In this document: piece by piece, positions 1 through 64,000 of the stretch
How the letters are laid out: each line of letters begins with the position of its first letter
Numbering within the stretch: the first letter of the stretch is position 1
Source of the DNA: Microbacterium sp. Clip185
Lineage (GTDB): Bacteria > Actinomycetota > Actinomycetes > Actinomycetales > Microbacteriaceae
Length of the DNA: 64,000 bases
Assembly (NCBI RefSeq): GCF_028743715.1
Contig: NZ_CP117996.1
Location: forward strand, 806,001 to 870,000
Direction: 5' to 3'
Notes under the pieces: model-generated
Told to the model about the DNA's origin: nothing
Seen by the model: the letters and a program-made list of their open reading frames with translations, nothing else
Databases searched by the model: none
Translations under genes and position numbers: made by a program

Positions 1-661
1 GGAAGGTCGCGAGCAGGAACTCGTTGTAATTGAGCACGCCGGCGATGATGCCCACTGCGACGAGCGCCGGCGCGACCAGCGGTGCGACCACAGATACCAG
101 CACACGGACGGAGCCGGCGCCGTCGATCCGTGCCGCCTCCTCGATCTCGATCGGGAGCTTGCGGAGGAACCCCTCGAGCAGCCAGATCGCGACCGGCACG
201 TTGACGAGTGCGTAAACAAGGGTCAGTCCCCACAGCGTGTTGTTCGCGCCGATCAGGCGCAGCAGGGTGAACAGCGGCACGACGGCGACGATCGGCGGCA
301 GGAGCCACGGACTCATGATCGTGCCCGCGAGTGTTGCGCCGCCGGTGCGGAAGCGCACCATGGCCCACGCGCCCGGCAGCGCGATCAGCAGGGACACGAC
401 GGCGCCGCCGATCGCGGCGATGAGCGAGTTCGCGATGCCGTGCAGCAGATCGGACTGCGTGAGCACCTCGGTCCAGTTCGCGAACTGCGGCACCGCAGGG
501 AGGAGCACGCCCTGCCCCGTCTCGTTGCGGCCCATGAACGACACCGACACCAGGTACAGCAGCGGCACCACGAAGAACAGCACGAGCGCGGCTAGCACGA
601 CGGTGGACAGGATGCTGCGACGCGACGCGCGGGGTCGCCGAGGGGTGAGGAGCTCACTCAT
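1..661 (-). CDS. ABC importer permease, MalG-like (3' end cut off by window)
   Basis: Inner-membrane permease of a binding-protein-dependent ABC importer of the carbohydrate-uptake type. Reading in from the ATG at 661, about 220 residues are visible: a short Arg-rich cytosolic start, a first hydrophobic segment at about residues 14-36, further membrane segments, and the EAA loop (residues EEAARIDGA near residue 170) that contacts the ATPase. The C-terminus lies beyond base 1. The start overlaps the last 8 bases of the preceding permease gene, so the two are probably translationally coupled. No ATPase gene is visible; it may lie outside the window or be a shared MsiK-type protein. The sugar-type family does not fix the substrate. 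Confidence 0.88.
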   Translation of the reverse strand, partial: MSELLTPRRPRASRRSILSTVVLAALVLFFVVPLLYLVSVSFMGRNETGQGVLLPAVPQFANWTEVLTQSDLLHGIANSLIAAIGGAVVSLLIALPGAWAMVRFRTGGATLAGTIMSPWLLPPIVAVVPLFTLLRLIGANNTLWGLTLVYALVNVPVAIWLLEGFLRKLPIEIEEAARIDGAGSVRVLVSVVAPLVAPALVAVGIIAGVLNYNEFLLATF

Positions 662-1571
662 GGTTGACCTGCAATCTGCGCGCCACGAGGGCGAAGGGAA
701 GGGTGGCGACGGTGACGAGCACCGCCAGCAGCAGGGTGATGACGGCCGCCTTGCCGAGGTCGAACTCCCGCAGGGCAGCCTGATAGATCAGGTAGGACGT
801 CGTGGTCGTCGCCTGGCCCGGGCCGCCCGAGGTCATCATGAAGACGAGATCGAACACCTTGAACGCCAGCACGAGGCGGACGAAGAACGCCGCGGCGACG
901 ACCCCCGAGATCGCCGGGAGCGTGATGTACCGGAACAGGGCGAACCCGTGCGCGCCGTCCAGGCGCGCGGCCTCGAGCGTCTGCGCGTCCTGGGCGAGCA
1001 GCGCCGTGAACACGAGCAGGGCGACCAGCGGGGTCCACTCCCAGACATCCGCGAGGGCGATGCCGGGCAGCGCCCAGGTGGTGGACGACAGCGGCGCGAT
1101 CGCGTCGCGGGGCGCCCCGAAGAAGCCCAGCACGGTCGCGAGGAGCCCGCCGCCGGGGTTGTAGACGAGCTTCCACAGCGTGCCGACGATGACCGGCGGC
1201 GTGATGAGCGGCAGCAGCAGGAGCGTCCGCACGAACGAACCGCTGCGCACCGCGCCGTGAAGCGCGAGCGCGGCCACGACACCGAGCGCGAGGCTCGCCG
1301 CCGACACCCCGAGGGCGTAGACGAGGGTGCGACCGAGGGTGGCGACCGCATCCGCATCCCCGAGCACCTTCTCGATGGTCTCGGTGCCCACCCACTCCTG
1401 GAAGGGCCGACCGAGCGAGGAATCGGTGAACGCCGCGCCCGCGATGAACAGCAGCGGATACAGGCCCAGCACGACGAGGGCCAGCACGCTCGGTGCGACG
1501 AACAGGCGATGCGCCCACGCCGGACCCCGAGGGGCACGGCGCGGGCGCGCGGGCGTGAGGGCGTCAGCCAA
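654..1571 (-). CDS. ABC importer permease, MalF-like
   Basis: Second permease of the same importer, 305 residues, normal for MalF/UgpA-type proteins without the extra periplasmic domain. Six hydrophobic stretches can be picked out, the first at about residues 24-46 after an Arg/Pro-rich tail. The EAA loop reads EAARLDGA near residue 200, followed by FRYITLP, as expected for the ATPase contact. The start codon is TTG at 1571, chosen because it overlaps the stop of the upstream binding-protein gene by 8 bases, matching the equal-sized overlap with the downstream permease. Transcription runs binding protein, this permease, then the MalG-like permease. Confidence 0.88.
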   Translation of the reverse strand: MADALTPARPRRAPRGPAWAHRLFVAPSVLALVVLGLYPLLFIAGAAFTDSSLGRPFQEWVGTETIEKVLGDADAVATLGRTLVYALGVSAASLALGVVAALALHGAVRSGSFVRTLLLLPLITPPVIVGTLWKLVYNPGGGLLATVLGFFGAPRDAIAPLSSTTWALPGIALADVWEWTPLVALLVFTALLAQDAQTLEAARLDGAHGFALFRYITLPAISGVVAAAFFVRLVLAFKVFDLVFMMTSGGPGQATTTTSYLIYQAALREFDLGKAAVITLLLAVLVTVATLPFALVARRLQVNHE

Positions 1572-2877
1572 GGAGCTCTTCCCACTCCGCCTGAGTGGCG
1601 TCGAGGGCTTCCTTCGCGGTGACCTCGCCCGCGACCAGCTTCGCCAGTTCGTCCGTGAGCACCTCCGCAGCCTGCGTGGCGTTCTTGCCGGTCGGCCATG
1701 CGAGCGCGCCGTCGAGCGTGGCGCGGTTCACACGCTGCAGGTCGGGGTATGCGGTGCCGTACGCCTCACTCTCGAGCGACGAGATCCGGTTGGGATCGAT
1801 GCCCGTCTGCGGGTCGGCGACCAGCAGTTCCTCGTTCACCTCGCTCGAGGACGCCCACGCGATGAAATCACGCGCGAGATCGGTCTTGGCGGTGTTGGCT
1901 GCGACCACCCACGTGAATCCCGCGACGAGCGACGCGCGGGAGGTCGTGTTGTCCCCGCCCACCGGCAGAAGCGTCACGCCCCAGTTGTCCTTGACGGTCG
2001 AATCGGGGTTGGTCTGGGACCCCACGCCGAGGTCGGTCCAGTTCTCGATGAAGGCCGCGTTGCCCGCGTACCAGGCCGAGTTTCCTTCGCCGAACGCGGT
2101 CTCGGCGGGAGTGGGGTAGGCGGAGGGCAGGGCGTCGGCGAGTGACTGGGCGGCAGCGATCGCCTCGGGCGAGTTGATGACGGGCTTGCCGTCGGCGTCG
2201 ACGAACTCGCCGCCGAAGCCGGCGAGACGGTTCGCGAAGCTCGCACCGAGGATGAGCGGCGACTTCTGGCCGAAGATCACGTTGCCGTAGACGCCGTTCG
2301 CGCTCTCGTTCGCCGTGATCGTGCGGGACTGCTCGATGTACTCGTCCCAGGTCGCGGGCGGCTGGGTGAAGCCGTTCCGCGCCAGGATCTCCTTGTTGTA
2401 GAACAGCACGTGCGTGTCGCCGTCGAACGGGAGCCCGTAGCGGCGTCCATCGACGAGGCTGTACGGATCGTAGATCGACGGGATGAAGTCGTCCGTCTTC
2501 AGGTCGGCGTCGCTGTCGATCCAGTCCGTCAGGTCCTGGATGGCGCCGGCATCGGCCAGATCGCCGATCGACACGTACCAGGGCGCAGCCACGTCGATCG
2601 TGTTCGCACCCGACTGCTGATCGAGTGCGAGGGTGTTGCCGATCTCGTCGTAGGGGACGATGACCGGGTTGATCTTCACCCCGGTCTCGGCCTCGTAGCG
2701 CTCGGCGAGGAGCTTCGACGCGCCCTCGTGCGAGGAGATCAGCAGGACGGTCAGCTCCTTGTCGCCGCCGTCCGCCGCGGCGGATCCGCCCGCGCAGGAG
2801 GCGAGCGTCAGGGCACCCACCGCGAGAGCGGCGGGGAGGGCGATCCGGCGCAGGATGCGGCGGGTGGATGCGGGCAT
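1564..2877 (-). CDS. ABC importer solute-binding lipoprotein (family 1)
   Basis: Extracellular solute receptor of the importer, 437 residues. The ATG at 2877 is preceded by GAGAGG at suitable spacing and opens a classical lipoprotein signal: Arg-rich start, hydrophobic core, lipobox LASC with the lipidated Cys at residue 28. The mature part resembles MalE-like family 1 binding proteins, for example VPYDEIGNTLALDQQSGAN and PATWDEYIEQS. A small hairpin (arms GTGCGGG / CCCGCAC, 2902-2921) sits just upstream in the leader. It is transcribed divergently from a flavin monooxygenase operon, which suggests that the imported compound is what those enzymes oxidise. That link is inference. Confidence 0.9.
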   Translation of the reverse strand: MPASTRRILRRIALPAALAVGALTLASCAGGSAAADGGDKELTVLLISSHEGASKLLAERYEAETGVKINPVIVPYDEIGNTLALDQQSGANTIDVAAPWYVSIGDLADAGAIQDLTDWIDSDADLKTDDFIPSIYDPYSLVDGRRYGLPFDGDTHVLFYNKEILARNGFTQPPATWDEYIEQSRTITANESANGVYGNVIFGQKSPLILGASFANRLAGFGGEFVDADGKPVINSPEAIAAAQSLADALPSAYPTPAETAFGEGNSAWYAGNAAFIENWTDLGVGSQTNPDSTVKDNWGVTLLPVGGDNTTSRASLVAGFTWVVAANTAKTDLARDFIAWASSSEVNEELLVADPQTGIDPNRISSLESEAYGTAYPDLQRVNRATLDGALAWPTGKNATQAAEVLTDELAKLVAGEVTAKEALDATQAEWEELLG

Positions 2878-3084
2878 TGCGGGACCTCTCGGTGGGAAAG
2901 AGTGCGGGCTGTGCCCCGCACGGTCCGTCATCCTGCAGCGCCGGATCGCCGGTGCGCACGGCCGGTCGTAAGGAAACGTCATGCAGTCGCCGCATGAACG
3001 CGTGTGTCGGGCCGGCGTGGGCGGGCCCGAACCGCACTGCTAGTTTTCCGGCCGTACGGCGCCCGCCGGCAGGAAGGACGGATG

Positions 3085-4506
3085 ATGAGCAAGCCCCTCA
3101 TCCTCAACGCGTTCGAGATGAGCTGCGTCACACACCAGGCCCCCGGGCTCTGGCGTCACCCGGACAACCGCGCCGACGAGTACAACCGGCTCGCGTACTG
3201 GACCGAGCTCGCGCAGCTGCTCGAGCGCGGTGGCTTCCACGCGATCTTCCTCGCCGACGTGCTGGGCGTGTACGACGTCTACCGGGACTCGGCAGCTCCG
3301 GCGCTCCGCGATGCTGCGCAGATCCCCGTGGGCAACCCGCTCCTGCAGATCCCGGCGATGGCCGCCGTCACCGAACGGCTGGGCTTCGGCGTCACGATCG
3401 CCTCGACCTACGAGCATCCCTACTCGCTGGCGCGCACGCTCACCACGCTCGATCACTTCACGGGTGGGCGGGTGGGCTGGAACGTCGTGACCTCGTACCT
3501 GAACAGCGCGGCACGCAACCTGGGCCTGGGGGACCAGATCGCCCACGACGACCGTTACGGCATCGCCGACGAGTTCCTCGACGTCGCCTACAAGCTGTGG
3601 GAGGGGTCGTGGGAGGACGGCGCCGCCGTTCGCGATCGCGAGGCCGGTGTCTTCACCGACCCCGAGAAGGTGCACCCGATCCGCCACCACGGCACCCACT
3701 TCGACGTCCCCGGTATCCACCTCGGCGAGCCCTCTCCTCAGCGCACGCCCGTGATCTTCCAGGCGGGTGCGTCGCCGCGCGGGCAGGAGTTCGCCGCCCG
3801 GCACGGTGAGGCGATCTTCATCAACGGCCTCACCCCGGAGCTCACCCGCCGGACGACCGACAGCATCCGTGACAAGGCAGCGGCGATCGGGCGCCCGCGC
3901 GACTCGGTGAAGATCCTCACGCTCGCCACGGTGATCGTCGCCGAGACCGACGAGCTGGCGCAGGAGAAGTACGCCGACTATCGCTCCTACGTCTCGCTGG
4001 AGGGAGCACTCGCGCTCTACGGCGGCTGGTCGGGCATCGACCTGTCGACCCTCGATCCGGACGAGCCGCTCACCTACGTCGACACGGATGCGGCGCGCTC
4101 CGCCCTGTCGATCTTCACGAAGGCGGACCCCACACGCGCGTGGACGCCGCGCGACATCGCCGAGTACGTCGGGATCGGGGGCATCGGCGCCGTGATCGTC
4201 GGCAGCCCCACGACCGTCGCCGACGAGCTCGAGCGCTGGATCGAGGTCGGCGGGGTCGACGGGTTCAACCTCGCCTACGTCGTGACGCCGGGCACGTTCG
4301 AGGACATCGTCGAGCTGCTCGTGCCGGAGCTGCGGCGACGCGGACGCCTCGATGACGGCGGTCGAATCGGTGGAACACTCCGCGAGCGGCTCACCGGCGA
4401 CCCCGCCGTCGCCGCGTGGCATCCCGCCCACGCCTACCGCGGAGCGTACGTGGGCGCCCCCAGCGCCGCCGACAGCTCCGCATCCCTCGTCTCCACTCCC
4501 GATTGA
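3085..4506 (+). CDS. LLM-class flavin-dependent monooxygenase, NtaA/DmoA type
   Basis: Two-component FMN-dependent monooxygenase of the luciferase-like TIM-barrel class, about 473 residues. Family-typical stretches are HQAPGLWRHPDN near the N-terminus, GRVGWNVVTSYLNSAARN in the first third and FQAGASPRGQEFAARHGE in the middle. The subgroup includes nitrilotriacetate, dimethylsulfide (DmoA) and dibenzothiophene sulfone (DszA) monooxygenases, all needing reduced FMN from a separate reductase; none is encoded nearby. ATGs lie at 3082 and 3085; the latter gives better spacing to AGGAAGGA at 3071-3078. The DszC-like genes follow 12 bases downstream, so one transcript is likely. The substrate is unknown; an organosulfur compound is a reasonable guess. 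Confidence 0.88.
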   Translation: MSKPLILNAFEMSCVTHQAPGLWRHPDNRADEYNRLAYWTELAQLLERGGFHAIFLADVLGVYDVYRDSAAPALRDAAQIPVGNPLLQIPAMAAVTERLGFGVTIASTYEHPYSLARTLTTLDHFTGGRVGWNVVTSYLNSAARNLGLGDQIAHDDRYGIADEFLDVAYKLWEGSWEDGAAVRDREAGVFTDPEKVHPIRHHGTHFDVPGIHLGEPSPQRTPVIFQAGASPRGQEFAARHGEAIFINGLTPELTRRTTDSIRDKAAAIGRPRDSVKILTLATVIVAETDELAQEKYADYRSYVSLEGALALYGGWSGIDLSTLDPDEPLTYVDTDAARSALSIFTKADPTRAWTPRDIAEYVGIGGIGAVIVGSPTTVADELERWIEVGGVDGFNLAYVVTPGTFEDIVELLVPELRRRGRLDDGGRIGGTLRERLTGDPAVAAWHPAHAYRGAYVGAPSAADSSASLVSTPD

Positions 4507-4518
4507 GAAGGAACAGCC

Positions 4519-5745
4519 ATGACGACACCGACTCTCACCCCTGCCCGCACCCACTTCCACGGCACCGCGGATGCGGCCGAACTCGCGCACTGGGATGCGG
4601 TCGCCGCATCCGTCGCCGAGCGCCTCGCTCTCGACGCGCTCGCCCGCGACCGCGCGAACGCGCAGCCGTTCGCCGAGGCGCGGCTGCTGAAGGATGCGGG
4701 GCTCACGACCCTGCTCGATCCCGCGGACTACGGCGGCGGTGGGGCGCACTGGGAGAGCGCGCTGCGCGCGGTGCGCATCCTCGCCCGCAGTGATGCCTCC
4801 ATCGCACAGGTGCTCGGCTACCACTATGTGAACGAGGCCAACATCGCGCTCGTCGCACCGCCCGCCGAGCGTGAGCGGTGGTTCCGTGCCTCGATCGCCG
4901 GTCGCTGGATCTGGGGCGACTCGGTGAACCCCGTCGACCCGAACCTCTCGCTCACGGTCGACGGTGACGGGTATCGGCTGAACGGCTTCAAGCGGTACTC
5001 GACCGGCTCGGGCGTCGGCGAGGCGTTGCTGATCAACGCCGTCGTCGAGGACGGCCCGGATGCGGGCGCCTTCGCGTTCGTCGTGCTGCCGTACGGGCAC
5101 CCGGGCGTCGAGCTCGTCGACGACTGGGACAACCTCGGCCAGCGGCTGTCGGCGAGCAACACGGTCACCTACCGCGATGCCCGGGTGGAACCGGAGCACC
5201 TCCTCGGCTTCGGCACGGACGAGCCGATCCAGAGCTTCGTGACGCCCGCGATCCAGCTCGTGTTCGGCAACCTCTACCTCGGGATCGCGCAGGGCGCCCT
5301 CGCTCAGGCCCGCGAGCTGACCAACGCCCGTCCCAACTCGTGGTTCCTCTCGGGCGTCGCGACCTACAGCGACGACCCGTTCGTGCGGCGGCTGTACGGC
5401 GAGCTCGTCTCGCGCACCGCCGCCGTCGAGGCGCTCGCCGACCGCGTCAACCGTCGCTTCGACGAGGTCATCTCCCGGGGCGCCGACGTCACCGCCGAGG
5501 ACCGCGCCGCGATCGCGATCGAGATCGCGCAGCTGAAGGTCGTGGCCAGCGACACGGCGACCGACGTCGCCCACCGCGTCTTCGAGGCCACCGGAACCAG
5601 CTCGACGGCGAACCGTGTCGGGCTCGACCTGCACTGGCGCAACATCCGCACCCACTCCCTCCACGACCCGGTCGACTACAAGAAGCTCGAGGTGGGGGCA
5701 CACTTCCTCACCCGCGCCGTGCAGCCGATCTCCCTGTACACATGA
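4519..5745 (+). CDS. DszC/SfnB-like flavin monooxygenase (acyl-CoA dehydrogenase fold)
   Basis: Protein of 408 residues with the acyl-CoA dehydrogenase fold, in the branch that uses reduced flavin and oxygen (DszC, SfnB). Features are an N-terminal helical domain, LLDPADYGGGG, a middle beta domain with GDSVNPVDPNLSLTVDG and KRYSTGSG, and a C-terminal helical bundle ending in DLHWRNIRTHSLHDPVDYK. The WRN-RTHS-HDP ending is typical of the DszC group rather than of true acyl-CoA dehydrogenases. It lies between the LLM monooxygenase and a second homologue whose ATG overlaps its stop by 4 bases. Likely a C-S or C-N oxygenation step; the specific substrate cannot be read from the sequence. Confidence 0.82.
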   Translation: MTTPTLTPARTHFHGTADAAELAHWDAVAASVAERLALDALARDRANAQPFAEARLLKDAGLTTLLDPADYGGGGAHWESALRAVRILARSDASIAQVLGYHYVNEANIALVAPPAERERWFRASIAGRWIWGDSVNPVDPNLSLTVDGDGYRLNGFKRYSTGSGVGEALLINAVVEDGPDAGAFAFVVLPYGHPGVELVDDWDNLGQRLSASNTVTYRDARVEPEHLLGFGTDEPIQSFVTPAIQLVFGNLYLGIAQGALAQARELTNARPNSWFLSGVATYSDDPFVRRLYGELVSRTAAVEALADRVNRRFDEVISRGADVTAEDRAAIAIEIAQLKVVASDTATDVAHRVFEATGTSSTANRVGLDLHWRNIRTHSLHDPVDYKKLEVGAHFLTRAVQPISLYT

Positions 5746-7028
5746 GCACCGCATCCGTGGCGGCCGAAGTCCGCACGCACATCGACGACCAGCTCTGGGC
5801 GCGGCTGCCCGCAGAGATCGAGGCGCGGTTCCGTCCGATCGTGGACGCCGCGGCCGCCGGCGCAGGAGGGCGCGACCTGGCGCGACAGCTTCCCCGCGAT
5901 GCCGTCGCCGCACTCCGCGACGCGGGGCTCGGACGCGCCCGGCTGCCCCTCGCCGACGGCGGGCTGGGGCTGGACTGGCCCACCTTCACACGGTTGCTCG
6001 TGGCGATCGCCGCGGCCGACGCCAACATCCCGCAGATCCTGCGCGGCCATATCGCGCTCGTCGAGCAGGCCCTGACGACGACGGATGCGGGCTTCGCCCG
6101 GCGGTGGCTCGACCGCATCGCCGGGGGTGAGATCAGCGGCAACTCCTGGAGCGAGGCCGCCGGGTCGACCACCTCGCGAGCGAGTGCGGAGCTCTCGGCG
6201 GATGCAGACGGCGTGCTGCGCCTGACGGGCCGCAAGTTCTACACGACCGGCAGCATCTTCGCCGAGTGGACCGACACCGTCGCGCACCGTCTCTCCGACG
6301 GGGTGGATGTCGCGGCGCTGGTGCGCCTCGACCAGCCGGGTGTCACGGTGATCGACGACTGGGACGGCTTCGGCCAGCGCCTCACCGGAACGGGGACCAT
6401 CGTCTTCGAGAACGCTGTCGTGGACCCCGTGGACGTGCTGCCGGTGGCCGACCGGTTCGCGTACCAGACCGGGCTCTACCAGCTCGTCCTGCTGGCGGTG
6501 CTGGCCGGGATCGCGCACGCAGCCGTCGCCGATGCGGCCGCGGCTGTGCGGGCCCGTTCCCGGGTGTACAGCCACGGCACGGCCGCCCGGGTGCAGGACG
6601 ACGCGCAGATCCAGGCCCTGCTGGGCGAGCTCGCCGCATCCGCCTTCGCCGTCGATGCGAGTGTCGCAGCCGTCGCCGCCGCGATCGAAGACGCCTACGG
6701 GGCCGCGCTCGAGGCGCGCGAACGGCCCGACGATGAGGTGGCCGTCGACCGCGCTCGTCGGGTGGCGGGTCTCGCGGAGATCCGAGCAGCGCAGGCGCAG
6801 TCCTTCGCGACCGGCGCGGTGCAGCAGCTCACCTCGCGGTTGTTCGACGCGCTGGGAGCGTCGGCCACGGCGCGCGGTGCGCATCTCGACCGGCACTGGC
6901 GCAACGCCCGCACCGTGTCCAGCCACAATCCGGTGCTGTACAAGAACCGCTGGGTGGGCCAGTGGGTGCTGCACGACCGGCTTCCCCAGGCACTCTGGGC
7001 TGTCGGCACACCATCCCCCGCCGAGTGA
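5742..7028 (+). CDS. second acyl-CoA-dehydrogenase-like flavoprotein (DszC group)
   Basis: A 428-residue paralogue of the preceding gene, with the same domain order and C-terminal signature (HLDRHWRNARTVSSHNPVLYK). The ATG at 5742 overlaps the previous stop in an ATGA arrangement, implying coupled translation and perhaps a shared complex. The middle domain carries GNSWSEAAGSTTSRASAEL and the flavin-contacting KFYTTGS. Two different DszC-like proteins beside one LLM monooxygenase suggests sequential oxidations of one scavenged compound. The gene is followed by an imperfect inverted repeat and then by a convergent regulator gene. Confidence 0.8.
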   Translation: MSTASVAAEVRTHIDDQLWARLPAEIEARFRPIVDAAAAGAGGRDLARQLPRDAVAALRDAGLGRARLPLADGGLGLDWPTFTRLLVAIAAADANIPQILRGHIALVEQALTTTDAGFARRWLDRIAGGEISGNSWSEAAGSTTSRASAELSADADGVLRLTGRKFYTTGSIFAEWTDTVAHRLSDGVDVAALVRLDQPGVTVIDDWDGFGQRLTGTGTIVFENAVVDPVDVLPVADRFAYQTGLYQLVLLAVLAGIAHAAVADAAAAVRARSRVYSHGTAARVQDDAQIQALLGELAASAFAVDASVAAVAAAIEDAYGAALEARERPDDEVAVDRARRVAGLAEIRAAQAQSFATGAVQQLTSRLFDALGASATARGAHLDRHWRNARTVSSHNPVLYKNRWVGQWVLHDRLPQALWAVGTPSPAE

Positions 7029-7084
7029 GCATCCGTTCGTCGAGTGAGCACCCCATCGGATGCGCACTCGGCGAACGGATACTC
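7027..7084. repeat. intergenic inverted repeat between convergent genes
   Basis: Two 20-base arms (7027-7046 and 7065-7084) pair at 18 of 20 positions around an 18-base loop; the core is ATCCGTTCG / CGAACGGAT. It overlaps the TGA of the flavoprotein gene and lies 15 bases from the stop of the convergent regulator, so it can serve as a bidirectional terminator, although no T-run follows. Its long arms and large loop match the other palindromic intergenic elements in this window. Confidence 0.6.
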
Positions 7085-7098
7085 GTTCGCGCCGTGGG

Positions 7099-8535
7099 TC
7101 AGGCGTGCCGATCGAGGAAGTCGTACACGTCGTTGTCGTCGACGCCGGGGAAGGCGCCGCGCGGCAGCGGGGTGAACATCTGCATGTGCACGCGGGCGCT
7201 CGGCCACGCGCGACCCTGCCATCGTTCGGCCGCCTCGCTCGAGGGGCGCCGGCAGCACGCCTCATCCGGGCATTGCGACGTCGCCCGCTTCGACGTCTCG
7301 CGGCCGCGGAACCATTTCGCATCGTCGAACGGCACGCCCACCGTGATCGAGAACTCCCCGTCGTGGGTCGTGCCGGTCTGTGTCGAGCACCAGAACGTGC
7401 CCGAGGGGGTGTCGGTGTACTGGTAGTGCTCCGTCGTGCGGTTCTGCTCCGCGAAGGCTGCGCGGGCGGCGAACTTGCGGCACACGATCTGCCCCTCCAC
7501 CGCGCCCGTCACATCCATCGGCAGCGGCAGGTCGTCGTTCTCGTAGACACGTGAGATCGCGCCGTCGCCGGCGACCCGCAGGAAGTGCAGACGGATGCCG
7601 ATGTGCTCGGTCAGCAGGTTCGTCATCCGCATCCCGGCCGCCTCGTGCGTGACACCGAACGCGTCGCGGAAGTCCTCCACGGCGAGGTTGCGGTCCTTCT
7701 TCGCCTGCTGCAGGAACGCGACCGCGGGCGCCGGCGGCATGAGGCAGGCCGCGGCGTAGTAGTTGATCTCCAGCCGCTGCTGCAGGAACTCGGCGTAGTC
7801 CTTGGGTGGCTGGTGCCCGAGGAGCCGGTGCGCCATCGCCTGCAGCGCCATCGATCGGAGTCCGTGACCGCCGGGGATGGAGGCGGGCGGCAGGTAGATC
7901 CGCCCGTTCTCGAGATCGGTGATCGAGCGGGTGGATGCGGGCAGGTCGCCCGCGTAGATGAGCTCGAAGCCCAGCTGCTCCGCCATGATGCTGACCGTGC
8001 GGTGGGTCAGGGCGCCGGAGGTGTGCCCCGCCGCCTTGAGCTGCTTCTCCGCCAGCTTCTCGATGTCGGGGAGGTAGTTGTTCATCTCCCGCATCCGCAG
8101 TCGCATGTCCGTGTTGGCGCGCCGGGCCTCTTCGGGCGTGGCGATCGCCTCTCGCTCGCGGCGCTGCAGTTCACGGTGCAGTCCGAGCACGGTCTCGATG
8201 GTCTCGTCGCTCAACGCCTTCGTGACCCGGATCGGCGGCAGCCCCAGTTGCCGGAACGCGTGTGAGGTCTGCGCCCGCTCGAGCTCGATCTCGAGCGCCG
8301 CCCGCCGGTTCGGGGGCTCGGTCGACAGCAGCTCGGCCAGCTGGGTACCGGTGGCCGCCGCGATCTCCTGCAGCAGCGACAGCTTCGGCTCGCGCTTGCC
8401 GTTCTCGATGAGGCTCAGATGGCTGCCGGCGACACCGACGGCAGCGCCGAGCTCGTCGAGGGTGAGTCCCGCCGCCGTGCGGAAGTGACGGATGCGGTGG
8501 CCGAGGGTGGCCAGTTCGATCGTGGTCGAAGGCAT
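7099..8535 (-). CDS. ramB: RamB/ScfR-type regulator of acyl/acetate metabolism
   Basis: Transcription factor of 478 residues in the short-chain-fatty-acyl regulator family. An XRE-type helix-turn-helix covers about residues 8-62 (LTLDELGAAVGVAGSHLSLI). The middle is an ImmA/IrrE-like domain in which the metalloprotease motif is degenerate (AHRLLGHQ in place of HEXXH), with the family-typical YYAAACLMPP after it. The C-terminal DUF2083 part carries a Cys cluster (CPDEACCRR). RamB represses acetate and glyoxylate genes in corynebacteria. Here it is divergent from pckG, fitting a role in switching to gluconeogenic carbon. The ATG at 8535 has no Shine-Dalgarno but sits 6 bases after TATTCT, so the message is probably leaderless. 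Confidence 0.85.
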   Translation of the reverse strand: MPSTTIELATLGHRIRHFRTAAGLTLDELGAAVGVAGSHLSLIENGKREPKLSLLQEIAAATGTQLAELLSTEPPNRRAALEIELERAQTSHAFRQLGLPPIRVTKALSDETIETVLGLHRELQRREREAIATPEEARRANTDMRLRMREMNNYLPDIEKLAEKQLKAAGHTSGALTHRTVSIMAEQLGFELIYAGDLPASTRSITDLENGRIYLPPASIPGGHGLRSMALQAMAHRLLGHQPPKDYAEFLQQRLEINYYAAACLMPPAPAVAFLQQAKKDRNLAVEDFRDAFGVTHEAAGMRMTNLLTEHIGIRLHFLRVAGDGAISRVYENDDLPLPMDVTGAVEGQIVCRKFAARAAFAEQNRTTEHYQYTDTPSGTFWCSTQTGTTHDGEFSITVGVPFDDAKWFRGRETSKRATSQCPDEACCRRPSSEAAERWQGRAWPSARVHMQMFTPLPRGAFPGVDDNDVYDFLDRHA

Positions 8536-8541
8536 GTTTTG

Positions 8542-8547
8542 AGAATA
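8542..8547 (-). promoter_or_regulatory. -10 element of leaderless ramB promoter
   Basis: TATTCT on the minus strand, 6 bases before the ATG at 8535. The normal distance from -10 box to transcription start places the start on the A of the ATG. No purine-rich Shine-Dalgarno intervenes (CAAAAC). Confidence 0.6.
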
Positions 8548-8659
8548 GCGAAAGAACCGGGACTCTTTCGACGTCCTTCTTCTGAAAAGGGGGATGAGGG
8601 GGCGCCATTCTTGCAGGGAACCCACGTTCTGAACGCCGCTGATGCCGACTGGAGTGATC

Positions 8660-10540
8660 ATGGCCCTTGCTGAGAGCTACACCTCGAGCGCCCCCGGGCG
8701 CCCCACCGCCGCACGCCCTTCGGCGTCCTACGGTGCTCGGCCGACCGCATCCGGTCCCGGCATGGCCGCGCTGACCAGGTGGGTCGACGAGATCGCCGCC
8801 CTCACACAGCCCGACCGCATCCACTGGGTCGACGGATCGCAGGCCGAGAACGACATGCTGCTGCGGTCCATGGTGGAGGCGGGCTCCCTGATCAAGCTCA
8901 ACCCCGACTGGCGACCGGGCTCGTACCTCGCGCGCTCCCACCCGAGCGACGTCGCCCGCACCGAGGGGCGCACCTTCATCGCCTCCGAGAAGGAGGAGGA
9001 TGCGGGGCCCACCAACAACTGGGCGGACCCCGCCGCGATGCGCAGCAAGCTCGATGCGCTGTTCGCCGGCTCCATGCGCGGGCGGACGATGTACGTCGTC
9101 CCGTTCTCGATGGGCACGGTCGGCGGTCCGCTCTCGCACATCGGCGTGCAGGTGACCGATTCGCCCTACGCCGTCGTGTCGATCAACATCATGACCCGCG
9201 TCGGAACTGCCGTTCTCCAGCAGATCGCGGACGGCGCCGACTGGGTGCGCACCGTACACTCGGTGGGCGCTCCGCTCGAGCCGGGCCAGGCGGACGTCGC
9301 GTGGCCGTGCAACGACGACAAGTACATCGTCCACTTCCCGGACACGCTGGAGGTCTACTCGTACGGCTCGGGCTACGGCGGTAATGCGATCCTCGCGAAG
9401 AAGTGCTTCGCTCTGCGCATCGCGTCGGTCATCGGGCGCAACGAGGGCTGGCTCGCCGAGCACATGCTCCTCATCCGCATCATCAGCCCGGAGGGCAAGC
9501 GTTACCACGTCGCTGCGGCGTTCCCGTCGGCGTGCGGCAAGACGAACCTCGCGATGCTGCGTCCCACCATCCCGGGATGGCGCGTCGAGACGCTCGGCGA
9601 CGACATCGCGTGGCTGCGGCCGGGGGAGGACGGGCGTCTGTGGGCGATCAACCCGGAGGCGGGATTCTTCGGTGTGGCGCCTGGCACGGGTATCTCGACC
9701 AACGCCACGGCGGTCGAGACGCTCTGGGGCAACACGATCTTCACGAACGTGGCGCTGCGCCCCGATGGCGACGTGTGGTGGGAGGGGCTGACCGACGAGG
9801 CGCCCGCTGAGCTGATCGACTGGGAGGGCAACCCCTGGACGCCGGACTCGGGACGACCCGCCGCGCACCCGAACTCGCGTTTCACGGTCGCCGCCGCGCA
9901 GTGCCCGCAGGTCGCCGAGGACTGGGAGACGCCGGAGGGTGTCCCGCTGGACGCCATCCTGTTCGGCGGCCGCCGCGCGACCAACGTGCCGCTGGTCGTC
10001 GAGGCCACGGACTGGACGCACGGCGTGTTCCTCGGGGCCACGATCTCGTCCGAGCGCACGGCCGCCGCCGAGGGCACCGTCGGAGAGCTGCGCCGGGACC
10101 CGTTCGCGATGCTGCCCTTCTGCGGCTACAACATGGCGGACTACTTCGCGCACTGGATCAAGGTCGGCTCCTCGCTGCGTTTCGACCGCGCACCGCGCGT
10201 GTTCCAGGTGAACTGGTTCCGTCGCGGCGCCGATGGGCGGTTCCTCTGGCCGGGCTTCGGCGACAACGTCCGTGTGCTGGAGTGGATCGTGCGTCGCCTC
10301 GAGTCCGAGGTGCCGGCCGAGCCCAGCCCGATCGGACGGCTGCCCCGTCCCGAGGACCTCAACCTCGAGGGCCTCGAGGTGACCGACGCGGACCTCGCAG
10401 AGCTGTTCGCGATCGACCCGCAATCGTGGCTGGCGGAGGCGGAGCTGACGGAGGAATTCTTCGAGACCTTCGGCGACCGCATCCCCTCGGCTCTGCGCGC
10501 CGAGCTCGCCTCACTGCGCTACCGCCTCACGCGCGCCTGA
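8660..10540 (+). CDS. pckG: phosphoenolpyruvate carboxykinase (GTP)
   Basis: Converts oxaloacetate and GTP to phosphoenolpyruvate, CO2 and GDP, the entry step of gluconeogenesis; cytosolic. About 626 residues, normal for the GTP-dependent class. The P-loop [13 protein letters not shown] contains the hyper-reactive Cys typical of GTP enzymes. Other signatures are [25 protein letters not shown] and the guanine-site region [20 protein letters not shown]. The ATG at 8660 is chosen over 8642 because GGAG lies at 8651-8654. Divergent from the RamB-type regulator across about 125 bases, where operator sites are to be expected. Confidence 0.97.
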
Positions 10541-10593
10541 CCGCTCGCCCGGGGGCGCGGCTCCCGCCCGCGGGCGCGGGCCCGCGATCGAGA

Positions 10594-10712
10594 GACCCGA
10601 AACGCGGGCGTACCAGGCGTGGGCCCGCGTTTCGCGTCCCTCCAGCGGGGTGTTGGGGTGTTGGAGGGACGCGGGATGTCGCGCGGTGGCGCGATCGGCC
10701 GCGTTTCGGGTC
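10594..10712. repeat. compound inverted repeat after pckG with competing stems
   Basis: The arm GACCCGAAACGCGG (10594-10607) can pair perfectly with 10699-10712 or, extended to 16 bases with one mismatch, with the nearer copy at 10623-10638. A separate perfect 11-base stem (GCGTCCCTCCA, 10634-10644 with 10662-10672) overlaps that nearer copy. The element fills most of the gap between the convergent pckG and ABC exporter genes and probably ends both transcripts. No T-run is present. Confidence 0.65.
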
Positions 10713-10727
10713 CCTTAAGCGGGGGCG

Positions 10728-12623
10728 TCAGACCAGGAGCTGGTGCTTGGCGAGGTCGCGGTAGAGGGGCACCCCGGCGACGAGTTCGGAATGCGTTCCC
10801 GCGCCGACGACTCGGCCGTGGTCCATCACCACGATCAGGTCGCTGTCCACCACGGTCGACAGCCGGTGCGCGATCACGATGAGGGTGCGTCCCTCGGCGA
10901 CGGCGTCGATCGCTTCCCGCATCCGCTGCTCGTTCAATCCGTCCAGCGACGAGGTCGATTCGTCCAGGAGCAGGATGGGGGGAGCCGCCAGAAGGGCGCG
11001 AGCGATCGCCAGACGCTGGCGTTCACCGCCGGAGAGCATCACGCCGCCCTCGCCCACGGGCGCGGCGAGTCCCTCGGGAGAGCGGTCCAGCACCTCGCCG
11101 AGGTTCACCGCGCGGAGCACCGCCTCGCACGCCTCGTCGCTCGCGTCGGGCGAGGCGAGGCGCAGGTTGTCGCCGAGGGTGCCCGCGAGGGTCGGGGCAT
11201 CCTGCTCCACGTACCCGAGCTGAGCGCGCAGTTCTCCGCGATCGAGGGTTCGGATGTCGCGGCCGCCGAGCAGGATGGCTCCCGCCGTCGGGTCGTAGAA
11301 GCGCTCGATGAGGGCGAGAGTCGTGCTCTTTCCCGCGCCCGACGGGCCCACGAGTGCGACGCGGGAGCCCCGCGGCACGCGCAGTGAGACACCGCGCAGC
11401 ACGTCGCCCTCTTCGTCAGCGACCGCCTCCAGCGCCGAGGTGTCCACGCGGGCCACCTCGAGGAGCGCACGCGCCTCCGCCTCGGTCTTGGCGCGGGCGG
11501 CGGCGACGGCCGCGGGGTAGCGGAAGTGCACGTCGCGGAACTCCACCGCGATGTCGGCGGCGTCCGCATCCGTCACCGGGGCCGCGTGGGCCGCGATCCG
11601 GGCGTCGTCCTGCGTCTCGGTCGGCAGGTCCAGAACCTCCTGGATGCGGCCGAGCGCACCCAACGCCTGGCTCACCGACGTGATCGCCCCGAAGAACGAG
11701 CCCAGCGGCTGCACGAGGAAGAAGAGGAACATCACGAAGGTCACGAGGCTCGCGATCGTGATCGCGCCCGAGGCGACGCGGAAACCGCCGACGCCGAGGA
11801 CGACAAGCAGGGAGAGCTGCAGCGCGACCCCGGCGACCGGCACCACGAGGGCGGAGGCCTTCGCGACACGCACGCCGCTGCCGTACGCGCGCTGGGCCAC
11901 GCCTTCGAGGCTCGCCTGCTCGCGGTCGCCGGCGCCGGCGGCGCGCACGGTGCGAATCGAGCCCACGGCGCGCTCCACGCCCGAGGCGAGCTCGCCCACC
12001 GTCTCCTGTTGTTCGCGGGTGGCGCGGCGGATGCGTCCGCTGAGCACGCCGACCACGGCGATGGAGGCGCCGATCACGACGAGGATCAGCAGGAGCAGCA
12101 GCGGATCGATCAGCAGCATCGCAATGACCGCGCCGACGAAGATCAGCACGTTGCCCACCGAGTCCGCGAGCCCCTGCGTGAGAACCGCGTAGAGCAGCGT
12201 CGTGTCGGTGCCCACCCGCGACACGAGGTCGCCGGTGCGCCGGGCGTCGAACTCGCGGATCGGCAGGTGCAGGATGCGGGCGATCAGGCGGCGGCGGCTG
12301 GAGAAGACGACCGCGGTGCCGGTGCGCTGCAGCAGGTAGTGCTGATACCCGGAGACCAGCGACGAGCCGACGACGAGCGCGACCAGGCCCCACACCAGCA
12401 GCCCGAGGGCCTCGTTCGCCTGCACGCGGGCGATCAGCTCGCCCACCAGCAGCGGCTGCGCGAGCGTCGTGATCGCGGCCACGATGCTGAGCACGGTGAC
12501 CACCACGAGCACCCTCTTGTGCTCGAAGAGGAACGGCAGCAGCTGGCGCAGGCTGGCGCGCGGTCCGTCATCCTTCTTCAGGCGCGCGAACGGACTGCGG
12601 CGGGCGGGGGCGGGGCTGGACAT
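10728..12623 (-). CDS. ABC exporter half-transporter (fused membrane and ATPase domains)
   Basis: Protein of 631 residues with an N-terminal type-IV exporter membrane domain (six helices, about residues 30-320) and a C-terminal ATPase. The ATPase shows Walker A GPSGAGKST, Q-loop GYVEQD, signature LSGGERQR and Walker B ILLLDESTSSLD. A linker with a charged insert of about 40 residues, within the region after FRYPAAVAAARAKTEAEA, interrupts the usual start of the ATPase domain. The ATG at 12623 has GAGG upstream. It is a single gene, so it should act as a homodimer; the family exports lipids, drugs or peptides and the substrate cannot be inferred. Confidence 0.92.
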   Translation of the reverse strand: MSSPAPARRSPFARLKKDDGPRASLRQLLPFLFEHKRVLVVVTVLSIVAAITTLAQPLLVGELIARVQANEALGLLVWGLVALVVGSSLVSGYQHYLLQRTGTAVVFSSRRRLIARILHLPIREFDARRTGDLVSRVGTDTTLLYAVLTQGLADSVGNVLIFVGAVIAMLLIDPLLLLLILVVIGASIAVVGVLSGRIRRATREQQETVGELASGVERAVGSIRTVRAAGAGDREQASLEGVAQRAYGSGVRVAKASALVVPVAGVALQLSLLVVLGVGGFRVASGAITIASLVTFVMFLFFLVQPLGSFFGAITSVSQALGALGRIQEVLDLPTETQDDARIAAHAAPVTDADAADIAVEFRDVHFRYPAAVAAARAKTEAEARALLEVARVDTSALEAVADEEGDVLRGVSLRVPRGSRVALVGPSGAGKSTTLALIERFYDPTAGAILLGGRDIRTLDRGELRAQLGYVEQDAPTLAGTLGDNLRLASPDASDEACEAVLRAVNLGEVLDRSPEGLAAPVGEGGVMLSGGERQRLAIARALLAAPPILLLDESTSSLDGLNEQRMREAIDAVAEGRTLIVIAHRLSTVVDSDLIVVMDHGRVVGAGTHSELVAGVPLYRDLAKHQLLV

Positions 12624-12739
12624 GGGCGACCTCGATCGGCGGGATGTGCTCCCTCGACCGTACCTCCGCTTACCCGCCCCGGTCGCCGCCCCGGCGCACC
12701 ACATCCGCCCCTCTCCCGCATCCGTCGCCCCCAGGACCG

Positions 12740-12806
12740 CGAGACTGCATCTATTGCACGAGATCACGGGGTTTACCCGTGATCTCGTGACGAAAGTGCA
12801 GTCTCG
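12740..12806. repeat. nested palindrome, 67 bp
   Basis: Outer arms CGAGACTGCA / TGCAGTCTCG (12740-12749, 12797-12806) enclose a perfect inner 14-bp stem CACGAGATCACGGG (12757-12770 with 12776-12789) around a 5-base GTTTA loop; 7 unpaired bases lie between the stems on each side. It sits between the end of the MHS transporter gene and the start of the exporter gene, both on the minus strand, so it probably terminates the transporter transcript. It has no T-run. Confidence 0.75.
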
Positions 12807-12836
12807 TGGAAGAGGGAACCGAGAGGATGCGGCGGG

Positions 12837-14276
12837 CTACAGCGACGCGGTCTCGCCGAGGCCGAGGTTCTCGTCGTAGTCGATGTCGCGGGTCTCCTTC
12901 GACAGGATCAGCGCGATGAGCGTCAGCACGGCCGACCCCGACAGGTACAGCCCCACGAGCCACGGCTGACCGCCGGCGGCGGCCCACAGTCCGAGTGCGA
13001 TCGAGGGTGCGACGGCCGCGCCGAGGATCGAGGCGACGTTGTACGAGATCGCGGAACCCGTGTAGCGCACGTTCGTCGGGAAGAGCTCCGGCAGCAGCGC
13101 GCCCATCGGCCCGAAGGTCGCGCCCATGAGCATGAACCCGAACACGAGGAAGGCTTGCGTGAGCGCGCCCGTGAACTTCGGGTCGGTCATCGGCAGCAGG
13201 AACAGGTTGAACGTGAGTCCGAACACGATGATCGCCGACGTGATCCAGATGAGGAGCTTGCGGCGTCCGATGGCGTCGGCGACCGGTCCCGACAGCAGGG
13301 TGAACACGCCGAAGAACACGACGCCGATGATCTGCATGATCACGAAGTCGATGTACCCGAAGCCCTGCCCTGCGACGTACACGCCGGCGTCGAACGCCGT
13401 GCCGGATGCCTGCGCCGCCGCCTCCGCGCCCGCGAGGGTCGGCTTGGTGCCGTAGGTGAGGGTGAAGTTCGTCATCAGGTAGAACAGCACGTACGTCGCC
13501 AGCATGATGAACGTGCCCAGGATCAGGGGACGCCAGTGACCGCGGATGACCTCGCCGAGCGGGAACTTGCGCAGCGCGCCCTTCTTCTCCGCCTTCTGGA
13601 ACGTGTCGGACTCGACCAGGCGCAGGCGTACCCAGAGGCCGATGATCACCATGACGGCCGAGAACAGGAACGGCACACGCCATCCCCAGGCCAGGAACGC
13701 TTCGGAGCGCTGCGCGGTGCCGTCCGGATGCGGCAGGGCGAAGTTGATCGCGAGGAAGATCGTGTTCGCGATGATGAAGCCGATCGGCGCACCGAGCTGC
13801 GGGAAGGTGCCGTACCAGGCACGTTTGCCCTTCGGCGCGTTCTCGGTCGCGACCAGTGCCGCCCCCGACCACTCGCCGCCGAGCGCGAAGCCCTGAGCCA
13901 GCCGCAGGACGAGAAGCAGCAGCGCCGCCCACCAGCCGACCACCTGATACGTCGGCAGGCATCCGATGAGGAAGGTCGCGACCCCCATCGTGAGCAGGGA
14001 CGCGACGAGGGTGGCCTTGCGGCCGAAGCGGTCGCCGAAGTGGCCGAAGACGAATGCACCGATGGGGCGGGCGATCATCGCCGCGCCGAAGACGCCGAAC
14101 GAGGCGAGCAGCGAGGTGGTGTCGTCTCCGGTCGGGAAGAAGAGGATCGGAAAGACGAGAACGGCAGCGGTCGCGTAGGCGTAGAAGTCGTAGAACTCGA
14201 TGGTGGTTCCCACGAGGCTCGCGGTGATGACGCGGGCGCGGGAGTTCGCGGGAGCCGTTGCGGTGGCAGAAGACAT
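12837..14276 (-). CDS. MHS-family MFS metabolite/H+ symporter (ProP-like)
   Basis: Major facilitator protein of 479 residues with twelve predicted helices. The start of the first helix, ASLVGTTIEFYDFYAYATA, is the hallmark of the metabolite:H+ symporter group (ProP, KgtP, ShiA), followed by the loop 2-3 signature GHFGDRFGRK and RLAQGFALGGEWSGA. Transport of a carboxylate, betaine or similar compound is likely but the substrate is not readable. The start at 14276 places the usual short cytosolic tail before helix 1; no good Shine-Dalgarno is visible, so it is moderately secure. Monocistronic between two hairpins. Confidence 0.9.
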   Translation of the reverse strand: MSSATATAPANSRARVITASLVGTTIEFYDFYAYATAAVLVFPILFFPTGDDTTSLLASFGVFGAAMIARPIGAFVFGHFGDRFGRKATLVASLLTMGVATFLIGCLPTYQVVGWWAALLLLVLRLAQGFALGGEWSGAALVATENAPKGKRAWYGTFPQLGAPIGFIIANTIFLAINFALPHPDGTAQRSEAFLAWGWRVPFLFSAVMVIIGLWVRLRLVESDTFQKAEKKGALRKFPLGEVIRGHWRPLILGTFIMLATYVLFYLMTNFTLTYGTKPTLAGAEAAAQASGTAFDAGVYVAGQGFGYIDFVIMQIIGVVFFGVFTLLSGPVADAIGRRKLLIWITSAIIVFGLTFNLFLLPMTDPKFTGALTQAFLVFGFMLMGATFGPMGALLPELFPTNVRYTGSAISYNVASILGAAVAPSIALGLWAAAGGQPWLVGLYLSGSAVLTLIALILSKETRDIDYDENLGLGETASL

Positions 14277-14430
14277 GGGGGAGGACAGACCTGTCGGAAG
14301 AGCGAGAGGCGTCCTCGTGGGAACGCACCGGCGGCGAGTGCTCGGGCGGGGGTGGTGCACCGGGCGTCACATCGCTGGGTCACCGGGGCGTCGGCGGTGT
14401 CGCCGGCGCGCGAACACTCAGTTTACGCCC

Positions 14431-14472
14431 AGGTTCGCGTCCCGGCGCCGTGGCGGGCCGGGACGCGAACCT
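14431..14472 (-). terminator. 16-bp perfect hairpin after small membrane-protein gene
   Basis: Arms AGGTTCGCGTCCCGGC (14431-14446) and 14457-14472 pair perfectly around a 10-base loop. It begins one base after the stop of the minus-strand gene ending at 14474. No T-tract follows, as is common for actinobacterial terminators. Confidence 0.75.
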
Positions 14473-14473
14473 C

Positions 14474-14827
14474 TCAGCGCCAGATGACGGCGATGGCGGC
14501 GTTGGCGAGGGTGAGGATGCCGATCGGCCAGAAGATCGCCGCGGGCAGCGAGTCGGTGCGACGCTGGCGGGCCGAGCTGATGCCGATCAGGGCGCCGATG
14601 ACGAGCAGCACGATGAGCTTGACGCCGATCTTCACGTAGTTCAGCTCGTAATCGATGCCCCAAGGGGCGGCCAGGGCCAGGCCGGCGACCGCGGCGATGG
14701 TCATGCCGAGGCTCATGAGGCGGGTGACGCGGATGCGGCGGCTCGCGGCTTCCACGACCCATGCTCCGAAGAGGATGGCGAAGCCGACGAGGTGCACGAG
14801 GACGACGATGTGACGCAGGATCTCCAT
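14474..14827 (-). CDS. small four-helix membrane protein, unknown function
   Basis: A 117-residue integral membrane protein with four hydrophobic segments (about residues 5-26, 37-55, 63-82 and 96-114). I do not recognise a functional family; the fold resembles small DUF-type membrane proteins common in Actinobacteria. The ATG at 14827 is preferred over 14839 because TATGGT lies 7 bases upstream, giving a leaderless start. It stands alone between the riboflavin operon and the MHS transporter, with its own hairpin terminator. Confidence 0.7.
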   Translation of the reverse strand: MEILRHIVVLVHLVGFAILFGAWVVEAASRRIRVTRLMSLGMTIAAVAGLALAAPWGIDYELNYVKIGVKLIVLLVIGALIGISSARQRRTDSLPAAIFWPIGILTLANAAIAVIWR

Positions 14828-14834
14828 GCCCGCC

Positions 14835-14840
14835 ACCATA
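14835..14840 (-). promoter_or_regulatory. -10 element of leaderless promoter
   Basis: TATGGT on the minus strand, 7 bases before the ATG at 14827, supporting that start over the alternative at 14839. Confidence 0.5.
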
Positions 14841-14877
14841 CCTTATGTATTACTGAAGGTTGGCTCGCTGACCCCGC

Positions 14878-15351
14878 TCAGCCGCGGAGTTCGCGCAGGG
14901 TGAGAGCGGTGCGCAGTGCCGCATCCGCCGCCTCCGCGCCCTTGTCCTCCTTCGAGCCGGCAAGACCGGCGCGATCGAGCCCCTGCTTCTCGTCGTCGAG
15001 GGTCAGCACCCCGAAACCGACCGGCTTGCCCGTGTCGAGGGCGACGCGGGTGAGCCCGTCGGTTGCGGCGGAGGAGACGAACTCGAAGTGGGGCGTGCCG
15101 CCGCGGATGATCACACCGAGGGCGATGACCGCGTCGGCGCCGGCCTCCAATGCCGCTTTGGCCACGACGGGGAGCTCGAAGGATCCCGCGACACGCACGA
15201 GCGAGTAGTCGGCACCGGATGCGGTGAGCACCCGCTCCGCGCCGGCGATGAGCCCGTCGCTGATCGTCTCGTGCCAGGTTCCGGCGACGATGACGACCCG
15301 CAGGCCGCGGGCGTCGATCTCGGTCTGCTGGGGGGCGCCGTGGCCGCTCAT
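14878..15351 (-). CDS. ribH: 6,7-dimethyl-8-ribityllumazine synthase
   Basis: Condenses the pyrimidinedione with 3,4-dihydroxybutanone 4-phosphate to the lumazine precursor of riboflavin; forms icosahedral or pentameric assemblies in the cytosol. 157 residues, normal length. Substrate-binding signatures are [23 protein letters not shown] with the catalytic His in the last part, and GFGVLT. The ATG overlaps the ribBA stop by 4 bases (ATGA). Last gene of the riboflavin operon. Confidence 0.97.
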
Positions 15352-16619
15352 CGGTTCTCCTTCATCTGCGCGAGCGCTTCGGTGAGGTCCTCGTCCGCGA
15401 TGATGTGTCCCATCCGGTCGCGCTTGGTGGCGAGGTACTGGTGGTTGTTGGGGCCGACGCCCACGAGCAGGGGCACCTGCTCGACGACGTCGAGACCGAG
15501 GGCGCGCAACTGCGTGACCTTGTCGGTGTTGTTGGTCAGCAGACGCACCCGCTCGACCCCGAGGTCGGCGAGGATGCCCGCGGCGGCGGCGTAGTCGCGC
15601 GCGTCGGCGGGAAGACCCAGCGCCAGGTTCGCGTCGACCGTGTCCAGGCCCCGCTCCTGCAGGTTGTACGCGCGCAGCTTGTTGATGAGCCCGATGCCGC
15701 GGCCCTCGTGGCCGCGCATGTAGACCACGACGCCGCCGTCCTTCTCGATGCGGTCGAGCGCCGCATCCAGTTGCGGGCCGCACTCGCACTTGAGCGAACC
15801 GAACGCCTCGCCGGTCAAGCACTCGGAGTGCACGCGCACGAGGGGCGCGTCGTCCAGCTCTCCCTTGACGACGGCCAGGTGATCGGTGCCCGTCACGCGG
15901 TCCTTGTAGGCCAGGAAGCGGAACTCGCCGTGCGAGGTGGGCACTGTCGCCTCGGCGCGCAGGCTCACGCGCCGACGGTGCGACGCAGCGGCCGAGGGCT
16001 CCTCGCGCGGGTCCACCTCGTCGAGGTAGCCGACGAGCTGTTCGATCGTGATGACCGGGATGCCGTCGCGCTCGCCGAGGGCCATGAGACCGGGAAGGCG
16101 CATCATGCTGCCGTCCTCGTCGACGATCTCCGCGATCGCGCCGACGGGCTCGAGCCCCGCCAGGCGCATGAGGTCGACAGCCGCCTCGGTGTGGCCGCCG
16201 CGCTCGCGCACGCCGCCGTCCACCGCGCGCAGCGGCAGGATGTGGCCCGGCCGGTTCACCGAGGAGGGTGCGGAGGCGGGATCCGCCAGCACGTTCAGCG
16301 TGTGCGCCCGGTCGGCGGCGCTGATGCCTGTCGTGACGCCGGATGCGGCGTCGACGCTCACGGTGTACGCGGTGCCGCGGGCATCCTGGTTCACCTCGAC
16401 CATGGGAGGAAGATCCAGGCGGTCCGCCCACTCCGCGGGCATGGGAGCGCAGATGAACCCGCTCGACCAGCGCACCGTCCACGCGATCCACTCGGGGGTC
16501 GCGAGCTGCGCCGAGAGGATCACGTCGCCTTCGTTCTCACGGTTCTCGTCGTCGGCGACGATCACCGGGCGACCGGCGGCGAGGGCCTCGAGGGCCTCGG
16601 GGATGGAACTCAGACTCAT
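15348..16619 (-). CDS. ribBA: bifunctional DHBP synthase / GTP cyclohydrolase II
   Basis: Supplies both precursors of riboflavin: 3,4-dihydroxy-2-butanone 4-phosphate from ribulose 5-phosphate (N-terminal RibB half, [10 protein letters not shown] and [10 protein letters not shown]) and the pyrimidine from GTP (C-terminal RibA half). The RibA zinc site is visible as Cys residues in [16 protein letters not shown], and [10 protein letters not shown] and LLTNNTDK are GTP-site motifs. 423 residues, full length. The ATG at 16619 overlaps the ribE stop by 4 bases; the stop overlaps ribH. All active-site motifs are intact in both halves. Confidence 0.97.
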
Positions 16620-17245
16620 CGCGAGCCACCTTCCGTTGCGGGAGCGAAGGCCAGCAGTCGCTGCACGTGGCGCGCCAGGATGTCGGTCTCCAGATTGACG
16701 ATGTCGCCGACCGCGCGCTCGCCGAGGGTCGTGGCCGCGAGCGTCTCGGGGATGAGTGAGACCTCGAACCAGGGCTCCTGCTCCGACGGGTCGCTCGCCG
16801 CGCTCACGGTGAGAGAGACGCCGTCGAGGGCGATCGATCCCTTGTCGACCACAAGTGGTGCCAGTTCGGCCGGCAGCGAGATGCGGATCACGCGCCACTC
16901 GGTGCCGGGGCGCACCTCGAGCACGCGACCCGTGCCGTCGACGTGGCCCTGCACGATGTGGCCCCCCAGGCGTCCGCCGGCGGCCGTCGCGCGCTCGATG
17001 TTGACGGGCGTGCCCGCGGTGACGCCGCCGATCGCGGTCACGTCGAGCGTCTGACGCATGACGTCGGCGGTGAACCAGTCCTCGCCCTGATCGACCACCG
17101 TGAGGCAGACGCCGGAGACGGAGATCGAGTCGCCGTGCGCCGCATCCGACACCGCGCGCGGCGCGGTCACCGTGAGGCGCACGCCGTCTCCCGAGGGCTC
17201 CGTGCGGGTGACGGTGCCGATCTCTTCCACGATCCCGGTGAACAT
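16616..17245 (-). CDS. ribE: riboflavin synthase, alpha chain
   Basis: Dismutates two lumazine molecules to riboflavin and the pyrimidinedione. 209 residues with the internal duplication typical of the enzyme: MFTGIVEEIG at the start, SGVCLTV in the first repeat, and GHIVQGHVDG with DGVSLTV in the second. The start at 17245 shares its base with the last base of ribD, so translation is coupled, and the stop overlaps ribBA. Confidence 0.97.
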   Translation of the reverse strand: MFTGIVEEIGTVTRTEPSGDGVRLTVTAPRAVSDAAHGDSISVSGVCLTVVDQGEDWFTADVMRQTLDVTAIGGVTAGTPVNIERATAAGGRLGGHIVQGHVDGTGRVLEVRPGTEWRVIRISLPAELAPLVVDKGSIALDGVSLTVSAASDPSEQEPWFEVSLIPETLAATTLGERAVGDIVNLETDILARHVQRLLAFAPATEGGSR

Positions 17246-18300
17246 CAGTGGGCTCCTTCTGTGTCGGAGGGTGATTCCGCAGCGGATGCGGCGGGCCGCG
17301 AGATCAGCAGCAGATCGTCGCCGAGCCGCCGGGTCTCGCGCAGCTCGAGGCGCCGCGCCTGGGAGATGTCGGCCACGCCGAGGTCGTCGAGCGCGACGCG
17401 GTCGCCGCCCAGGAGCACGGGGGCGACGTAGGTCAGCAGTTCGTCGACGAGCCCCTCGCGCAGCAGAGCGCTCTGCAGATGCGGGCCGCCCTCGACGAAC
17501 ACCCGCTGGATGCCGCGCTCGTGCAGGGTGGCCAGGGCTTCGTGCAGATCCCGCGTGCGCAGGTGCCAGAGCTCCTTCGGATGGCGGTGCACGGCAGCGT
17601 CGGCGGGGATGTCGCGTTCGCCGATCACGACGGGTCGCGGCTGCGTCGGGCGCAGAGCGCCGTCAGGAGTTCGAGCGGTCAGTGCCGGATCGTCCGCGAG
17701 GACGGTGCCGGTGCCCGCGACGATCGCGTCCGCGCTCGCGCGCCGACGGTGCACGTCCTCACGTGCTTCGGAGCCGGTGATCCACTGGCTGGAGCCGTCG
17801 GCCGCGGCTGCGCGGCCGTCGAGGCTCTGCGCCCACTTCAGGGTGACATGCGGGCGGCCCAAGCGCTGCGCCTCCGTCCATGAGGCGAGCAGTTCCTGCG
17901 CCTGGTCGGCGAGCACGCCGGACTCGACCTCGACGCCGGCCGCGCGCAGCCGCTCGGCGCCACCCGATGCGGTCGGGGTGGGATCGCTCATCGCGTAGAC
18001 CACCCGGGCCACCCCCGCTTCGATGAGCGCGAGCGCGCACGGGCCGGTGCGGCCGGTGTGGTTGCACGGCTCGAGGGTGACGACGGCGGTCGCGCCCCGC
18101 ACCGCATCCGGATCGGCCTGCGACAGCGCATCGACTTCGGCGTGCGCGGTACCGGCGCCGTGGTGCCACCCCTCGGCGATCACGTCGCCGTCGGGGGAGA
18201 GGAGCACGGCACCCACCTGCGGGTTGACCCCGACGGGCCCGCGCCGGGCAAGCTCCAGCGCTCGCGCCATGGCGCGTTCCTCGGTCTCGCTCACCGGCAT
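17245..18300 (-). CDS. ribD: bifunctional riboflavin deaminase/reductase
   Basis: Second and third steps of the pyrimidine branch: deamination then NADPH-dependent reduction. 351 residues. The N-terminal deaminase has the zinc motifs HAEVDAL and the Pro-Cys region TLEPCNHTGRTGPC; the C-terminal reductase contains VTLKWAQSLDGR and VFVEGGP. The ATG at 18300 has AGGAGG about nine bases upstream. First gene of the operon ribD-ribE-ribBA-ribH, under the FMN riboswitch in the leader. Confidence 0.97.
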   Translation of the reverse strand: MPVSETEERAMARALELARRGPVGVNPQVGAVLLSPDGDVIAEGWHHGAGTAHAEVDALSQADPDAVRGATAVVTLEPCNHTGRTGPCALALIEAGVARVVYAMSDPTPTASGGAERLRAAGVEVESGVLADQAQELLASWTEAQRLGRPHVTLKWAQSLDGRAAAADGSSQWITGSEAREDVHRRRASADAIVAGTGTVLADDPALTARTPDGALRPTQPRPVVIGERDIPADAAVHRHPKELWHLRTRDLHEALATLHERGIQRVFVEGGPHLQSALLREGLVDELLTYVAPVLLGGDRVALDDLGVADISQARRLELRETRRLGDDLLLISRPAASAAESPSDTEGAH

Positions 18301-18378
18301 GTCTCGGGCCTCCTGATCGGCGGGCTCCGGGTAGCCGTCGCGGCGCTCGCGGGCACGCCGCCGAGCGCTCGTGCGCCT

Positions 18379-18508
18379 CCCATCCGGACTCGCGACCTGT
18401 GTCGCATCACCGTCGGTCCCGGAATTCCACCGGATCGGCGATCCCCTCCTCGCGGAGGATCACGCTCGCGGACTGTCACCGCCGGTTCGGATTCTCACCG
18501 ACCCCGGA
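18379..18508 (-). promoter_or_regulatory. FMN riboswitch (RFN element)
   Basis: On the minus strand the leader reads, in order, GGGTCGGTGAGAATCC, GAACCGGCGGTGACAGTCC, a variable hairpin, CCGGTGGAATTCCGGGACC, GACGGTGA and AGTCCGGATGGG. These are the conserved blocks of the RFN aptamer. It lies about 80 bases before ribD, so FMN should repress the operon, by premature termination or by masking the ribosome site. Confidence 0.95.
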
Positions 18509-18523
18509 GCACGTTCTGCACTG

Positions 18524-18529
18524 AGTGTA
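18524..18529 (-). promoter_or_regulatory. possible -10 box of the riboflavin operon
   Basis: TACACT on the minus strand just upstream of the aptamer would start transcription near 18517, a few bases before the first RFN block. No convincing -35 box accompanies it. Confidence 0.35.
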
Positions 18530-18579
18530 GTCAACGCCGGATGGTCCGTTTCATTCCCGGACATGCACCGACACGCGGC

Positions 18580-19443
18580 TCACTTCAGCAGGCGCGACAG
18601 CCGCCGGTCCGCCAGTACCTTGCCGCCGGTCTGGCACGTCGCGCAGTACTCGAGCGAGTTGTCGGCGAAGAACACCGAGCGCACGACGTCGCCGCACACC
18701 GGGCACGCCTCGCCCTGGCGGCCATGAACCCGCATCCCGCGCCGTTTGGCGTCTTTCAGCTCGGCAGGAGGTCTGCCGGATGCGGCCTCCACGGCGTCGC
18801 TCAACGTCTCGATCGTCGCGGCGTACAGGGTGTCGATCTCGGCGTCATCGAGGGTTGCGGCGAGGGCGTACGGCGAGAGCCTCGCGACGTGGAGGATCTC
18901 GTCGGAGTAGGCGTTGCCGATTCCGGCGACGACCGATTGATCCCGCAGAACCCCCTTGATCTGTGTGCGGCGACCCGCCAGGAGCTCCGCCAGCGCATCG
19001 CGGGTGAAGGCGGGATCGAGCGGGTCGGGACCGAGCCGGGCGATCCCGGGAACCTCGTCGGGCCCGCGTACGACCGAGACCGCGAGCGACTTCTTGGTGC
19101 CGGCCTCGGTGAGATCGAACCCGGAGCCGTCGGCGAACCCCACGCGCAGCGCGATGGGGGAGCGGCCGGGCTTGATCACCGTCGTCGGCAGCGCATCGTG
19201 CCAGCGCAGCCATCCCGCCTTCGCCAGATGAAAGACGAGGTGCGCGCCCGCATCCGTCGCGATGTCGACGAATTTGCCACGCCGCACGACGGACTCGACG
19301 TGAGCGCCGACGAGCGCGTCGATGGGTGGGTCGTATGTCTTCAGTGCGGAGATCGCGCTGATGCGGGCCTGCGTGATCGCAAGGCCCGTCAGGCGCGCGC
19401 CGAGGAAGTCGACGAGTCCCTGGACCTCCGGCATCTCGGGCAT
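18580..19443 (-). CDS. Fpg/Nei-family DNA glycosylase
   Basis: Base-excision repair glycosylase/AP lyase, 287 residues. It begins MPEMPEV, supplying the catalytic Pro2 and Glu3; the beta-hairpin lysine is in RRGKFVDI; the helix-two-turn-helix region is GVLRDQSVVAGIGNAYSDE. A C-terminal zinc finger has CPVCG and CATC pairs, but the usual arginine-rich tip is altered to TGGKVLADRR. This pattern suits the actinobacterial Fpg2/Nei2-like branch rather than canonical MutM, so the preferred lesion is uncertain. The riboflavin promoter probably overlaps its 3' end. Confidence 0.88.
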   Translation of the reverse strand: MPEMPEVQGLVDFLGARLTGLAITQARISAISALKTYDPPIDALVGAHVESVVRRGKFVDIATDAGAHLVFHLAKAGWLRWHDALPTTVIKPGRSPIALRVGFADGSGFDLTEAGTKKSLAVSVVRGPDEVPGIARLGPDPLDPAFTRDALAELLAGRRTQIKGVLRDQSVVAGIGNAYSDEILHVARLSPYALAATLDDAEIDTLYAATIETLSDAVEAASGRPPAELKDAKRRGMRVHGRQGEACPVCGDVVRSVFFADNSLEYCATCQTGGKVLADRRLSRLLK

Positions 19444-19474
19444 GGCGCCATCCTGCCACGCACCGCCGACGGCG

Positions 19475-20041
19475 TCAGAGGGCTATCGGCCACTCCTGCG
19501 GCGTGCGATCATCCGTCGCGAGCAGGCTTGCGATCCAGCCGTCGCCCCGCTCGCCATGGCCGTTGCGCAAGACGCTGCGCAGAGTCCCTTCGAACCGGAA
19601 GCCCAGTGCCCGCGCGGTGCGGGCGGACGCAATGTTGCCCACAGCCGCGCGCCACTCCAGGCGCACGAGCTCGAGCTCTTCGGTCGAGAAACCCCATTCG
19701 ATGACCGCCTCCGATGCCTCCCGCGCGATGCCTCGACCGCGCGCGGGAGCGGACACCCAGAAGCCGAGCTCCGCGGATCCCGTCTCCCGCAGATCGTGCA
19801 GGCCGATCATTCCCGCGAGTGCACCGTCGAGCCGGATCGCCCATGTCGCGTGCGAGAGCTCGTCCCAGCGTGCGGCGGTCTGCGTCACGAACTCGTCGGC
19901 GTACTCGCGCAGATACGGCGCGGGGACGGTCGTGAAGTGCGCGATCGCGGGATCCTGGCACGCGTCGTAGATGGCCTGGGCGTCGGATGCGGTCGGGATC
20001 GACAACTCGAGCCGTGCGGTGTGAAGGACGACGGGCAGCAT
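19475..20041 (-). CDS. GNAT acetyltransferase, RimJ/RimL type
   Basis: Acetyl-CoA-dependent N-acetyltransferase of 188 residues. The order TARLELSIPTASDAQAI, WAIRLDGALAGMIGL, ELGFWVSAPARGRGIA (acetyl-CoA loop) and NIASARTARALGFRFEGTLR is the RimJ/RimL pattern. RimJ/L proteins acetylate ribosomal proteins, but many homologues modify small molecules, so no substrate is assigned. The ATG at 20041 follows TAGCGT by 6 bases, suggesting a leaderless message. Confidence 0.85.
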   Translation of the reverse strand: MLPVVLHTARLELSIPTASDAQAIYDACQDPAIAHFTTVPAPYLREYADEFVTQTAARWDELSHATWAIRLDGALAGMIGLHDLRETGSAELGFWVSAPARGRGIAREASEAVIEWGFSTEELELVRLEWRAAVGNIASARTARALGFRFEGTLRSVLRNGHGERGDGWIASLLATDDRTPQEWPIAL

Positions 20042-20047
20042 CCCGTC

Positions 20048-20053
20048 ACGCTA
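20048..20053 (-). promoter_or_regulatory. -10 element of leaderless acetyltransferase promoter
   Basis: TAGCGT on the minus strand, 6 bases upstream of the ATG at 20041. Confidence 0.5.
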
Positions 20054-20062
20054 CCCTGCGCG

Positions 20063-21319
20063 TCAGACCCGCACGTCGCCCGTGGCCCGTGGCGTGAGGC
20101 GCTGCAGCTGGGTCACGTGAGCCGGGGTCAGCTCGGCGAGCTCGCGCACCTGGAGCAGCTTCATCGTGCGCTCGACCTGCTCGGCCAGGATGGCGATCGC
20201 CCGGTCGACGCCGGCCCGCCCGCCGGCCATCAATCCGTAGAGGTAGGCGCGGCCGATGAGGGTGAACTTCGCGCCCATCGCGATCGAGGCGACGATGTCG
20301 GCGCCGTCCATGATGCCGGTGTCGATCGCGATCTCCGTGTCGCGTCCGACCTCGCGCACCACCTCCGGCAGCAGATGGAACGGGATGGGCGCGCGGTCGA
20401 GCTGCCGGCCGCCGTGGTTCGACAGGACGAGTCCGTCGACGCCGAGATCGACGAGCTTGCGCGCATCCGGAACGTTCTGCACGCCCTTGATGACGATCTT
20501 GCCGGGCCACAGCGAGCGGATGATGTCGAGGTCCTCGAAGGAGATGGAGGGATCCATCGCGTTGTCGAGCAGTTCACCGACAGTGCCGCCGGTCGTGGTC
20601 AGCGACGCGAACTCGAGCTTCGGCGTGGTGAGGAAGTCGAACCACCACCAGGGGCGGGGGATCGCGTTGACGATCGTCCCGACGCTGAGCTGCGGCGGGA
20701 TGGAGAAGCCGTTGCGCTTGTCGCGCAGGCGAGCGCCCGCGACGGGGGTGTCGACGGTGAAGAAGAGCGTGTCGAAGCCCGCCTTGGCAGCCCGCTCGAC
20801 GAGACCGTAGGAGATGTCGCGGTTTCGCATGACGTACAGCTGGAACCAGTTGCGCCCGTGCGGATTGGTCGCCTTCACGTTCTCGATCGACGTCGTCCCG
20901 AGGGTTGAGAGGGTGAACGGGATGCCGGCGGCGCCGGCGGCAGCGGCGCCCGCGTACTCGCCCTCCGTCTGCATGAGCCGCGTGAAACCGGTCGGTGCGA
21001 TGCCGAAGGGGAGGGCGGAGGGACCGCCGAAGATCGTCGTGCTGGTGTCGACCTGCGAGACATCGCGCAGGATCGACGGATGGAACTCGATGTCGCGGAA
21101 CGCCTGGCGGGCTCGCTGCAGCGAGATCTCCCCATCCGCCGCGCCGTCCGTGTAGTCGAAGGCGGCTTTCGGTGTCCTGCGCTTGGCGATGCGCCGGAGG
21201 TCGTCGATCGTGAGCGCCGCGGAGAGCCGGCGGCGCGTGGCGTTCAGATCCGGCGTCTTGAACTGCATGAGTTCGAGAAGTTCGCGCGGGTTGGGAAGCT
21301 GTCGGCTGACGGGACTCAT
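20063..21319 (-). CDS. lldD: FMN-dependent alpha-hydroxy-acid dehydrogenase (L-lactate type)
   Basis: Oxidises an (S)-2-hydroxy acid, most likely L-lactate to pyruvate, with FMN. 418 residues. Family signatures are [43 protein letters not shown] and SNHGGRQLD with the catalytic His. The ATG at 21319 has AAGGA upstream; the N-terminal extension of about 30 residues is usual in actinobacterial LldD. It is divergent from a FadR/LldR-type regulator with a matching operator-like palindrome between them. A related lactate monooxygenase or mandelate dehydrogenase is possible. No mycofactocin genes are nearby, which argues against MftD. Confidence 0.87.
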
Positions 21320-21363
21320 CGGTGTCCTTCGAGAGGGGAGCGCGCGGCGCAGAGGGCGTATCA

Positions 21364-21377
21364 ATTGGTCTGACCTC
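21364..21377. promoter_or_regulatory. FadR/LldR-type operator candidate
   Basis: ATTGGTCTGACCTC contains GGTC-T-GACC, a perfect inverted repeat around one base, matching the TGGT..ACC pattern bound by FadR-subfamily GntR regulators. It lies between lldD (start 21319) and its divergent regulator (start 21454), where it could control both. Confidence 0.55.
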
Positions 21378-21453
21378 TGCGGTACAGTAGACGCCGGCCT
21401 CGGCGACGTCAACCCGCCGGGTGCGTTCGGCTCGACGGCGAGAGGATACCCCG

Positions 21454-22185
21454 GTGACAGATCAGCGCACCCCGGAATGGGCACCCGTGCAGCGCAGCCG
21501 CGCGCACGAACTCGTCATCCAAGCGATCGAGGACCAGATCATGGCCGGGTCGCTGCAGGTCGGAGATCCGCTTCCCTCGGAGCGCGACCTCGCCGCGCGC
21601 TTGGGCGTGAGCCGCGCCGGCGTCCGCGAGGCCGTGCGTGTTCTCGAGGGGCAGGGCGTGCTCCGCGCCCAGGTCGGAGCGGGCGCGGATGCGGGCACCT
21701 TCGTCGCCGCGCTGCCGGATGCCGCGCTCACCCGCTTCCTGCGGCTGCACGCGGCTCTCGCGAACTACCCCTACCCCGATGTCATCGAGGCGCGCATCGT
21801 GCTCGAACGATCGAGCGCCGAGCTCGCCGCGCGGAACGCGGATGCCGCCGCGCTCGCCGCGATCCGCGCAGCTCTCGACGCCGGTGCGGTCGCAGGGCTC
21901 GGTCCCGCGGAGTACAACGACACCGACACGGCCTTCCACGTCGCGATCGCGCAGGCCGGCGGCAATCGGCTCGTCGCATCGATGACGGTCGCGATCCGGG
22001 AGTCGCTGAGCAGCCGCATCCTCGACGCACTTCGTGACTATGCGGACTGGGAGGGGCTTGCCGCGACGCTGCACGCCCAGCACGTCGAGCTCTTCGACGC
22101 CATCGAGCGGCGCGACGGTGCGGCGGCCGCCGACCTCGCCGAGCGCCACATCCGCTTCGCCGTCGACGCCCTCGCCGGCGGCTGA
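21454..22185 (+). CDS. lldR: GntR/FadR-family regulator, LldR-like
   Basis: Transcription factor of 243 residues. The N-terminal winged helix shows [20 protein letters not shown] and [16 protein letters not shown]; the C-terminal part is an all-helical FCD ligand domain ([32 protein letters not shown] and [11 protein letters not shown] with metal-site His residues). GTG at 21454 is chosen because AGAGGA ends eight bases before it. The divergent arrangement with lldD suggests a lactate-responsive repressor; the effector is inferred. Confidence 0.87.
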
Positions 22186-22260
22186 TCCCCGCGGGCGGCT
22201 GATCCCCGCCACGTCTACCGGCCTGGTCGGGCATGCGTCGCTCGCGGCGCCGGATCGCGA

Positions 22261-22475
22261 CCCGAACTCCTGCACATCCGGCGTCGGCTGCTCCCGCCGG
22301 CCCCGCGCGGAGGGTTTTGCAGGAGTTCGGGCCGAGCGGGCTCCTATGGGTGCGCGTTCGGTGCCGCCGTCCCTTCCGCTCCACTGCTGCGTACCGAACT
22401 CCTGCACATCCGGCGTCGGCTGCTCCCGCCGGCCCCGCGCGGAGGGTTTTGCAGGAGTTCGGGCCGAGCGGGCTC
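22261..22475. repeat. left array: two 71-bp palindromes with 13-14-bp arms
   Basis: Unit 1 (22261-22331) has perfect arms CCCGAACTCCTGCA / TGCAGGAGTTCGGG; unit 2 spans 22394-22462. An 82-base stretch (22262-22343) is repeated without a mismatch at 22394-22475, an offset of 132 bases. The interior holds a smaller stem CCGGCG / CGCCGG (22278-22283 with 22295-22300). The surrounding gene-free stretch 22186-22592 otherwise holds only unique sequence between lldR and the nuclease-like gene. Confidence 0.9.
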
Positions 22476-22592
22476 TGCGATCGAGTCGGTTCCGCGCGGG
22501 GAGAGTCCTCCACCGGCCGAGGCTCACGGCGAGTTGCTCGCGCCGGCTCCTCTTCTCGCGGATGGGTCTGTCAGCTCCGTGAGGCTGTCGGC

Positions 22593-23432
22593 ATGCTGCT
22601 GGCCTCGCCGTCATACCTGCGCACCGCGGAGCTTCGCCTCCGTGGCTACACCCGTGCGACGATTCGGCACGCGCTAGACTGCGGCGACCTCATCCGGGTG
22701 CGACGGGGTCGGTACGTCTGGGGCGGTCTGCATGAGTCGCACCTCCTCGCTGCCCGCTGGGGCGGCCGTCTCGACTGCGTGTCACTGCTGGGCGCTCTGG
22801 GTGTTTTCACCCTGTCTCCTGATGAAACCCACTTGCAGTTCGACCGTACGGACTCGCGCCTGCCACGTCGTCACCGCGGTATCCGGGCGCACTGGCGTGA
22901 GTCCACGTGCGCGCGGGGGGATCTCCAAGCCGATCTGGTGGAGGCGCTCGCTCAGGCATGCCGCTGTCAGTCGCCCCGGGTCGCCGTCGCGAGTCTCGAC
23001 AGCGCGTTGCACCTGGGCTTGATCGACGCGGTCGATCTCGACGCCGTTTTCGACCGACTTCCCCGCAGCCACCGATCACTGCGCAAGCTCATCGACGCGC
23101 GGGCCGAAGCGGGCTCAGAGACGCTCGTGCGGTTGATGCTGCGGAGCTTGGGATACCGTCCTGCGCTGCAGGTCAGTCTTCCGGGCGTGGGGAGGGTGGA
23201 TCTGCTCGTCGACGGTTGGCTCATCGTGGAGTGCGACAGCCGCGCGTTCCACGGCGACCTCTCGCAACAGATCAGAGACCGGCGCCGCGACCTCGCTGCG
23301 GCCGAGTTGGGTTACGTGACGATCCGCATCCTGGCGGAGGACATCTTCCACCGTCCGGATGCGGTGCGCGCCGCCCTCCGCGCGGTACTCGCTCGTCGGC
23401 GGGGCGGGGGTAGCAGCAGAGCGAGCGACTGA
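22593..23432 (+). CDS. AbiEi-like winged helix fused to PD-(D/E)XK (DUF559/Vsr-like) nuclease domain
   Basis: A 279-residue protein. The N-terminal part (RGYTRATIRHALDCGDLIRV, then RRGRYVWGG) resembles the winged helix of AbiEi-type antitoxins. The C-terminal 110 residues look like a Vsr/DUF559 restriction-endonuclease fold: ETLVRLMLRSLGY, then the acidic positions in GRVDLLVDG and IVECDSRAFH, then RDRRRDLAAAELGYVTIR. The ATG at 22593 has GTGAGG eight bases upstream. The gene stands alone and is bracketed by two arrays sharing the palindrome arm CCGAACTCCTGCA. Such proteins occur in many copies in Actinobacteria and their function is not established; no partner toxin is adjacent. Confidence 0.8.
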   Translation: MLLASPSYLRTAELRLRGYTRATIRHALDCGDLIRVRRGRYVWGGLHESHLLAARWGGRLDCVSLLGALGVFTLSPDETHLQFDRTDSRLPRRHRGIRAHWRESTCARGDLQADLVEALAQACRCQSPRVAVASLDSALHLGLIDAVDLDAVFDRLPRSHRSLRKLIDARAEAGSETLVRLMLRSLGYRPALQVSLPGVGRVDLLVDGWLIVECDSRAFHGDLSQQIRDRRRDLAAAELGYVTIRILAEDIFHRPDAVRAALRAVLARRRGGGSSRASD

Positions 23433-23508
23433 ACGCCATTGCTCGTGGTGCGGCGGCCGCGACAGACTGTGCCGTCGCCCGCATCCACCGCTCGACGCCG
23501 TGAGGTGT

Positions 23509-23881
23509 CCGAACTCCTGCAATCCGTCACTTTCGGTGGTTCAGCCGGGCCCGCGGCGCGGTTCTGCAGGAGTTCGGGCCGGATGCGGCCGTCGGCGGCG
23601 CTGTGCGTGCGACGACGAGCGCGTGCCCGCTCCGGTTACCCGGGGCTTGCCGCCATCGGTCCGAACTCCTGCAATCCGTCACTTTCGGTGGTTCAGCCGG
23701 GCCCGCGGCGCGGTTCTGCAGGAGTTCGGGCCGGATGCGGCCATCACGGCGCTGGGCATGCGGCGACGAGCGCGTGCCCACCCCGGTCACCCGCGGCTCG
23801 CCGCCGTCGGCCCGAACTCCTGCAATCCGTCGCTTTCGCCGGTTCAGCCGGGCCTGCGGGGCGGTTCAGCAGGAGTTCGGG
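23509..23881. repeat. right array: three 69-71-bp palindromes, about 152-bp period
   Basis: Units at 23509-23577, 23661-23729 and 23811-23881 carry the same outer arms as the left array (CCGAACTCCTGCA / TGCAGGAGTTCGG) but a different interior. Units 3 and 4 are identical inside; unit 5 has diverged and has a mismatch in its right arm. The spacers also repeat, giving tandem periods of 152 and 151 bases. The whole gene-free stretch 23433-23920 is made up of this array plus short flanks. Confidence 0.9.
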
Positions 23882-23920
23882 CCAGCGGACCACACGGCCG
23901 CCCGGGCGGGGCGGCAGGGG

Positions 23921-24925
23921 TCAGCTGCGGCGGAGGAGGCCGATGCGGTCGTAGACGTCGCCAAGGGTCTGCTCAGCGACGGCCGAGGCCTTCTGCGCAT
24001 TGACGGCCAGGGCGCGGTCGAGTTCGGCGGGGTCGTCGAGCATGGCCAGGGCGCGCTCGCGCACCGGGCCGAACTCCGACACGACGACCTCCGCCAGCGC
24101 CTTCTTGAAGTCGCCGTAGCCGCGGCCCGCGAACTCGTCCTCGATCGAGGGGATCTGCCGGCCCGTGAGCGCGGCGAAGATCACGAGCAGGTTCGACACG
24201 CCGGGCTTGGTCTCGCGGTCGTACCGCACGACGCCTTCGGAGTCGGTCACCGCGCGCATGATCTTCTTCGCGTTGACCGCCGGGTCGTCGAGCAGCCACA
24301 GCACACCCGCGTCGGACTCCGCCGACTTCGACATCTTCGAGGTCGGATTCTGCAGGTCGTAGATGCGGGCCGTGTCCTGTCGGATCACGGGGGTCGGCAC
24401 GGTGAAGGTCTCGCCGTACCGCGCGTTGAAGCGCTCTGCGAGGTCGCGGGTCAGCTCGACGTGCTGCTTCTGGTCGTCGCCGACGGGCACGACGTTGGTC
24501 TGGTACAGCAGGATGTCGGCGGCCATCAGCACCGGGTAGGTGAACAGGCCGACGTTGGTCGCGTCGCTGCCGTACCGCTGCGACTTGTCCTTGAACTGCG
24601 TCATGCGGCCTGCCTCGCCGAAGCCGGTGATCGTCGACAGGACCCAGGCCAGCTCGGCGTGCGCGGGAACGTGCGACTGCACGTACAGCGCCGACTTGGA
24701 GGGCTCGATGCCGGCCGCGATGTACTGGGCGGCCGTGCGCCGGGTCTTCGCGCGGAGCTCTGCCGGGTCGTTGGGCTGCGTGAGCGCGTGCAGGTCGACG
24801 ACGGAGAAGAACGCGTCGTACGACTCCTGCAGGTCGCGCCACTGCAGCAGTGCCCCGATGTAGTTGCCGATCTGGAGGGAGTCGGCCGAGGGCTGCATTC
24901 CGGAGTACAGGCGCGCTTTGCTCAC
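23921..24925 (-). CDS. trpS: tryptophanyl-tRNA synthetase
   Basis: Charges tRNA-Trp with tryptophan, cytosolic class I enzyme. 334 residues, normal bacterial length. The HIGH-equivalent is SLQIGNYIGAL and the KMSKS loop is intact (NPTSKMSKS); MAADILLYQTNVVPVGDDQKQH is the tryptophan-site region, seen in two parts MAADILLY and VPVGDDQKQH. The start is GTG at 24925, six bases after TAGAAT, so the message is probably leaderless. Confidence 0.97.
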   Translation of the reverse strand: MSKARLYSGMQPSADSLQIGNYIGALLQWRDLQESYDAFFSVVDLHALTQPNDPAELRAKTRRTAAQYIAAGIEPSKSALYVQSHVPAHAELAWVLSTITGFGEAGRMTQFKDKSQRYGSDATNVGLFTYPVLMAADILLYQTNVVPVGDDQKQHVELTRDLAERFNARYGETFTVPTPVIRQDTARIYDLQNPTSKMSKSAESDAGVLWLLDDPAVNAKKIMRAVTDSEGVVRYDRETKPGVSNLLVIFAALTGRQIPSIEDEFAGRGYGDFKKALAEVVVSEFGPVRERALAMLDDPAELDRALAVNAQKASAVAEQTLGDVYDRIGLLRRS

Positions 24926-24931
24926 CCGTCG

Positions 24932-24937
24932 ATTCTA
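24932..24937 (-). promoter_or_regulatory. -10 element of leaderless trpS promoter
   Basis: TAGAAT on the minus strand, 6 bases before the GTG at 24925. Confidence 0.55.
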
Positions 24938-24966
24938 CGGACCCGGATGCGGTGCGCCGTCGCCTC

Positions 24967-25815
24967 TCAGACGCCCAGACGGTAGTCGGCTACCACGGGA
25001 GCGTGGTCGCTCCACCGTTCGGCGTACGAGGCAGCCCGCGCAACCCGGTAGTCGGCAACGCGCGCCGCGAGGGCGGGAGTGGCCATGTGGTAGTCGATGC
25101 GCCAGCCGGTGTCGTTGTCGAACGCCTGTCCGCGGTTGGACCACCAGGTGTAGGGGCCGTCGACCTCGCCGGCGAAACGGCGACCCACATCCACCCAGCC
25201 GAGCCCGACGCCCTCGACTCCATCGACGCCCGTCACGAGAGCGCCGGCATCGCCGAAGAAGCGGTCGAAGTAGGAGCGCTCGCGGGGGAGGAACCCCGCC
25301 TTCTTCTGATTGCCGCGCCAGTTCTTGATGTCGAAAGGGCGGTGCCCGACGTTGAGGTCGCCGGTGACGAGCGCGAGCGCGTCGTTCTGAGCCAGCTCGG
25401 GCAGCCGCACGCTCATTGCGTCGAGGAACCCGTACTTCGCGTCCTGACGGGGAGTTCCGTCTTCACCGGAGTGCACATAGGCGCTGACCACCGTGAGGCG
25501 CTCGCCGTCGACCTCGACGTCGGCCTCGATCCACCGCCCGCGGGAATCGACGCTCTCGTCGCCGAGCTCGATGCGGGATGCGGTGATCGGGATGCGGCTG
25601 GCCACAGCCACCCCGGAGCGCCCCTTCGTCAGCGACTCGTCGTGGACGAGCTCCCAGCCCGGAAGCGCGCTCTCGAGATGGGTCAGTTCGCCGCGCACCT
25701 CTTGGAGCGTCAAGATGTCGACGTCCGCGCTGTCGAGCCAGCCGGCCATGCCGTTTCTCACCGCAGCGCGGATTCCATTGACGTTGACAGAGGCGATGCG
25801 AAGGGTTCGTGACAC
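24967..25815 (-). CDS. xthA: exodeoxyribonuclease III / AP endonuclease
   Basis: DNA-repair nuclease of the EEP family, 282 residues from the GTG at 25815. Catalytic motifs: ASVNVNGIRAA, LTLQEVRG with the metal-binding Glu, the catalytic Asp and Asn in TGDLNVGHRPFDI, and the terminal WSDHAPV with the catalytic His. The start at 25815 is preferred over GTG at 25845 because the family begins just before the first beta strand and because TACGCT lies seven bases upstream. Probably monocistronic. Confidence 0.93.
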   Translation of the reverse strand: MSRTLRIASVNVNGIRAAVRNGMAGWLDSADVDILTLQEVRGELTHLESALPGWELVHDESLTKGRSGVAVASRIPITASRIELGDESVDSRGRWIEADVEVDGERLTVVSAYVHSGEDGTPRQDAKYGFLDAMSVRLPELAQNDALALVTGDLNVGHRPFDIKNWRGNQKKAGFLPRERSYFDRFFGDAGALVTGVDGVEGVGLGWVDVGRRFAGEVDGPYTWWSNRGQAFDNDTGWRIDYHMATPALAARVADYRVARAASYAERWSDHAPVVADYRLGV

Positions 25816-25822
25816 GCCTTTC

Positions 25823-25828
25823 AGCGTA
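25823..25828 (-). promoter_or_regulatory. -10 element of leaderless xthA promoter
   Basis: TACGCT on the minus strand, 7 bases before the GTG at 25815; it supports this start rather than the one at 25845. Confidence 0.5.
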
Positions 25829-25851
25829 TCCGGCACCACCGACACACCCGC

Positions 25852-27084
25852 TCAGTCGAGGAAGTGCCGGAACCGCGGCCGAGCGGTCAGGGCTGCGACG
25901 GCCGCGGCGGCCGCATCCCGCTCCTTCGTCGCGCGTTCCACTCGTCGGCGGGCGGCGGGGCGCTGCCACCACGCTGCATGACGCGCGCGCTCGCGGGCCT
26001 CGCGCAGGCGCACCTGCGCGGCGACCGAAAGCGCGTGCACTTCGAGTGCCTCACGCTCGGCGTCGGTCAGCTCGACCAGCGGCAGATCGCGGTCGGCGGT
26101 GGAGACGGCGATCCACGCCGCGGCCACGAGGATCACGACACCGGTGATGCGGAACCAGAGAAGAAACCCGATGAAGATGGCGAAGGTGGCGATGAGCGGG
26201 TTGCTCGGCGTGTATCGCAGCAGGAGCCCCGCCCCCACCTGCAGCAGCGCGAGAGCTGCGCCGCCGAGGATCGAGCCCGGCCAGATGCGGCGCCAGCGCA
26301 GCGACGTGCCGGTGAGGAAGCGGAAGAGCAGCGCGAGTGCGACGGCGTTGACGAGGAACGCGACCACGAGGCTGAGCGCGCGTGCGAGGATCGTCGACCA
26401 GGTCGAGTCCGGCTGCCACTGCAGGACGGTTGCCAGCAGATCCAGCGCCCAGGTGGTGATCTGCACGAGCACCCAGCCGGCGAGCAGCGCGATGCCGAAC
26501 AGTGCTGCTGCCAGGAGGTCGCGGGCCTTCAGCATCACATAGCTGCGCGAGTCGAAGGGGAGGCCGAAGGTGTCGCGCACGGCGCGGCGGGTGAAGGTAA
26601 TGAACCCGATGGCTGTCCAGATGACGACCACGAGCGCGATCGCTCCGGTCGTCGGCAGCAGGCCGCCGCTGCTCTGGGAGGCGACGGCCTCGACCTGGCT
26701 CGGCTTGACCAGCCCGCTCTCGCTGATGAGGGCGGGGATGTAGCTGTTGACGATGTCGATCAGCTGATCCACGGCCGCGTCGTCGCCGCCGAGCCAGATT
26801 CCGACCGCTGCGGCGGCGAGATAGATGCCGGCGAAGATCGCGAACAGCGACTGGTAGCTCACTCCCGCGGCCAGGAGGAAGCCGTTGTGCTGGAGGAAGT
26901 GCCGCCATACCCGGATGGGGAACCAGGCCAGGGTCCGTCTGGTGAGCGCCGTCGCCTTCTCGATGGGTTCGTCGAGGCGCTCGCGCAGGCTCGCCTGCGC
27001 GGCATCCCATCGATCGCGCAAGGTGTTCTCGTCTTCGGGCAGTACGAATCGCACGTCGGCGTCGTTCTCCCGGGCTCGCCTCAC
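25852..27084 (-). CDS. YihY/BrkB-family inner-membrane protein
   Basis: Integral membrane protein of 410 residues with about six helices between residues 60 and 335, preceded by an acidic cytosolic segment and followed by a long Arg/Ala-rich helical tail (AREARERARHAAWW). The conserved family core GVSYQSLFAIF and the region from AFLVNAVALALLFRFL to WPGSILGG are recognisable. YihY proteins were once called ribonuclease BN in error; their real function is unknown. GTG at 27084 lies six bases after TAGGGT, so the message is likely leaderless. Confidence 0.87.
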   Translation of the reverse strand: MRRARENDADVRFVLPEDENTLRDRWDAAQASLRERLDEPIEKATALTRRTLAWFPIRVWRHFLQHNGFLLAAGVSYQSLFAIFAGIYLAAAAVGIWLGGDDAAVDQLIDIVNSYIPALISESGLVKPSQVEAVASQSSGGLLPTTGAIALVVVIWTAIGFITFTRRAVRDTFGLPFDSRSYVMLKARDLLAAALFGIALLAGWVLVQITTWALDLLATVLQWQPDSTWSTILARALSLVVAFLVNAVALALLFRFLTGTSLRWRRIWPGSILGGAALALLQVGAGLLLRYTPSNPLIATFAIFIGFLLWFRITGVVILVAAAWIAVSTADRDLPLVELTDAEREALEVHALSVAAQVRLREARERARHAAWWQRPAARRRVERATKERDAAAAAVAALTARPRFRHFLD

Positions 27085-27090
27085 GCCCTC

Positions 27091-27096
27091 ACCCTA
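27091..27096 (-). promoter_or_regulatory. -10 element of leaderless yihY-type gene promoter
   Basis: TAGGGT on the minus strand, 6 bases before the GTG at 27084. Confidence 0.5.
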
Positions 27097-27125
27097 GCGA
27101 GATCGGGCAGCGGCTCCGCATCCGG

Positions 27126-27905
27126 TCAGCCGCGCAGAACCGCCTGCTTGACCTCGGCGATCGCCTTGGTGACCTGGATGCCGCGCGGGCACGCCTCGGT
27201 GCAGTTGAAGGTGGTGCGGCAGCGCCACACGCCTTCCTTGTCGTTGAGGATGTCGAGACGCACATCGCCGGCGTCGTCGCGCGAGTCGAAGATGAAGCGG
27301 TGCGCGTTGACGATGGCAGCGGGGCCGAAGTACTGGCCGTCGGTCCAGAACACGGGGCACGACGAGGTGCACGCGGCGCAGAGAATGCACTTGGTGGTGT
27401 CGTCGAAGCGCTCGCGGTCGACGATGGACTGCACGCGCTCCTTGCCCTTCTCCGGCGTGGAGTTCGCGATGAGGAACGGCTGCACTTCGCGGTAGGACGC
27501 GAAGAAGGGCTCCATGTCGACGATGAGGTCCTTCTCCAGGGGCAGGCCCTTGATCGCCTCGACGTAGATCGGCTTCGAGATGTCGAGATCCTTGATCAGC
27601 GTCTTGCAGGCGAGGCGGTTGCGGCCGTTGATGCGCATGGCGTCGGAGCCGCAGATGCCGTGGGCGCAGGAGCGGCGGAAGGCGAGCGATCCGTCGACCT
27701 CCCACTTGATCTTGTGCAGCGCGTCGAGCACACGGTCGGTGGAGTACACCTCGACGTCGTAGTCAACCCAGCGCGGCTCTTCGTCCAGCTCCGGGTTGAA
27801 CCGGCGCACGATGAAGGTGACCAGGAACGCCTGGACGCCGGAGTCGTTCGTCTCCTGCACCTCGGGGGCCTCGGTGGTGGTCTCGGCGATGGCGGTGGCG
27901 GCCAT
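27126..27905 (-). CDS. sdhB: succinate dehydrogenase iron-sulfur subunit
   Basis: Electron-transfer subunit of complex II, 259 residues. The N-terminal ferredoxin domain carries the [2Fe-2S] ligands in SCAHGICGSDAM (an Asp at the third position, as in other SdhB proteins) and the final Cys in NRLAC. The C-terminal domain has CILCAACTSSCP and CTEACPRG for the [4Fe-4S] and [3Fe-4S] clusters. A 25-residue Thr/Glu-rich extension precedes the core. Last gene of sdhCDAB, two bases after sdhA. Confidence 0.97.
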   Translation of the reverse strand: MAATAIAETTTEAPEVQETNDSGVQAFLVTFIVRRFNPELDEEPRWVDYDVEVYSTDRVLDALHKIKWEVDGSLAFRRSCAHGICGSDAMRINGRNRLACKTLIKDLDISKPIYVEAIKGLPLEKDLIVDMEPFFASYREVQPFLIANSTPEKGKERVQSIVDRERFDDTTKCILCAACTSSCPVFWTDGQYFGPAAIVNAHRFIFDSRDDAGDVRLDILNDKEGVWRCRTTFNCTEACPRGIQVTKAIAEVKQAVLRG

Positions 27906-27907
27906 GC

Positions 27908-29737
27908 TCAGTACTTCCTCTCCAGCGGCGGGTAGCGCAGTTCCCCGGCCTCGTTCTTGGTGAAGACGACCGGCTTCCAGTCGAGGCGGATGTGGTCCTC
28001 CGGGTGGGAGGAGTGCGCATCGCCCGACAGGTAGGACATCGTGTGCTTCATGTAGTTCTCGTCGTCGCGCGTCGGGTAGTCGTCGCGCATGTGGCCGCCG
28101 CGGCTCTCCTTGCGGTTGCGTGCGGCGACGGCGACGACCTCGGCGATGTCGAGGAGGAAGCCGAGCTCGACGGCTTCGAGAAGATCGGTGTTGTACCGCT
28201 TGCCCTTGTCGTCGACGTGGACGTTCTTGTAGCGCTCGCGCAGCTCGGCGATGACGAGCATGACCTCACCGAGGGACTGGTCGGTGCGGAACACCTGAGC
28301 CTTACGGTCCATCTCGTCCTGGAGCGTCTTGCGCAGTACGGCGATGCGCTCGGTGCCGGTGTTGTTGCGCAGACCCTCGATCATCTCGCGCACCTCGCGG
28401 GCCGGGTCTTCGGGCAGCGGAACGAACTCGGCGCCGCTCTGGACGTACTTCACGGCGTTGCGCCCTGCGCGCTTGCCGAACACGTTGATGTCGAGCAGGG
28501 AGTTGGTGCCGAGGCGGTTGGAGCCGTGCACCGAGACGCACGCGCACTCGCCCGCGGCGTAGAGACCGGGAACGACGGTGTCGTTGTCGCTGAGGACCTC
28601 GGCCTCGATGTTGGTCGGGATTCCGCCCATCGCGTAGTGCGCCGTCGGCATGACCGGGACGGGCTCGACGACCGGGTCGACGCCGAGATACGTGCGGGCG
28701 AACTCGGTGATGTCGGGCAGCTTGGTCTCGAGAACCTCCGCCCCCAGGTGCGTGCAGTCCAGAAGCACGTAGTCCTTGTGGGGGCCGGCGCCGCGACCCT
28801 CCTCGACCTCCTGCACCATGCAGCGGCTGACGATGTCGCGCGGTGCGAGGTCCTTGATGGTCGGCGCGTAGCGCTCCATGAAACGCTCGCCCGAGGCGTT
28901 GCGCAGGATGGCGCCCTCGCCGCGCGCTCCCTCGGTCAGCAAGATGCCGAGACCGGCGAGGCCGGTCGGGTGGAACTGGAAGAACTCCATGTCCTCCAGC
29001 GGGAGCCCCTTGCGCCAGACGATGCCGACGCCGTCGCCGGTGAGAGTGTGGGCGTTGGAGGTGGTCTTGAAGATCTTGCCGAAGCCGCCGGTGGCGAACA
29101 CGACGGCCTTCGACTGGAACACGTGCAGGTCACCGGTCGCGAGCTCGTAGGCGACGACGCCGGCGACCTTCGTGGCGCCCTCGTCGTCGACCGTGATCAG
29201 GTCGAGCACATAGAACTCGTTGAAGAAGTTGATGCCGAGCTTCACGCAGTTCTGGAACAGCGTCTGCAGGATCATGTGGCCGGTGCGGTCGGCGGCGTAA
29301 CAGGCGCGACGCACCGGGCTCTTGCCATGGTCGGCGGTGTGGCCGCCGAAGCGACGCTGGTCGATCTTTCCGTCGGGCGTGCGGTTGAACGGCAGGCCCA
29401 TGTTCTCGAGGTCGATGACCGCGTCGATGGCCTCCTTCGCGAGGATCTCCGCCGCATCCTGGTCGACGAGGTAGTCGCCGCCCTTGATCGTGTCGAAGGT
29501 GTGCCACTCCCAGGAGTCCTCTTCGACGTTGGCGAGCGCTGCGGCCATGCCGCCCTGTGCCGCACCCGTGTGCGAGCGGGTCGGGTAGAGCTTGGAGATG
29601 ACGGCCGTCTTCGCGCCGGGGCCGGCTTCGATCGCCGCCCGCATCCCGGCGCCGCCGGCGCCGACGATCACGATGTCGAACTGGTGGTAGTAGACACCGT
29701 CCTTGACGACGGTGTCCGCGGTGGAGTGAGTGCTCAC
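27908..29737 (-). CDS. sdhA: succinate dehydrogenase flavoprotein subunit
   Basis: Oxidises succinate to fumarate in the TCA cycle and passes electrons to SdhB. 609 residues. FAD-binding [17 protein letters not shown] at the N-terminus, the covalent-flavin His in SHTGAAQGG, the substrate-site HPTGL, and [12 protein letters not shown] are all present. The ATG at 29737 is 46 bases after the sdhD stop. Full length with no anomalies. Confidence 0.98.
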
Positions 29738-29783
29738 AGGTGGGATTCCTCTTGTCTGTTCTGATCCGTGGGACGCGGCGTGC

Positions 29784-30227
29784 CTACTGGCACACTTCCC
29801 ACATCACGCTGTCGCTGGTCACGCCGAGGCAGGGGTCGAAAGTGAAGACGACGAGCGTGCCGAGCAGGATCAGGAAGCCCGACACGATCCAGATCGCCCA
29901 GACGAGAACGCGTCGCGTGGTGGCGTGCGTGACGTAGTCGTTGACGATCGTGCGCATGCCGTTGCCGCCGTGGATGAGGGCGAGCCAAAGCATCGCGACA
30001 TCCCACCACTGCCAGAACGGCGAGGAAAGCTTGCCGGCGACGAAGGCGAAGTCGATCTGGTGGATGCCGTCGCCCGTCAGGAGGTTGACGAAGAGGTGTC
30101 CGAAGATCAGCACCACGAGCACGAGGCCGGAGGCGCGCATGTACACCCAGCCCCACTTCTCGAGGTTGGGGCCACGGCGCCGCGGCGCGGAGAAGGGACT
30201 GCGGGGATCGGCGATCGTCGCGCTCAT
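29784..30227 (-). CDS. sdhD: succinate dehydrogenase membrane anchor subunit
   Basis: Hydrophobic anchor of complex II, 147 residues, three transmembrane helices at about residues 31-50, 73-92 and 107-130. The heme/quinone-side His residues are in FGHLFVN and [10 protein letters not shown]. The start ATG overlaps the sdhC stop by one base (TGATG), implying coupled translation. Confidence 0.93.
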
Positions 30228-30661
30228 CAGTGACCGCCTCCCGTCGCAGCGAAGACGTTCATGAGGTGGCGGGGGGCGAAGCCCAGCATCGTGACGGCCC
30301 ACAGGCCCAGCACGATCCACCAGAGCTGACGCTGGTAGCGCGCGCCCTTGGACCAGAAGTCGACGACGATGATGCGCAGGCCGTTGTAGGCGTGGTACGC
30401 GATCGCGGCCACGAGCACGACCTCGCCGATGCCCATCACGGGGTTCTTGTAGGTGCCGATGACCGCGTCGTACGCCTCGGGGGAGACGCGGATGAGGGCG
30501 GTGTCGAGCACGTGCACGAGCAGGAAGAAGAAGATCGACACACCTGTGATGCGGTGCAGCACCCAGGACCACATGCCCTCATTGCCGCGATACAGCGTTC
30601 CGCGCGGCGTCTTGGACGTCGTCTGAGCGAGCGATGGTGTGACGCGTGCCGTTGCAGCCAC
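30227..30661 (-). CDS. sdhC: succinate dehydrogenase cytochrome b subunit
   Basis: Cytochrome b556 anchor of complex II, 144 residues, three helices. SdhC signatures are YRGNEGMWSWVLHRITG (with the conserved Ser and Arg of the quinone site), the heme-side His in LLVHVLD, and AYHAYNGLRIIV. GTG at 30661 is the start: GGGAGGA lies just upstream, and longer in-frame versions lack a ribosome site. First gene of sdhCDAB; its promoter region carries a DtxR-like box and a 16-bp palindrome. Confidence 0.93.
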   Translation of the reverse strand: MAATARVTPSLAQTTSKTPRGTLYRGNEGMWSWVLHRITGVSIFFFLLVHVLDTALIRVSPEAYDAVIGTYKNPVMGIGEVVLVAAIAYHAYNGLRIIVVDFWSKGARYQRQLWWIVLGLWAVTMLGFAPRHLMNVFAATGGGH

Positions 30662-30748
30662 GGTCGTCCTCCCTGATCGAACACGGTGGGGCAGGCGTTG
30701 CCCTTCGGGGTTTTTGCTGGTCCCCTGCGTCACGCGGGCGCTGCCGAC

Positions 30749-30754
30749 AGTGTA
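30749..30754 (-). promoter_or_regulatory. possible -10 box of sdhCDAB
   Basis: TACACT on the minus strand, within GAATACACT, would start transcription about 80 bases before sdhC. The -35 position is not recognisable, consistent with a regulated or activator-dependent promoter. Confidence 0.35.
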
Positions 30755-30778
30755 TTCGCCGCAGCGGAACGGCGCCCT

Positions 30779-30793
30779 TTAGGCGAACCTAAC
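30779..30793. promoter_or_regulatory. DtxR/IdeR-like iron box
   Basis: TTAGGCGAACCTAAC matches both conserved half-site cores of the DtxR/IdeR box (TTAGG, four bases, CCTAAC). It is 118-132 bases upstream of sdhC. Succinate dehydrogenase is iron-rich and is iron-regulated in other actinobacteria, directly or through RipA. Confidence 0.55.
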
Positions 30794-30794
30794 A

Positions 30795-30810
30795 ATCTCG
30801 ACGTCGAGAT
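30795..30810. promoter_or_regulatory. 16-bp perfect palindrome between sdhC and manC
   Basis: ATCTCGACGTCGAGAT is fully self-complementary with no loop, the form of a dimeric-repressor operator. It lies two bases from the DtxR-like box, about 80 bases from manC. I cannot name the regulator. Confidence 0.5.
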
Positions 30811-30877
30811 AAATGCTCAGATGGACTCCGACCGCGAAGCGTCCCCGCGACGACATTCGCCCGACATACGCGGCGGA

Positions 30878-30883
30878 TAGGGT
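30878..30883 (+). promoter_or_regulatory. -10 element of leaderless manC promoter
   Basis: TAGGGT, 7 bases before the ATG at 30891. Confidence 0.5.
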
Positions 30884-30890
30884 GGCGGGT

Positions 30891-32006
30891 ATGGGGAATG
30901 AGATCGAGGGTTTCTACGCCGTCATTCCGGCCGGCGGTATCGGCAGCCGGCTCTGGCCGCTTTCCCGGGCCGACGCTCCGAAGTTCCTGCACGATCTGAC
31001 CGGCTCCGGTCAGACGCTGCTGCGTGACACCTGGGATCGTCTGGAGCCGCTCGCGGGCCACGACCGGATCGCGGTCGTGACCGGGCGTGCGCACCGGGCC
31101 GCGGTCGAGAAGCAGCTGCCCGGCATCCCGGACAAGAACGTCTTCCTCGAGTCAGAGCCGCGCGACTCCACCGCCGCGATCGGTCTCGCCGCGGCCATCC
31201 TGGTGCGGCGCGAGCCCGACGTCGTGATCGGCTCCTTCGCAGCCGATCATGTGATCCAGGGATCGCGGGTCTTCGACTTCGCGGTGCGTCAGGCGGTCGC
31301 CGTGGCCCGTGCCGGGTACATCTGCACGATCGGCATCCAGCCGTCGGAGCCCTCCACCGGCTTCGGGTACATCAAGAAGGCCGACGAGCTGATCATCGAC
31401 GGCGCTCCGGAAGCGGCGCTCGTCGAACGTTTCGTCGAGAAGCCCGATCTGGCTACGGCCCGCGAGTACTTCACCGACCGTGCCTACTCCTGGAACGCCG
31501 GCATGTTCATCTCGCGCGCCGATGTGCTGCTCGCCGAGATCGAGGCGAACGAGCCCGAGCTGCATGCCGGTCTCATCGAGCTCGCCGAGGCCTGGGACGA
31601 CCGCGATCGCCGCGGGCCCGCGGTCGATCGCATCTGGCCGGGCCTGAAGAAGATCGCGATCGACTACACGGTCGCGGAGCCCGCGGCCGCCAAGGGCAAG
31701 CTCGCCGTCATCCCCGGTCACTTCGACTGGGACGACGTGGGCGACTTCGCGAGCCTCACGAAGCTCGTCTCGAACGGTCGGAAGAACGACCTGGCCGTGC
31801 TCGGCGAGCACGCACGCATCCTCTCCGACGCGTCCAGCGGCATCGTGGTGACCCAGACGCAGCGCGTGATCAGCCTCATCGGCGTGCAGGACATCGTCGT
31901 CGTCGACACCCCTGACGCCCTCCTGGTGACCACGACCGAGCACGCGCAGCGCGTCAAGCAGGTCGTCGACGCGCTGAAGCTCAACGGCCGCGGCGACGTG
32001 CTCTGA
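30891..32006 (+). CDS. manC: mannose-1-phosphate guanylyltransferase
   Basis: Makes GDP-mannose from mannose 1-phosphate and GTP for mannosylated lipids and glycans. 371 residues, the single-domain form without the isomerase fusion. The nucleotidyltransferase signature PAGGIGSRLWPLSR is at the N-terminus with the catalytic Lys in APKFL; GYIKK and the sugar-site FVEKPD follow, then SWNAGMF. The ATG at 30891 is favoured by TAGGGT seven bases upstream and by the position of the first beta strand. Divergent from sdhCDAB; not in an operon. Confidence 0.94.
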   Translation: MGNEIEGFYAVIPAGGIGSRLWPLSRADAPKFLHDLTGSGQTLLRDTWDRLEPLAGHDRIAVVTGRAHRAAVEKQLPGIPDKNVFLESEPRDSTAAIGLAAAILVRREPDVVIGSFAADHVIQGSRVFDFAVRQAVAVARAGYICTIGIQPSEPSTGFGYIKKADELIIDGAPEAALVERFVEKPDLATAREYFTDRAYSWNAGMFISRADVLLAEIEANEPELHAGLIELAEAWDDRDRRGPAVDRIWPGLKKIAIDYTVAEPAAAKGKLAVIPGHFDWDDVGDFASLTKLVSNGRKNDLAVLGEHARILSDASSGIVVTQTQRVISLIGVQDIVVVDTPDALLVTTTEHAQRVKQVVDALKLNGRGDVL

Positions 32007-32179
32007 AACCGGATGCGGGCGCCCGCCCGGGTCGACGAAACACGCGCGTCACAAGCCGTTTGTAACCATTGGGTTGCGGCCTGCCGATCGGCCCGTTGTG
32101 GGCGCGTCACATTAGGTAACGTTGCCGCATCCGTCCCCGGAACTGCCGGGGCATTCCCACGTCTCTTGATGGAGGACTC

Positions 32180-33304
32180 GTGAAGAAGACGACGACCAAG
32201 GCGCTGCTCAGCGGCCTGGCGATCGCGGCCACCGCGGCGCTGCTGGCCGGCTGTGGCTCCGCCCCCACGACCGAAACGACGAGCGGTTCCGCATCCGACG
32301 TCGTCGACGGCTTCAAGCCGTGCCTGGTCTCCGACGCGGGCGGCTGGGACGACAAGTCGTTCAATGAGTCGGCCAAGAACGGCATGGACAAGGCGGCCAA
32401 GGAACTCGGTGTCACCCCGCTCGAGTTCGAGTCGACCAACGACAACGACTACGCGCCGAACATGCAGACCGCCATCTCCGAGGGCTGCACCCTCGTGATC
32501 TCGGTGGGCTTCAAGCTGAGCGCGGCCACCGTCGAGGCGGCCAAGGCGAACCCCGATCTCGACTTCGCCATCGTCGACGACTTCGCCGACACGGACTTCG
32601 ACAACAAGACCGACGCGCCGAACATCAAGCCGCTGGTCTTCAACACGGCTGAGGCCGCCTACCTCGGTGGCTACGCTGCAGCAGCCTGGTCCGCCAAGGA
32701 CGGCGTGAACAAGGTCGGCACCTTCGGCGGCATGCAGATCCCGTCGGTCGCCGTGTTCATGGACGGCTACGCGCTGGGCGTCGACAAGTACAACGAGGAC
32801 AAGGGCGCGAACGTCCAGCTCTTCGGCTGGAACGTGGACACGCAGGAGGGCTCGTTCACCGGTGGCTTCGACGCCAACGACACCGCGAAGCAGACGGCTC
32901 AGGGTGTGCTCGACCAGGGCGTCGACGTGATCCTGCCCGTGGGTGGTCCGATCTACAAGAGCGCCGCAGCGGCGATCGCCGACAGCGGCAAGAACACGCT
33001 CATGCTCGGTGTCGACAGCGACCTCGCCGTCGCCGACGACAGCGTCGCCGACATCACGCTGGTCTCGATCATGAAGGCGATCGATGTCGCCGTCTACGAC
33101 GCGACCGTCGCTGCGTCCAAGGGCGAGTTCGACCCGGCACCGTACGTCGGCACGCTGAAGAACGAGGGCGTCAAGCTCTCGAGCTTCCACGACTTCGAGT
33201 CGCAGCTGCCGGAGGGCCTGACCGACGAGCTGACCAAGCTCCAGGACGACATCATCGCGGGAACCATCACGGTGACCTCGAAGAACTCTCCCGCCGGTTC
33301 GTGA
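32180..33304 (+). CDS. BMP-family nucleoside-binding lipoprotein
   Basis: Extracellular receptor of a nucleoside ABC importer (Bmp/PnrA family), 374 residues. GTG at 32180 follows GGAGG by four bases. Lipoprotein signal with lipobox LAGC, Cys at residue 25. Family signatures are DAGGWDDKSFNESAKNGM, the ligand-region VGFKLSAATVEAA, GYAAAAWSAKDGVNKVGTFGG written in its core as VGTFGGMQIPSV, and ILPVGGPIYKSA. Next come the ATPase, two permeases and nucleoside-degrading enzymes, which supports purine or pyrimidine nucleosides as ligands. Confidence 0.94.
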   Translation: MKKTTTKALLSGLAIAATAALLAGCGSAPTTETTSGSASDVVDGFKPCLVSDAGGWDDKSFNESAKNGMDKAAKELGVTPLEFESTNDNDYAPNMQTAISEGCTLVISVGFKLSAATVEAAKANPDLDFAIVDDFADTDFDNKTDAPNIKPLVFNTAEAAYLGGYAAAAWSAKDGVNKVGTFGGMQIPSVAVFMDGYALGVDKYNEDKGANVQLFGWNVDTQEGSFTGGFDANDTAKQTAQGVLDQGVDVILPVGGPIYKSAAAAIADSGKNTLMLGVDSDLAVADDSVADITLVSIMKAIDVAVYDATVAASKGEFDPAPYVGTLKNEGVKLSSFHDFESQLPEGLTDELTKLQDDIIAGTITVTSKNSPAGS

Positions 33305-33319
33305 TCTGAACCGCACCAC

Positions 33320-33355
33320 CTCGGGGCGAGCGGCTTTCCAGCCGCTCGCCCCGAG
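33320..33355 (+). terminator. 16-bp perfect hairpin after the binding-protein gene
   Basis: Arms CTCGGGGCGAGCGGCT (33320-33335) and 33340-33355 pair perfectly around a TTCC tetraloop, 15 bases after the stop. It should stop or stabilise the message, so the abundant receptor is made in excess over the membrane parts. Confidence 0.85.
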
Positions 33356-33372
33356 TCCCGTTCCGATGCCTT

Positions 33373-33401
33373 TCGACAGGCATTTTCGACCCAGGTAGGG
33401 T
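33373..33401 (+). promoter_or_regulatory. internal promoter for the nucleoside ATPase operon
   Basis: TCGACA (33373-33378, five of six matches to TTGACA), a 17-base spacer and TAGGGT (33396-33401) form a good sigma-70-type promoter. The ATG of the ATPase gene is six bases further on, so the transcript should be leaderless. Confidence 0.65.
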
Positions 33402-33407
33402 GCATCT

Positions 33408-34922
33408 ATGAAGCTCGAGCTCCGCGGGATCACCAAGAGATTCGGCAGCCTCGTCGCCAACGACCACATCGATCTGGTGGTCCGCCCCGGCGAGATCCAT
33501 GCGTTGTTGGGGGAGAACGGCGCAGGCAAGTCGACCCTCATGAACGTGCTGTACGGCCTGTATCGCGCCGATGAAGGCGAGATCCTGCTGGACGACGTCG
33601 TCCAGAACTTCCGCGGCCCCGGCGACGCCATGGCCGCGGGCATCGGCATGGTCCACCAGCACTTCATGCTCATCCCCGTCTTCACCGTCGCCGAGAACGT
33701 CATGCTCGGCCACGAGAGCACGAAGGCGCTCGGACGCCTCGACTTGAACGCCGCCCGCACGCACGTCCGCGAGGTCGCGCAGCGCTTCGGGTTCGAGATC
33801 GACCCCGACGCCCTCGTGGGGGATCTGCCCGTGGGCGTGCAGCAGCGCGTCGAGATCATCAAAGCTCTCTCGCGCGACGCCAAGGTGCTCGTCTTCGACG
33901 AGCCCACCGCCGTTCTGACGCCGCAGGAGACCGACGAGCTGATGGCGATCATGCGTCAGCTGCGCGACGAGGGCACCTCCATCGTCTTCATCACCCACAA
34001 GCTGCGCGAAGTCCGCGAGGTCGCGGACCGCATCACCGTGATCCGGCTCGGCAAGGTCGTGGGCGAGGCGTCGCCGACCGCCACCAACGCCGAACTGGCC
34101 TCCCTCATGGTCGGTCGTGCCGTCGAGCTCACCGTCCAGAAGGAGCCGCCGACGCTCGGCGAGGGCGGGCTGAAGATCAGCGGACTGCGTGTCCTCACTT
34201 CCACCGGTGCGATCGTTGTCGACGGCGTCGACTTCGATGTGCGTCCCGGAGAGATCCTCGCGGTCGCAGGAGTCCAGGGCAACGGTCAGACCGAGCTCGT
34301 CGAGGCCATCGTCGGACTCGCGGCGCGGGTCGAAGGCTCGATCAGCCTCGACGGCACCGAGTTGGTCGGAAAGAGCGTGCGGGCGATCCTCGACGAAGGC
34401 GTCGGGTTCGTGCCGGAGGACCGCAAGGAAGACGGCCTGGTCGGCGGTTTCTCGGTCGCCGAGAACCTCGTGCTCGACCGTTCCTCCGATCCGGCCTTCG
34501 CCCGCGGCGGCACGCTGCGCCGCCGCGCGCTGGATGCTTTCGCGCGCGACCGCATCCAGGAATACGACATCCGCACCCGCGGTCCGGAGACGCCCGCAGG
34601 CACTCTGTCGGGAGGAAATCAGCAGAAGGTGGTCATCGCGCGCGAGATGAGCCGGGACCTGCGTCTGCTGGTCGTCGCGCAGCCCACTCGCGGCGTCGAC
34701 GTCGGCTCGATCGAGTTCATCCACAAGCGCATCATCGAGACACGGGATGCGGGTATCCCGATCGTCGTCGTCTCCACCGAGCTCGACGAGGTCAGCGCCC
34801 TCGCCGACCGCATCGCCGTCATGTATCGCGGCAGCATCGTCGGAATCGTGCCCGGCGACACGTCCCGTGACACTCTCGGCCTCATGATGGCCGGCGCAAC
34901 CGACCCGGAGGTGGCCGCATGA
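33408..34922 (+). CDS. nucleoside ABC importer ATPase (two nucleotide-binding domains)
   Basis: Energises the nucleoside importer; 504 residues holding two ATPase domains, as in YufO/RbsA. The N-terminal half has Walker A LLGENGAGKST, an altered signature LPVGVQQRVEI and Walker B VLVFDEPTAVL. In the C-terminal half the Walker A is degenerate (GVQGNGQTE) but the signature LSGGNQQK is canonical. This asymmetry is normal for the family. The ATG at 33408 lacks a Shine-Dalgarno and follows a -10 box by six bases. The stop overlaps the first permease by 4 bases. Confidence 0.94.
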   Translation: MKLELRGITKRFGSLVANDHIDLVVRPGEIHALLGENGAGKSTLMNVLYGLYRADEGEILLDDVVQNFRGPGDAMAAGIGMVHQHFMLIPVFTVAENVMLGHESTKALGRLDLNAARTHVREVAQRFGFEIDPDALVGDLPVGVQQRVEIIKALSRDAKVLVFDEPTAVLTPQETDELMAIMRQLRDEGTSIVFITHKLREVREVADRITVIRLGKVVGEASPTATNAELASLMVGRAVELTVQKEPPTLGEGGLKISGLRVLTSTGAIVVDGVDFDVRPGEILAVAGVQGNGQTELVEAIVGLAARVEGSISLDGTELVGKSVRAILDEGVGFVPEDRKEDGLVGGFSVAENLVLDRSSDPAFARGGTLRRRALDAFARDRIQEYDIRTRGPETPAGTLSGGNQQKVVIAREMSRDLRLLVVAQPTRGVDVGSIEFIHKRIIETRDAGIPIVVVSTELDEVSALADRIAVMYRGSIVGIVPGDTSRDTLGLMMAGATDPEVAA

Positions 34923-36232
34923 GCGGTTCGACGCCCACGAGCGACCCAGGCGCACGCAAGAGCGACGGCGACGCCGAGCTCCCGCGCGCGACCGGTCCCC
35001 TGACCGGCGAGGAGTTCGCCCCCACCCGTTCCGGCATCTTCCTGCGCGAACTGATGCGCGGCAGCGCCGTGGCGACGCTGCTCGCGATCGTGCTCGCGAT
35101 GATCGTCGGCGGCATTCTGATCGCCGTCACCAACGAGAACGTGCAGGCCGCATCCGGGTACTTCTTCGCGCGCCCCGGCGATACCTTCGTCGCCATCTGG
35201 CAAGCCGTTTACAACGGCTATGAGGCGCTGTTCCGCGGCGCGATCTTCAATGCCCGCGGCGCCGACTTCGCGGCGCAGATCCGGCCGCTGACGAACGCCC
35301 TCGGCTTCGCTACGCCGCTCATCGCCGCGGGCCTCGGCGTTGCCCTCGCCTTCCGCGCGGGACTGTTCAACATCGGTGCGCGTGGTCAGATGCTCATCGC
35401 GGCCATGTTCGCCGGGTTGTTCGCCTTCAACCTCGACCTGCCGCTGTGGCTGCACCTGCCGATCACCTTGATCGCCGGCATCGTCGGCGGTGCGCTGTGG
35501 GGCGGCCTGGTCGGCCTGCTGAAGGCGCGCACAGGGGCGCACGAGGTGATCCTCACGATCATGCTCAACTACGTGGCGTACTACCTGCTGCTGTGGATGC
35601 TGCGCACGCCCGGTCTGCTCCAGATGGAGGGCACCAACCAGCCCATCACGAAGCCCACGCCGGAGTCAGCGCAGTTCCCCGACCTGCTGGGGCCGCAGTT
35701 CCCGCAGCTCAACTGGGGCTTCGTCGTCGTGATCGCGGCGACCGTCTTCGTGTGGTGGCTGATCGAGCGCTCCAGCCTCGGCCTGCGTCTGCGCGCGGTG
35801 GGGGAGAACCCGCACGCGGCGCGTGCGGCGGGCATGAGCGTCGATCGCCTCTACATCTACGCCATGCTCTTCGCGGGCGGCCTCGCGGGCCTCGCGGCGA
35901 TGAACCAGATCCAGGGCACCGTGACAACCGGATTCGGCGCCACGATCGACGCCGGCATCGGCTTCGACGCCATTACCGTGGCCCTGCTCGGACGCAGCCG
36001 CGCGTGGGGGACGTTCGCCGCCGGCATCCTGTTCGGTGCGCTGAAGGCCGGGTCCTTCTCGATGCAGGCACAGGGCATCCCGGTCGACATCGTTCTGGTC
36101 GTGCAGTCGCTCATCGTGCTCTTCATCGCGGCGCCTCCGCTGCTGCGCGCGGTGTTCTTCCTGCCCAAGTCCGATGCCGAGAAGGCGGCCAAGGCGCGAG
36201 CCAAGGCCGCGAAGAAGGCGGTGGCCGCGTGA
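34919..36232 (+). CDS. nucleoside ABC importer permease 1 (YufP/NupP-like)
   Basis: Permease of the BPD_transp_2 type, 437 residues with about ten helices after a polar 40-residue N-terminus. Family segments are AGLGVALAFRAGLFNIGARGQ, seen as FRAGLFNIGARGQML, GGLVGLLKARTGAHEVI and GLRLRAVGENPHAARAAG, the last being the ATPase-coupling loop. The C-terminus is a Lys/Ala-rich tail. ATGA overlap with the ATPase gene and GTGA overlap with the second permease indicate a coupled translation unit. Confidence 0.93.
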   Translation: MSGSTPTSDPGARKSDGDAELPRATGPLTGEEFAPTRSGIFLRELMRGSAVATLLAIVLAMIVGGILIAVTNENVQAASGYFFARPGDTFVAIWQAVYNGYEALFRGAIFNARGADFAAQIRPLTNALGFATPLIAAGLGVALAFRAGLFNIGARGQMLIAAMFAGLFAFNLDLPLWLHLPITLIAGIVGGALWGGLVGLLKARTGAHEVILTIMLNYVAYYLLLWMLRTPGLLQMEGTNQPITKPTPESAQFPDLLGPQFPQLNWGFVVVIAATVFVWWLIERSSLGLRLRAVGENPHAARAAGMSVDRLYIYAMLFAGGLAGLAAMNQIQGTVTTGFGATIDAGIGFDAITVALLGRSRAWGTFAAGILFGALKAGSFSMQAQGIPVDIVLVVQSLIVLFIAAPPLLRAVFFLPKSDAEKAAKARAKAAKKAVAA

Positions 36233-37533
36233 GCGCTCCGATCCAAGACAACGCCACGGCGCAGCTCGAGCAGAGCGACGGCACCATCCAGCTGGCCGTC
36301 GTGAGGCAACGGCACTTCAAGGCCCCGATCGTGCTGGTCGCGGTCGTGGCCCTGCTGGCCGCGCTGTTCGGCCTCTCTCCGCGCGACGGAACGTCTTCGT
36401 TCCGCCTCGGCGACCCGTCGCAGGCCTTGGCGCTGCCGGATGTGGGCGTTCCCACGGCCGTCACCTCGTGGCTGGTGTGGGCCGTGCTGGTGGTTCTGAC
36501 GCTCGTCGCCTTCTGGTTGGCCTGGTCGTACCGTCGCCAGCCGCTGTGGCTCACCATCGCTTTCAGCGTCCTGGGTGTCTTCGCCTTCCTCGTATGGGCC
36601 GGTGCCGAGGGACTCGTTCCCGTTCCCAGCCTGCTCTTCGGCGCGGTGTCGCTGTCGGTCCCACTCGTCTTCGGCGCGCTCGGTGGCGTGATCGGCGAGC
36701 GTGTAGGCGTCGTCAATGTCGCCATCGAGGGGCAGCTGTTGCTCGGGGCGTTCTCCGCCGCGCTTCTGTCGAGCATCACCGGAAACCCGTTCATCGGGCT
36801 CATCGGCGCGATGGTCGGCGGCGTTCTGGTGTCCTTCGTGCTGGCCGCCTTCGCGATCAAGTACCTCGTGGACCAGGTCATCGTCGGTGTGGTGCTCAAT
36901 GTGCTCGTGTCGGGTCTGACCGGCTTCCTCTACGGTGCCCTGTTGGCGCCGAACGAGGATGCACTGAACCGTCCGGAGCGCTTCACGCGTATCCAGATCC
37001 CCGGTCTCAGCGAGATTCCCATCGTCGGACCGGTGCTGTTCAACCAGACGTTCATCGTGTACCTGATGTTCATCACGGTCGCGCTCGTCGCGTGGGGTCT
37101 CTACCGCACGCGTTGGGGACTGCGCCTGCGCGCTGTCGGAGAGCACCCGCAGGCCGCCGACACCGTGGGCATCAAGGTCAACGCCTCGCGGTTCTGGAAC
37201 GTCTCGCTGGCGGGCGCCATCGCCGGCATCGGCGGTGCGTACTTCACGCTGGTCTCGGTGCCGCAGTTCGGCAAGGACATGACCGCCGGCCTCGGCTTCA
37301 TCGCCCTCGCGGCCGTCATCTTCGGCCGGTGGGATCCGATCCGCGCGACTCTCGCGGCGCTGCTGTTCGGGTTCGCGACGAACCTGCAGAACCTGTTGAC
37401 GGTGCTGAAGACCCCGATTCCCAGCGAGTTCATGCTCATGCTGCCCTACGTCGTGACGATCCTCGCCGTTGCCGGGTTCGCTGGGCAGATCCGGGGCCCC
37501 GCCGCCGCCGGCAAGCCGTATATCAAGGGCTGA
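36229..37533 (+). CDS. nucleoside ABC importer permease 2 (YufQ/NupQ-like)
   Basis: Second permease of the importer, 434 residues. It has an N-terminal extension with three extra hydrophobic segments before the core, which begins near GALGGVIGERVGVVNVAIEG. The coupling loop is LRLRAVGEHPQAADTVGI, closely parallel to that in permease 1. GTG at 36229 overlaps the previous stop (GTGA). cdd starts 30 bases downstream, so import and catabolism of nucleosides are probably co-transcribed. Confidence 0.93.
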   Translation: MSAPIQDNATAQLEQSDGTIQLAVVRQRHFKAPIVLVAVVALLAALFGLSPRDGTSSFRLGDPSQALALPDVGVPTAVTSWLVWAVLVVLTLVAFWLAWSYRRQPLWLTIAFSVLGVFAFLVWAGAEGLVPVPSLLFGAVSLSVPLVFGALGGVIGERVGVVNVAIEGQLLLGAFSAALLSSITGNPFIGLIGAMVGGVLVSFVLAAFAIKYLVDQVIVGVVLNVLVSGLTGFLYGALLAPNEDALNRPERFTRIQIPGLSEIPIVGPVLFNQTFIVYLMFITVALVAWGLYRTRWGLRLRAVGEHPQAADTVGIKVNASRFWNVSLAGAIAGIGGAYFTLVSVPQFGKDMTAGLGFIALAAVIFGRWDPIRATLAALLFGFATNLQNLLTVLKTPIPSEFMLMLPYVVTILAVAGFAGQIRGPAAAGKPYIKG

Positions 37534-37563
37534 GGCCCGCATCCGCTTTTTCGAAAGGACACC

Positions 37564-37965
37564 GTGACCGACATCGACTGGGATGAGCTGCGCACCGCCG
37601 CGACAGAGGCCATGCAGCGCGCCTACGCGCCCTACTCCCGTTACAAGGTGGGAGCCGCCGCCCTCGTCACCGACGGGCGGATCGTCTCGGGCTGCAACGT
37701 CGAGAACGCCTCCTACGGTGTCGGACTCTGCGCGGAGTGCGGACTGGTGTCGGAGCTGAACATGACCGGCGGCGGCCAGCTCGTGGCGTTCGTGTGCGTG
37801 AACGGCGACGGACAGACGATCATGCCGTGCGGGCGCTGCCGCCAGTTGCTGAACGAGTTCGCGCTGCCAGGGATGCTGCTGGAGACCGTGTCGGGTATCC
37901 GCACGATCGACGAGGTGCTGCCCGACGCGTTCGGTCCCCGTGATCTCGAGGAGTACCGCCGATGA
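37564..37965 (+). CDS. cdd: cytidine deaminase
   Basis: Deaminates cytidine and deoxycytidine to uridine and deoxyuridine. 133 residues, the short tetrameric type in which zinc is held by three cysteines: CAE in GVGLCAECG, with the catalytic Glu, and PCGRC. CNVENASYG is the substrate-binding strand. GTG start; the stop overlaps deoA by 4 bases. Confidence 0.96.
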   Translation: MTDIDWDELRTAATEAMQRAYAPYSRYKVGAAALVTDGRIVSGCNVENASYGVGLCAECGLVSELNMTGGGQLVAFVCVNGDGQTIMPCGRCRQLLNEFALPGMLLETVSGIRTIDEVLPDAFGPRDLEEYRR

Positions 37966-39254
37966 GCACGGTCGAGCCCTTCGACGCCGTCGATGTGATC
38001 CGCGCCAAGCGCGACGGCCGTCCCGTCGATGAGCCGGCCCTGCGGTGGATGATCGACGCGTACACGCGCGAGTACGTGACGGATGCGCAGATGTCCGCCT
38101 TCGCGATGGCTGTGCTGCTCAACGGCATGAGCCGTGACGAGATCCGCGTGATGACCGACGCCATGATCGCCTCGGGTGAGCGGATGAGCTTCACCGCGCT
38201 GTCGAAGACCACGGTCGACAAGCACTCCACGGGAGGCGTCGGAGACAAGATCACCCTCCCGCTGGCGCCCCTCGTGGCGGCGTTCGGCGTCGCCGTGCCG
38301 CAGCTTTCGGGACGCGGCCTCGGTCACACCGGTGGCACGCTCGACAAACTCGAGTCGATCCCGGGCTGGCGCGCCGCCCTCTCCAACGACGAGATGTTCG
38401 CGCAGCTCGACGACGTGGGCGCGGTGATCTGCGCCGCGGGATCCGGGCTCGCCCCGGCCGACAAGCGCCTGTACGCGCTGCGCGATGTCACGGGCACGGT
38501 CGAGGCGATCCCTCTGATCGCATCGAGCATCATGTCGAAGAAGATCGCGGAGGGCACGGCATCCCTGGTGCTCGACGTGAAGTTCGGTTCGGGCGCCTTC
38601 ATGCAGGACATCGACAAGGCTCGCGAGCTCGCCCGCACGATGGTCGCGCTCGGCAACGACTCGGGCGTCGCGACCACCGCGCTGCTCACCGACATGAACA
38701 GCCCGCTCGGGCGAGCGATCGGCAACGCGAACGAGGTGCGCGAATCGGTCGAGGTGCTCGCGGGCGGGGGCCCCGCGGATGTCGTCGAACTGACGGTGGC
38801 ACTCGCCCGAGAGATGCTGACGCTCGCCGGTCAGCCCGACGCGGACGTCGAGGCGGCGCTGAAAGACGGGCGCGCCATGGATGTCTGGCGGCGCATGATC
38901 CTGGCGCAGGACGGCGACCCGGATGCGGCGCTGCCGGTAGCGCGGGAGACGCACACGGTGCTCGCGCCGAGTTCCGGCGTCGTCACCCGCCTGGAGGCGC
39001 TCCCGTTCGGCATCGCCGCGTGGCGCCTGGGCGCCGGACGCGCGCGTCCGCAGGACGCCGTCGTGCACGCGGCGGGCATCGACCTGCACGCGCAGCTCGG
39101 GGAGCGCATCGAGGCCGGTCACCCGCTGTTCACCCTGTCGGCGGAGGATGCTGCCCGCTTCCCGCGCGCCCTGGAGGCGCTCGAGGGGGCCTGGGAGATC
39201 GGCGAGGCGGCACCTGCCGCATCCGCCCGCGTCGCCGAACGCATCACCGCCTGA
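37962..39254 (+). CDS. deoA: pyrimidine-nucleoside (thymidine) phosphorylase
   Basis: Phosphorolyses thymidine or uridine to the base and (deoxy)ribose 1-phosphate. 430 residues, full length. Signatures are DKHSTGGVGDKITL (phosphate site), SGRGLGHTGGTLDKLESI and DVKFGSGAFM. The C-terminal alpha/beta domain is complete. It overlaps cdd by 4 bases, and add follows 31 bases on. Whether it prefers thymidine or is a broad pyrimidine phosphorylase cannot be told here. Confidence 0.95.
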   Translation: MSTVEPFDAVDVIRAKRDGRPVDEPALRWMIDAYTREYVTDAQMSAFAMAVLLNGMSRDEIRVMTDAMIASGERMSFTALSKTTVDKHSTGGVGDKITLPLAPLVAAFGVAVPQLSGRGLGHTGGTLDKLESIPGWRAALSNDEMFAQLDDVGAVICAAGSGLAPADKRLYALRDVTGTVEAIPLIASSIMSKKIAEGTASLVLDVKFGSGAFMQDIDKARELARTMVALGNDSGVATTALLTDMNSPLGRAIGNANEVRESVEVLAGGGPADVVELTVALAREMLTLAGQPDADVEAALKDGRAMDVWRRMILAQDGDPDAALPVARETHTVLAPSSGVVTRLEALPFGIAAWRLGAGRARPQDAVVHAAGIDLHAQLGERIEAGHPLFTLSAEDAARFPRALEALEGAWEIGEAAPAASARVAERITA

Positions 39255-39285
39255 GTCCACCGCTATCCGCGAGGAGCACCCCCTC

Positions 39286-40401
39286 ATGCCCATCGATCAG
39301 CACGGTGACGCCACCCTCGACGGAGTGTCGCTGCGAAGCCTGCCGAAGATCTCCCTGCACGACCACCTCGACGGTGCCGTGCGCCCCGACACGATCGTCG
39401 AGCTCGCCGACGCCGCGGGCCTTCCCGTGCCCGAGAGCGACGGCGACGACCTCGCCGACTGGTTCGCGGAGTCGAGCGACTCGGGCTCGCTCGTCGAGTA
39501 CCTGAAGACCTTCGACCTCACGACGTCGGTGATGCAGACGCGCGAGAACCTGACGCGGATCTCCCGCGAGTTCGTCGAGGATCTGGCCGCCGACGGCGTC
39601 ATCTACGGCGAAGTCCGCTGGGCGCCGGAGCAGCACCTGTCCGGCGGGCTCTCGCTCGAAGAGGTCGTGGAAGCGGTGCAGGAGGGTATCGAGGAGGGTG
39701 AGGATGCGGCGGCGGATGCCGGACACGACATCCGCGTCGGGCAGCTCATCACCGCGATGCGCCACACCGATCGTTCGCTGGAGATCGCCAAGCTCGCCGT
39801 CGCCTTCCGCGATCGCGGCGCTGTCGGCTTCGACATCGCGGGGCCCGAGGACGGCTTCCTGCCGTCGCGCCACCGTGCCGCTTTCGACTATCTCGCGGCG
39901 CAGTTCTTCCCGGTGACCGTGCACGCCGGGGAGGCGGCGGGACTCGACTCGATTCGTTCCGCGCTGCTCGACGGGCGTGCGCTGCGTCTCGGGCACGGCG
40001 TGCGTATCGCGCAGGACCTCGAGGTCGTCTCGCGCGAGGGCGATGTCGTCGAGGTCGTGTTCGGCGATCTCGCGCGCTGGGTGCGCGACCGGGAGATCCC
40101 GCTGGAACTCTCCCCGAGCTCCAACCTGCAGACCGGCGCGATCGCGGCGTGGGGCAACGAGATGGCGGATCACCCCTTCGATCTGCTGTATCAGCTCGGC
40201 TTCGCCGTGACCGTGAACGTCGACAACCGCACGCAGAGCCGCACCTCGCTCACGCGCGAGCTTGCCCTGCTCGCTGAGGCCTTCGATTACGGCCTCGACG
40301 ACCTCGAGACCTTCCAGATCAACGCCGCCGCGGGCGTGTTCCTGCCGGTCGAGGAGCGCGAGGAGTTGATCGACCTCATCAGCGACGGCTTCGATCGCTG
40401 A
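39286..40401 (+). CDS. add: adenosine deaminase
   Basis: Converts adenosine to inosine. 371 residues. The zinc ligands are in LHDHLDG, VHAGE and NVDNR; the catalytic His is in LGHGVRI. The metal Asp is followed by Asn (VDN) where many adenosine deaminases have DD; the same is, from memory, usual in actinobacterial Add proteins. The ATG at 39286 has GAGGAG nine bases upstream. Last gene of the nucleoside uptake and degradation run. Confidence 0.94.
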   Translation: MPIDQHGDATLDGVSLRSLPKISLHDHLDGAVRPDTIVELADAAGLPVPESDGDDLADWFAESSDSGSLVEYLKTFDLTTSVMQTRENLTRISREFVEDLAADGVIYGEVRWAPEQHLSGGLSLEEVVEAVQEGIEEGEDAAADAGHDIRVGQLITAMRHTDRSLEIAKLAVAFRDRGAVGFDIAGPEDGFLPSRHRAAFDYLAAQFFPVTVHAGEAAGLDSIRSALLDGRALRLGHGVRIAQDLEVVSREGDVVEVVFGDLARWVRDREIPLELSPSSNLQTGAIAAWGNEMADHPFDLLYQLGFAVTVNVDNRTQSRTSLTRELALLAEAFDYGLDDLETFQINAAAGVFLPVEEREELIDLISDGFDR

Positions 40402-40674
40402 GGCAGGCGGGCAGACCCGCGCCTGCGCCGGCCTCGGTCGGGCGCCGCGGGTAGGTCGCTCCGGCTCTCGGTGCGGTCGGTTGGGTCCGTGCTGTCCCCG
40501 CGGTCCCATCCGTTTCTCAGTCGCGCAGGTTTTTGGGGCGCGGGACATGAACGTGTGGGACACGGAAGGGTATCGGCCCTTTCGGGTCCTCCCCAGGCGC
40601 CCACGCTCGGCGGGTCGCCGACGGTGACCACGGGCGCCGCGGAAGCAGACGGGCGGTCGTGATGGGATGCCCCG
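40402..40674. other. gene-free interval between add and the second nuclease-like gene
   Basis: A weak GC-rich hairpin (AGGCGGG with CCCGCGCCT) lies just after the add stop and may terminate the operon. The rest of the interval shows no convincing ORF, repeat or promoter. Confidence 0.4.
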
Positions 40675-41589
40675 ATGACCGACGCAACGCATCCGCCATC
40701 CGGCTTTACGTATCGGGCGGCGCGCGAAGCAGGCATCGGACGCGGTGTGCTGCAGGGGACGCGGTTCCTCGCACCGTTCCACGGCGTTCGCGCGGAGCGG
40801 TACGAGCGGCATCCGGACGTCGACGAGTTGCTGCGTCGTTGCCTCTGGTATCTGCCCCGACTGCGCGAGGGTCAGTTCTTCAGCCACGCCACGGCACTCG
40901 CTCTCTATGGCGCCACGGTCCCGCCGCGTGAGGAGCGAGCGCTCCACGTCTCGGTGCATCGGCCGTCCTCTCCGCCACGCACGCGCGGGGTGTCCGGCCA
41001 CCGACTGCAGCAGCGTGATCCCGACGTTCACCTGCTCGGCGAGCTCCCTGTCGAGGCGCCGGAGAGAGCGTGGGTGCAGGCGTCTCGAGACTGGACGACA
41101 GATGAGCTCGTCGTCGCCGCAGACCACCTCGTGCGACGTGACCGCCCGCTCACGACCATCCGGGCGCTGACCGCGGAGGCGCTGCGCATGCGGGGCGACG
41201 TCCTCGGTGAGCCGCTGTCGCTCGTGCGGGAGGGCTCCGAGTCGGCGCGCGAGACGCTGCTGCGTCTGGTGCTGGTGCGCGCGGGACTGCCCGAACCCGA
41301 GCTCAACGTGCCGCTTCGAGACACGCAGGGACGCACCATCGCCCGTCTGGATGAAGCGTTCCCCGCATATCGCGTGGCGGTCGAGTACGACGGGCGTCAA
41401 CATGCCTTCAGCGTTTCGCAGTTCCGCCGCGATGCGGATCGCTGGGACGCCATTCGGGATGCGGGATGGCACCTCGTCCGGATCCTCGATCACCACCTCT
41501 CACCCGATCCTGGGATCGCTGTCGCCAAGGTGCGTGCAGCGCTCATCGCGCGGGGCTGGAAGGACCACGGTCGCCGGTTCACGCTCTGA
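40675..41589 (+). CDS. AbiEi-like / PD-(D/E)XK (DUF559-like) nuclease-domain protein, second copy
   Basis: A 304-residue protein of the same broad class as the one at 22593 but clearly divergent. The N-terminal half is a winged-helix-like module (FTYRAAREAGIGRGVL, FSHATALALYGA). The C-terminal part has the fold's typical run: SARETLLRLVLVRAGLPEPE, acidic position in ARLDEAFP, then VAVEYDGRQH with the Glu and Asp of the active site, RRDADRWDAIRDAGWHLVRI. The ATG at 40675 is used. Eighteen bases after its stop begins a four-unit palindrome array. Solitary, with no methyltransferase or toxin partner; biochemical role unknown. Confidence 0.8.
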   Translation: MTDATHPPSGFTYRAAREAGIGRGVLQGTRFLAPFHGVRAERYERHPDVDELLRRCLWYLPRLREGQFFSHATALALYGATVPPREERALHVSVHRPSSPPRTRGVSGHRLQQRDPDVHLLGELPVEAPERAWVQASRDWTTDELVVAADHLVRRDRPLTTIRALTAEALRMRGDVLGEPLSLVREGSESARETLLRLVLVRAGLPEPELNVPLRDTQGRTIARLDEAFPAYRVAVEYDGRQHAFSVSQFRRDADRWDAIRDAGWHLVRILDHHLSPDPGIAVAKVRAALIARGWKDHGRRFTL

Positions 41590-41606
41590 CCCCGGTGCGG
41601 CCGATG

Positions 41607-41878
41607 CGTGTCTCGGTTGTGCACGAGCGCGAGCCCTGGAGCCTGAATGAGTGAGACACGGAGGCGATCGAGCGCAGTGCGTGTCTCAGGGGTGCACCCC
41701 TTCGTGGCGCGGAGCGTGAATGAGTGAGACACGGAGGCATCGGGTGAGCTGCGTGTCTCAACCGTGCACGACTTTGGGTCGTCCCGTGTGAATGAGTGAG
41801 ACACGGAGGCGATCGAGCGCAGCGCGTGTCTCAACCGTGCACGAACCTGAGCCCTGGGGCGTGAAGGAGTGAGACACG
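41607..41878. repeat. array of four 54-bp palindromes, 72-73-bp period
   Basis: Units at 41607-41660, 41680-41733, 41752-41805 and 41825-41878 are each exactly 54 bases from arm CGTGTCTC to arm GAGACACG. Most also share GTGCAC near the left arm and GTGAATGAGT or a close variant near the right arm. Loops differ, while two of the three 18-19-base spacers differ by one base only. The gene-free stretch 41590-41925 consists of this array plus short flanks. Confidence 0.9.
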
Positions 41879-41925
41879 GGATGCCGGATGCAGCGCCCGA
41901 CGCTGGGCCGGCACGCGGGCGGCCG

Positions 41926-42693
41926 TCAGCGGGGGAGGGAGGCGGCGAAATCGGTGACGAGCTCCGTCACGCGCGCGGTCATCTCCGCCTCGCTGATCGT
42001 GGGAGTGCCGTCGCCCGCCTGGGGTCCGTAGGCGCCGAAGGATGCGTGCGACGCGCCGTCGATCTCGACCACCTCGGCGTCGGCTGGCAGGAGGGGCGCC
42101 GCGTCCCGGATCTTCTCCGGCGTCGACAGGCCGTCCTCACTGCCTCCGATGCTGAGCACGGGGAGCTCCGCGGCGGAGATGTCGGTCGCGCAGTACGAGG
42201 CGAAGAGCACGAGCGCGTCCGCATCCGTCGCGAGCTGACACGCACGCACCCCGCCCAGCGAGTGGCCGCCCACCATCCACGTATCGATGCTGGGGGCAAG
42301 GGAGGTGAACGCGTTCAGGGGGCGCGGGTCGAGGAATGCCAGGTTGTACCAGGGGCGGGTGATCACGACGGTGATGCCGTCGTCCACGAGCCCCGAGAGC
42401 GTGGCTGCATACGCGATCGGCTCGACCTTGGCGCCGGGGATGAACACGAGCCCCACCTCGGACGATCCGGATGCGGGCGAGAGGACGATGGCGCCGGCCT
42501 GTTCGTCGACCGTGACGGCAGCGTCGGCGCGGACCGCCTCGAGAGGGCCGGGCTCGGCGGCCATGACGCCCACCTGCCCCCAGATGAGCACGCCCAGGAC
42601 AGCGGCCACGACGAGTGCGCCCAGGCCGCCGAACGACCACCCCAGAACCCGTCGGATGCGGCGGCGAGGACGAGAAGGCGCGGGATCGGTCAC
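41926..42693 (-). CDS. membrane-anchored alpha/beta hydrolase
   Basis: Probable carboxylester or thioester hydrolase, 255 residues. One hydrophobic helix at about residues 17-40 after an Arg-rich start anchors it, leaving the hydrolase outside the membrane. The nucleophile elbow is VGGHSLGG; the acid is in GSEDGLS and the His in DGASHASFGAYGP, so the triad looks complete. The sequence resembles the alpha/beta-hydrolase_5 family. GTG at 42693 follows TAGCCT by six bases. Substrate unknown. Confidence 0.83.
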   Translation of the reverse strand: MTDPAPSRPRRRIRRVLGWSFGGLGALVVAAVLGVLIWGQVGVMAAEPGPLEAVRADAAVTVDEQAGAIVLSPASGSSEVGLVFIPGAKVEPIAYAATLSGLVDDGITVVITRPWYNLAFLDPRPLNAFTSLAPSIDTWMVGGHSLGGVRACQLATDADALVLFASYCATDISAAELPVLSIGGSEDGLSTPEKIRDAAPLLPADAEVVEIDGASHASFGAYGPQAGDGTPTISEAEMTARVTELVTDFAASLPR

Positions 42694-42699
42694 CCGTCC

Positions 42700-42705
42700 A
42701 GGCTA
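42700..42705 (-). promoter_or_regulatory. -10 element of leaderless hydrolase promoter
   Basis: TAGCCT on the minus strand, 6 bases before the GTG at 42693. It lies between the hydrolase and the terminator of the mannitol operon, so the hydrolase is independent of that operon. Confidence 0.5.
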
Positions 42706-42729
42706 GAGGGCGCCGACGGTGAGAACGCC

Positions 42730-42772
42730 GCGAGCCCCACGCCCCGTCATGGCCGACGGGGGCGGGGCTCGC
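42730..42772 (-). terminator. terminator of the mannitol PTS operon
   Basis: Arms GCGAGCCCC (42730-42738) and GGGGCTCGC (42764-42772) continue inward as GCCCCGTC against GACGGGGGC with one bulge. It starts nine bases after the mtlD stop. No T-tract. Confidence 0.8.
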
Positions 42773-42780
42773 GCGGATGC

Positions 42781-43926
42781 TCAGGCCGGCTGATGGGCCG
42801 CCACGACATCGCGTACAGCAGCGAACAGCGGATGCTGCGGGTCGAGGCCGGTGACTTCGGTCGTGAACGCCGCGGCGCTCTTCGTGCCGAGCAGGCGCTG
42901 CAGCTCGATCGACTCCGGGTCCTCGGGGGAGGAGAAGGAGAGCGCCGCCCCCATCGTGGCGACGAGCGCCTCGGTGGGCAGCCCGCGCTCCGCCGCCTCT
43001 GCGGCGGGTCCGACGAAGCGCTCGTGACGTGAGAGCTTGCGCAGCGGTTGTCTCCCCACGCGCCACACCGTGTCGGGGAGGGCCGGGTTGCGGAAGCGGG
43101 CCAGGATCGTCTCCCGGTAGCGGGCGAGCTCGTCCGGCGCGAACTCATGCTTCGCGATGAGCACAGCTGAGGTCTCTTCCAGCGTCGCCGAGACGGCCGC
43201 GGCGATCTCGGGGGAGGCGAGCGCGTCCGAGATGCGCTCGATGCCCGCGCGAGCGCCGTAGTAGGCGGTCGCGGCATGTCCGGTGTTCACCGTGAAGAGC
43301 TTCCGCTCGATGTACGGCGCAAGATCGTCCACAAAATGCGCGCCGGGGATGCGGGGCAGCTCGCCATCGAAGGGCGCGCGTTCGATCGCCCACTCGTAGA
43401 ACGGTTCGACGACCACGTCGACCCCCGCATCCGCCGGCTGGCCCGGCACGATCCGGTCGACGGCGGTGTTCGCGAACACGGCGCGTGCCGACAGTGCCGG
43501 CCAGTCGTCGCCGGCCTGCTCCTCGATGTGCGCGCGCAACTGGTCAGTGGCCCCGATCGCGTTCTCGCACGCCATCACCTGCAGCGGCGCGAGTGCCTCG
43601 TCGCGCTGAGCGAGACCGGCGCGGATGAGAGGAGCGACGAACTTCAGGATCGTGGGGCCGACGGCGGTGGTGACCACGTCCGCGGATGCGATCTCGTCGA
43701 CGACGGCCTGCGGGTCCTCGGCGCTGTTGAGGGCGCGGAAGCCGGTGACGACGACATCCGTCCCGCCGTCGCCCACCTCGTGCACCGTGTAGCTGTCGAC
43801 CGCGTTGATCGCGTCGACGAGCCCGGCCGACACATCGGAGAAGACGACCTCGTAGCCGCCCTCGTGCAGGAGGAGTCCGACGAAGCCACGGCCGATGTTG
43901 CCGGCGCCGAAGTGGACGGCTTTCAT
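42781..43926 (-). CDS. mtlD: mannitol-1-phosphate 5-dehydrogenase
   Basis: Oxidises mannitol 1-phosphate to fructose 6-phosphate with NAD. 381 residues, normal length for the long-chain polyol dehydrogenases. The NAD-binding [14 protein letters not shown] is at the N-terminus and the catalytic region is [12 protein letters not shown] with the active-site Lys and His. The start overlaps the mtlF stop by 4 bases. Last gene of the mannitol operon. Confidence 0.96.
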
Positions 43927-44354
43927 GCGTTCACCGAGGCGAGCAGCTCGTAGAGCTCCTCGGGCGTCGACGCGGCCTTCAGGCGCGCGACGTCGTCCTC
44001 ATCGGAGAAGAGCAGGGCGATCTGCGACAGGATGTCGAGGTGCTCGTCGCCCTTTCCGGCGATGCCGATGACGAAGGAGACGGGGTTGCCGTCCCAGTCG
44101 ACGCCGCCGTCGTAGCGGACGACGGAAAGACCGGAGGCGAGGATCTCGTCCTTGGTCTCGTTGGTGCCGTGCGGGATCGCGAGCTCGTTGCCCATGTAGG
44201 TCGAGACGGCCTGCTCGCGCTGCTGCATGGCGTCGAAGTACCTTCCCGTGACCGCACCCGCGGACTCGAGGATGTCGGCGGCTTCGCGCATCGCCTCATC
44301 GCGGCTCGCGCCGCCGGAGTGGATGCGCACCTGTCCGATGCCGAGAACTGCCAT
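43923..44354 (-). CDS. mtlF: mannitol PTS EIIA component
   Basis: Phosphocarrier that passes phosphate from HPr to the EIIB domain of MtlA. 143 residues; the phosphorylated His is residue 62 in [12 protein letters not shown], within the PTS_EIIA type-2 signature. The ATG at 44354 has AAAGGAAG upstream. Encoded separately from MtlA, as in many Gram-positives. The stop overlaps mtlD; the 117-base gap from mtlA contains alternative hairpins. Confidence 0.95.
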
Positions 44355-44408
44355 GATTCTTCCTTTCCCGTTTCTGCCGCGAGCGGCGAGCGTGCGACGC
44401 CGCGCGGG

Positions 44409-44464
44409 CACCTCGTGTCCGATGGACACGGATGCGGGCCGCACGAGGTGTGCGACCCGCATCC
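44409..44464 (-). promoter_or_regulatory. alternative hairpins between mtlA and mtlF
   Basis: Two stems compete. One pairs 44409-44417 with 44442-44450 (CACCTCGTG / CACGAGGTG) and encloses GTGTCC-GAT-GGACAC. The other pairs GGATGCGGG (44430-44438) with CCCGCATCC (44456-44464) and has an inner GCAC / GTGC stem. They share bases and cannot form together. The position suggests control of read-through from mtlA into mtlFD, or message processing. Confidence 0.65.
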
Positions 44465-44471
44465 TGTGGGG

Positions 44472-46160
44472 TCAGCCCTGCTGACCATCCTTCTGCTGAT
44501 CGACGACCAGGTCCACGACCTCTTCGTACTTCGGAGAGTTCATGAAGTTGTCGACCGAGACGTGCACAGCTCCCGGCGTCTGCTTGCGCGCGCGGTCGGT
44601 GAGCTGGTTCTGCGTGATGACCAGGTCCTCGCTGCCGTCGAGGTTCGCGATCGCCTTGTTGGTGACCGTGACGCCTTCGACGCCCGCCTTCTTGATCTTG
44701 TTGCGCAGCACGCTCGCGCCCATGGCGGACGAGCCCATGCCGGCGTCGCACGCGAACACGATGTTGGTGACCTTCGTCGTGGTGAGCAGGCCGCCGTCGG
44801 CCAGGCCGCCGGTCTCGGCCTCGGTCTCGAGCTTGTCGAGCGCCTCGTTGGCGTCACGCGCGGCAGTGGCGTCCGAGGAGCCTGAGGCGCGCAGGGCGTC
44901 CATCGCGGCGGAGGACTTGCCCTTGTTCGCCTCGGTCTGAGCGATCGCCGCGCCGAAGGTGTCCGCCTCGGCCTCGAGATCGCGCTTGCGGGAAGCGCGC
45001 AGGATGATCGCCGTCAGGATGAAGGTGACCGCTGCGGCGATGAGCACCGAGAGGAACACGATCAGCAGGTTGCCGACGCCCGGGCCGATCGCTGCGGCTC
45101 CCACGGCGATGATGCTGCCGGGGGCCGCGGGGAAGGCGAGACCGCCGCCGAGCACCATGTTGGTGGTGACACCGGCCGCGCCGCCCGCGATGAGCGCGAG
45201 GATCGTGACGGGCTTGCTCAGCGCGTACGGGAAGTAGATCTCGTGGATGCCGCCGAAGAACTGGATGATCGCGGCGCCCGGAGCCGAGGCCTTGGCCATG
45301 CCCACTCCGAAGAACGAGAAGGCCAGCAGCAGTCCGATGCCGGGGCCGGGGTTGGCCTCGATGAGGAACAGGATGCTCTTGCCGACCTCATCCGCCTGCT
45401 GGATGCCGAGCGGGGTGAAGACGCCGTGGTTGATGGCGTTGTTGAGGAACAGCACCTTGGCCGGCTCGACGATGATCGACACGAGCGGCAGCAGGTTCAG
45501 CGAGACCAGCCAGTTCACCGCCTCGCCGAGGCCGTCGCTGATGGCCAGGAAGACCGGGCCGAAGGCGAAGAAACCGATGATCGCGAGGATCATGCCCAGG
45601 ATGCCAGCGGAGAAGTTGTTGACCAGCATCTCGAAGCCGGGCTTGATCTTGCCGTCCCAGATCTTGTCCATCTGCTTGGTGATCCAGGCCGCGATCGGGC
45701 CCATGATCATCGCACCGAGGAACATGGGGATGTTGGTGCCGAGGATGACACCCATCGTGGCGATGGTGGCCACCACGCCGCCGCGCTCGCCGTAGACCAT
45801 GCGGCCTCCGGTGTTGGCGATCAGCAGCGGCAGCAGGTAGGTGACCATGGCGCCCACCAGGCCCGCGTAGGCCTGGAAGGTGCCGCCGTCGCCCTGGGCG
45901 AGCGCGGTCATGGCGCCGTTCCAACCGATGATGGCGGAGTCGCCGCCGCCGCCGATGATCTCGGAGACGGGGTACCAGTGCCAGCCGAAGGGGCTGTCCG
46001 CGCCGAAGAACCCGGCGGGGATGAAGAGCATCGTGATGAAGCCCCACGCGATGAAGGCCGCGATGTTGGGCATGATCATGCCGGAGAGGAACGTGCCGAA
46101 TCGCTGGACTGCGACCCGGGCTCCTCCCGGCTGCTTGACGGGAGCTGACGTCGTCGTCAT
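44472..46160 (-). CDS. mtlA: mannitol PTS EIICB permease
   Basis: Transports and phosphorylates mannitol. 562 residues: an N-terminal EIIC membrane domain (about residues 1-345; GRMVYGERGGVVATIATMG, FGGIHEIYFPYAL) and a C-terminal EIIB domain with the phosphorylated Cys471 in VFACDAGMGSSAMG. A charged linker of about 80 residues separates them. No EIIA domain is fused; mtlF supplies it. Lies between ptsI and mtlF in one operon. Confidence 0.96.
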   Translation of the reverse strand: MTTTSAPVKQPGGARVAVQRFGTFLSGMIMPNIAAFIAWGFITMLFIPAGFFGADSPFGWHWYPVSEIIGGGGDSAIIGWNGAMTALAQGDGGTFQAYAGLVGAMVTYLLPLLIANTGGRMVYGERGGVVATIATMGVILGTNIPMFLGAMIMGPIAAWITKQMDKIWDGKIKPGFEMLVNNFSAGILGMILAIIGFFAFGPVFLAISDGLGEAVNWLVSLNLLPLVSIIVEPAKVLFLNNAINHGVFTPLGIQQADEVGKSILFLIEANPGPGIGLLLAFSFFGVGMAKASAPGAAIIQFFGGIHEIYFPYALSKPVTILALIAGGAAGVTTNMVLGGGLAFPAAPGSIIAVGAAAIGPGVGNLLIVFLSVLIAAAVTFILTAIILRASRKRDLEAEADTFGAAIAQTEANKGKSSAAMDALRASGSSDATAARDANEALDKLETEAETGGLADGGLLTTTKVTNIVFACDAGMGSSAMGASVLRNKIKKAGVEGVTVTNKAIANLDGSEDLVITQNQLTDRARKQTPGAVHVSVDNFMNSPKYEEVVDLVVDQQKDGQQG

Positions 46161-46196
46161 GAGACTGTCTCTTTCTACTCTTTGTGGGAAGGGGTG

Positions 46197-47876
46197 TTAC
46201 GGGGCGGGGGTGGCGGCCGCGCGTGCCGCATCGCGCGCGGATGCGGCGTCGTCGGCTGCCAGGGCGGCCTCGGCGATGCGGCGGGCATCCTCGAGGCTGT
46301 ACTGCAGGAGGGTGGCGCGCACGTCCGCCAGGGCCGTCGGGGCCATCGAAAGGCTCGTTGCGCCGAGGCCGACCAGAACGACGGCCAGCAGCGGGTCGGC
46401 TGCCGCCTCGCCGCAGATGCCGACGGGCTTTCCGAGTTCCTTTCCGGCGCGACCGGTCGTGCCGATGAGTCCCAGAACCGCGGGGTGCCACGGATCCTGG
46501 AAGCCGGCGACGGAGCCGAGCAGACGATCGGCGGCCAGCGTGTACTGGGTCAGGTCGTTCGTTCCGATGGAGGCGAAGTCCGCGTGCTTGAGCACCCGGT
46601 CGGCGAGCAGCGCGGACGAGGGGACCTCGACCATGACACCGGCCGTCTTGATGCCGAACTCGCGAGCGAGCTCGACGAAGTAGGTCGTCTCCTCGACGGT
46701 GGCGACCATCGGTGCCATGACCCACAGGTCGGCGGGCTCCCCGGATGCGGCGACGGCCGCATCCGCTTCGCTCAGGGCCGTGAGCTGCTCGCGCAGGATA
46801 TCCTCGTTCGCGCGGAGGGCGCGCAGGCCACGCAGCCCCAGCGCCGGGTTCTCCTCGTGCGCATCGTTGAGGAAGGCGAGCGGCTTGTCGGCGCCCGCAT
46901 CCAGGGCGCGCACGACGACCTTCTTGCCGCGGAATGCGGAGAGCAGACGCGTGTACGACTCCCGCTGCTGCGCGACCGTGGGGGCGTTGGCAGAGCTCAG
47001 GAAGAGGAACTCGGTGCGGAACAGGCCGACGCCTTCTGCGCCCAGCGCGACGGCCTCGGCAGCGCCCTCCGGGTTGCCGAGGTTGGCCAGCAGCGGCACC
47101 GCGGTGCCGTCGGAGAGAGCACCGGCGGTGATCGGGGCGGATGCGGCGGCGGCGCGCGCGTCGGCACGGTTCTGCGCGCGACGCAGTTCCTCTTCGGTCG
47201 GGTCGGTGGTGACGACGCCGGCGGCGGCGTCCACGATGACCACCTGGTCGTCCACGAGGTCCGAAGCGCCGGCGGCGCCCACGATCGCGACGATGCCCTT
47301 CTCACGGGCCAGGATCGCGGTGTGCGAGGTGGGACCGCCCTCGCTCGTGACGAGCGCGAGCACCTGGTCGAGATCCAGCAGCGCGGTGTCGGCGGGGGCG
47401 AGGTCGGTCGCGACCAGCACGTAGGGGTGGCCAGGCTCGGGCAGGCCCGGGGCTGCGACGCCCTGCAGGCGTGCGATCACGCGCTGGGCGACGTCGTCGA
47501 GGTCCGCGGCGCGCTCGCCGAGGTAGCCGCCGACCGCGACGAGAGTGTCGCGGAAGCTCGCGAAGGCGTCGTACACGGCGCGCTCGGCCGTGGCGCCGGT
47601 GGCGAGGCGCGTGTCGACCTCGGACTCCAGTGCCGGGTCCTCGGCCATCATCGCCTGAGCCTCCAGAACGTCCTGTGCGGCTCCGCCGGCGGTGGCGCCG
47701 CGCTGCTCCAGCTCGCGGGCGACCGCGGCGACGGCCTCTCGCACGCGGGCCGTCTCCGCCGCGACATCGAGGGTCGACGGCTCGTCAGCGGGTGCGGGAA
47801 GCGGCGCGGCCATGCGGGCGACGGGGCCCTGGGCGACGCCGAGTCCGATACCGACTCCGGGAATGGTGGTGCTCAT
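46197..47876 (-). CDS. ptsI: PTS enzyme I
   Basis: Transfers phosphate from PEP to HPr. 559 residues. The phosphorylated His185 is in GGPTSHTAILAREKG; the PEP-binding barrel has the Cys of PVGICGEAAADP and EVPSSALLAD, FASIGTNDLTQYTLAADR, read here as GTNDLTQYTLAADR. GAGGAGAG precedes the ATG at 47876. Nine bases after ptsH and 36 bases before mtlA, so this general PTS protein is in the mannitol operon. Confidence 0.97.
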   Translation of the reverse strand: MSTTIPGVGIGLGVAQGPVARMAAPLPAPADEPSTLDVAAETARVREAVAAVARELEQRGATAGGAAQDVLEAQAMMAEDPALESEVDTRLATGATAERAVYDAFASFRDTLVAVGGYLGERAADLDDVAQRVIARLQGVAAPGLPEPGHPYVLVATDLAPADTALLDLDQVLALVTSEGGPTSHTAILAREKGIVAIVGAAGASDLVDDQVVIVDAAAGVVTTDPTEEELRRAQNRADARAAAASAPITAGALSDGTAVPLLANLGNPEGAAEAVALGAEGVGLFRTEFLFLSSANAPTVAQQRESYTRLLSAFRGKKVVVRALDAGADKPLAFLNDAHEENPALGLRGLRALRANEDILREQLTALSEADAAVAASGEPADLWVMAPMVATVEETTYFVELAREFGIKTAGVMVEVPSSALLADRVLKHADFASIGTNDLTQYTLAADRLLGSVAGFQDPWHPAVLGLIGTTGRAGKELGKPVGICGEAAADPLLAVVLVGLGATSLSMAPTALADVRATLLQYSLEDARRIAEAALAADDAASARDAARAAATPAP

Positions 47877-47887
47877 GGTGTCTCTCC

Positions 47888-48163
47888 TCAGGCGGCGTCG
47901 TGGTCGGTGGTCAGCAGGTCCGCGAGGCGGTCGAGGATGGCCTCCGCATCCCCGCCGTCGACGGTCAGGGTCACGTAGTCGCCGTAGTCCAGTCCCAGCG
48001 AGATGACGCCGAGGATGCTCGCGGCGTTCGTCGCGGCCCCCGAATCCTTCGCGATCGTGACCGGGACTCCCGCCTCCTTGGCCGCCTGAGCGAAGAGCTT
48101 CGCGGGTCGGGCGTGCAGGCCGTGCGACGAGCCGATGCGCACGGTACGGGTTGCGAGGGACAT
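47888..48163 (-). CDS. ptsH: phosphocarrier protein HPr
   Basis: Small phosphocarrier of 91 residues. The phosphorylated His is residue 17 in SSHGLHARPA. The position corresponding to Ser46, the regulatory kinase site of low-GC Gram-positives, is a Ser (residue 49 in NAASILGVISLG), though actinobacteria usually lack HPr kinase and none is seen here. Between the orphan IIB gene and ptsI. Confidence 0.97.
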   Translation of the reverse strand: MSLATRTVRIGSSHGLHARPAKLFAQAAKEAGVPVTIAKDSGAATNAASILGVISLGLDYGDYVTLTVDGGDAEAILDRLADLLTTDHDAA

Positions 48164-48180
48164 GTGGGTGCCTTTCCTTC

Positions 48181-48504
48181 TCAGGCCGTGGGGCCGGGCA
48201 GCGACGCTGCCTGATTCGTGATCAGGTCGAGCGTTCGTCGACCGTCTCGATCCGTGAAGATGTCCTCGGGCAGGACGATCACGGAGACTCCGTGGCGCGC
48301 CGCATCCTCTCGGATGCTGTCCGCCACCTGCGTCAGGTGCGGTCCGATCAGCACGAGCTCCGCCTCGCCGATGCGCGCCGTCAACGCGACGTGCGGTACG
48401 GCTTCGGCCTGGAGATCGAGCCCGGCGGACACCGCCGCTCGCTGCAGCCGCTGTGCCACGAATGTGCTCGACGCACCAGCGCCGCACACCACCAGGATCC
48501 TCAT
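48181..48504 (-). CDS. orphan PTS EIIB-like protein (lactose/cellobiose type)
   Basis: A 107-residue single-domain protein resembling EIIB of the lactose/lichenan family. The phosphorylated Cys would be in VVCGAGASSTFVAQRL. A strong ribosome site, GGAAGGAGG, precedes the ATG at 48504. It is the first gene of the ptsH-ptsI-mtlAFD run although MtlA already carries its own EIIB domain. No matching EIIC is present in the window, so it may serve a transporter elsewhere or act as a phosphorylation-state sensor for the divergent PRD regulator. The latter is inference. Confidence 0.82.
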   Translation of the reverse strand: MRILVVCGAGASSTFVAQRLQRAAVSAGLDLQAEAVPHVALTARIGEAELVLIGPHLTQVADSIREDAARHGVSVIVLPEDIFTDRDGRRTLDLITNQAASLPGPTA

Positions 48505-48663
48505 CGACCCGCCTCCTTCCTCTCCATCCTGTGAACCGGCCGTGAGTGCGGCAACCAGAGGTTCTTCCGCCCCGAGCGGAAATCGCCGCGGCAGGGCGGG
48601 CCGGGCCTGCCGCCCACGTGATGGAATGGAGTGCCGGTGCCAGCCGGGATCTCGGAGGGTGAC

Positions 48664-50574
48664 GTGACGCGAGCGCGACAGGACAGGGTGCTGGGCATCC
48701 TGGTCCGCGAGCGCGATTGGATCACCGCCGGCACCCTCGCCGATCTCCTCGGTGTGACGCCGCGCAGCATCCGCAGCTACGTCACCGCGTTGAATGCGCG
48801 CGCTGCGGGAGCCGTTGAATCGGGCCCGCTGGGCTACCGTGCCGGTGCCGAGGCAGCCGCCACGTTGCGCGACCATCCGACGGATGCGGGAACTCCCCGT
48901 GATCGGCTCCACACGATCGTGCGGGCTCTGCTCGCCGGCGACGAGGGCATCGACGTCTTCGAAACGGCCGACCGTCTCTTCGTCAGCCCGGCGACGCTCG
49001 AGTCCGATCTCGCCCGCGTACGAGGCCTCTTGGGCGGCACGGAGCTGGTGCTGGAGCGCTCCGCGTCCCGAGCGCGGCTCGTCGGTTCCGAAGCCGCGCA
49101 GCGCAGGCTCCTCAGCCGTCTCGTGCACGACGAGATGGATGAGGGCGCGTTCGACCTCTCCGCGCTGCGACGAACGCTCGGCGAGGAGTCCGTCGCGCCG
49201 CGCGCGTTCGGCCAGTTCAAGGCGGAGCTCGTCGCTCGCTTGAGCGAACTGGGCTACTACGTGAACGAGTTCGGAATCGCCGATGTGCTGATGCACATCG
49301 CCATCTCGGCCGACCGGGTCTCGCTCGGTCGCGCCCTCGACGAGGCCGCGACGACGCCGACCGACGCGCAGGCGGCGATCGGCAGGGTCATCGACGAGCT
49401 CGCGCGGGAGCACCTGGGTGTGCGCCTGGGCACGGGAGACACCATCCACCTCGCGACGATCGTGCTGACGCGCATCGTCGCCCCCGGTGCCGCCGATTCG
49501 GCGCGGACACCGCTGGACGCCGAGGTGGAACAGGTGGTGAGCGAGGTGGTGGCGGAGGCCGCATCCGAGTTCCTCGTCGACATCCTCGCGCCCGAGTTCG
49601 TGCAGCGTCTGAGCCTTCACGTGCAGAACCTGCGGCTTCGCGCCCGGGAGAACGCGTGGTCGCGCAACCCCCTCACCCGATCGCTGAAGTCGACGTATCC
49701 GATGATCTTCGACGTCGCCGTCTACATCGCGAGCCGGCTGCAGGAACGCCTCGATATCCCGCTGCTGGACGACGAGATCGCCTACATCGCGATGCACGTC
49801 GGCGGGCAGCTCGAACGAAGCCGTCGCTCCGACAACCTGTTGACCGCCACCATCGTGTGCCCCGGCTACTACGAGCTCCACGAACTGCTGCGCTCGAGCG
49901 TGGACCGCTCGCTCGGTCAGGCGATCGAGGTCGTCGACGTCGAGACGCGAGTCGACCCCGACTGGGCAGGGATCGACACCGATCTCGTGCTGACCACGAT
50001 CGACGCGCCCGTCTCGGGGGAGCGCTTCGTGCGGATCCAGCCGTTCCTGACCCCCAGCGACATCGAGCGTGTCCAGGCCGTCGCCGGCCGCATCCGCCGT
50101 GGCCGACGCCTCGCGCGCCTGCGCGCCGAGCTCGAGCGCTACTTCGATGCCGCGTCGTTCGTCCGCGGTCTCGACGCATCGAACGGCGAGGAGGGCGTCA
50201 TCCGTCAGCTCGGGGGGATGCTCGTGGAGCGCGGCGTCATCGATGCGGGCTACATCGAACGGGCGATCGAGCGCGAGCACCTCTCATCGACCGCGTTCAC
50301 CGACGCCCTCGCCGTGCCGCACGCGATCGGGATGACCGCGGTGCGCACGGCGATCGCGATCGGCATCGCCGATCCGCCTATGCCCTGGGGGGACTCGCGG
50401 GTGCAGGTCGTCGCGCTCGCGGCATTCTCCGAGACCGACCGCGAAGCCTTCCAGACCGTGTTCGAGCAGTTCGTCGAGGTGTTCAGCGAGCGCGACTCCG
50501 TGCAGCGCATCGTGCGTCGCGGCACCGACTTCTCCGCCTTCCTCGACGAGCTCGTCGCCGTGATCGACGGCTGA
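48664..50574 (+). CDS. mtlR: PRD-containing PTS regulator, MtlR/BglG-like
   Basis: Transcription activator of 636 residues. N-terminal helix-turn-helix domains (LADLLGVTPRSIRSYVTALN), two PRD domains at about residues 170-390 with conserved His residues (DDEIAYIAMHVGGQLER is in the second), an EIIB-like domain with Cys in ATIVCPGYYELHE, and a C-terminal EIIA-2 domain with His in DALAVPHAIGM. GTG at 48664 follows GGAGG. Divergent from the orphan IIB gene by about 160 bases. Phosphorylation of PRD and EII sites by HPr and EIIs should tune activation of the mannitol operon. Confidence 0.92.
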   Translation: MTRARQDRVLGILVRERDWITAGTLADLLGVTPRSIRSYVTALNARAAGAVESGPLGYRAGAEAAATLRDHPTDAGTPRDRLHTIVRALLAGDEGIDVFETADRLFVSPATLESDLARVRGLLGGTELVLERSASRARLVGSEAAQRRLLSRLVHDEMDEGAFDLSALRRTLGEESVAPRAFGQFKAELVARLSELGYYVNEFGIADVLMHIAISADRVSLGRALDEAATTPTDAQAAIGRVIDELAREHLGVRLGTGDTIHLATIVLTRIVAPGAADSARTPLDAEVEQVVSEVVAEAASEFLVDILAPEFVQRLSLHVQNLRLRARENAWSRNPLTRSLKSTYPMIFDVAVYIASRLQERLDIPLLDDEIAYIAMHVGGQLERSRRSDNLLTATIVCPGYYELHELLRSSVDRSLGQAIEVVDVETRVDPDWAGIDTDLVLTTIDAPVSGERFVRIQPFLTPSDIERVQAVAGRIRRGRRLARLRAELERYFDAASFVRGLDASNGEEGVIRQLGGMLVERGVIDAGYIERAIEREHLSSTAFTDALAVPHAIGMTAVRTAIAIGIADPPMPWGDSRVQVVALAAFSETDREAFQTVFEQFVEVFSERDSVQRIVRRGTDFSAFLDELVAVIDG

Positions 50575-50697
50575 GGCCTTCGCCTCGTGCGGCGTGATGC
50601 CGCCTGCGGATGTGGTCGCCGCCTGGTGCGGCGTGCGCCTGCCAGCCTGCCTGCTCCCCGCGCTCGACTCATGCGTTCGACCCCTGGTGTGCTCCTG

Positions 50698-50823
50698 CGC
50701 GTCTCAATCGTTCACGTACCCGGGGCGATTCGCGTGAACGGTTGAGACACGGATGCGGCGCGGGTGATGCGTGTCTCATTCGTGCAGGTCGTACGCCCCC
50801 GTCGCGTGAACGATTGAGACACG
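50698..50823. repeat. two further 54-bp palindromes of the 41.6-kb family
   Basis: Units at 50698-50751 and 50770-50823, each exactly 54 bases and 72 bases apart, with arms CGCGTCTC or CGTGTCTC and GAGACACG. Unit 1 is nearly perfect: GTCTCAATCGTTCACG against CGTGAACGGTTGAGAC. A 16-base direct repeat, GGATGCTGTGACGAGC, follows twice (50823-50838, 50839-50854). The gene-free stretch 50575-50909 between mtlR and the convergent acetyltransferase consists of these plus short flanks. Confidence 0.88.
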
Positions 50824-50909
50824 GATGCTGTGACGAGCGGATGCTGTGACGAGCGGATGCGACGACGGGGCGGGGTGCGCGGCGACGCGCGAGACGCGGA
50901 TGCGGCGGG

Positions 50910-51503
50910 TCAGCGGTGGCGGAGGCGCGCGGTCAGCGCAGCGCGCACCGTCGGCCACTCGCCGTCGATGATCGAGAAGACGACGGTGTCGCGTATCGTG
51001 CCGTCGGCCCACACCGTGTGGTTGCGCAGTACGCCGTCCTGCTTGGCGCCGAGTCGGGCGATCGCCGCGCGGGACTGATGGTTGTGCCAGTGGGTACGGA
51101 ACTCGACCGCGCCGCATCCGAGCACATCGAAGGCGCGCTCCAGCAGCAGGAGCTTCGCGGCCGGGTTGATGCCGATGCCCTGGGCGGCGCGCCCCATCCA
51201 GGTCGAGCCGATCTCCAGGCGACGGTTGGCCTCGTCGAGGTTGAGGTACGTCGTCATGCCGACCGCACGGCCGTCGCGCACGGATACGATCGCCCACGGC
51301 GCGACGAGCCCTGCGCGCTGCCGATCGAGACGACTCTCGATCTCATCCCGCATGCCGTCAGGCGAAGGGATGCGGGTGTACCAGGTGCGCCAGAGCTCGT
51401 CGACCGCGACGGCCGCCGCGAGATCATCCGCGTGCTCGGGCGCCAGCTGCTCGAGACGCACGTGGGCGTTCTCGAGCAGCGGCGCGTCGGACCAGCTGTT
51501 CAC
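50910..51503 (-). CDS. GNAT acetyltransferase, RimL type
   Basis: Probable N-acetyltransferase of 197 residues. The order is NAHVRLEQLAPEHADDL, IVSVRDGRAVGMTTYL, LEIGSTWMGRAAQGIGINP (acetyl-CoA loop) and TDW-like end region, here HNHQSRAAIARLGAKQDGVL. The same family as uncharacterised YdaF/RimJ-like proteins; substrate unknown. GTG at 51503 overlaps the stop of the mutase gene by 4 bases, so it is the third gene of a coupled PNP-mutase-acetyltransferase operon. Confidence 0.85.
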   Translation of the reverse strand: MNSWSDAPLLENAHVRLEQLAPEHADDLAAAVAVDELWRTWYTRIPSPDGMRDEIESRLDRQRAGLVAPWAIVSVRDGRAVGMTTYLNLDEANRRLEIGSTWMGRAAQGIGINPAAKLLLLERAFDVLGCGAVEFRTHWHNHQSRAAIARLGAKQDGVLRNHTVWADGTIRDTVVFSIIDGEWPTVRAALTARLRHR

Positions 51504-53173
51504 GAACGGGCGTCCAGCAGCGCCCGCACTCCGTCGCCCAGGGCAGCGATGCGCTCAGCGGCATCCGCTGCCGATTCCCCGCGGACGTCGAGGTACGCCT
51601 TGAGCTTGGGCTCGGTGCCGGAGGGACGAACGATCACGCGCGAGCCGCCCTTGAGGGTGTAGCGGAGCACGTCGCTCGCGGGCAGCGCCTCGGACCCCTC
51701 GCTGAGGTCCTCGACCGCCTTCACCTTCACGTCGCCGATGCGCGCGGGAGGATCCGCTCGCAGGCTCGACATGATCGTGCCGATGATGGAGAGATCCTGC
51801 ACCCGCACCGAGATCTGATCGCTCGCGAAGAAGCCGAATGTCCGGTCGAACTCGTCGAGCAGATCCTGCAGCGTCCTGCCGTTGGCGCGGGCCTCGCTCG
51901 CCAGTTCGAGCGCCGCCACGGCGGCCGAGATGCCGTCCTTGTCGCGCACCGTCTCGGGGTTCACGAGGTATCCGAGCGCCTCTTCGAAACCGAAGATCAG
52001 CCCGGGCGCGCGCGAGATCCACTTGAAACCGGTCAAGGTCGCGGTGAAGCCCAAGCCGTAGTGCTCGGCGACGGTCTGCAATCCCGGGGAGGAGACGAGC
52101 GAACAGGCGAGCGTGCCGGATGCGCCGGCCTCCGACGCCTTGCGCGCCGCGCGCCAGCCGAGCAGCAGCCCGATCTGGTTGCCCGTCAGCCGGCGCCAGC
52201 CGCCGTCCGCATCCGCGTCGGGTACGGCCACCGCGAGACGGTCGGCGTCGGGGTCGTTGGCGATGATGAGCTCCGCACCCGCGTCGCGCGCCGTCTGGAA
52301 GGCGAGGTCCATCGCGCCGGGCTCTTCCGGATTGGGGAAGGCGACGGTCGGGAAGCGTCCGTCGGGCTCGGCCTGCGCCGACACCTGAACGGGCTCGGGG
52401 TATCCGGCGGCGGCGACGATGCGCCCCAGGGCCTCCCCACCCACGCCATGCATGGCGGTGTAGACCCAGCGCAGCCCTTCGGCTCCGGCCGGTGCGGGCC
52501 CGACCGCGGCGGTGGCCGAGACATAAGCCTCGACGACCTCCTCGGATGCGGTCCGGTACCCCAGCGAGCGGGGGATCTCGCTCGCGGAGACCTCCGCGGC
52601 CACGCGGGAGATCTCCGCTGCGATCTCGCCGTCGGCAGGCGGCACGATCTGGGACCCGTCGTCGGCGCCGCCGAGGTACACCTTGTAGCCGTTGTCGTTC
52701 GGCGGGTTGTGGCTCGCCGTGACCATGACGCCCGCATCCGCATCCAGATGCCTGACGGCGAAGGCGAGGACGGGGGTGGGCAGGAGTCTGGGCAGCAGCA
52801 CGGCGTCGAGGCCGGCTCCCGCGAAGATCTCCGCCGAGTCGCGCGCGAAGACGTCCGAATTGCGTCGCCCGTCGTAGCCCACCACGACGCGAGGCGTGCG
52901 CCCGTCGGTCGCGGTGTTCATGAGGTAGGCGGCAAGGCCAGCGGCGGCCTGTGCCACGAGGACCCGGTTCATGCGGTTGCTTCCCGCGCCGAGTTCGCCG
53001 CGGAGGCCCGCTGTGCCGAAGGCGAGGCGGGTGCCGAAGCGGTCCTGCAGTGCGGCGAGAGCGGATGCGTCGCCCGCATCCGCGGCGGTGAGGATGCCGG
53101 TGAGTTCCTCGCGCGTCTCGGGATCGGGGTCCTGCGCGAGCCAAGCGCGCGCCGCCTCGAGGCTGTCGTTCAC
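51500..53173 (-). CDS. alpha-D-phosphohexomutase, PGM2-like (possible phosphopentomutase)
   Basis: Interconverts sugar 1- and 6- (or 5-) phosphates. 557 residues, longer than the ManB type. The active-site phosphoserine is Ser154 in MVTASHNPPNDNG; the metal loop is in ANDPDADRLAVAVPD and sugar-specificity residues in FGFEEALGYL; RPSGTEPK is the phosphate-binding end. GTG at 53173 overlaps the purine nucleoside phosphorylase stop. That context, and the lack of a deoB gene near deoA, suggests phosphopentomutase activity on ribose or deoxyribose 1-phosphate. Commonly labelled PmmB; glucose or mannose specificity remains possible. Confidence 0.88.
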   Translation of the reverse strand: MNDSLEAARAWLAQDPDPETREELTGILTAADAGDASALAALQDRFGTRLAFGTAGLRGELGAGSNRMNRVLVAQAAAGLAAYLMNTATDGRTPRVVVGYDGRRNSDVFARDSAEIFAGAGLDAVLLPRLLPTPVLAFAVRHLDADAGVMVTASHNPPNDNGYKVYLGGADDGSQIVPPADGEIAAEISRVAAEVSASEIPRSLGYRTASEEVVEAYVSATAAVGPAPAGAEGLRWVYTAMHGVGGEALGRIVAAAGYPEPVQVSAQAEPDGRFPTVAFPNPEEPGAMDLAFQTARDAGAELIIANDPDADRLAVAVPDADADGGWRRLTGNQIGLLLGWRAARKASEAGASGTLACSLVSSPGLQTVAEHYGLGFTATLTGFKWISRAPGLIFGFEEALGYLVNPETVRDKDGISAAVAALELASEARANGRTLQDLLDEFDRTFGFFASDQISVRVQDLSIIGTIMSSLRADPPARIGDVKVKAVEDLSEGSEALPASDVLRYTLKGGSRVIVRPSGTEPKLKAYLDVRGESAADAAERIAALGDGVRALLDARS

Positions 53174-54003
53174 AGCTGGCCGATCACGCGGGCGAGAAGG
53201 TCCGAGATCACCGGCTCCGCCTCGCGGCCTGCCTCGATGACCTCGGCGTGGCTGAGCGGAGTGGGCGAGATTCCCGCGGCCAGGTTGGTGATGAGCGAGA
53301 AGCCCAGCACCTCCATCCCGGCCTGTCGGGCCGCGATCGCCTCGAGAGCGGTCGACATGCCGACGATGTGTCCGCCGATGATCTTGGCCATCTGCACTTC
53401 GGCGGGCGTCTCGTACTGCGGACCGCGGAACTGGCAGTAGACGCCCTCGTCCAGGCTCGCATCGACGGTGCGCGCGAGATCGCGCAGGCGCGAGGAGTAG
53501 AGATCGGTGAGGTCGATGAAGGTCGCGCCCTCGAGCGGGGAGTCGGCGGTGAGGTTGATGTGGTCGCTGATGAGCACGGGCGTTCCCGGCTTCCAGTGCT
53601 CCTTGATACCGCCGGCGCCATTGGTGAGCACCATGGTGCGCGCACCTGTCGCGGCGGCCGTGCGCACGCTGTGCACGACGCGTCGGGTGCCGTGGCCCTC
53701 GTAGTAATGCGTGCGTGCGCCGATGACCAGCACGTGCTTGCCCGAGGGCGTGCGGACGCTCCGGAGCGTCCCGACGTGACCCTCCAGTGCGGGCTTGCTG
53801 AAGCCCGTGACCTCCGGCGCGTCGATGGTCGCGACGGTCTCACCGATGAGATCCGCGGCCTTGCCCCAGCCGCTTCCGAGCGTGAGGGCGATGTCGTGCT
53901 GGGCGACGCCGGTGAGGCGCGCGATGTCGTCGGCGGCGCGGCGGGCGATCTCGAAGGGATCGGCTGCCGGGTCGTCGAGCGGGTTGAGGGGGGTCGTTGC
54001 CAT
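53170..54003 (-). CDS. deoD: purine-nucleoside phosphorylase (trimeric type)
   Basis: Phosphorolyses inosine and guanosine to the base and ribose 1-phosphate. 277 residues, class II trimeric PNP. Signatures are LTLGSGWG, the phosphate His in EGHVGTLRS, ARTHYYEGHG, GPQYETPAE and GMSTALEAIAARQAG, with the purine-contact Asn in LITNLAAG. The ATG at 54003 follows TAAGGT by six bases. First of three coupled genes with the mutase and the acetyltransferase; takes the inosine made by adenosine deaminase. Confidence 0.95.
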   Translation of the reverse strand: MATTPLNPLDDPAADPFEIARRAADDIARLTGVAQHDIALTLGSGWGKAADLIGETVATIDAPEVTGFSKPALEGHVGTLRSVRTPSGKHVLVIGARTHYYEGHGTRRVVHSVRTAAATGARTMVLTNGAGGIKEHWKPGTPVLISDHINLTADSPLEGATFIDLTDLYSSRLRDLARTVDASLDEGVYCQFRGPQYETPAEVQMAKIIGGHIVGMSTALEAIAARQAGMEVLGFSLITNLAAGISPTPLSHAEVIEAGREAEPVISDLLARVIGQL

Positions 54004-54009
54004 GTCCCC

Positions 54010-54015
54010 ACCTTA
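54010..54015 (-). promoter_or_regulatory. -10 element of leaderless PNP promoter
   Basis: TAAGGT on the minus strand, 6 bases before the ATG at 54003. The bases between (GGGGAC) could also act as a poor Shine-Dalgarno. Confidence 0.4.
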
Positions 54016-54092
54016 TGAACCCGAGGCCCCGCGGGCCACATCGACGCTCGCCGCATCCTCCGATTCGTCGGCGCGCGCTGTCGCGGGAGAGA

Positions 54093-55553
54093 ATGAGCAC
54101 CATGTCTGCGAGCTTCGAGAGCGCCCAGCGCGTCGCGATCATCGGTGGTGGCCCGGGCGGCTACGAGGCGGCGCTGGCGGCGGCGCAGCTCGGGGCCGAG
54201 GTGACCCTCGTGGAACGCGCCGGCGTGGGCGGCTCGGCGGTCATCACGGACGTCGTTCCGTCCAAGTCGCTCATCGCCACGGCCGACGCCGCGGTCGCCA
54301 TCGCTGGAGCGAGCGATCTGGGCGTGCAGCTGTTCGCGAAGGACGGCACCGGCAAGCCCCTTCAGCCGCAGGTGGCGATCAACCTGGCCGCCGTGAACAA
54401 GCGCCTCCTCTCGCTCGCCCGCCAGCAGTCCGACGACATGCGCGCCTCGCTCGTTTCCGCGGGCGTCCGCATCATCTCGGGCCACGGCCGCCTCGACGGC
54501 CCCGGCGCGGTGGTCGCCTCGACCGGCCCCGGTGGCACGGACTTCGACCGGGTGGAGGCCGACACGCTCGTCGTCTCCGTGGGTGCCTCGCCGCGTCAGC
54601 TCGCCAGCGCCAAGCCCGACGGCGAACGCATCCTCACGTGGACCCAGCTCTACGACATGAAGACGATTCCCGAGCACCTCATCGTCGTGGGCTCCGGCGT
54701 CACGGGCGCCGAGTTCGCCTCCGCCTACATGAACCTCGGCGCGAAGGTGACGCTCGTCTCCAGCCGCGACCAGGTGCTGCCCGGCGAGGATGCGGATGCC
54801 GCGGCGGTGCTCGAGAAGGTTTTCGCGCGCGGGGGGATGACGCTGCTGGCGAAGGCGCGCGCCGAGCGCGCCGAGAACACTGGCGACGGCGTCCGCGTGA
54901 CCCTCGCCGACGGCCGCACGATCGAGGGCAGCCACTGTCTGATGGCCGTGGGATCCATCCCGAACACGGCGGGCATCGGCCTCGAGGAGGCCGGGGTCGA
55001 GACGACCGAGTCGGGCCACATCCGCGTCAACCGTGTCGCGCGCACCTCCGTGCCCAACATCTACGCCGCGGGGGACTGCACGACCTTCGTCCCTCTCGCC
55101 TCGGTCGCCTCCATGCAGGGTCGCACCGGGATCTTCCACGCGCTCGGCGATGTCGTCATCCCGCTCGAGCAGCGACGTATCGCCGCCAACATCTTCACCG
55201 CGCCCGAGATCGCCACGGTCGGTTGGCAGGAGAAGGACATCCGCGACGGCGCGATCAACGGAGTGGTCTGCAAACTGCCGCTCGCGGCCAACCCGCGGGC
55301 GAAGATGATGGGCATCAAGGACGGCTTCGTCAAGATCATCGCGCGCGAGGGCAGCGGAACCGTCATCGGCGGCACGATCGTCGGCCCGCGCGCATCCGAT
55401 CTCATCTACCCCATCGCCATCGCCGTGGAGCGCCGGCTGACCGTCGACCAGGTGTCGCGCGTGTTCACGGTCTACCCGTCGCTGTCGGGATCCGTGACCG
55501 ACGCGATGCGCGCGATGCACGTCATCGAGCCGGCCACCGAAGACGAGGACTGA
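54093..55553 (+). CDS. lpdA: NAD(P)H:quinone reductase of the LpdA type
   Basis: Flavoprotein of the disulfide-reductase fold, 486 residues from 54093 (483 from the alternative ATG at 54102). FAD motif AIIGGGPGGYEAALAAAQ, NAD motif VVGSGVTGAEF, and GIYAAGDC-like NIYAAGDCTTF are present. The redox-active Cys pair is absent: the usual GGxCxxxGCxPSK stretch reads GGSAVITDVVPSK. This is as expected for LpdA (Rv3303c-like) quinone reductases, which reduce quinones or protect against oxidants rather than act in dehydrogenase complexes. Divergent from deoD, as in mycobacteria where they are close neighbours. Confidence 0.92.
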   Translation: MSTMSASFESAQRVAIIGGGPGGYEAALAAAQLGAEVTLVERAGVGGSAVITDVVPSKSLIATADAAVAIAGASDLGVQLFAKDGTGKPLQPQVAINLAAVNKRLLSLARQQSDDMRASLVSAGVRIISGHGRLDGPGAVVASTGPGGTDFDRVEADTLVVSVGASPRQLASAKPDGERILTWTQLYDMKTIPEHLIVVGSGVTGAEFASAYMNLGAKVTLVSSRDQVLPGEDADAAAVLEKVFARGGMTLLAKARAERAENTGDGVRVTLADGRTIEGSHCLMAVGSIPNTAGIGLEEAGVETTESGHIRVNRVARTSVPNIYAAGDCTTFVPLASVASMQGRTGIFHALGDVVIPLEQRRIAANIFTAPEIATVGWQEKDIRDGAINGVVCKLPLAANPRAKMMGIKDGFVKIIAREGSGTVIGGTIVGPRASDLIYPIAIAVERRLTVDQVSRVFTVYPSLSGSVTDAMRAMHVIEPATEDED

Positions 55554-55582
55554 TCCGGATGCGGTGCGTCGCCGCATCCGGA
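55554..55582 (+). terminator. 11-bp hairpin terminator of lpdA
   Basis: TCCGGATGCGG (55554-55564) and CCGCATCCGGA (55572-55582) pair perfectly around 7 bases, starting directly at the stop codon. The arms contain the genome's frequent octamer. Confidence 0.8.
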
Positions 55583-55660
55583 GCGAGGTCGCGGATCGTG
55601 CCGTATCCACCCGGCGTAACCGCGACACTCCTGCGCGACCGCTACAGGAGATGACTGTGG

Positions 55661-55693
55661 CATGTGCGCAGAAGTGGTTCATCTGCGCACATG
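55661..55693. terminator. 12-bp perfect hairpin between lpdA and the carboxylase gene
   Basis: CATGTGCGCAGA (55661-55672) and TCTGCGCACATG (55682-55693) around a 9-base loop, 38 bases after the stop of the minus-strand carboxylase gene. Probably its terminator; no T-tract. Confidence 0.7.
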
Positions 55694-55731
55694 CGACGCA
55701 ACTCGGGCACCGGGCCGGCGGCCCGAGTGGG

Positions 55732-57498
55732 TCAGTTGATGGTCAGGAGCTGGTGGCCCGCGGAGACCGTGGTCCCGGCGGCGGCGTTGATCGCCCCGAC
55801 CACGCCGTCCTTGTGGGCCTGGATGGGCTGCTCCATCTTCATCGCCTCGAGGACGACGACGAGATCTCCCTTGACGACCTGCTGGCCCTCCGAGACCGCG
55901 ACCTTGACGATCGTCGCCTGCATCGGCGCCTTGACCGCATCGCCCGCGGCGCCCGCGTTTGCCGTCGTCTGGTGCGAACGGCGCGAGGGCGGCACCGCGG
56001 CGGGGCGACCGGTCTGTGCCGGGGCCGCCGCGATGCGGTCGGGAAGACTCACTTCGAGACGCTTGCCGCCGACCTCGACCACGACCGTGTGTCGCTGCTC
56101 GGGCTGCGCGATGTCGCTGAGCTCGCCATCCCACGCGGGGATCTCGTTCACGTACTCGGTCTCGATCCAGCGCGTGTAGACGCCGAAGACGCCGTCTTCG
56201 GCCGTGAAGGCCGGCTGACGCACGACGTCGCGGTGGAACGGGATGACGGTGGGCAGGCCCGCGACCTCGAACTCGTCGAGGGCGCGGCGGGCGCGTGCGA
56301 GCGCCTCCGCGCGGTCTCGTCCTGTCACGATCAGCTTCGCCAGGAGCGAGTCGAACGCTCCCGAGACGACATCGCCCGCGGTGACGCCCGAGTCGAGACG
56401 GATGCCGGGGCCGCCGAAGGTCTTGAAGACCTTGACGGGGCCGGGCTGGGGCAGGAAGCCGCGTCCCGGGTCTTCGCCGTTGATGCGGAACTCGATCGAG
56501 TGGCCGATGGGCGCCGGGTCGTCGTAGCCGATCAGCTCGCCCTCGGCGATGCGGAACTGCTCGCGGACGAGGTCGATGCCGGTGACCTCTTCGGACACCG
56601 TGTGCTCCACCTGCAGGCGCGTGTTGACCTCGAGGAAGGAGATCGTTCCATCCGCCCCGATGAGGAACTCGCAGGTTCCGGCGCCGAGGTAGCCGACCTC
56701 GCGCAGGATGGCCTTGGAGGACTCGTAGAGGATGCGGTTCTGCTCCTCGGTCAGGAACGGCGCGGGGGCCTCCTCGACGAGCTTCTGATGGCGGCGCTGC
56801 AGCGAGCAGTCGCGCGTGGAGATCACGACGACGTTGCCGGCGGCATCCGCCAGGCACTGGGTTTCGACGTGGCGCGGCTTGTCGAGGTACTTCTCGACGA
56901 AGCACTCGCCGCGCCCGAACGCGGTGATCGCCTCACGGGTCGCGGATTCGAAGAGTTCCGCGACCTCGTCGAGCTCACGCGCGACCTTGAGACCGCGACC
57001 GCCGCCGCCGTAGGCGGCCTTGATCGCGATGGGCAGTCCGTACTGCTGGGCGAAGGCGACGACCTCGTCGGCGCCCGAGACGGGGCCTGGGGTTCCCGGC
57101 GCGAGCGGCGCTCCGACCTTCTCGGCGACGTGGCGGGCGGTGACCTTGTCTCCGAGCGCCTCGATGGCGTCGGGCGAGGGACCGATCCAGGTGGCGCCGG
57201 CGCCGATGACCGCGCGCGCGAAGTCGGCGTTCTCGGCGAGGAAGCCGTAGCCGGGGTGGACGGCGTCGGCGCCCGCGCGTCGGAGCACGGAGAGGATCTT
57301 CTCGATCGACAGGTACGTCTCGGCGCTCGTCGTGCCCTCGAGGGCGTACGCCTCGTCGGCGAGACGCACGTGCAGAGCATCCCTGTCCTGGTCGGAGTAG
57401 ACCGCGACGGAGGCGATACCGGCGTCACGGGCGGCGCGGATGATGCGTACGGCGATCTCGCCGCGGTTCGCGATGAGGACCTTGGCGATGCGAGGCAT
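55732..57498 (-). CDS. accA: acyl-CoA carboxylase alpha chain (biotin carboxylase + biotin carrier)
   Basis: Carboxylates its own biotin with ATP and bicarbonate and hands the carboxyl to the AccD transferase, giving malonyl- or methylmalonyl-CoA. 588 residues, AccA3-type. Biotin carboxylase occupies about residues 1-450 ([27 protein letters not shown] as ATP-grasp loop, [15 protein letters not shown]). The carrier domain ends the protein with the biotinylated Lys in [11 protein letters not shown]. The ATG at 57498 is seven bases after TAGGCT, so probably leaderless. accE and accD lie 5 kb away. Confidence 0.95.
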
Positions 57499-57505
57499 GA
57501 GTGCC

Positions 57506-57511
57506 AGCCTA
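57506..57511 (-). promoter_or_regulatory. -10 element of leaderless carboxylase promoter
   Basis: TAGGCT on the minus strand, 7 bases before the ATG at 57498. Confidence 0.5.
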
Positions 57512-57549
57512 GCGAGAGGTTGCCGTGTCTTTTTGACCGAACTCCACAA

Positions 57550-57567
57550 GAACAAATAATTCTGTTC
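57550..57567. promoter_or_regulatory. AT-rich inverted repeat upstream of the carboxylase gene
   Basis: GAACAAATAATTCTGTTC has GAACA / TGTTC half-sites around 8 AT-rich bases, in unusually AT-rich sequence 52-69 bases before the start at 57498. It may be an operator for a fatty-acid or biotin regulator; none is identified here. Confidence 0.35.
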
Positions 57568-57597
57568 GGGATAACCTACAACCGTCCCGACGCGGGT

Positions 57598-58251
57598 TCA
57601 GCTGGTGGAGGGTGCCCACAGATCCGTCCACACCACATCGAGCTCGCGGCACAAGCTCCGCAGGGTGGACAGTGACATTCCGACCACCGTCGACGGGTCG
57701 CCCTCGACGCGCGTGATGAAGGGTCCGCCGAGGCTGTCGACGGTGAAAGCGCCCGCCACGAGCAGCGGCTCGCCCGTGGCGACGTAGGCGGCGATCTCCT
57801 CGTCCGTGACGTCCTCGGCGAAGCTCACGGACGCCGCGGCGACGGCGTGCGCCTCGACGGGAGCGGCGCCGGGGGAGAGGCGGATCACACTGTGCCCCGA
57901 ATGCAGCACACCCGTGCGGCCGCGCATGTCGTGCCACCGGGCCGTCGCGGCTTCCGGCGTGTAGGGCTTGCCCAGGATCTCGCCGTCGAGCTCGAACATG
58001 GAGTCGCCGCCGATCACGATGCCGTCGAAGTCCTCGCCGTCCTCTTCGAGCGCCGCGACGACGGCCGCGGCTTTGCGTCGCGCGAGCAGCAGCACGTGCT
58101 CGGTGGGGGTGAGGGTGCGCCCCTCCGCGGCCTCGACGGCGGCGATCACCGCCTCCTCATCCACATCGGGAGCTGTCGTGCGCGGCTCGATCCCGGCCTG
58201 TCGAAGCAGCATGAGTCGGGCGGGCGATGTCGAAGCCAGGAGCACGCGCAT
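57598..58251 (-). CDS. maf: Maf-like nucleotide pyrophosphatase
   Basis: House-cleaning nucleoside-triphosphate pyrophosphatase, 217 residues. The N-terminal ASTSPARLMLLRQAG phosphate-binding motif, GGDSMFELDG with the metal Asp, and DSLGGPFITRVEGD are typical of the Maf/YhdE family. GGAGGA directly abuts the ATG at 58251, too close to act as a Shine-Dalgarno; TAGCGT six bases before the ATG instead suggests leaderless translation from it. A GTG at 58245 is an alternative start if that GGAGG is used. The maf-acc neighbourhood is conserved in Actinobacteria. Confidence 0.92.
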   Translation of the reverse strand: MRVLLASTSPARLMLLRQAGIEPRTTAPDVDEEAVIAAVEAAEGRTLTPTEHVLLLARRKAAAVVAALEEDGEDFDGIVIGGDSMFELDGEILGKPYTPEAATARWHDMRGRTGVLHSGHSVIRLSPGAAPVEAHAVAAASVSFAEDVTDEEIAAYVATGEPLLVAGAFTVDSLGGPFITRVEGDPSTVVGMSLSTLRSLCRELDVVWTDLWAPSTS

Positions 58252-58257
58252 TCCTCC

Positions 58258-58263
58258 ACGCTA
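58258..58263 (-). promoter_or_regulatory. -10 element of leaderless maf promoter
   Basis: TAGCGT on the minus strand, 6 bases before the ATG at 58251. Confidence 0.5.
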
Positions 58264-58342
58264 GACCGTCGCCCGCCCGCGACCGCCGAGGGCGCAGGGC
58301 GGTGCCGGGCGTGCGCGGTCCGGCGTGTGCGAAGCTCGAAGG

Positions 58343-59620
58343 ATGGATGCCGGAACGCACCTCGAGCTCGAGATCACCGACGTCGCCCACGGCGGCGTCT
58401 TCGTCGCGCGGCACGGTGACGAGCGACGCGTCGTGTTCGTGCCGGACACGGTGCCGGGCGAGCGCGTGCGGGTGCGCCTGACCGATACCTCGAAGAAGTC
58501 GTTCTGGCGAGCGGAGGTCGTCGAGGTGCTCGATGCGTCGCCGCACCGGCAGCCGCATGTGTGGGCCCAGGCCGACCTCTCCGTGCCCGCCGAGAACCGT
58601 CCAGGCGGCGCAGACTTCGGCCACATCGTCCTGCGGGAGCAGCGGGCGCTCAAGCTCCGTGTGCTCGAGGACGCTCTGGCACGCATCGGGCGACTGTCGC
58701 TGCCGGCGACGATGGAGCCGGCGCACGCGAGTGCGACCGGCGAGGCCGAGAGCATGGACGGCACCGGCTGGCGCACGCGGGTGAGCCTGCACGTCGACGC
58801 GGAGGGGAAGATCGGTCCCTTCGGCGCCCGCAGTCACCGGGTCGTGCCCGTGCGTGAGATGCCGCTGGCGACCTCGGCCATCGCGGATCGCGCGGCGGGG
58901 CTGTCGGGTGCGCGACCGGGGCGCGTCGATCTCGTGCAGCCCGCCGACGGCCGCGTGCGGGTGATCGCACGGCCGGACGCGCGTGAGCGCGTCGCGCGCC
59001 CCGAGGTCGTCATCGAGCGGGTGGGCGAGCGTGCGTTCCGGGTGGATGCGGGCGGCTTCTGGCAGGTGCACCGCCTGGCGGCGAGCACCCTCACGATCCT
59101 CGTGGGCGATGCGCTCCACGACGTCGGTGTCGACCCGGAGGGGTGGCACCTGGATCTGTACGGCGGCGTCGGGCTGCTTGCGGCGGCGATCGGGGACGCC
59201 GCAGGGCCCTCCGCCCGCATCACCAGCGTGGAGTCCAATGCCCGCGCCACTGAGCACGCCGGGCACAATCTGGCGCAGTGGGTGGGCGCGCGGGCCGAGA
59301 CGGCGCGTGTGGAGCGATGGGTGTCCGACCTCGCGAGCACCGCGGGCACCGAGCAGCGCGCGAGACTCGCGCGGGGCGTCGTCGTGCTCGACCCGCCTCG
59401 TTCGGGTGCGGGCAAGGACACCGCGCGGGCGATCGCCCGCCTCGAGCCCCATGCCATCATCTACGTCGCGTGCGACCCTGTGGCCCTTGCACGCGACCTC
59501 GCGGAGTTCCGGCTGCACGGGTATGAGGCGCAGACGGTACGCGCGGTCGACCTCTTCCCGAACTCCCATCACGTCGAGGCGGTCGCCGCTCTTCGGCGGA
59601 CGGGCGCACGGCTAGCATGA
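58343..59620 (+). CDS. class I SAM-dependent RNA (uracil-5) methyltransferase with TRAM domain
   Basis: RumA/TrmA-like enzyme of 425 residues. An N-terminal TRAM RNA-binding barrel (about residues 5-60, LEITDVAHGGVFVARHG) precedes the catalytic part. SAM motif LDLYGGVGLLAAAIG, the motif LDPPRSGAGKD and the catalytic Cys in IIYVACDPVALARDL are present, as is FWQVH before the SAM site. The [4Fe-4S] cysteines of E. coli RumA are missing, as in TrmA-like and many actinobacterial homologues, so 23S rRNA and tRNA targets are both possible. ATG at 58343; weak ribosome site. Confidence 0.9.
   Translation: MDAGTHLELEITDVAHGGVFVARHGDERRVVFVPDTVPGERVRVRLTDTSKKSFWRAEVVEVLDASPHRQPHVWAQADLSVPAENRPGGADFGHIVLREQRALKLRVLEDALARIGRLSLPATMEPAHASATGEAESMDGTGWRTRVSLHVDAEGKIGPFGARSHRVVPVREMPLATSAIADRAAGLSGARPGRVDLVQPADGRVRVIARPDARERVARPEVVIERVGERAFRVDAGGFWQVHRLAASTLTILVGDALHDVGVDPEGWHLDLYGGVGLLAAAIGDAAGPSARITSVESNARATEHAGHNLAQWVGARAETARVERWVSDLASTAGTEQRARLARGVVVLDPPRSGAGKDTARAIARLEPHAIIYVACDPVALARDLAEFRLHGYEAQTVRAVDLFPNSHHVEAVAALRRTGARLA
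59613..59618 (+). promoter_or_regulatory. -10 element of leaderless response-regulator promoter
   Basis: TAGCAT, 6 bases before the ATG at 59625, overlapping the end of the methyltransferase gene. Confidence 0.4.
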
Positions 59621-59624
59621 GCGC

Positions 59625-60287
59625 ATGACGCGCGTCGCCTTCATCGACGACCACGAGTCGGTGCGGCTCGGGGTGGAGGCCGCCTGCGCGCGCACCGGCA
59701 CGACCGATGTCGTGTACTCCGGAGCATCCGTGACCTCCTACCTCGCCTGGCGTGCGGACGGAGGCGAGCGGGCGGATGTCGTGGTGCTTGATCTCACGCT
59801 CGGCGACGGCACCACGGTCACCGAGAACGTCACCCGGCTCACCGGCGACGGCTCTGCGGTGATCATCTACAGCGTCGCCGACCGGCCCGCATCCGTGCGC
59901 GAGGCGCTGCTCGCGGGAGCTGCCGGCGTCATCAGCAAGGCCTCGCCGATCTCGGACGTCGTCGGAGCGATCGCGACGGTGGCGAGAGGGGACGTGCTGA
60001 ACACGGTCGAGTGGGCGAGCGCCATCGAAGGCGACCGCGCCTTCGCCGACGCTCAGCTCTCGACGCGCGAACGCGAGGTGCTGAAGCTCTACGCCGCGGG
60101 ACTCCCGCTGAAGATCGTGGCCGATCGCCTCGGTATCGCCTTCTCCACCGCGAAGGAGAACATCACGCGCATCCGCGTGAAGTACGTCGAGGTGGGCAGA
60201 CCCGCCCCCACCAAGGTCGACCTGCTGCGGCGCGCGCTGGAAGACGGGCTGCTCACGGAGCAGTCGGTGGGCGCCCATGACCGATAG
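59625..60287 (+). CDS. LuxR/NarL-type response regulator
   Basis: Two-component transcription factor, 220 residues. The receiver has the acidic pair in AFIDDHESV, the phosphorylated Asp56 in VVVLDLTLGDG and the Lys in GVISKAS. The C-terminal LuxR helix-turn-helix is LSTREREVLKLYAAGLPLKI, continuing to STAKENITRIRVKY. The histidine kinase gene begins 11 bases before its stop, so they are a coupled pair. Targets are not evident. Confidence 0.93.
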   Translation: MTRVAFIDDHESVRLGVEAACARTGTTDVVYSGASVTSYLAWRADGGERADVVVLDLTLGDGTTVTENVTRLTGDGSAVIIYSVADRPASVREALLAGAAGVISKASPISDVVGAIATVARGDVLNTVEWASAIEGDRAFADAQLSTREREVLKLYAAGLPLKIVADRLGIAFSTAKENITRIRVKYVEVGRPAPTKVDLLRRALEDGLLTEQSVGAHDR

Positions 60288-61515
60288 CCGACCGTTACGG
60301 GTCCTTCGCGAAGAGCTCGAGAGCACCGGTATCCCCGGCATCGCCTCGTTCACGCGGGAGCGCGTCGAGCGTGTCATGGCGGTGTCGGTGGCGCTCGCCT
60401 TCGGTGCGCTCGGTGCGCAGGCGTTCTTCGCGGCGCTGGGTGCGCAAGACGTCCAGGAGGGATGGGGGCTCGCCCTCATGCTCGTGGTCTTCGTCCCCTT
60501 CGTGGTGATGGAGCTCACGTTCTTCACCGGCCGCTTCACGCTCTTCGGCGGGCGCTTCTTCGTCGTCGCGTACACCGCGGCCCTCGTCGTCTGGCCGTGG
60601 GCGACGGCCGGGTCCGAAACGGAGATCACGTATCAACCGTGGATCTACTTCCTGGTGACCGTCGCCACGGTGGCCAGCGTCATCGTCTTCCCCCGAGCCG
60701 TGCACGTCGCGATCACCGTGCTGCTGCCGTTCGCGTACGGACTCGTGCGCATGATCGAGCTGCGCTTCGTCGCCGATGCCTGGATCGCGGTGTCGTTGGA
60801 CACTTCGTTCTCCCTCATCCTCGGTAGCGTCCTGATGATGCTGGCGTGGACGTTCCGCACCGCGTCCTCGACGATCGACGAGCGGCGCCTGCGGGCCGTG
60901 AGCTCGTATGCGCAAGCCGCTGCCGTGAACGCCACGGAGCGCGAACGGGTCGCGGTGGCGGCGCTCATGCACGACAGCGTGCTGGCGGCACTGCTGGCGG
61001 CGGAGCGCGCTCGAACGCCGCGTGAGAGCGACCTGGCGGTCTCGATGGCCCGCGAAGCCCTGACCCGGCTGGCCAACACCGATCGCGATGTCGGCGAAGG
61101 CAGCGACGCGCCCGTGTCGGCCGAGGCGATCGTGGCGGACATCCGGCAGACGATCGACGACGCGCAGTGTCCGGCGCAGCTGTCCGTCGATCTCGACCCC
61201 GACACTCCTGAGGTGCCCGGCCGCGTCGCGCGAGCGCTGGCGCTCGCGGCGGCCCAGGCGATCTCCAACGCGGTGGAGCACGCCGCGGGCGTGGGCCTCG
61301 AGGTCCGCGTGAGCGGAAGCGCGGAGCCCGGTCGCGTGGTCATCGTCGTCGCCGGCCGAGGCCCCGGCTTCGACATCGACGAGGTGCCGGCCGATCGGCT
61401 CGGCATCCGCGCGTCCATCCTCGCCCGCGTGAGCGCCTTCGGCGGGAGCGCAGAGGTGGTCTCCTCGAAGGAAGGCACCCAGGTGACGATGGCATGGCAG
61501 GCGGTGCGCCCGTGA
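60277..61515 (+). CDS. sensor histidine kinase (NarL-partner type)
   Basis: Membrane sensor kinase of 412 residues. Five to six hydrophobic segments lie between about residues 32 and 195 with little extracellular sequence, suggesting an intramembrane or membrane-state signal. The phospho-acceptor region is HisKA_3-like, RERVAVAALMHDSVLAALL with His in the MHD motif. The ATPase domain has AISNAVEHAAG (N-box) and GRGPGFDI (G-box). The start overlaps the response-regulator gene and the end overlaps the next membrane protein gene by 4 bases. Confidence 0.9.
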   Translation: MTDSRPLRVLREELESTGIPGIASFTRERVERVMAVSVALAFGALGAQAFFAALGAQDVQEGWGLALMLVVFVPFVVMELTFFTGRFTLFGGRFFVVAYTAALVVWPWATAGSETEITYQPWIYFLVTVATVASVIVFPRAVHVAITVLLPFAYGLVRMIELRFVADAWIAVSLDTSFSLILGSVLMMLAWTFRTASSTIDERRLRAVSSYAQAAAVNATERERVAVAALMHDSVLAALLAAERARTPRESDLAVSMAREALTRLANTDRDVGEGSDAPVSAEAIVADIRQTIDDAQCPAQLSVDLDPDTPEVPGRVARALALAAAQAISNAVEHAAGVGLEVRVSGSAEPGRVVIVVAGRGPGFDIDEVPADRLGIRASILARVSAFGGSAEVVSSKEGTQVTMAWQAVRP

Positions 61516-62558
61516 TCAGCATCCGCTTCGTCGTCATGATGCTCGGCGTCGCCTTCACCGGCTTCCTCGTCGCGCGCGCCTCGTGGATCACCGGTCCCGT
61601 CCGCGAGCCGCTGTTGCTATGGACCGCGCTCATCCTCTTCCTCGTCGTCGCGTGGCTCTGCATCTTCTGGGGGATGACCTCGGGGCTGCGCACGCGCAGC
61701 CAGGAGATCACCGTCGCGCGAGGCAGCGACCGGTTGCCCATGTGGCTGTGCGTGGCGGCATTGCTGGTCTCGATGGTGCTGCCGCCGCTGATCTCCGCGG
61801 CGATCCCGCCCGAGGGGCGCACCGAGCAGTACGCCACCTGGTACATCGGTGGTCTGGGTGCGCTGATGACCATCCTCGTCATCCGTCGGCGGCCGTGGGC
61901 GGCGTGGAGCGGTACTGCTGTGCTCGCCGGGTGGTCGATGGTGCTCCTGGGTCCGATCCCTGCGCTCGGTCTGGGTCTGGTCGGTTCGGTGGTCTGGGTC
62001 ACCGGTGCCCATTTCTTCACGTTCGCCCTGGACCGCGCGGCGCGCGACACCGAGCGGCTCGGCGAACTGCAGCGCACCGCGTCGGCTGTGCAGGCGGCGC
62101 AGGGGTCCCAGCAGCGCGAGCGCCGCATCCAGGTACAGCGCGCACTCGCTGTCGCCGGTCCCGTGCTTGCGCGCACGATCGCGACGGGCGGGCGGCTCTC
62201 GGAGGACGAGCGCACCGATGCCCGCATCGCCGAGGGCCGTTTGCGCGACGAGCTGCGCGGACCGCGCCTGCTGGATGCCGACGTGCGCGAAGCGCTGGAT
62301 GCGGCGCGCCGACGCGGCGCGATGGTCACCATGTTCGACGAGGGCGGTCTCGATGGCCTCGCCGAGGAGCAGCTGCACGTCATCCGCGCCGAACTCGCCC
62401 AGACGCTGCGCTCCGCGCGGTCCGAACGCCTCTACATCCGCACATCGCCCGACGAGCGGGTCGCCGTCACCGTCGTGGGGCGCGCGTCGTCGACGCTCGG
62501 CCTGTCCGACGAGGACAGCGTCGACCTCTGGCGTGAGATCGAGCACCCGGCGGGCTGA
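61512..62558 (+). CDS. membrane protein resembling a sensor kinase without ATPase domain
   Basis: A 348-residue protein with five or six membrane segments up to about residue 180, then a long charged helical region (GSQQRERRIQVQRALAVAGP) and a small C-terminal domain (LRDELRGPRLLDADVREALD, RRRGAMVTMFDEGG). This layout parallels the neighbouring histidine kinase, and the C-terminal segment resembles the region between dimerisation helix and ATPase in actinobacterial kinases, but no MHD/EH-box or N- and G-boxes are present. GTG at 61512 overlaps the kinase stop (GTGA). It may be an accessory or pseudokinase subunit. Function unknown. Confidence 0.75.
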   Translation: MISIRFVVMMLGVAFTGFLVARASWITGPVREPLLLWTALILFLVVAWLCIFWGMTSGLRTRSQEITVARGSDRLPMWLCVAALLVSMVLPPLISAAIPPEGRTEQYATWYIGGLGALMTILVIRRRPWAAWSGTAVLAGWSMVLLGPIPALGLGLVGSVVWVTGAHFFTFALDRAARDTERLGELQRTASAVQAAQGSQQRERRIQVQRALAVAGPVLARTIATGGRLSEDERTDARIAEGRLRDELRGPRLLDADVREALDAARRRGAMVTMFDEGGLDGLAEEQLHVIRAELAQTLRSARSERLYIRTSPDERVAVTVVGRASSTLGLSDEDSVDLWREIEHPAG

Positions 62559-62606
62559 AACCCTCGATCCTGCAGCCGGCCGCGTATGCGCGGAGGCAAA
62601 AGGAAA

Positions 62607-62644
62607 GGAGACGAGGGGCGGCGAGTCGCTCGCCCCTCGTCTCC
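62607..62644 (+). terminator. 14-bp perfect hairpin terminator of the two-component operon
   Basis: GGAGACGAGGGGCG (62607-62620) pairs with 62631-62644 around a 10-base loop, 48 bases after the last stop. Strong GC-rich stem, no T-run. Confidence 0.85.
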
Positions 62645-62810
62645 GGGCGAGTGGTTACCCGAAAACCACCCGCAAGATCGAACCCGGTTGGTGCACCCTG
62701 ACGGTCAACGGGCCGATCGAACGCGAAGATGCGTTCCAGCTCTTCAAGTATGCGAACGGGGTGCGAGCAGTGTCTGTAGGTACTTTGGGGGACACCTTCG
62801 ACGGCGCTTC
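62645..62810. other. interval between convergent genes, possible gene remnant
   Basis: The plus strand is open in one frame to a stop at 62856 and reads KIEPGWCTLTVNGP, then LFKYANGVRAVSVGTLGD, which looks protein-like, but no ATG, GTG or TTG opens that frame in front of it, and it runs into the accE 3' end on the other strand. It could be a decayed gene or chance. No RNA family was recognised. Confidence 0.25.
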
Positions 62811-63038
62811 TCAGCCGCTGTATCCACCCCATCCGGCCTCGCGCCGCAACGGCTGACGGAGCCCGCGCTGCGACAGCGACCACGCGGAGCGCCGGGCCGG
62901 CTCCGCGGCCACGGCGCCCTGTTCCTCCTGCCGGTAGGCAGCGGCGACGACCGCGATGGCCGCGGCCAGTTCCACGTCGTCGGGGTTTCCCCTGCGCACC
63001 TCGATCCGCAGCGCGTCGCCGGGTTCCTCGAGGGTCAT
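62811..63038 (-). CDS. accE: acyl-CoA carboxylase epsilon subunit
   Basis: Small accessory subunit of actinobacterial acyl-CoA carboxylases, 75 residues. The core [20 protein letters not shown] is the family signature, followed by a polar linker and the aromatic [20 protein letters not shown] tail. It stimulates the AccA-AccD holoenzyme, particularly with longer acyl-CoAs. The ATG at 63038 overlaps the accD stop (ATGA). Confidence 0.93.
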
Positions 63039-64000
63039 AGCGGGATGTTTCCGTGCTTCTTCGGCGGCAGGCTGGCGCGCTTGCCGCGCAGGGAGCGCAA
63101 CGCCTTGGCGATCGCGACGCGGGTCTGAGCGGGTTCGATGATCCCGTCGAGCTCGCCGCGCTCGGCCGCGAGGAAGGGCGATGCCACGTTGTAGGTGTAC
63201 TCGTTCGCGAGGCGTGCGCGCACCGCGGCCACGTCCTCGCCTGCCTCCTCGGCGCGCTTGATCTCGCCGCGGTAGAGGATGTTGACGGCGCCCTGCCCGC
63301 CCATGACGGCGATCTCCGCGGTGGGCCAGGCGAGGTTGACGTCTGCGCCGAGCTGCTTGGAGCCCATCACGATGTAGGCACCGCCGTAGGCCTTGCGCAG
63401 GATCACCGTGACGAGGGGGACCGTCGCCTCGGCGTAGGCGTACAGCAGCTTCGCGCCGCGGCGGATGACGCCCGTCCACTCCTGGTCCGTCCCCGGCAGA
63501 TAACCCGGCACGTCGACGAGCGTCACGATCGGGATGGAGAACGCGTCGCAGAACCGCACGAAGCGGCTCGCCTTCTCGCCCGCGTCGATGTTCAGCGTGC
63601 CCGCCATCTGCGAGGGCTGGTTGGCGATCACGCCGACCGTGCGGCCCTCCACGCGGCCGAAGCCGATCACGATGTTCGGGGCGAACAGCGGCTGGACCTC
63701 GAGGAACTCCCCATCGTCGACGACGTGTTCGATGACCTGGTGGATGTCGTAGGGCTGGTTGGGAGAGTCGGGGATGACCGTGTTCAGGAAGCGGTCCGCA
63801 TCCGTCGTCTCGAACTCGAAAGCGCCCTCGTAGCCGGGGACCTCGGACATGTTGTTGTCGGGGAGGAAGCCGATGAGAGTACGGGCGTAGTCGATGGCGT
63901 CGTCCTCGTCCTCGGCGAGGTAGTGCGCGACGCCGGAGCGGGTGTTGTGCGTGAGCGCACCGCCGAGCTCCTCCATCCCGACGTCCTCGCCCGTGACGGT
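63035..64000 (-). CDS. accD: acyl-CoA carboxylase beta (carboxyltransferase) subunit, 5' end beyond window
   Basis: Transfers the carboxyl group from biotin to acetyl- or propionyl-CoA. About 321 C-terminal residues are visible, read into the window from beyond base 64000: [13 protein letters not shown] is typical for the middle of propionyl-CoA carboxylase beta chains. Signatures such as [34 protein letters not shown] and the C-terminal KHGNIPL are AccD5-like. The carboxyltransferase oxyanion-loop Gly residues are intact. Coupled to accE by a 4-base overlap. Confidence 0.96.

Follow-up and report, generated by a model that had tools for sequence, protein, structure and literature searches.

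The window analysed here is a 64 kb stretch of DNA, positions 806001-870000 of the 3.31 Mb single-contig genome of Microbacterium sp. Clip185 (referred to below as G000). It contains a gene in which an AbiEi-like part is joined to a PD-(D/E)XK nuclease of the Vsr/DUF559/MTES_1575 type, and five palindromes with a common outer arm bracket this gene (Table 1), as the first-pass annotation had proposed. The array is confirmed: none of 100 shuffled windows contained a palindrome of the AACTCCTGCA type at the same spacing. The element has the form AACTCCTGCA-N43-TGCAGGAGTT, with a core of 63 bp, or 69 bp when counted from CCG to CGG. Its 10-base arms are perfect in four of the five copies, the last having a single mismatch. 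The left pair consists of near-identical tandem duplicates and the right three form a tandem triple; left and right copies have the arms in common and not the interiors. A scan at the same spacing with up to three mismatches found no AACTCCTGCA-type copy in the window beyond these five. Thus, the claim that the element occurs nowhere else holds for the window but not for the genome, where approximately 26 copies lie at 14 loci.

Table 1. Nuclease genes and palindromes located in the window (positions counted from its first nucleotide)
Feature	Position	Strand	Remarks
Nuclease gene, AbiEi-like + Vsr/DUF559/MTES_1575-type PD-(D/E)XK	22593..23432	+	279 aa
Codons of residues 82-87 (QFDRTD), loop with residues 85-87 tracking arm bases	22836..22853	+	computed from ORF start
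Palindrome copy 1, 5' side	22262..22330		63 bp core 22265-22327
Palindrome copy 2, 5' side	22394..22462		core 22397-22459; tandem duplicate of copy 1
Palindrome copy 3, 3' side	23509..23577		core 23512-23574
Palindrome copy 4, 3' side	23661..23729		core 23664-23726; tandem duplicate of copy 3
Palindrome copy 5, 3' side	23812..23880		core 23815-23877; 1 arm mismatch
Second nuclease of the same kind, own palindrome family	40675..41589	+	304 aa
52-bp palindrome GTGTCTCA...TGAGACAC, 5' of second nuclease	40512..40563		2 arm mismatches
52-bp palindrome, second family, 3' side	41608..41659		1 arm mismatch
52-bp palindrome, second family, 3' side	41681..41732		
52-bp palindrome, second family, 3' side	41753..41804		
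52-bp palindrome, second family, 3' side	41826..41877		
Dispersed copy, second family	50699..50750		1 arm mismatch
Dispersed copy, second family	50771..50822		

The reading frame of the nuclease is open from 22233. Codon usage in the first part of the gene (22593-23195) differs from that of the neighbouring genes, which is why a codon-based caller set the start late. The gene is free-standing, with its repeats and then an unrelated gene on either side, and not inside an intron or intein. The adjoining genes match a GntR/FCD regulator and a class I tRNA synthetase (tRNA-synt_1b) in Pfam, and the next genes outwards match FMN_dh (FMN-dependent dehydrogenase) and Exo_endo_phos. The same Pfam scan revealed no toxin, methylase or other partner in defence beside the nuclease, and the called neighbours include no AbiEii/DUF1814 toxin gene. 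Rfam yielded no match at gathering score over 21000-25000; three weak matches, far under their gathering scores, were taken as chance.

The fold of the protein is AbiEi-like plus a nuclease of the Vsr/I-Bth0305I type, with the DNA-binding part spanning approximately residues 1-168 and the PD-(D/E)XK part approximately residues 172-272. PADLOC AbiEi models match residues 3-100 of the N-terminal part (best E 1.2e-5), and the nuclease domain has weak matches to two defence-protein models (E 3e-4 and 1e-3). The PF18741 score was 36.5 bits against a cut-off of 38.2 in one scan and 39 bits, over the cut-off, in another. Pfam matches of six such proteins comprise only MTES_1575, DUF559 and AbiEi_4, with no HUH/Y1 tyrosine transposase, and none of five proteins matched NCBIfam. 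Both the fold and the conserved acidic residues of Vsr-like PD-(D/E)XK enzymes are found in the window protein, the latter being presumably those of the PD-(D/E)XK motif, and nuclease residues are invariant across 80 homologues. In databases, such proteins are named either AbiEi antitoxin or very-short-patch-repair endonuclease, although each seems to possess its own cognate site.

Pairing of nuclease genes with palindromes

The gene had been described as solitary, a description that does not survive the genome search: G000 has five such nuclease/palindrome pairs, the second of which lies in the same window. Six PF18741 matches were found in this genome, five of them genes of 279-344 aa that are built alike. 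Four of these paralogues have matches to AbiEi models, and the fifth (L052) aligns nearly full-length to a profile of window-gene homologues. All five genes lie between copies of a palindrome of their own, with the arm AACTCCTGCA at the gene 22593-23432, GTGTCTCA at the gene 40675-41589, and TCTCGGAG, GTCCCACTT and TCGAGGGAC at the other three. Four of the families are dispersed, at 63/64, 48, 57 and 52 bp. In exact-copy searches that allowed a range of 31 lengths, the GTCCCACTT family measured 48 bp in 12/12 copies, the TCGAGGGAC family 57 bp in 9/9 and the GTGTCTCA family 52 bp in 24/24 copies genome-wide. The TCTCGGAG family was found only at its own gene in an exact search of G000; it has nested double arms (L052 4598-4666 and 5618-5690). 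Around the sixth PF18741 match, located in a 1250-residue frame, such repeats are absent from the 3 kb examined. The two nucleases of the window point the same way and are separated by 18 kb; in several genomes, pairs of homologous nuclease genes often have opposite orientations and a distance of approximately 18-20 kb, as though they occupied two conserved sites (for example, G194:C1 729570 and 749555).

The association extends to homologues of the window gene. We searched de novo for an inverted-repeat arm common to both flanks (600 bp each) and found one of at least 9 bases at 52 of 90 homologue loci versus 0 of 135 control genes, the controls being similar-sized genes from the same loci rather than a random genome sample. 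Hence, the link between palindromes and nuclease gene is real, and the proposed pairing of the palindrome with the enclosed Vsr/AbiEi-like protein, in a layout like that of REP elements and RAYT genes, is strongly supported. The arms mostly consist of an AACTCC core followed by TGCA, TCAA, TGAG, GGAG, ACGGA, TCCA, TTCGA or GGCG; in one clade the arm is CACAACGTCG. When the 90 loci were read for AACTCC...GGAGTT pairs 40-100 long whose arms agree for 8 bases or more, 139 elements were obtained, 28 of 63 bp, 9 of 64, 1 of 72, 17 of 73, 81 of 74, 2 of 75 and 1 of 85 bp. Such elements are present at 72/90 loci and on both sides of the gene at 39/90. Homologues without palindromes had been put forward as evidence that would speak against the pairing, and an AACTCC-type element was indeed not found at 18/90 loci, but some of these have another common arm, e.g. 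CACAACGTCGC.

Beyond the genus, 15 element-bearing genomes of Cryobacterium, Glaciibacter and Lacisediminihabitans were sampled. A nuclease homologue at E<=1e-20 is present in 11 of them; the four without one at this threshold, despite carrying the element, are Cryobacterium aureum, lactosi, levicorallinum and glucosi. Arms of at least 9 bases on both flanks occur at 17/22 loci in these genera, and at 10/11 loci with E<=1e-39. In a class-wide actinobacterial sample, 39/118 genomes had a match at E<=1e-10, and 28 loci were examined, 26 outside the family and 2 inside it (another genus). Outside the family, a common word of at least 9 bases was found at 4/26 loci (0/175 controls) and an equal-length 8-base arm on both sides at 7/26 (0/175 controls); neither was found at the two loci inside it. 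Bracketing is therefore weaker in the class-wide sample than among close homologues.

Most dispersed copies carry the arm of the nuclease in their own genome, with exceptions. Searches with the bare core gave 30, 69, 14, 16 and 44 matches in five genomes, versus 0, 2, 0, 0 and 1 for the reversed control. Arm types were read in G092, G144 and G073, and the other two genomes, G182 and G286, contribute counts. In G092, the TGA arm of its nuclease locus is on 25/30 core matches, and in G144 nearly all among the matches listed are of the TCA type, as at its nuclease. The 14 copies in G073 include 5 with ACGG, its nuclease arm, on both sides and 4 with it on one side, the remainder being 2 of the TTCG type, 1 ACGG/TTCG hybrid and 2 others. 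In this genome (G073:C1 279720-280062 and 3174025-3174098), ACGGA and TTCGA types lie side by side, together with a hybrid that has one arm of each. G135 has 10 TGCA elements, yet TCAA arms at its nuclease locus; G253 and G376 have 4 TGCA elements each, and the nuclease loci read there carry other arms.

The geometry of the element is strict. Among 159 elements over 112 nuclease loci, the lengths are 63 (27), 64 (9), 72 (1), 73 (16), 74 (81), 75 (2), 84 (11), 85 (11) and 95 bp (1), such that all but one belong to three classes (63/64, 72-75 and 84/85 bp), each differing from the next by one helical turn. The class means are 63.25, 73.84 and 84.5 bp, and the best period, fitted between 8 and 14, is approximately 10.5-10.85 bp. 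The third class corresponds to Cryobacterium, Glaciibacter and Lacisediminihabitans, where the spacing is mostly 84-85 bp. In 11 positional orthologue pairs (G000 versus G079 or G078), 218/220 arm positions are identical, compared with 348/491 in the interior and 948/1446 in the 60-bp flanks; pairs were made by position, interior-based pairing having been dropped because of some false pairs. The interior is poorly conserved, with some A/T preference near the middle in the 73-bp class. Symmetric pairing within it shows no excess over the control in the 63, 64, 73 and 74 classes (0.350 versus 0.363, 0.313 versus 0.351, 0.395 versus 0.371 and 0.388 versus 0.365, respectively). Compared with shuffled sequences, interiors fold slightly better in the 72-75 bp class (mean z -0.72, standard error 0.20), the mean z in the 63/64 class being -0.27 (standard error 0.11). 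On these data we rejected an interior hairpin or RNA structure, and conserved arms around a drifting interior fit two protein contacts at a fixed helical phase on double-stranded DNA, not a hairpin.

Arm sequence and spacing follow the nuclease phylogeny, the former being a check suggested in the first-pass annotation. On a tree of 111 proteins, 84 of them with labelled arms, spacing class changes 3 times (mean of 300 shuffles 26.4, minimum 22) and arm class 23 times (mean 51.0, minimum 45, again for 300 shuffles). Among Microbacterium loci, arm class shows its strongest association with three protein columns, residues 85, 83 and 86. Over all 84 proteins, a C at arm base 9 is accompanied by Arg85 in 36/41 cases, and another base there by another residue in 40/43; TC or TT at arm bases 7-8 is accompanied by Gly86 in 18/18 cases versus 10/66 otherwise, and AC by Thr87 in 9/10 versus 1/74 otherwise. 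Arg85 is also present in 8/8 Cryobacterium and Lacisediminihabitans proteins with TGCA arms, which are approximately 40% identical to the window protein, while one of 28 TGCA-type proteins (L297) lacks it. On greedily chosen independent pairs, from a tree built without the tested columns, 7.8 pairs agreed with the expected association, 0 opposed it and 5.2 showed no difference. Residue 85 had the highest score (7.68) in 596 column tests made on such pairs, a value closely approached by Glu221 (7.6); with starred branches only, the main tests retain 3-5 pairs, too few for significance. We infer, with good support, that the protein recognises the arm.

Dispersed copies and evidence of copying

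The 13-base arm has 41 exact matches in the genome of G000 versus 0 for the reversed control. Not counting two in-gene matches (3002463 and 3180877), these make up approximately 26 elements in which one arm or both are exact, and since the element is found at 13 other places, the window gene is at one of 14 loci. Elements at the other loci have different interiors and a length of 63 bp, or 64 bp in three cases. Extending the search to related genomes, as the first-pass annotation had advised, requiring perfect 10-base arms separated by 32-62 bases, revealed at least one copy in 42/366 Microbacterium genomes, with up to 26 copies and none for the reversed control. A nuclease homologue at E<=1e-30 is present in 39 of these 42 genomes versus 252/366 overall; the three exceptions at this threshold (G003, G009 and G164) have one copy of the element each. 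Genera with the element, among the matches listed from a scan of named genomes, are Microbacterium, Cryobacterium, Lacisediminihabitans, Glaciibacter and Rhodoglobus; matches elsewhere are few and single. The arm pattern was also seen in at least 12 genome contigs outside Microbacteriaceae and in 8 viral contigs. Many of the single matches in unrelated phyla and in the viral contigs have lengths off the main classes, and they are probably due to chance. Their inclusion explains the scattered other lengths in our first element-length table. Contig matches outside the family were left out of the gene-context counts and the search for recurrent neighbours, and viral matches out of these and of the interior-pairing and folding analyses.

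We placed 186 elements of several species relative to called genes: 1 overlaps such a gene, 17 are at a locus edge and the other 168 are intergenic. The larger groups of genes that recur beside elements are orthologous loci, among them genes that we take to be biotin-ligase-like and aspartokinase-like; ABC transporter genes also recur, as do presumably Ku-like, Nei-like and RecR-like genes (3-4 loci each). The nuclease family lies beside elements at 7 loci at a median distance of 43 bp, for which reason it was followed. Genome-wide scatter without enrichment near this gene family had been named as a refuting outcome; this was not observed, the copies being scattered but strongly enriched there.

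Evidence that the element has been copied as a unit comes from G144. The copy at 967.95 kb, which adjoins the nuclease, is identical at 55-58 of 74 positions to each of three elements around 951.5-952 kb and to another at approximately 1535.8 kb, compared with only 10-14 of 30 positions in the 30-bp flanks. The best BLAST pairs in this genome end within a few bases of the element, although some pairs between other loci span two elements and the space between them (L405/L406, 288 bp; L407/L408, 283 bp). In a test on 25 of the 69 elements, similarity between interiors at distant loci reached 37 of 48, above the maximum of 35 in 200 column-shuffled nulls. These observations support copying confined to the element in at least one genome. 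In G000, however, the 52-bp family shows no interior similarity above the null (11 versus a null median of 11). Close species carry the compared copies at matching positions, and no clean empty site, at which a target-site duplication could be compared, was found. The sole empty-site candidate (G079 versus G000) proved to be a complex difference with a deleted gene. At L355 (G079:106900-110700), compared with L051, G079 has a gene, which looks to us like rtcB, between two elements; this gene and one element are absent from that place in G000. The suggestion of a mobile or self-spreading palindrome is thus partly supported: the element-limited copies in G144 favour it, and conserved positions and the lack of an empty site weigh against it.

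Alternative explanations

The same conservation of position forms the basis of the alternative that survives best, namely, that the palindromes are resident, non-mobile and host-beneficial sites of a housekeeping factor that binds and cuts DNA sequence-specifically (serving chromosome architecture, as repair or recombination hot spots, or autoregulation), maintained by purifying selection. It would account for arms kept at the same positions in close species while interiors drift, and also for the crowding of the four dispersed families of G000 in the chromosome half around coordinate 1 (12/14, 9/11, 6/6 and 10/14 loci by family). Furthermore, the available text of PMC7319586 describes AbiEi proteins as autoregulators that bind inverted repeats, and places Rv2827c sites at a spacing 10 bp wider than that of AbiEi sites. 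However, copies 3' of the gene are unneeded for autoregulation, and resident sites would leave unexplained both the element-limited copies in G144 and the variation of arms by genome, mostly in agreement with the genome's own nuclease locus. Nor do the elements behave as a regulon: they are intergenic with no promoter preference, 82 of 168 placed elements lying between tandem, 52 between convergent and 34 between divergent genes (codon-based gene calls), which makes a regulon unlikely and disfavours a transcriptional operator model. On balance, we consider resident sites an unlikely, if serious, explanation.

A role in defence appears improbable. In such a role the AbiEi-nuclease would attack foreign DNA, with the palindromes as operators, decoys or marks of self, and it would be in keeping with the matches of the N-terminal part to PADLOC AbiEi models and of the nuclease domain to two defence-protein models, and with several divergent nuclease paralogues per genome, but not with the lack of a defence partner beside the window gene. 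Two further explanations have very little to recommend them. If the palindromes were an ordinary REP or MITE moved by an unrelated enzyme, with the nuclease a bystander at a hot spot, dispersed copies and genomes with no detected homologue would be expected, but the recurrent bracketing of homologues and not of control genes, the five different arm families that accompany the five paralogues in G000 and the tracking of arm bases by protein residues would not. Equally remote is an RNA-level element, terminator or processing hairpin, for which enrichment in convergent gaps (52/168 placed elements versus 91/467 gaps of at least 100 bp) and the slightly better folding of 72-75 bp interiors speak, and against which stand interior pairing at the control level, the Rfam result and a helical-turn spacing that is a signature of double-stranded DNA.

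A candidate enzyme-plus-repeat system

We therefore regard it as probable, though well short of certain, that nuclease gene and palindromes are two halves of one system, in which the arms are bound by the protein and the element is copied via cuts. The AbiEi-like part would recognise the arm, and two subunits may bind the two inverted arms at a fixed helical phase, which would explain why spacings change by whole helical turns while the interior drifts freely. Most of the lineage shares the AACTCC core of the arm, and the bases that follow it would be read through loop residues 85-87, so that protein and arm would change together. The Vsr-like domain may cut DNA within the bound site or close to it. 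Domains of the PD-(D/E)XK type hydrolyse DNA and, to our knowledge, are not known to join strands; hence, copying would need host repair. By analogy with REPIN/RAYT, rare copying of the element during host repair of the cuts could give rise to tandem duplicates, to copies in other intergenic regions and to elements flanking the gene on either side. That copying, and with it the spreading of the palindrome, is driven by the cut we likewise infer.

Several known systems share parts of this organization. In REP/RAYT systems, according to the accessible portion of PMC3116915, inverted repeats flank the enzyme gene and dispersed intergenic copies form doublets and tandem clusters; the repeats have conserved ends and a length-constrained variable spacer, repeat groups are tied to particular enzyme genes, and REPIN spacers retain pairing through compensatory changes. 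As far as that portion allows comparison, the system described here is alike in the repeats flanking an enzyme gene with other copies in intergenic DNA, in doublets and tandem clusters, in conserved ends around a variable spacer of constrained length and in the tie between repeat group and enzyme. In contrast to the RAYT, an HUH tyrosine transposase, its enzyme matches AbiEi and Vsr-like nucleases, and, relative to the spacers described in the same portion, its spacer shows no hairpin pairing and has lengths stepping by helical turns. Because two features that define that family, the HUH enzyme and the hairpin, are missing, we liken the system to REPIN/RAYT and do not count it as a member.

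With AbiEi and Rv2827c of the type IV AbiE toxin-antitoxin systems, the window protein shares the AbiEi fold and inverted repeats upstream of its own gene, two copies being located 5'. It differs from them in its fused nuclease domain, in the lack of an adjoining toxin gene and in having sites on either flank of the gene and throughout the genome rather than in the promoter alone. Vsr acts at T:G mismatches. The AbiEi-like part and the flanking repeats of its own set the protein apart from nucleases of the Vsr/I-Bth0305I type (DUF559, PF18741 MTES_1575), and its location outside any intron or intein from homing endonucleases.

Taken together, the results point to an enzyme-plus-repeat family for which no description was found in the open-access literature searched. 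A wider proposal, which we put forward only tentatively, is that this is a second, independently evolved REPIN-like system, in which AbiEi-Vsr nucleases would recognise a phased palindrome, copy it by cutting and re-specialise through loop and arm, with a code readable from sequence. Repeated re-specialisation of loop and arm would make several private nuclease-palindrome pairs per genome possible. If this is true, a large protein family common in Microbacterium would gain a cognate target site, and there would be a non-HUH route to dispersed bacterial palindromes. Naturally matched sets of protein and site would also become available for deciphering a DNA-recognition code and for examining what limits helical phasing places on a nuclease.
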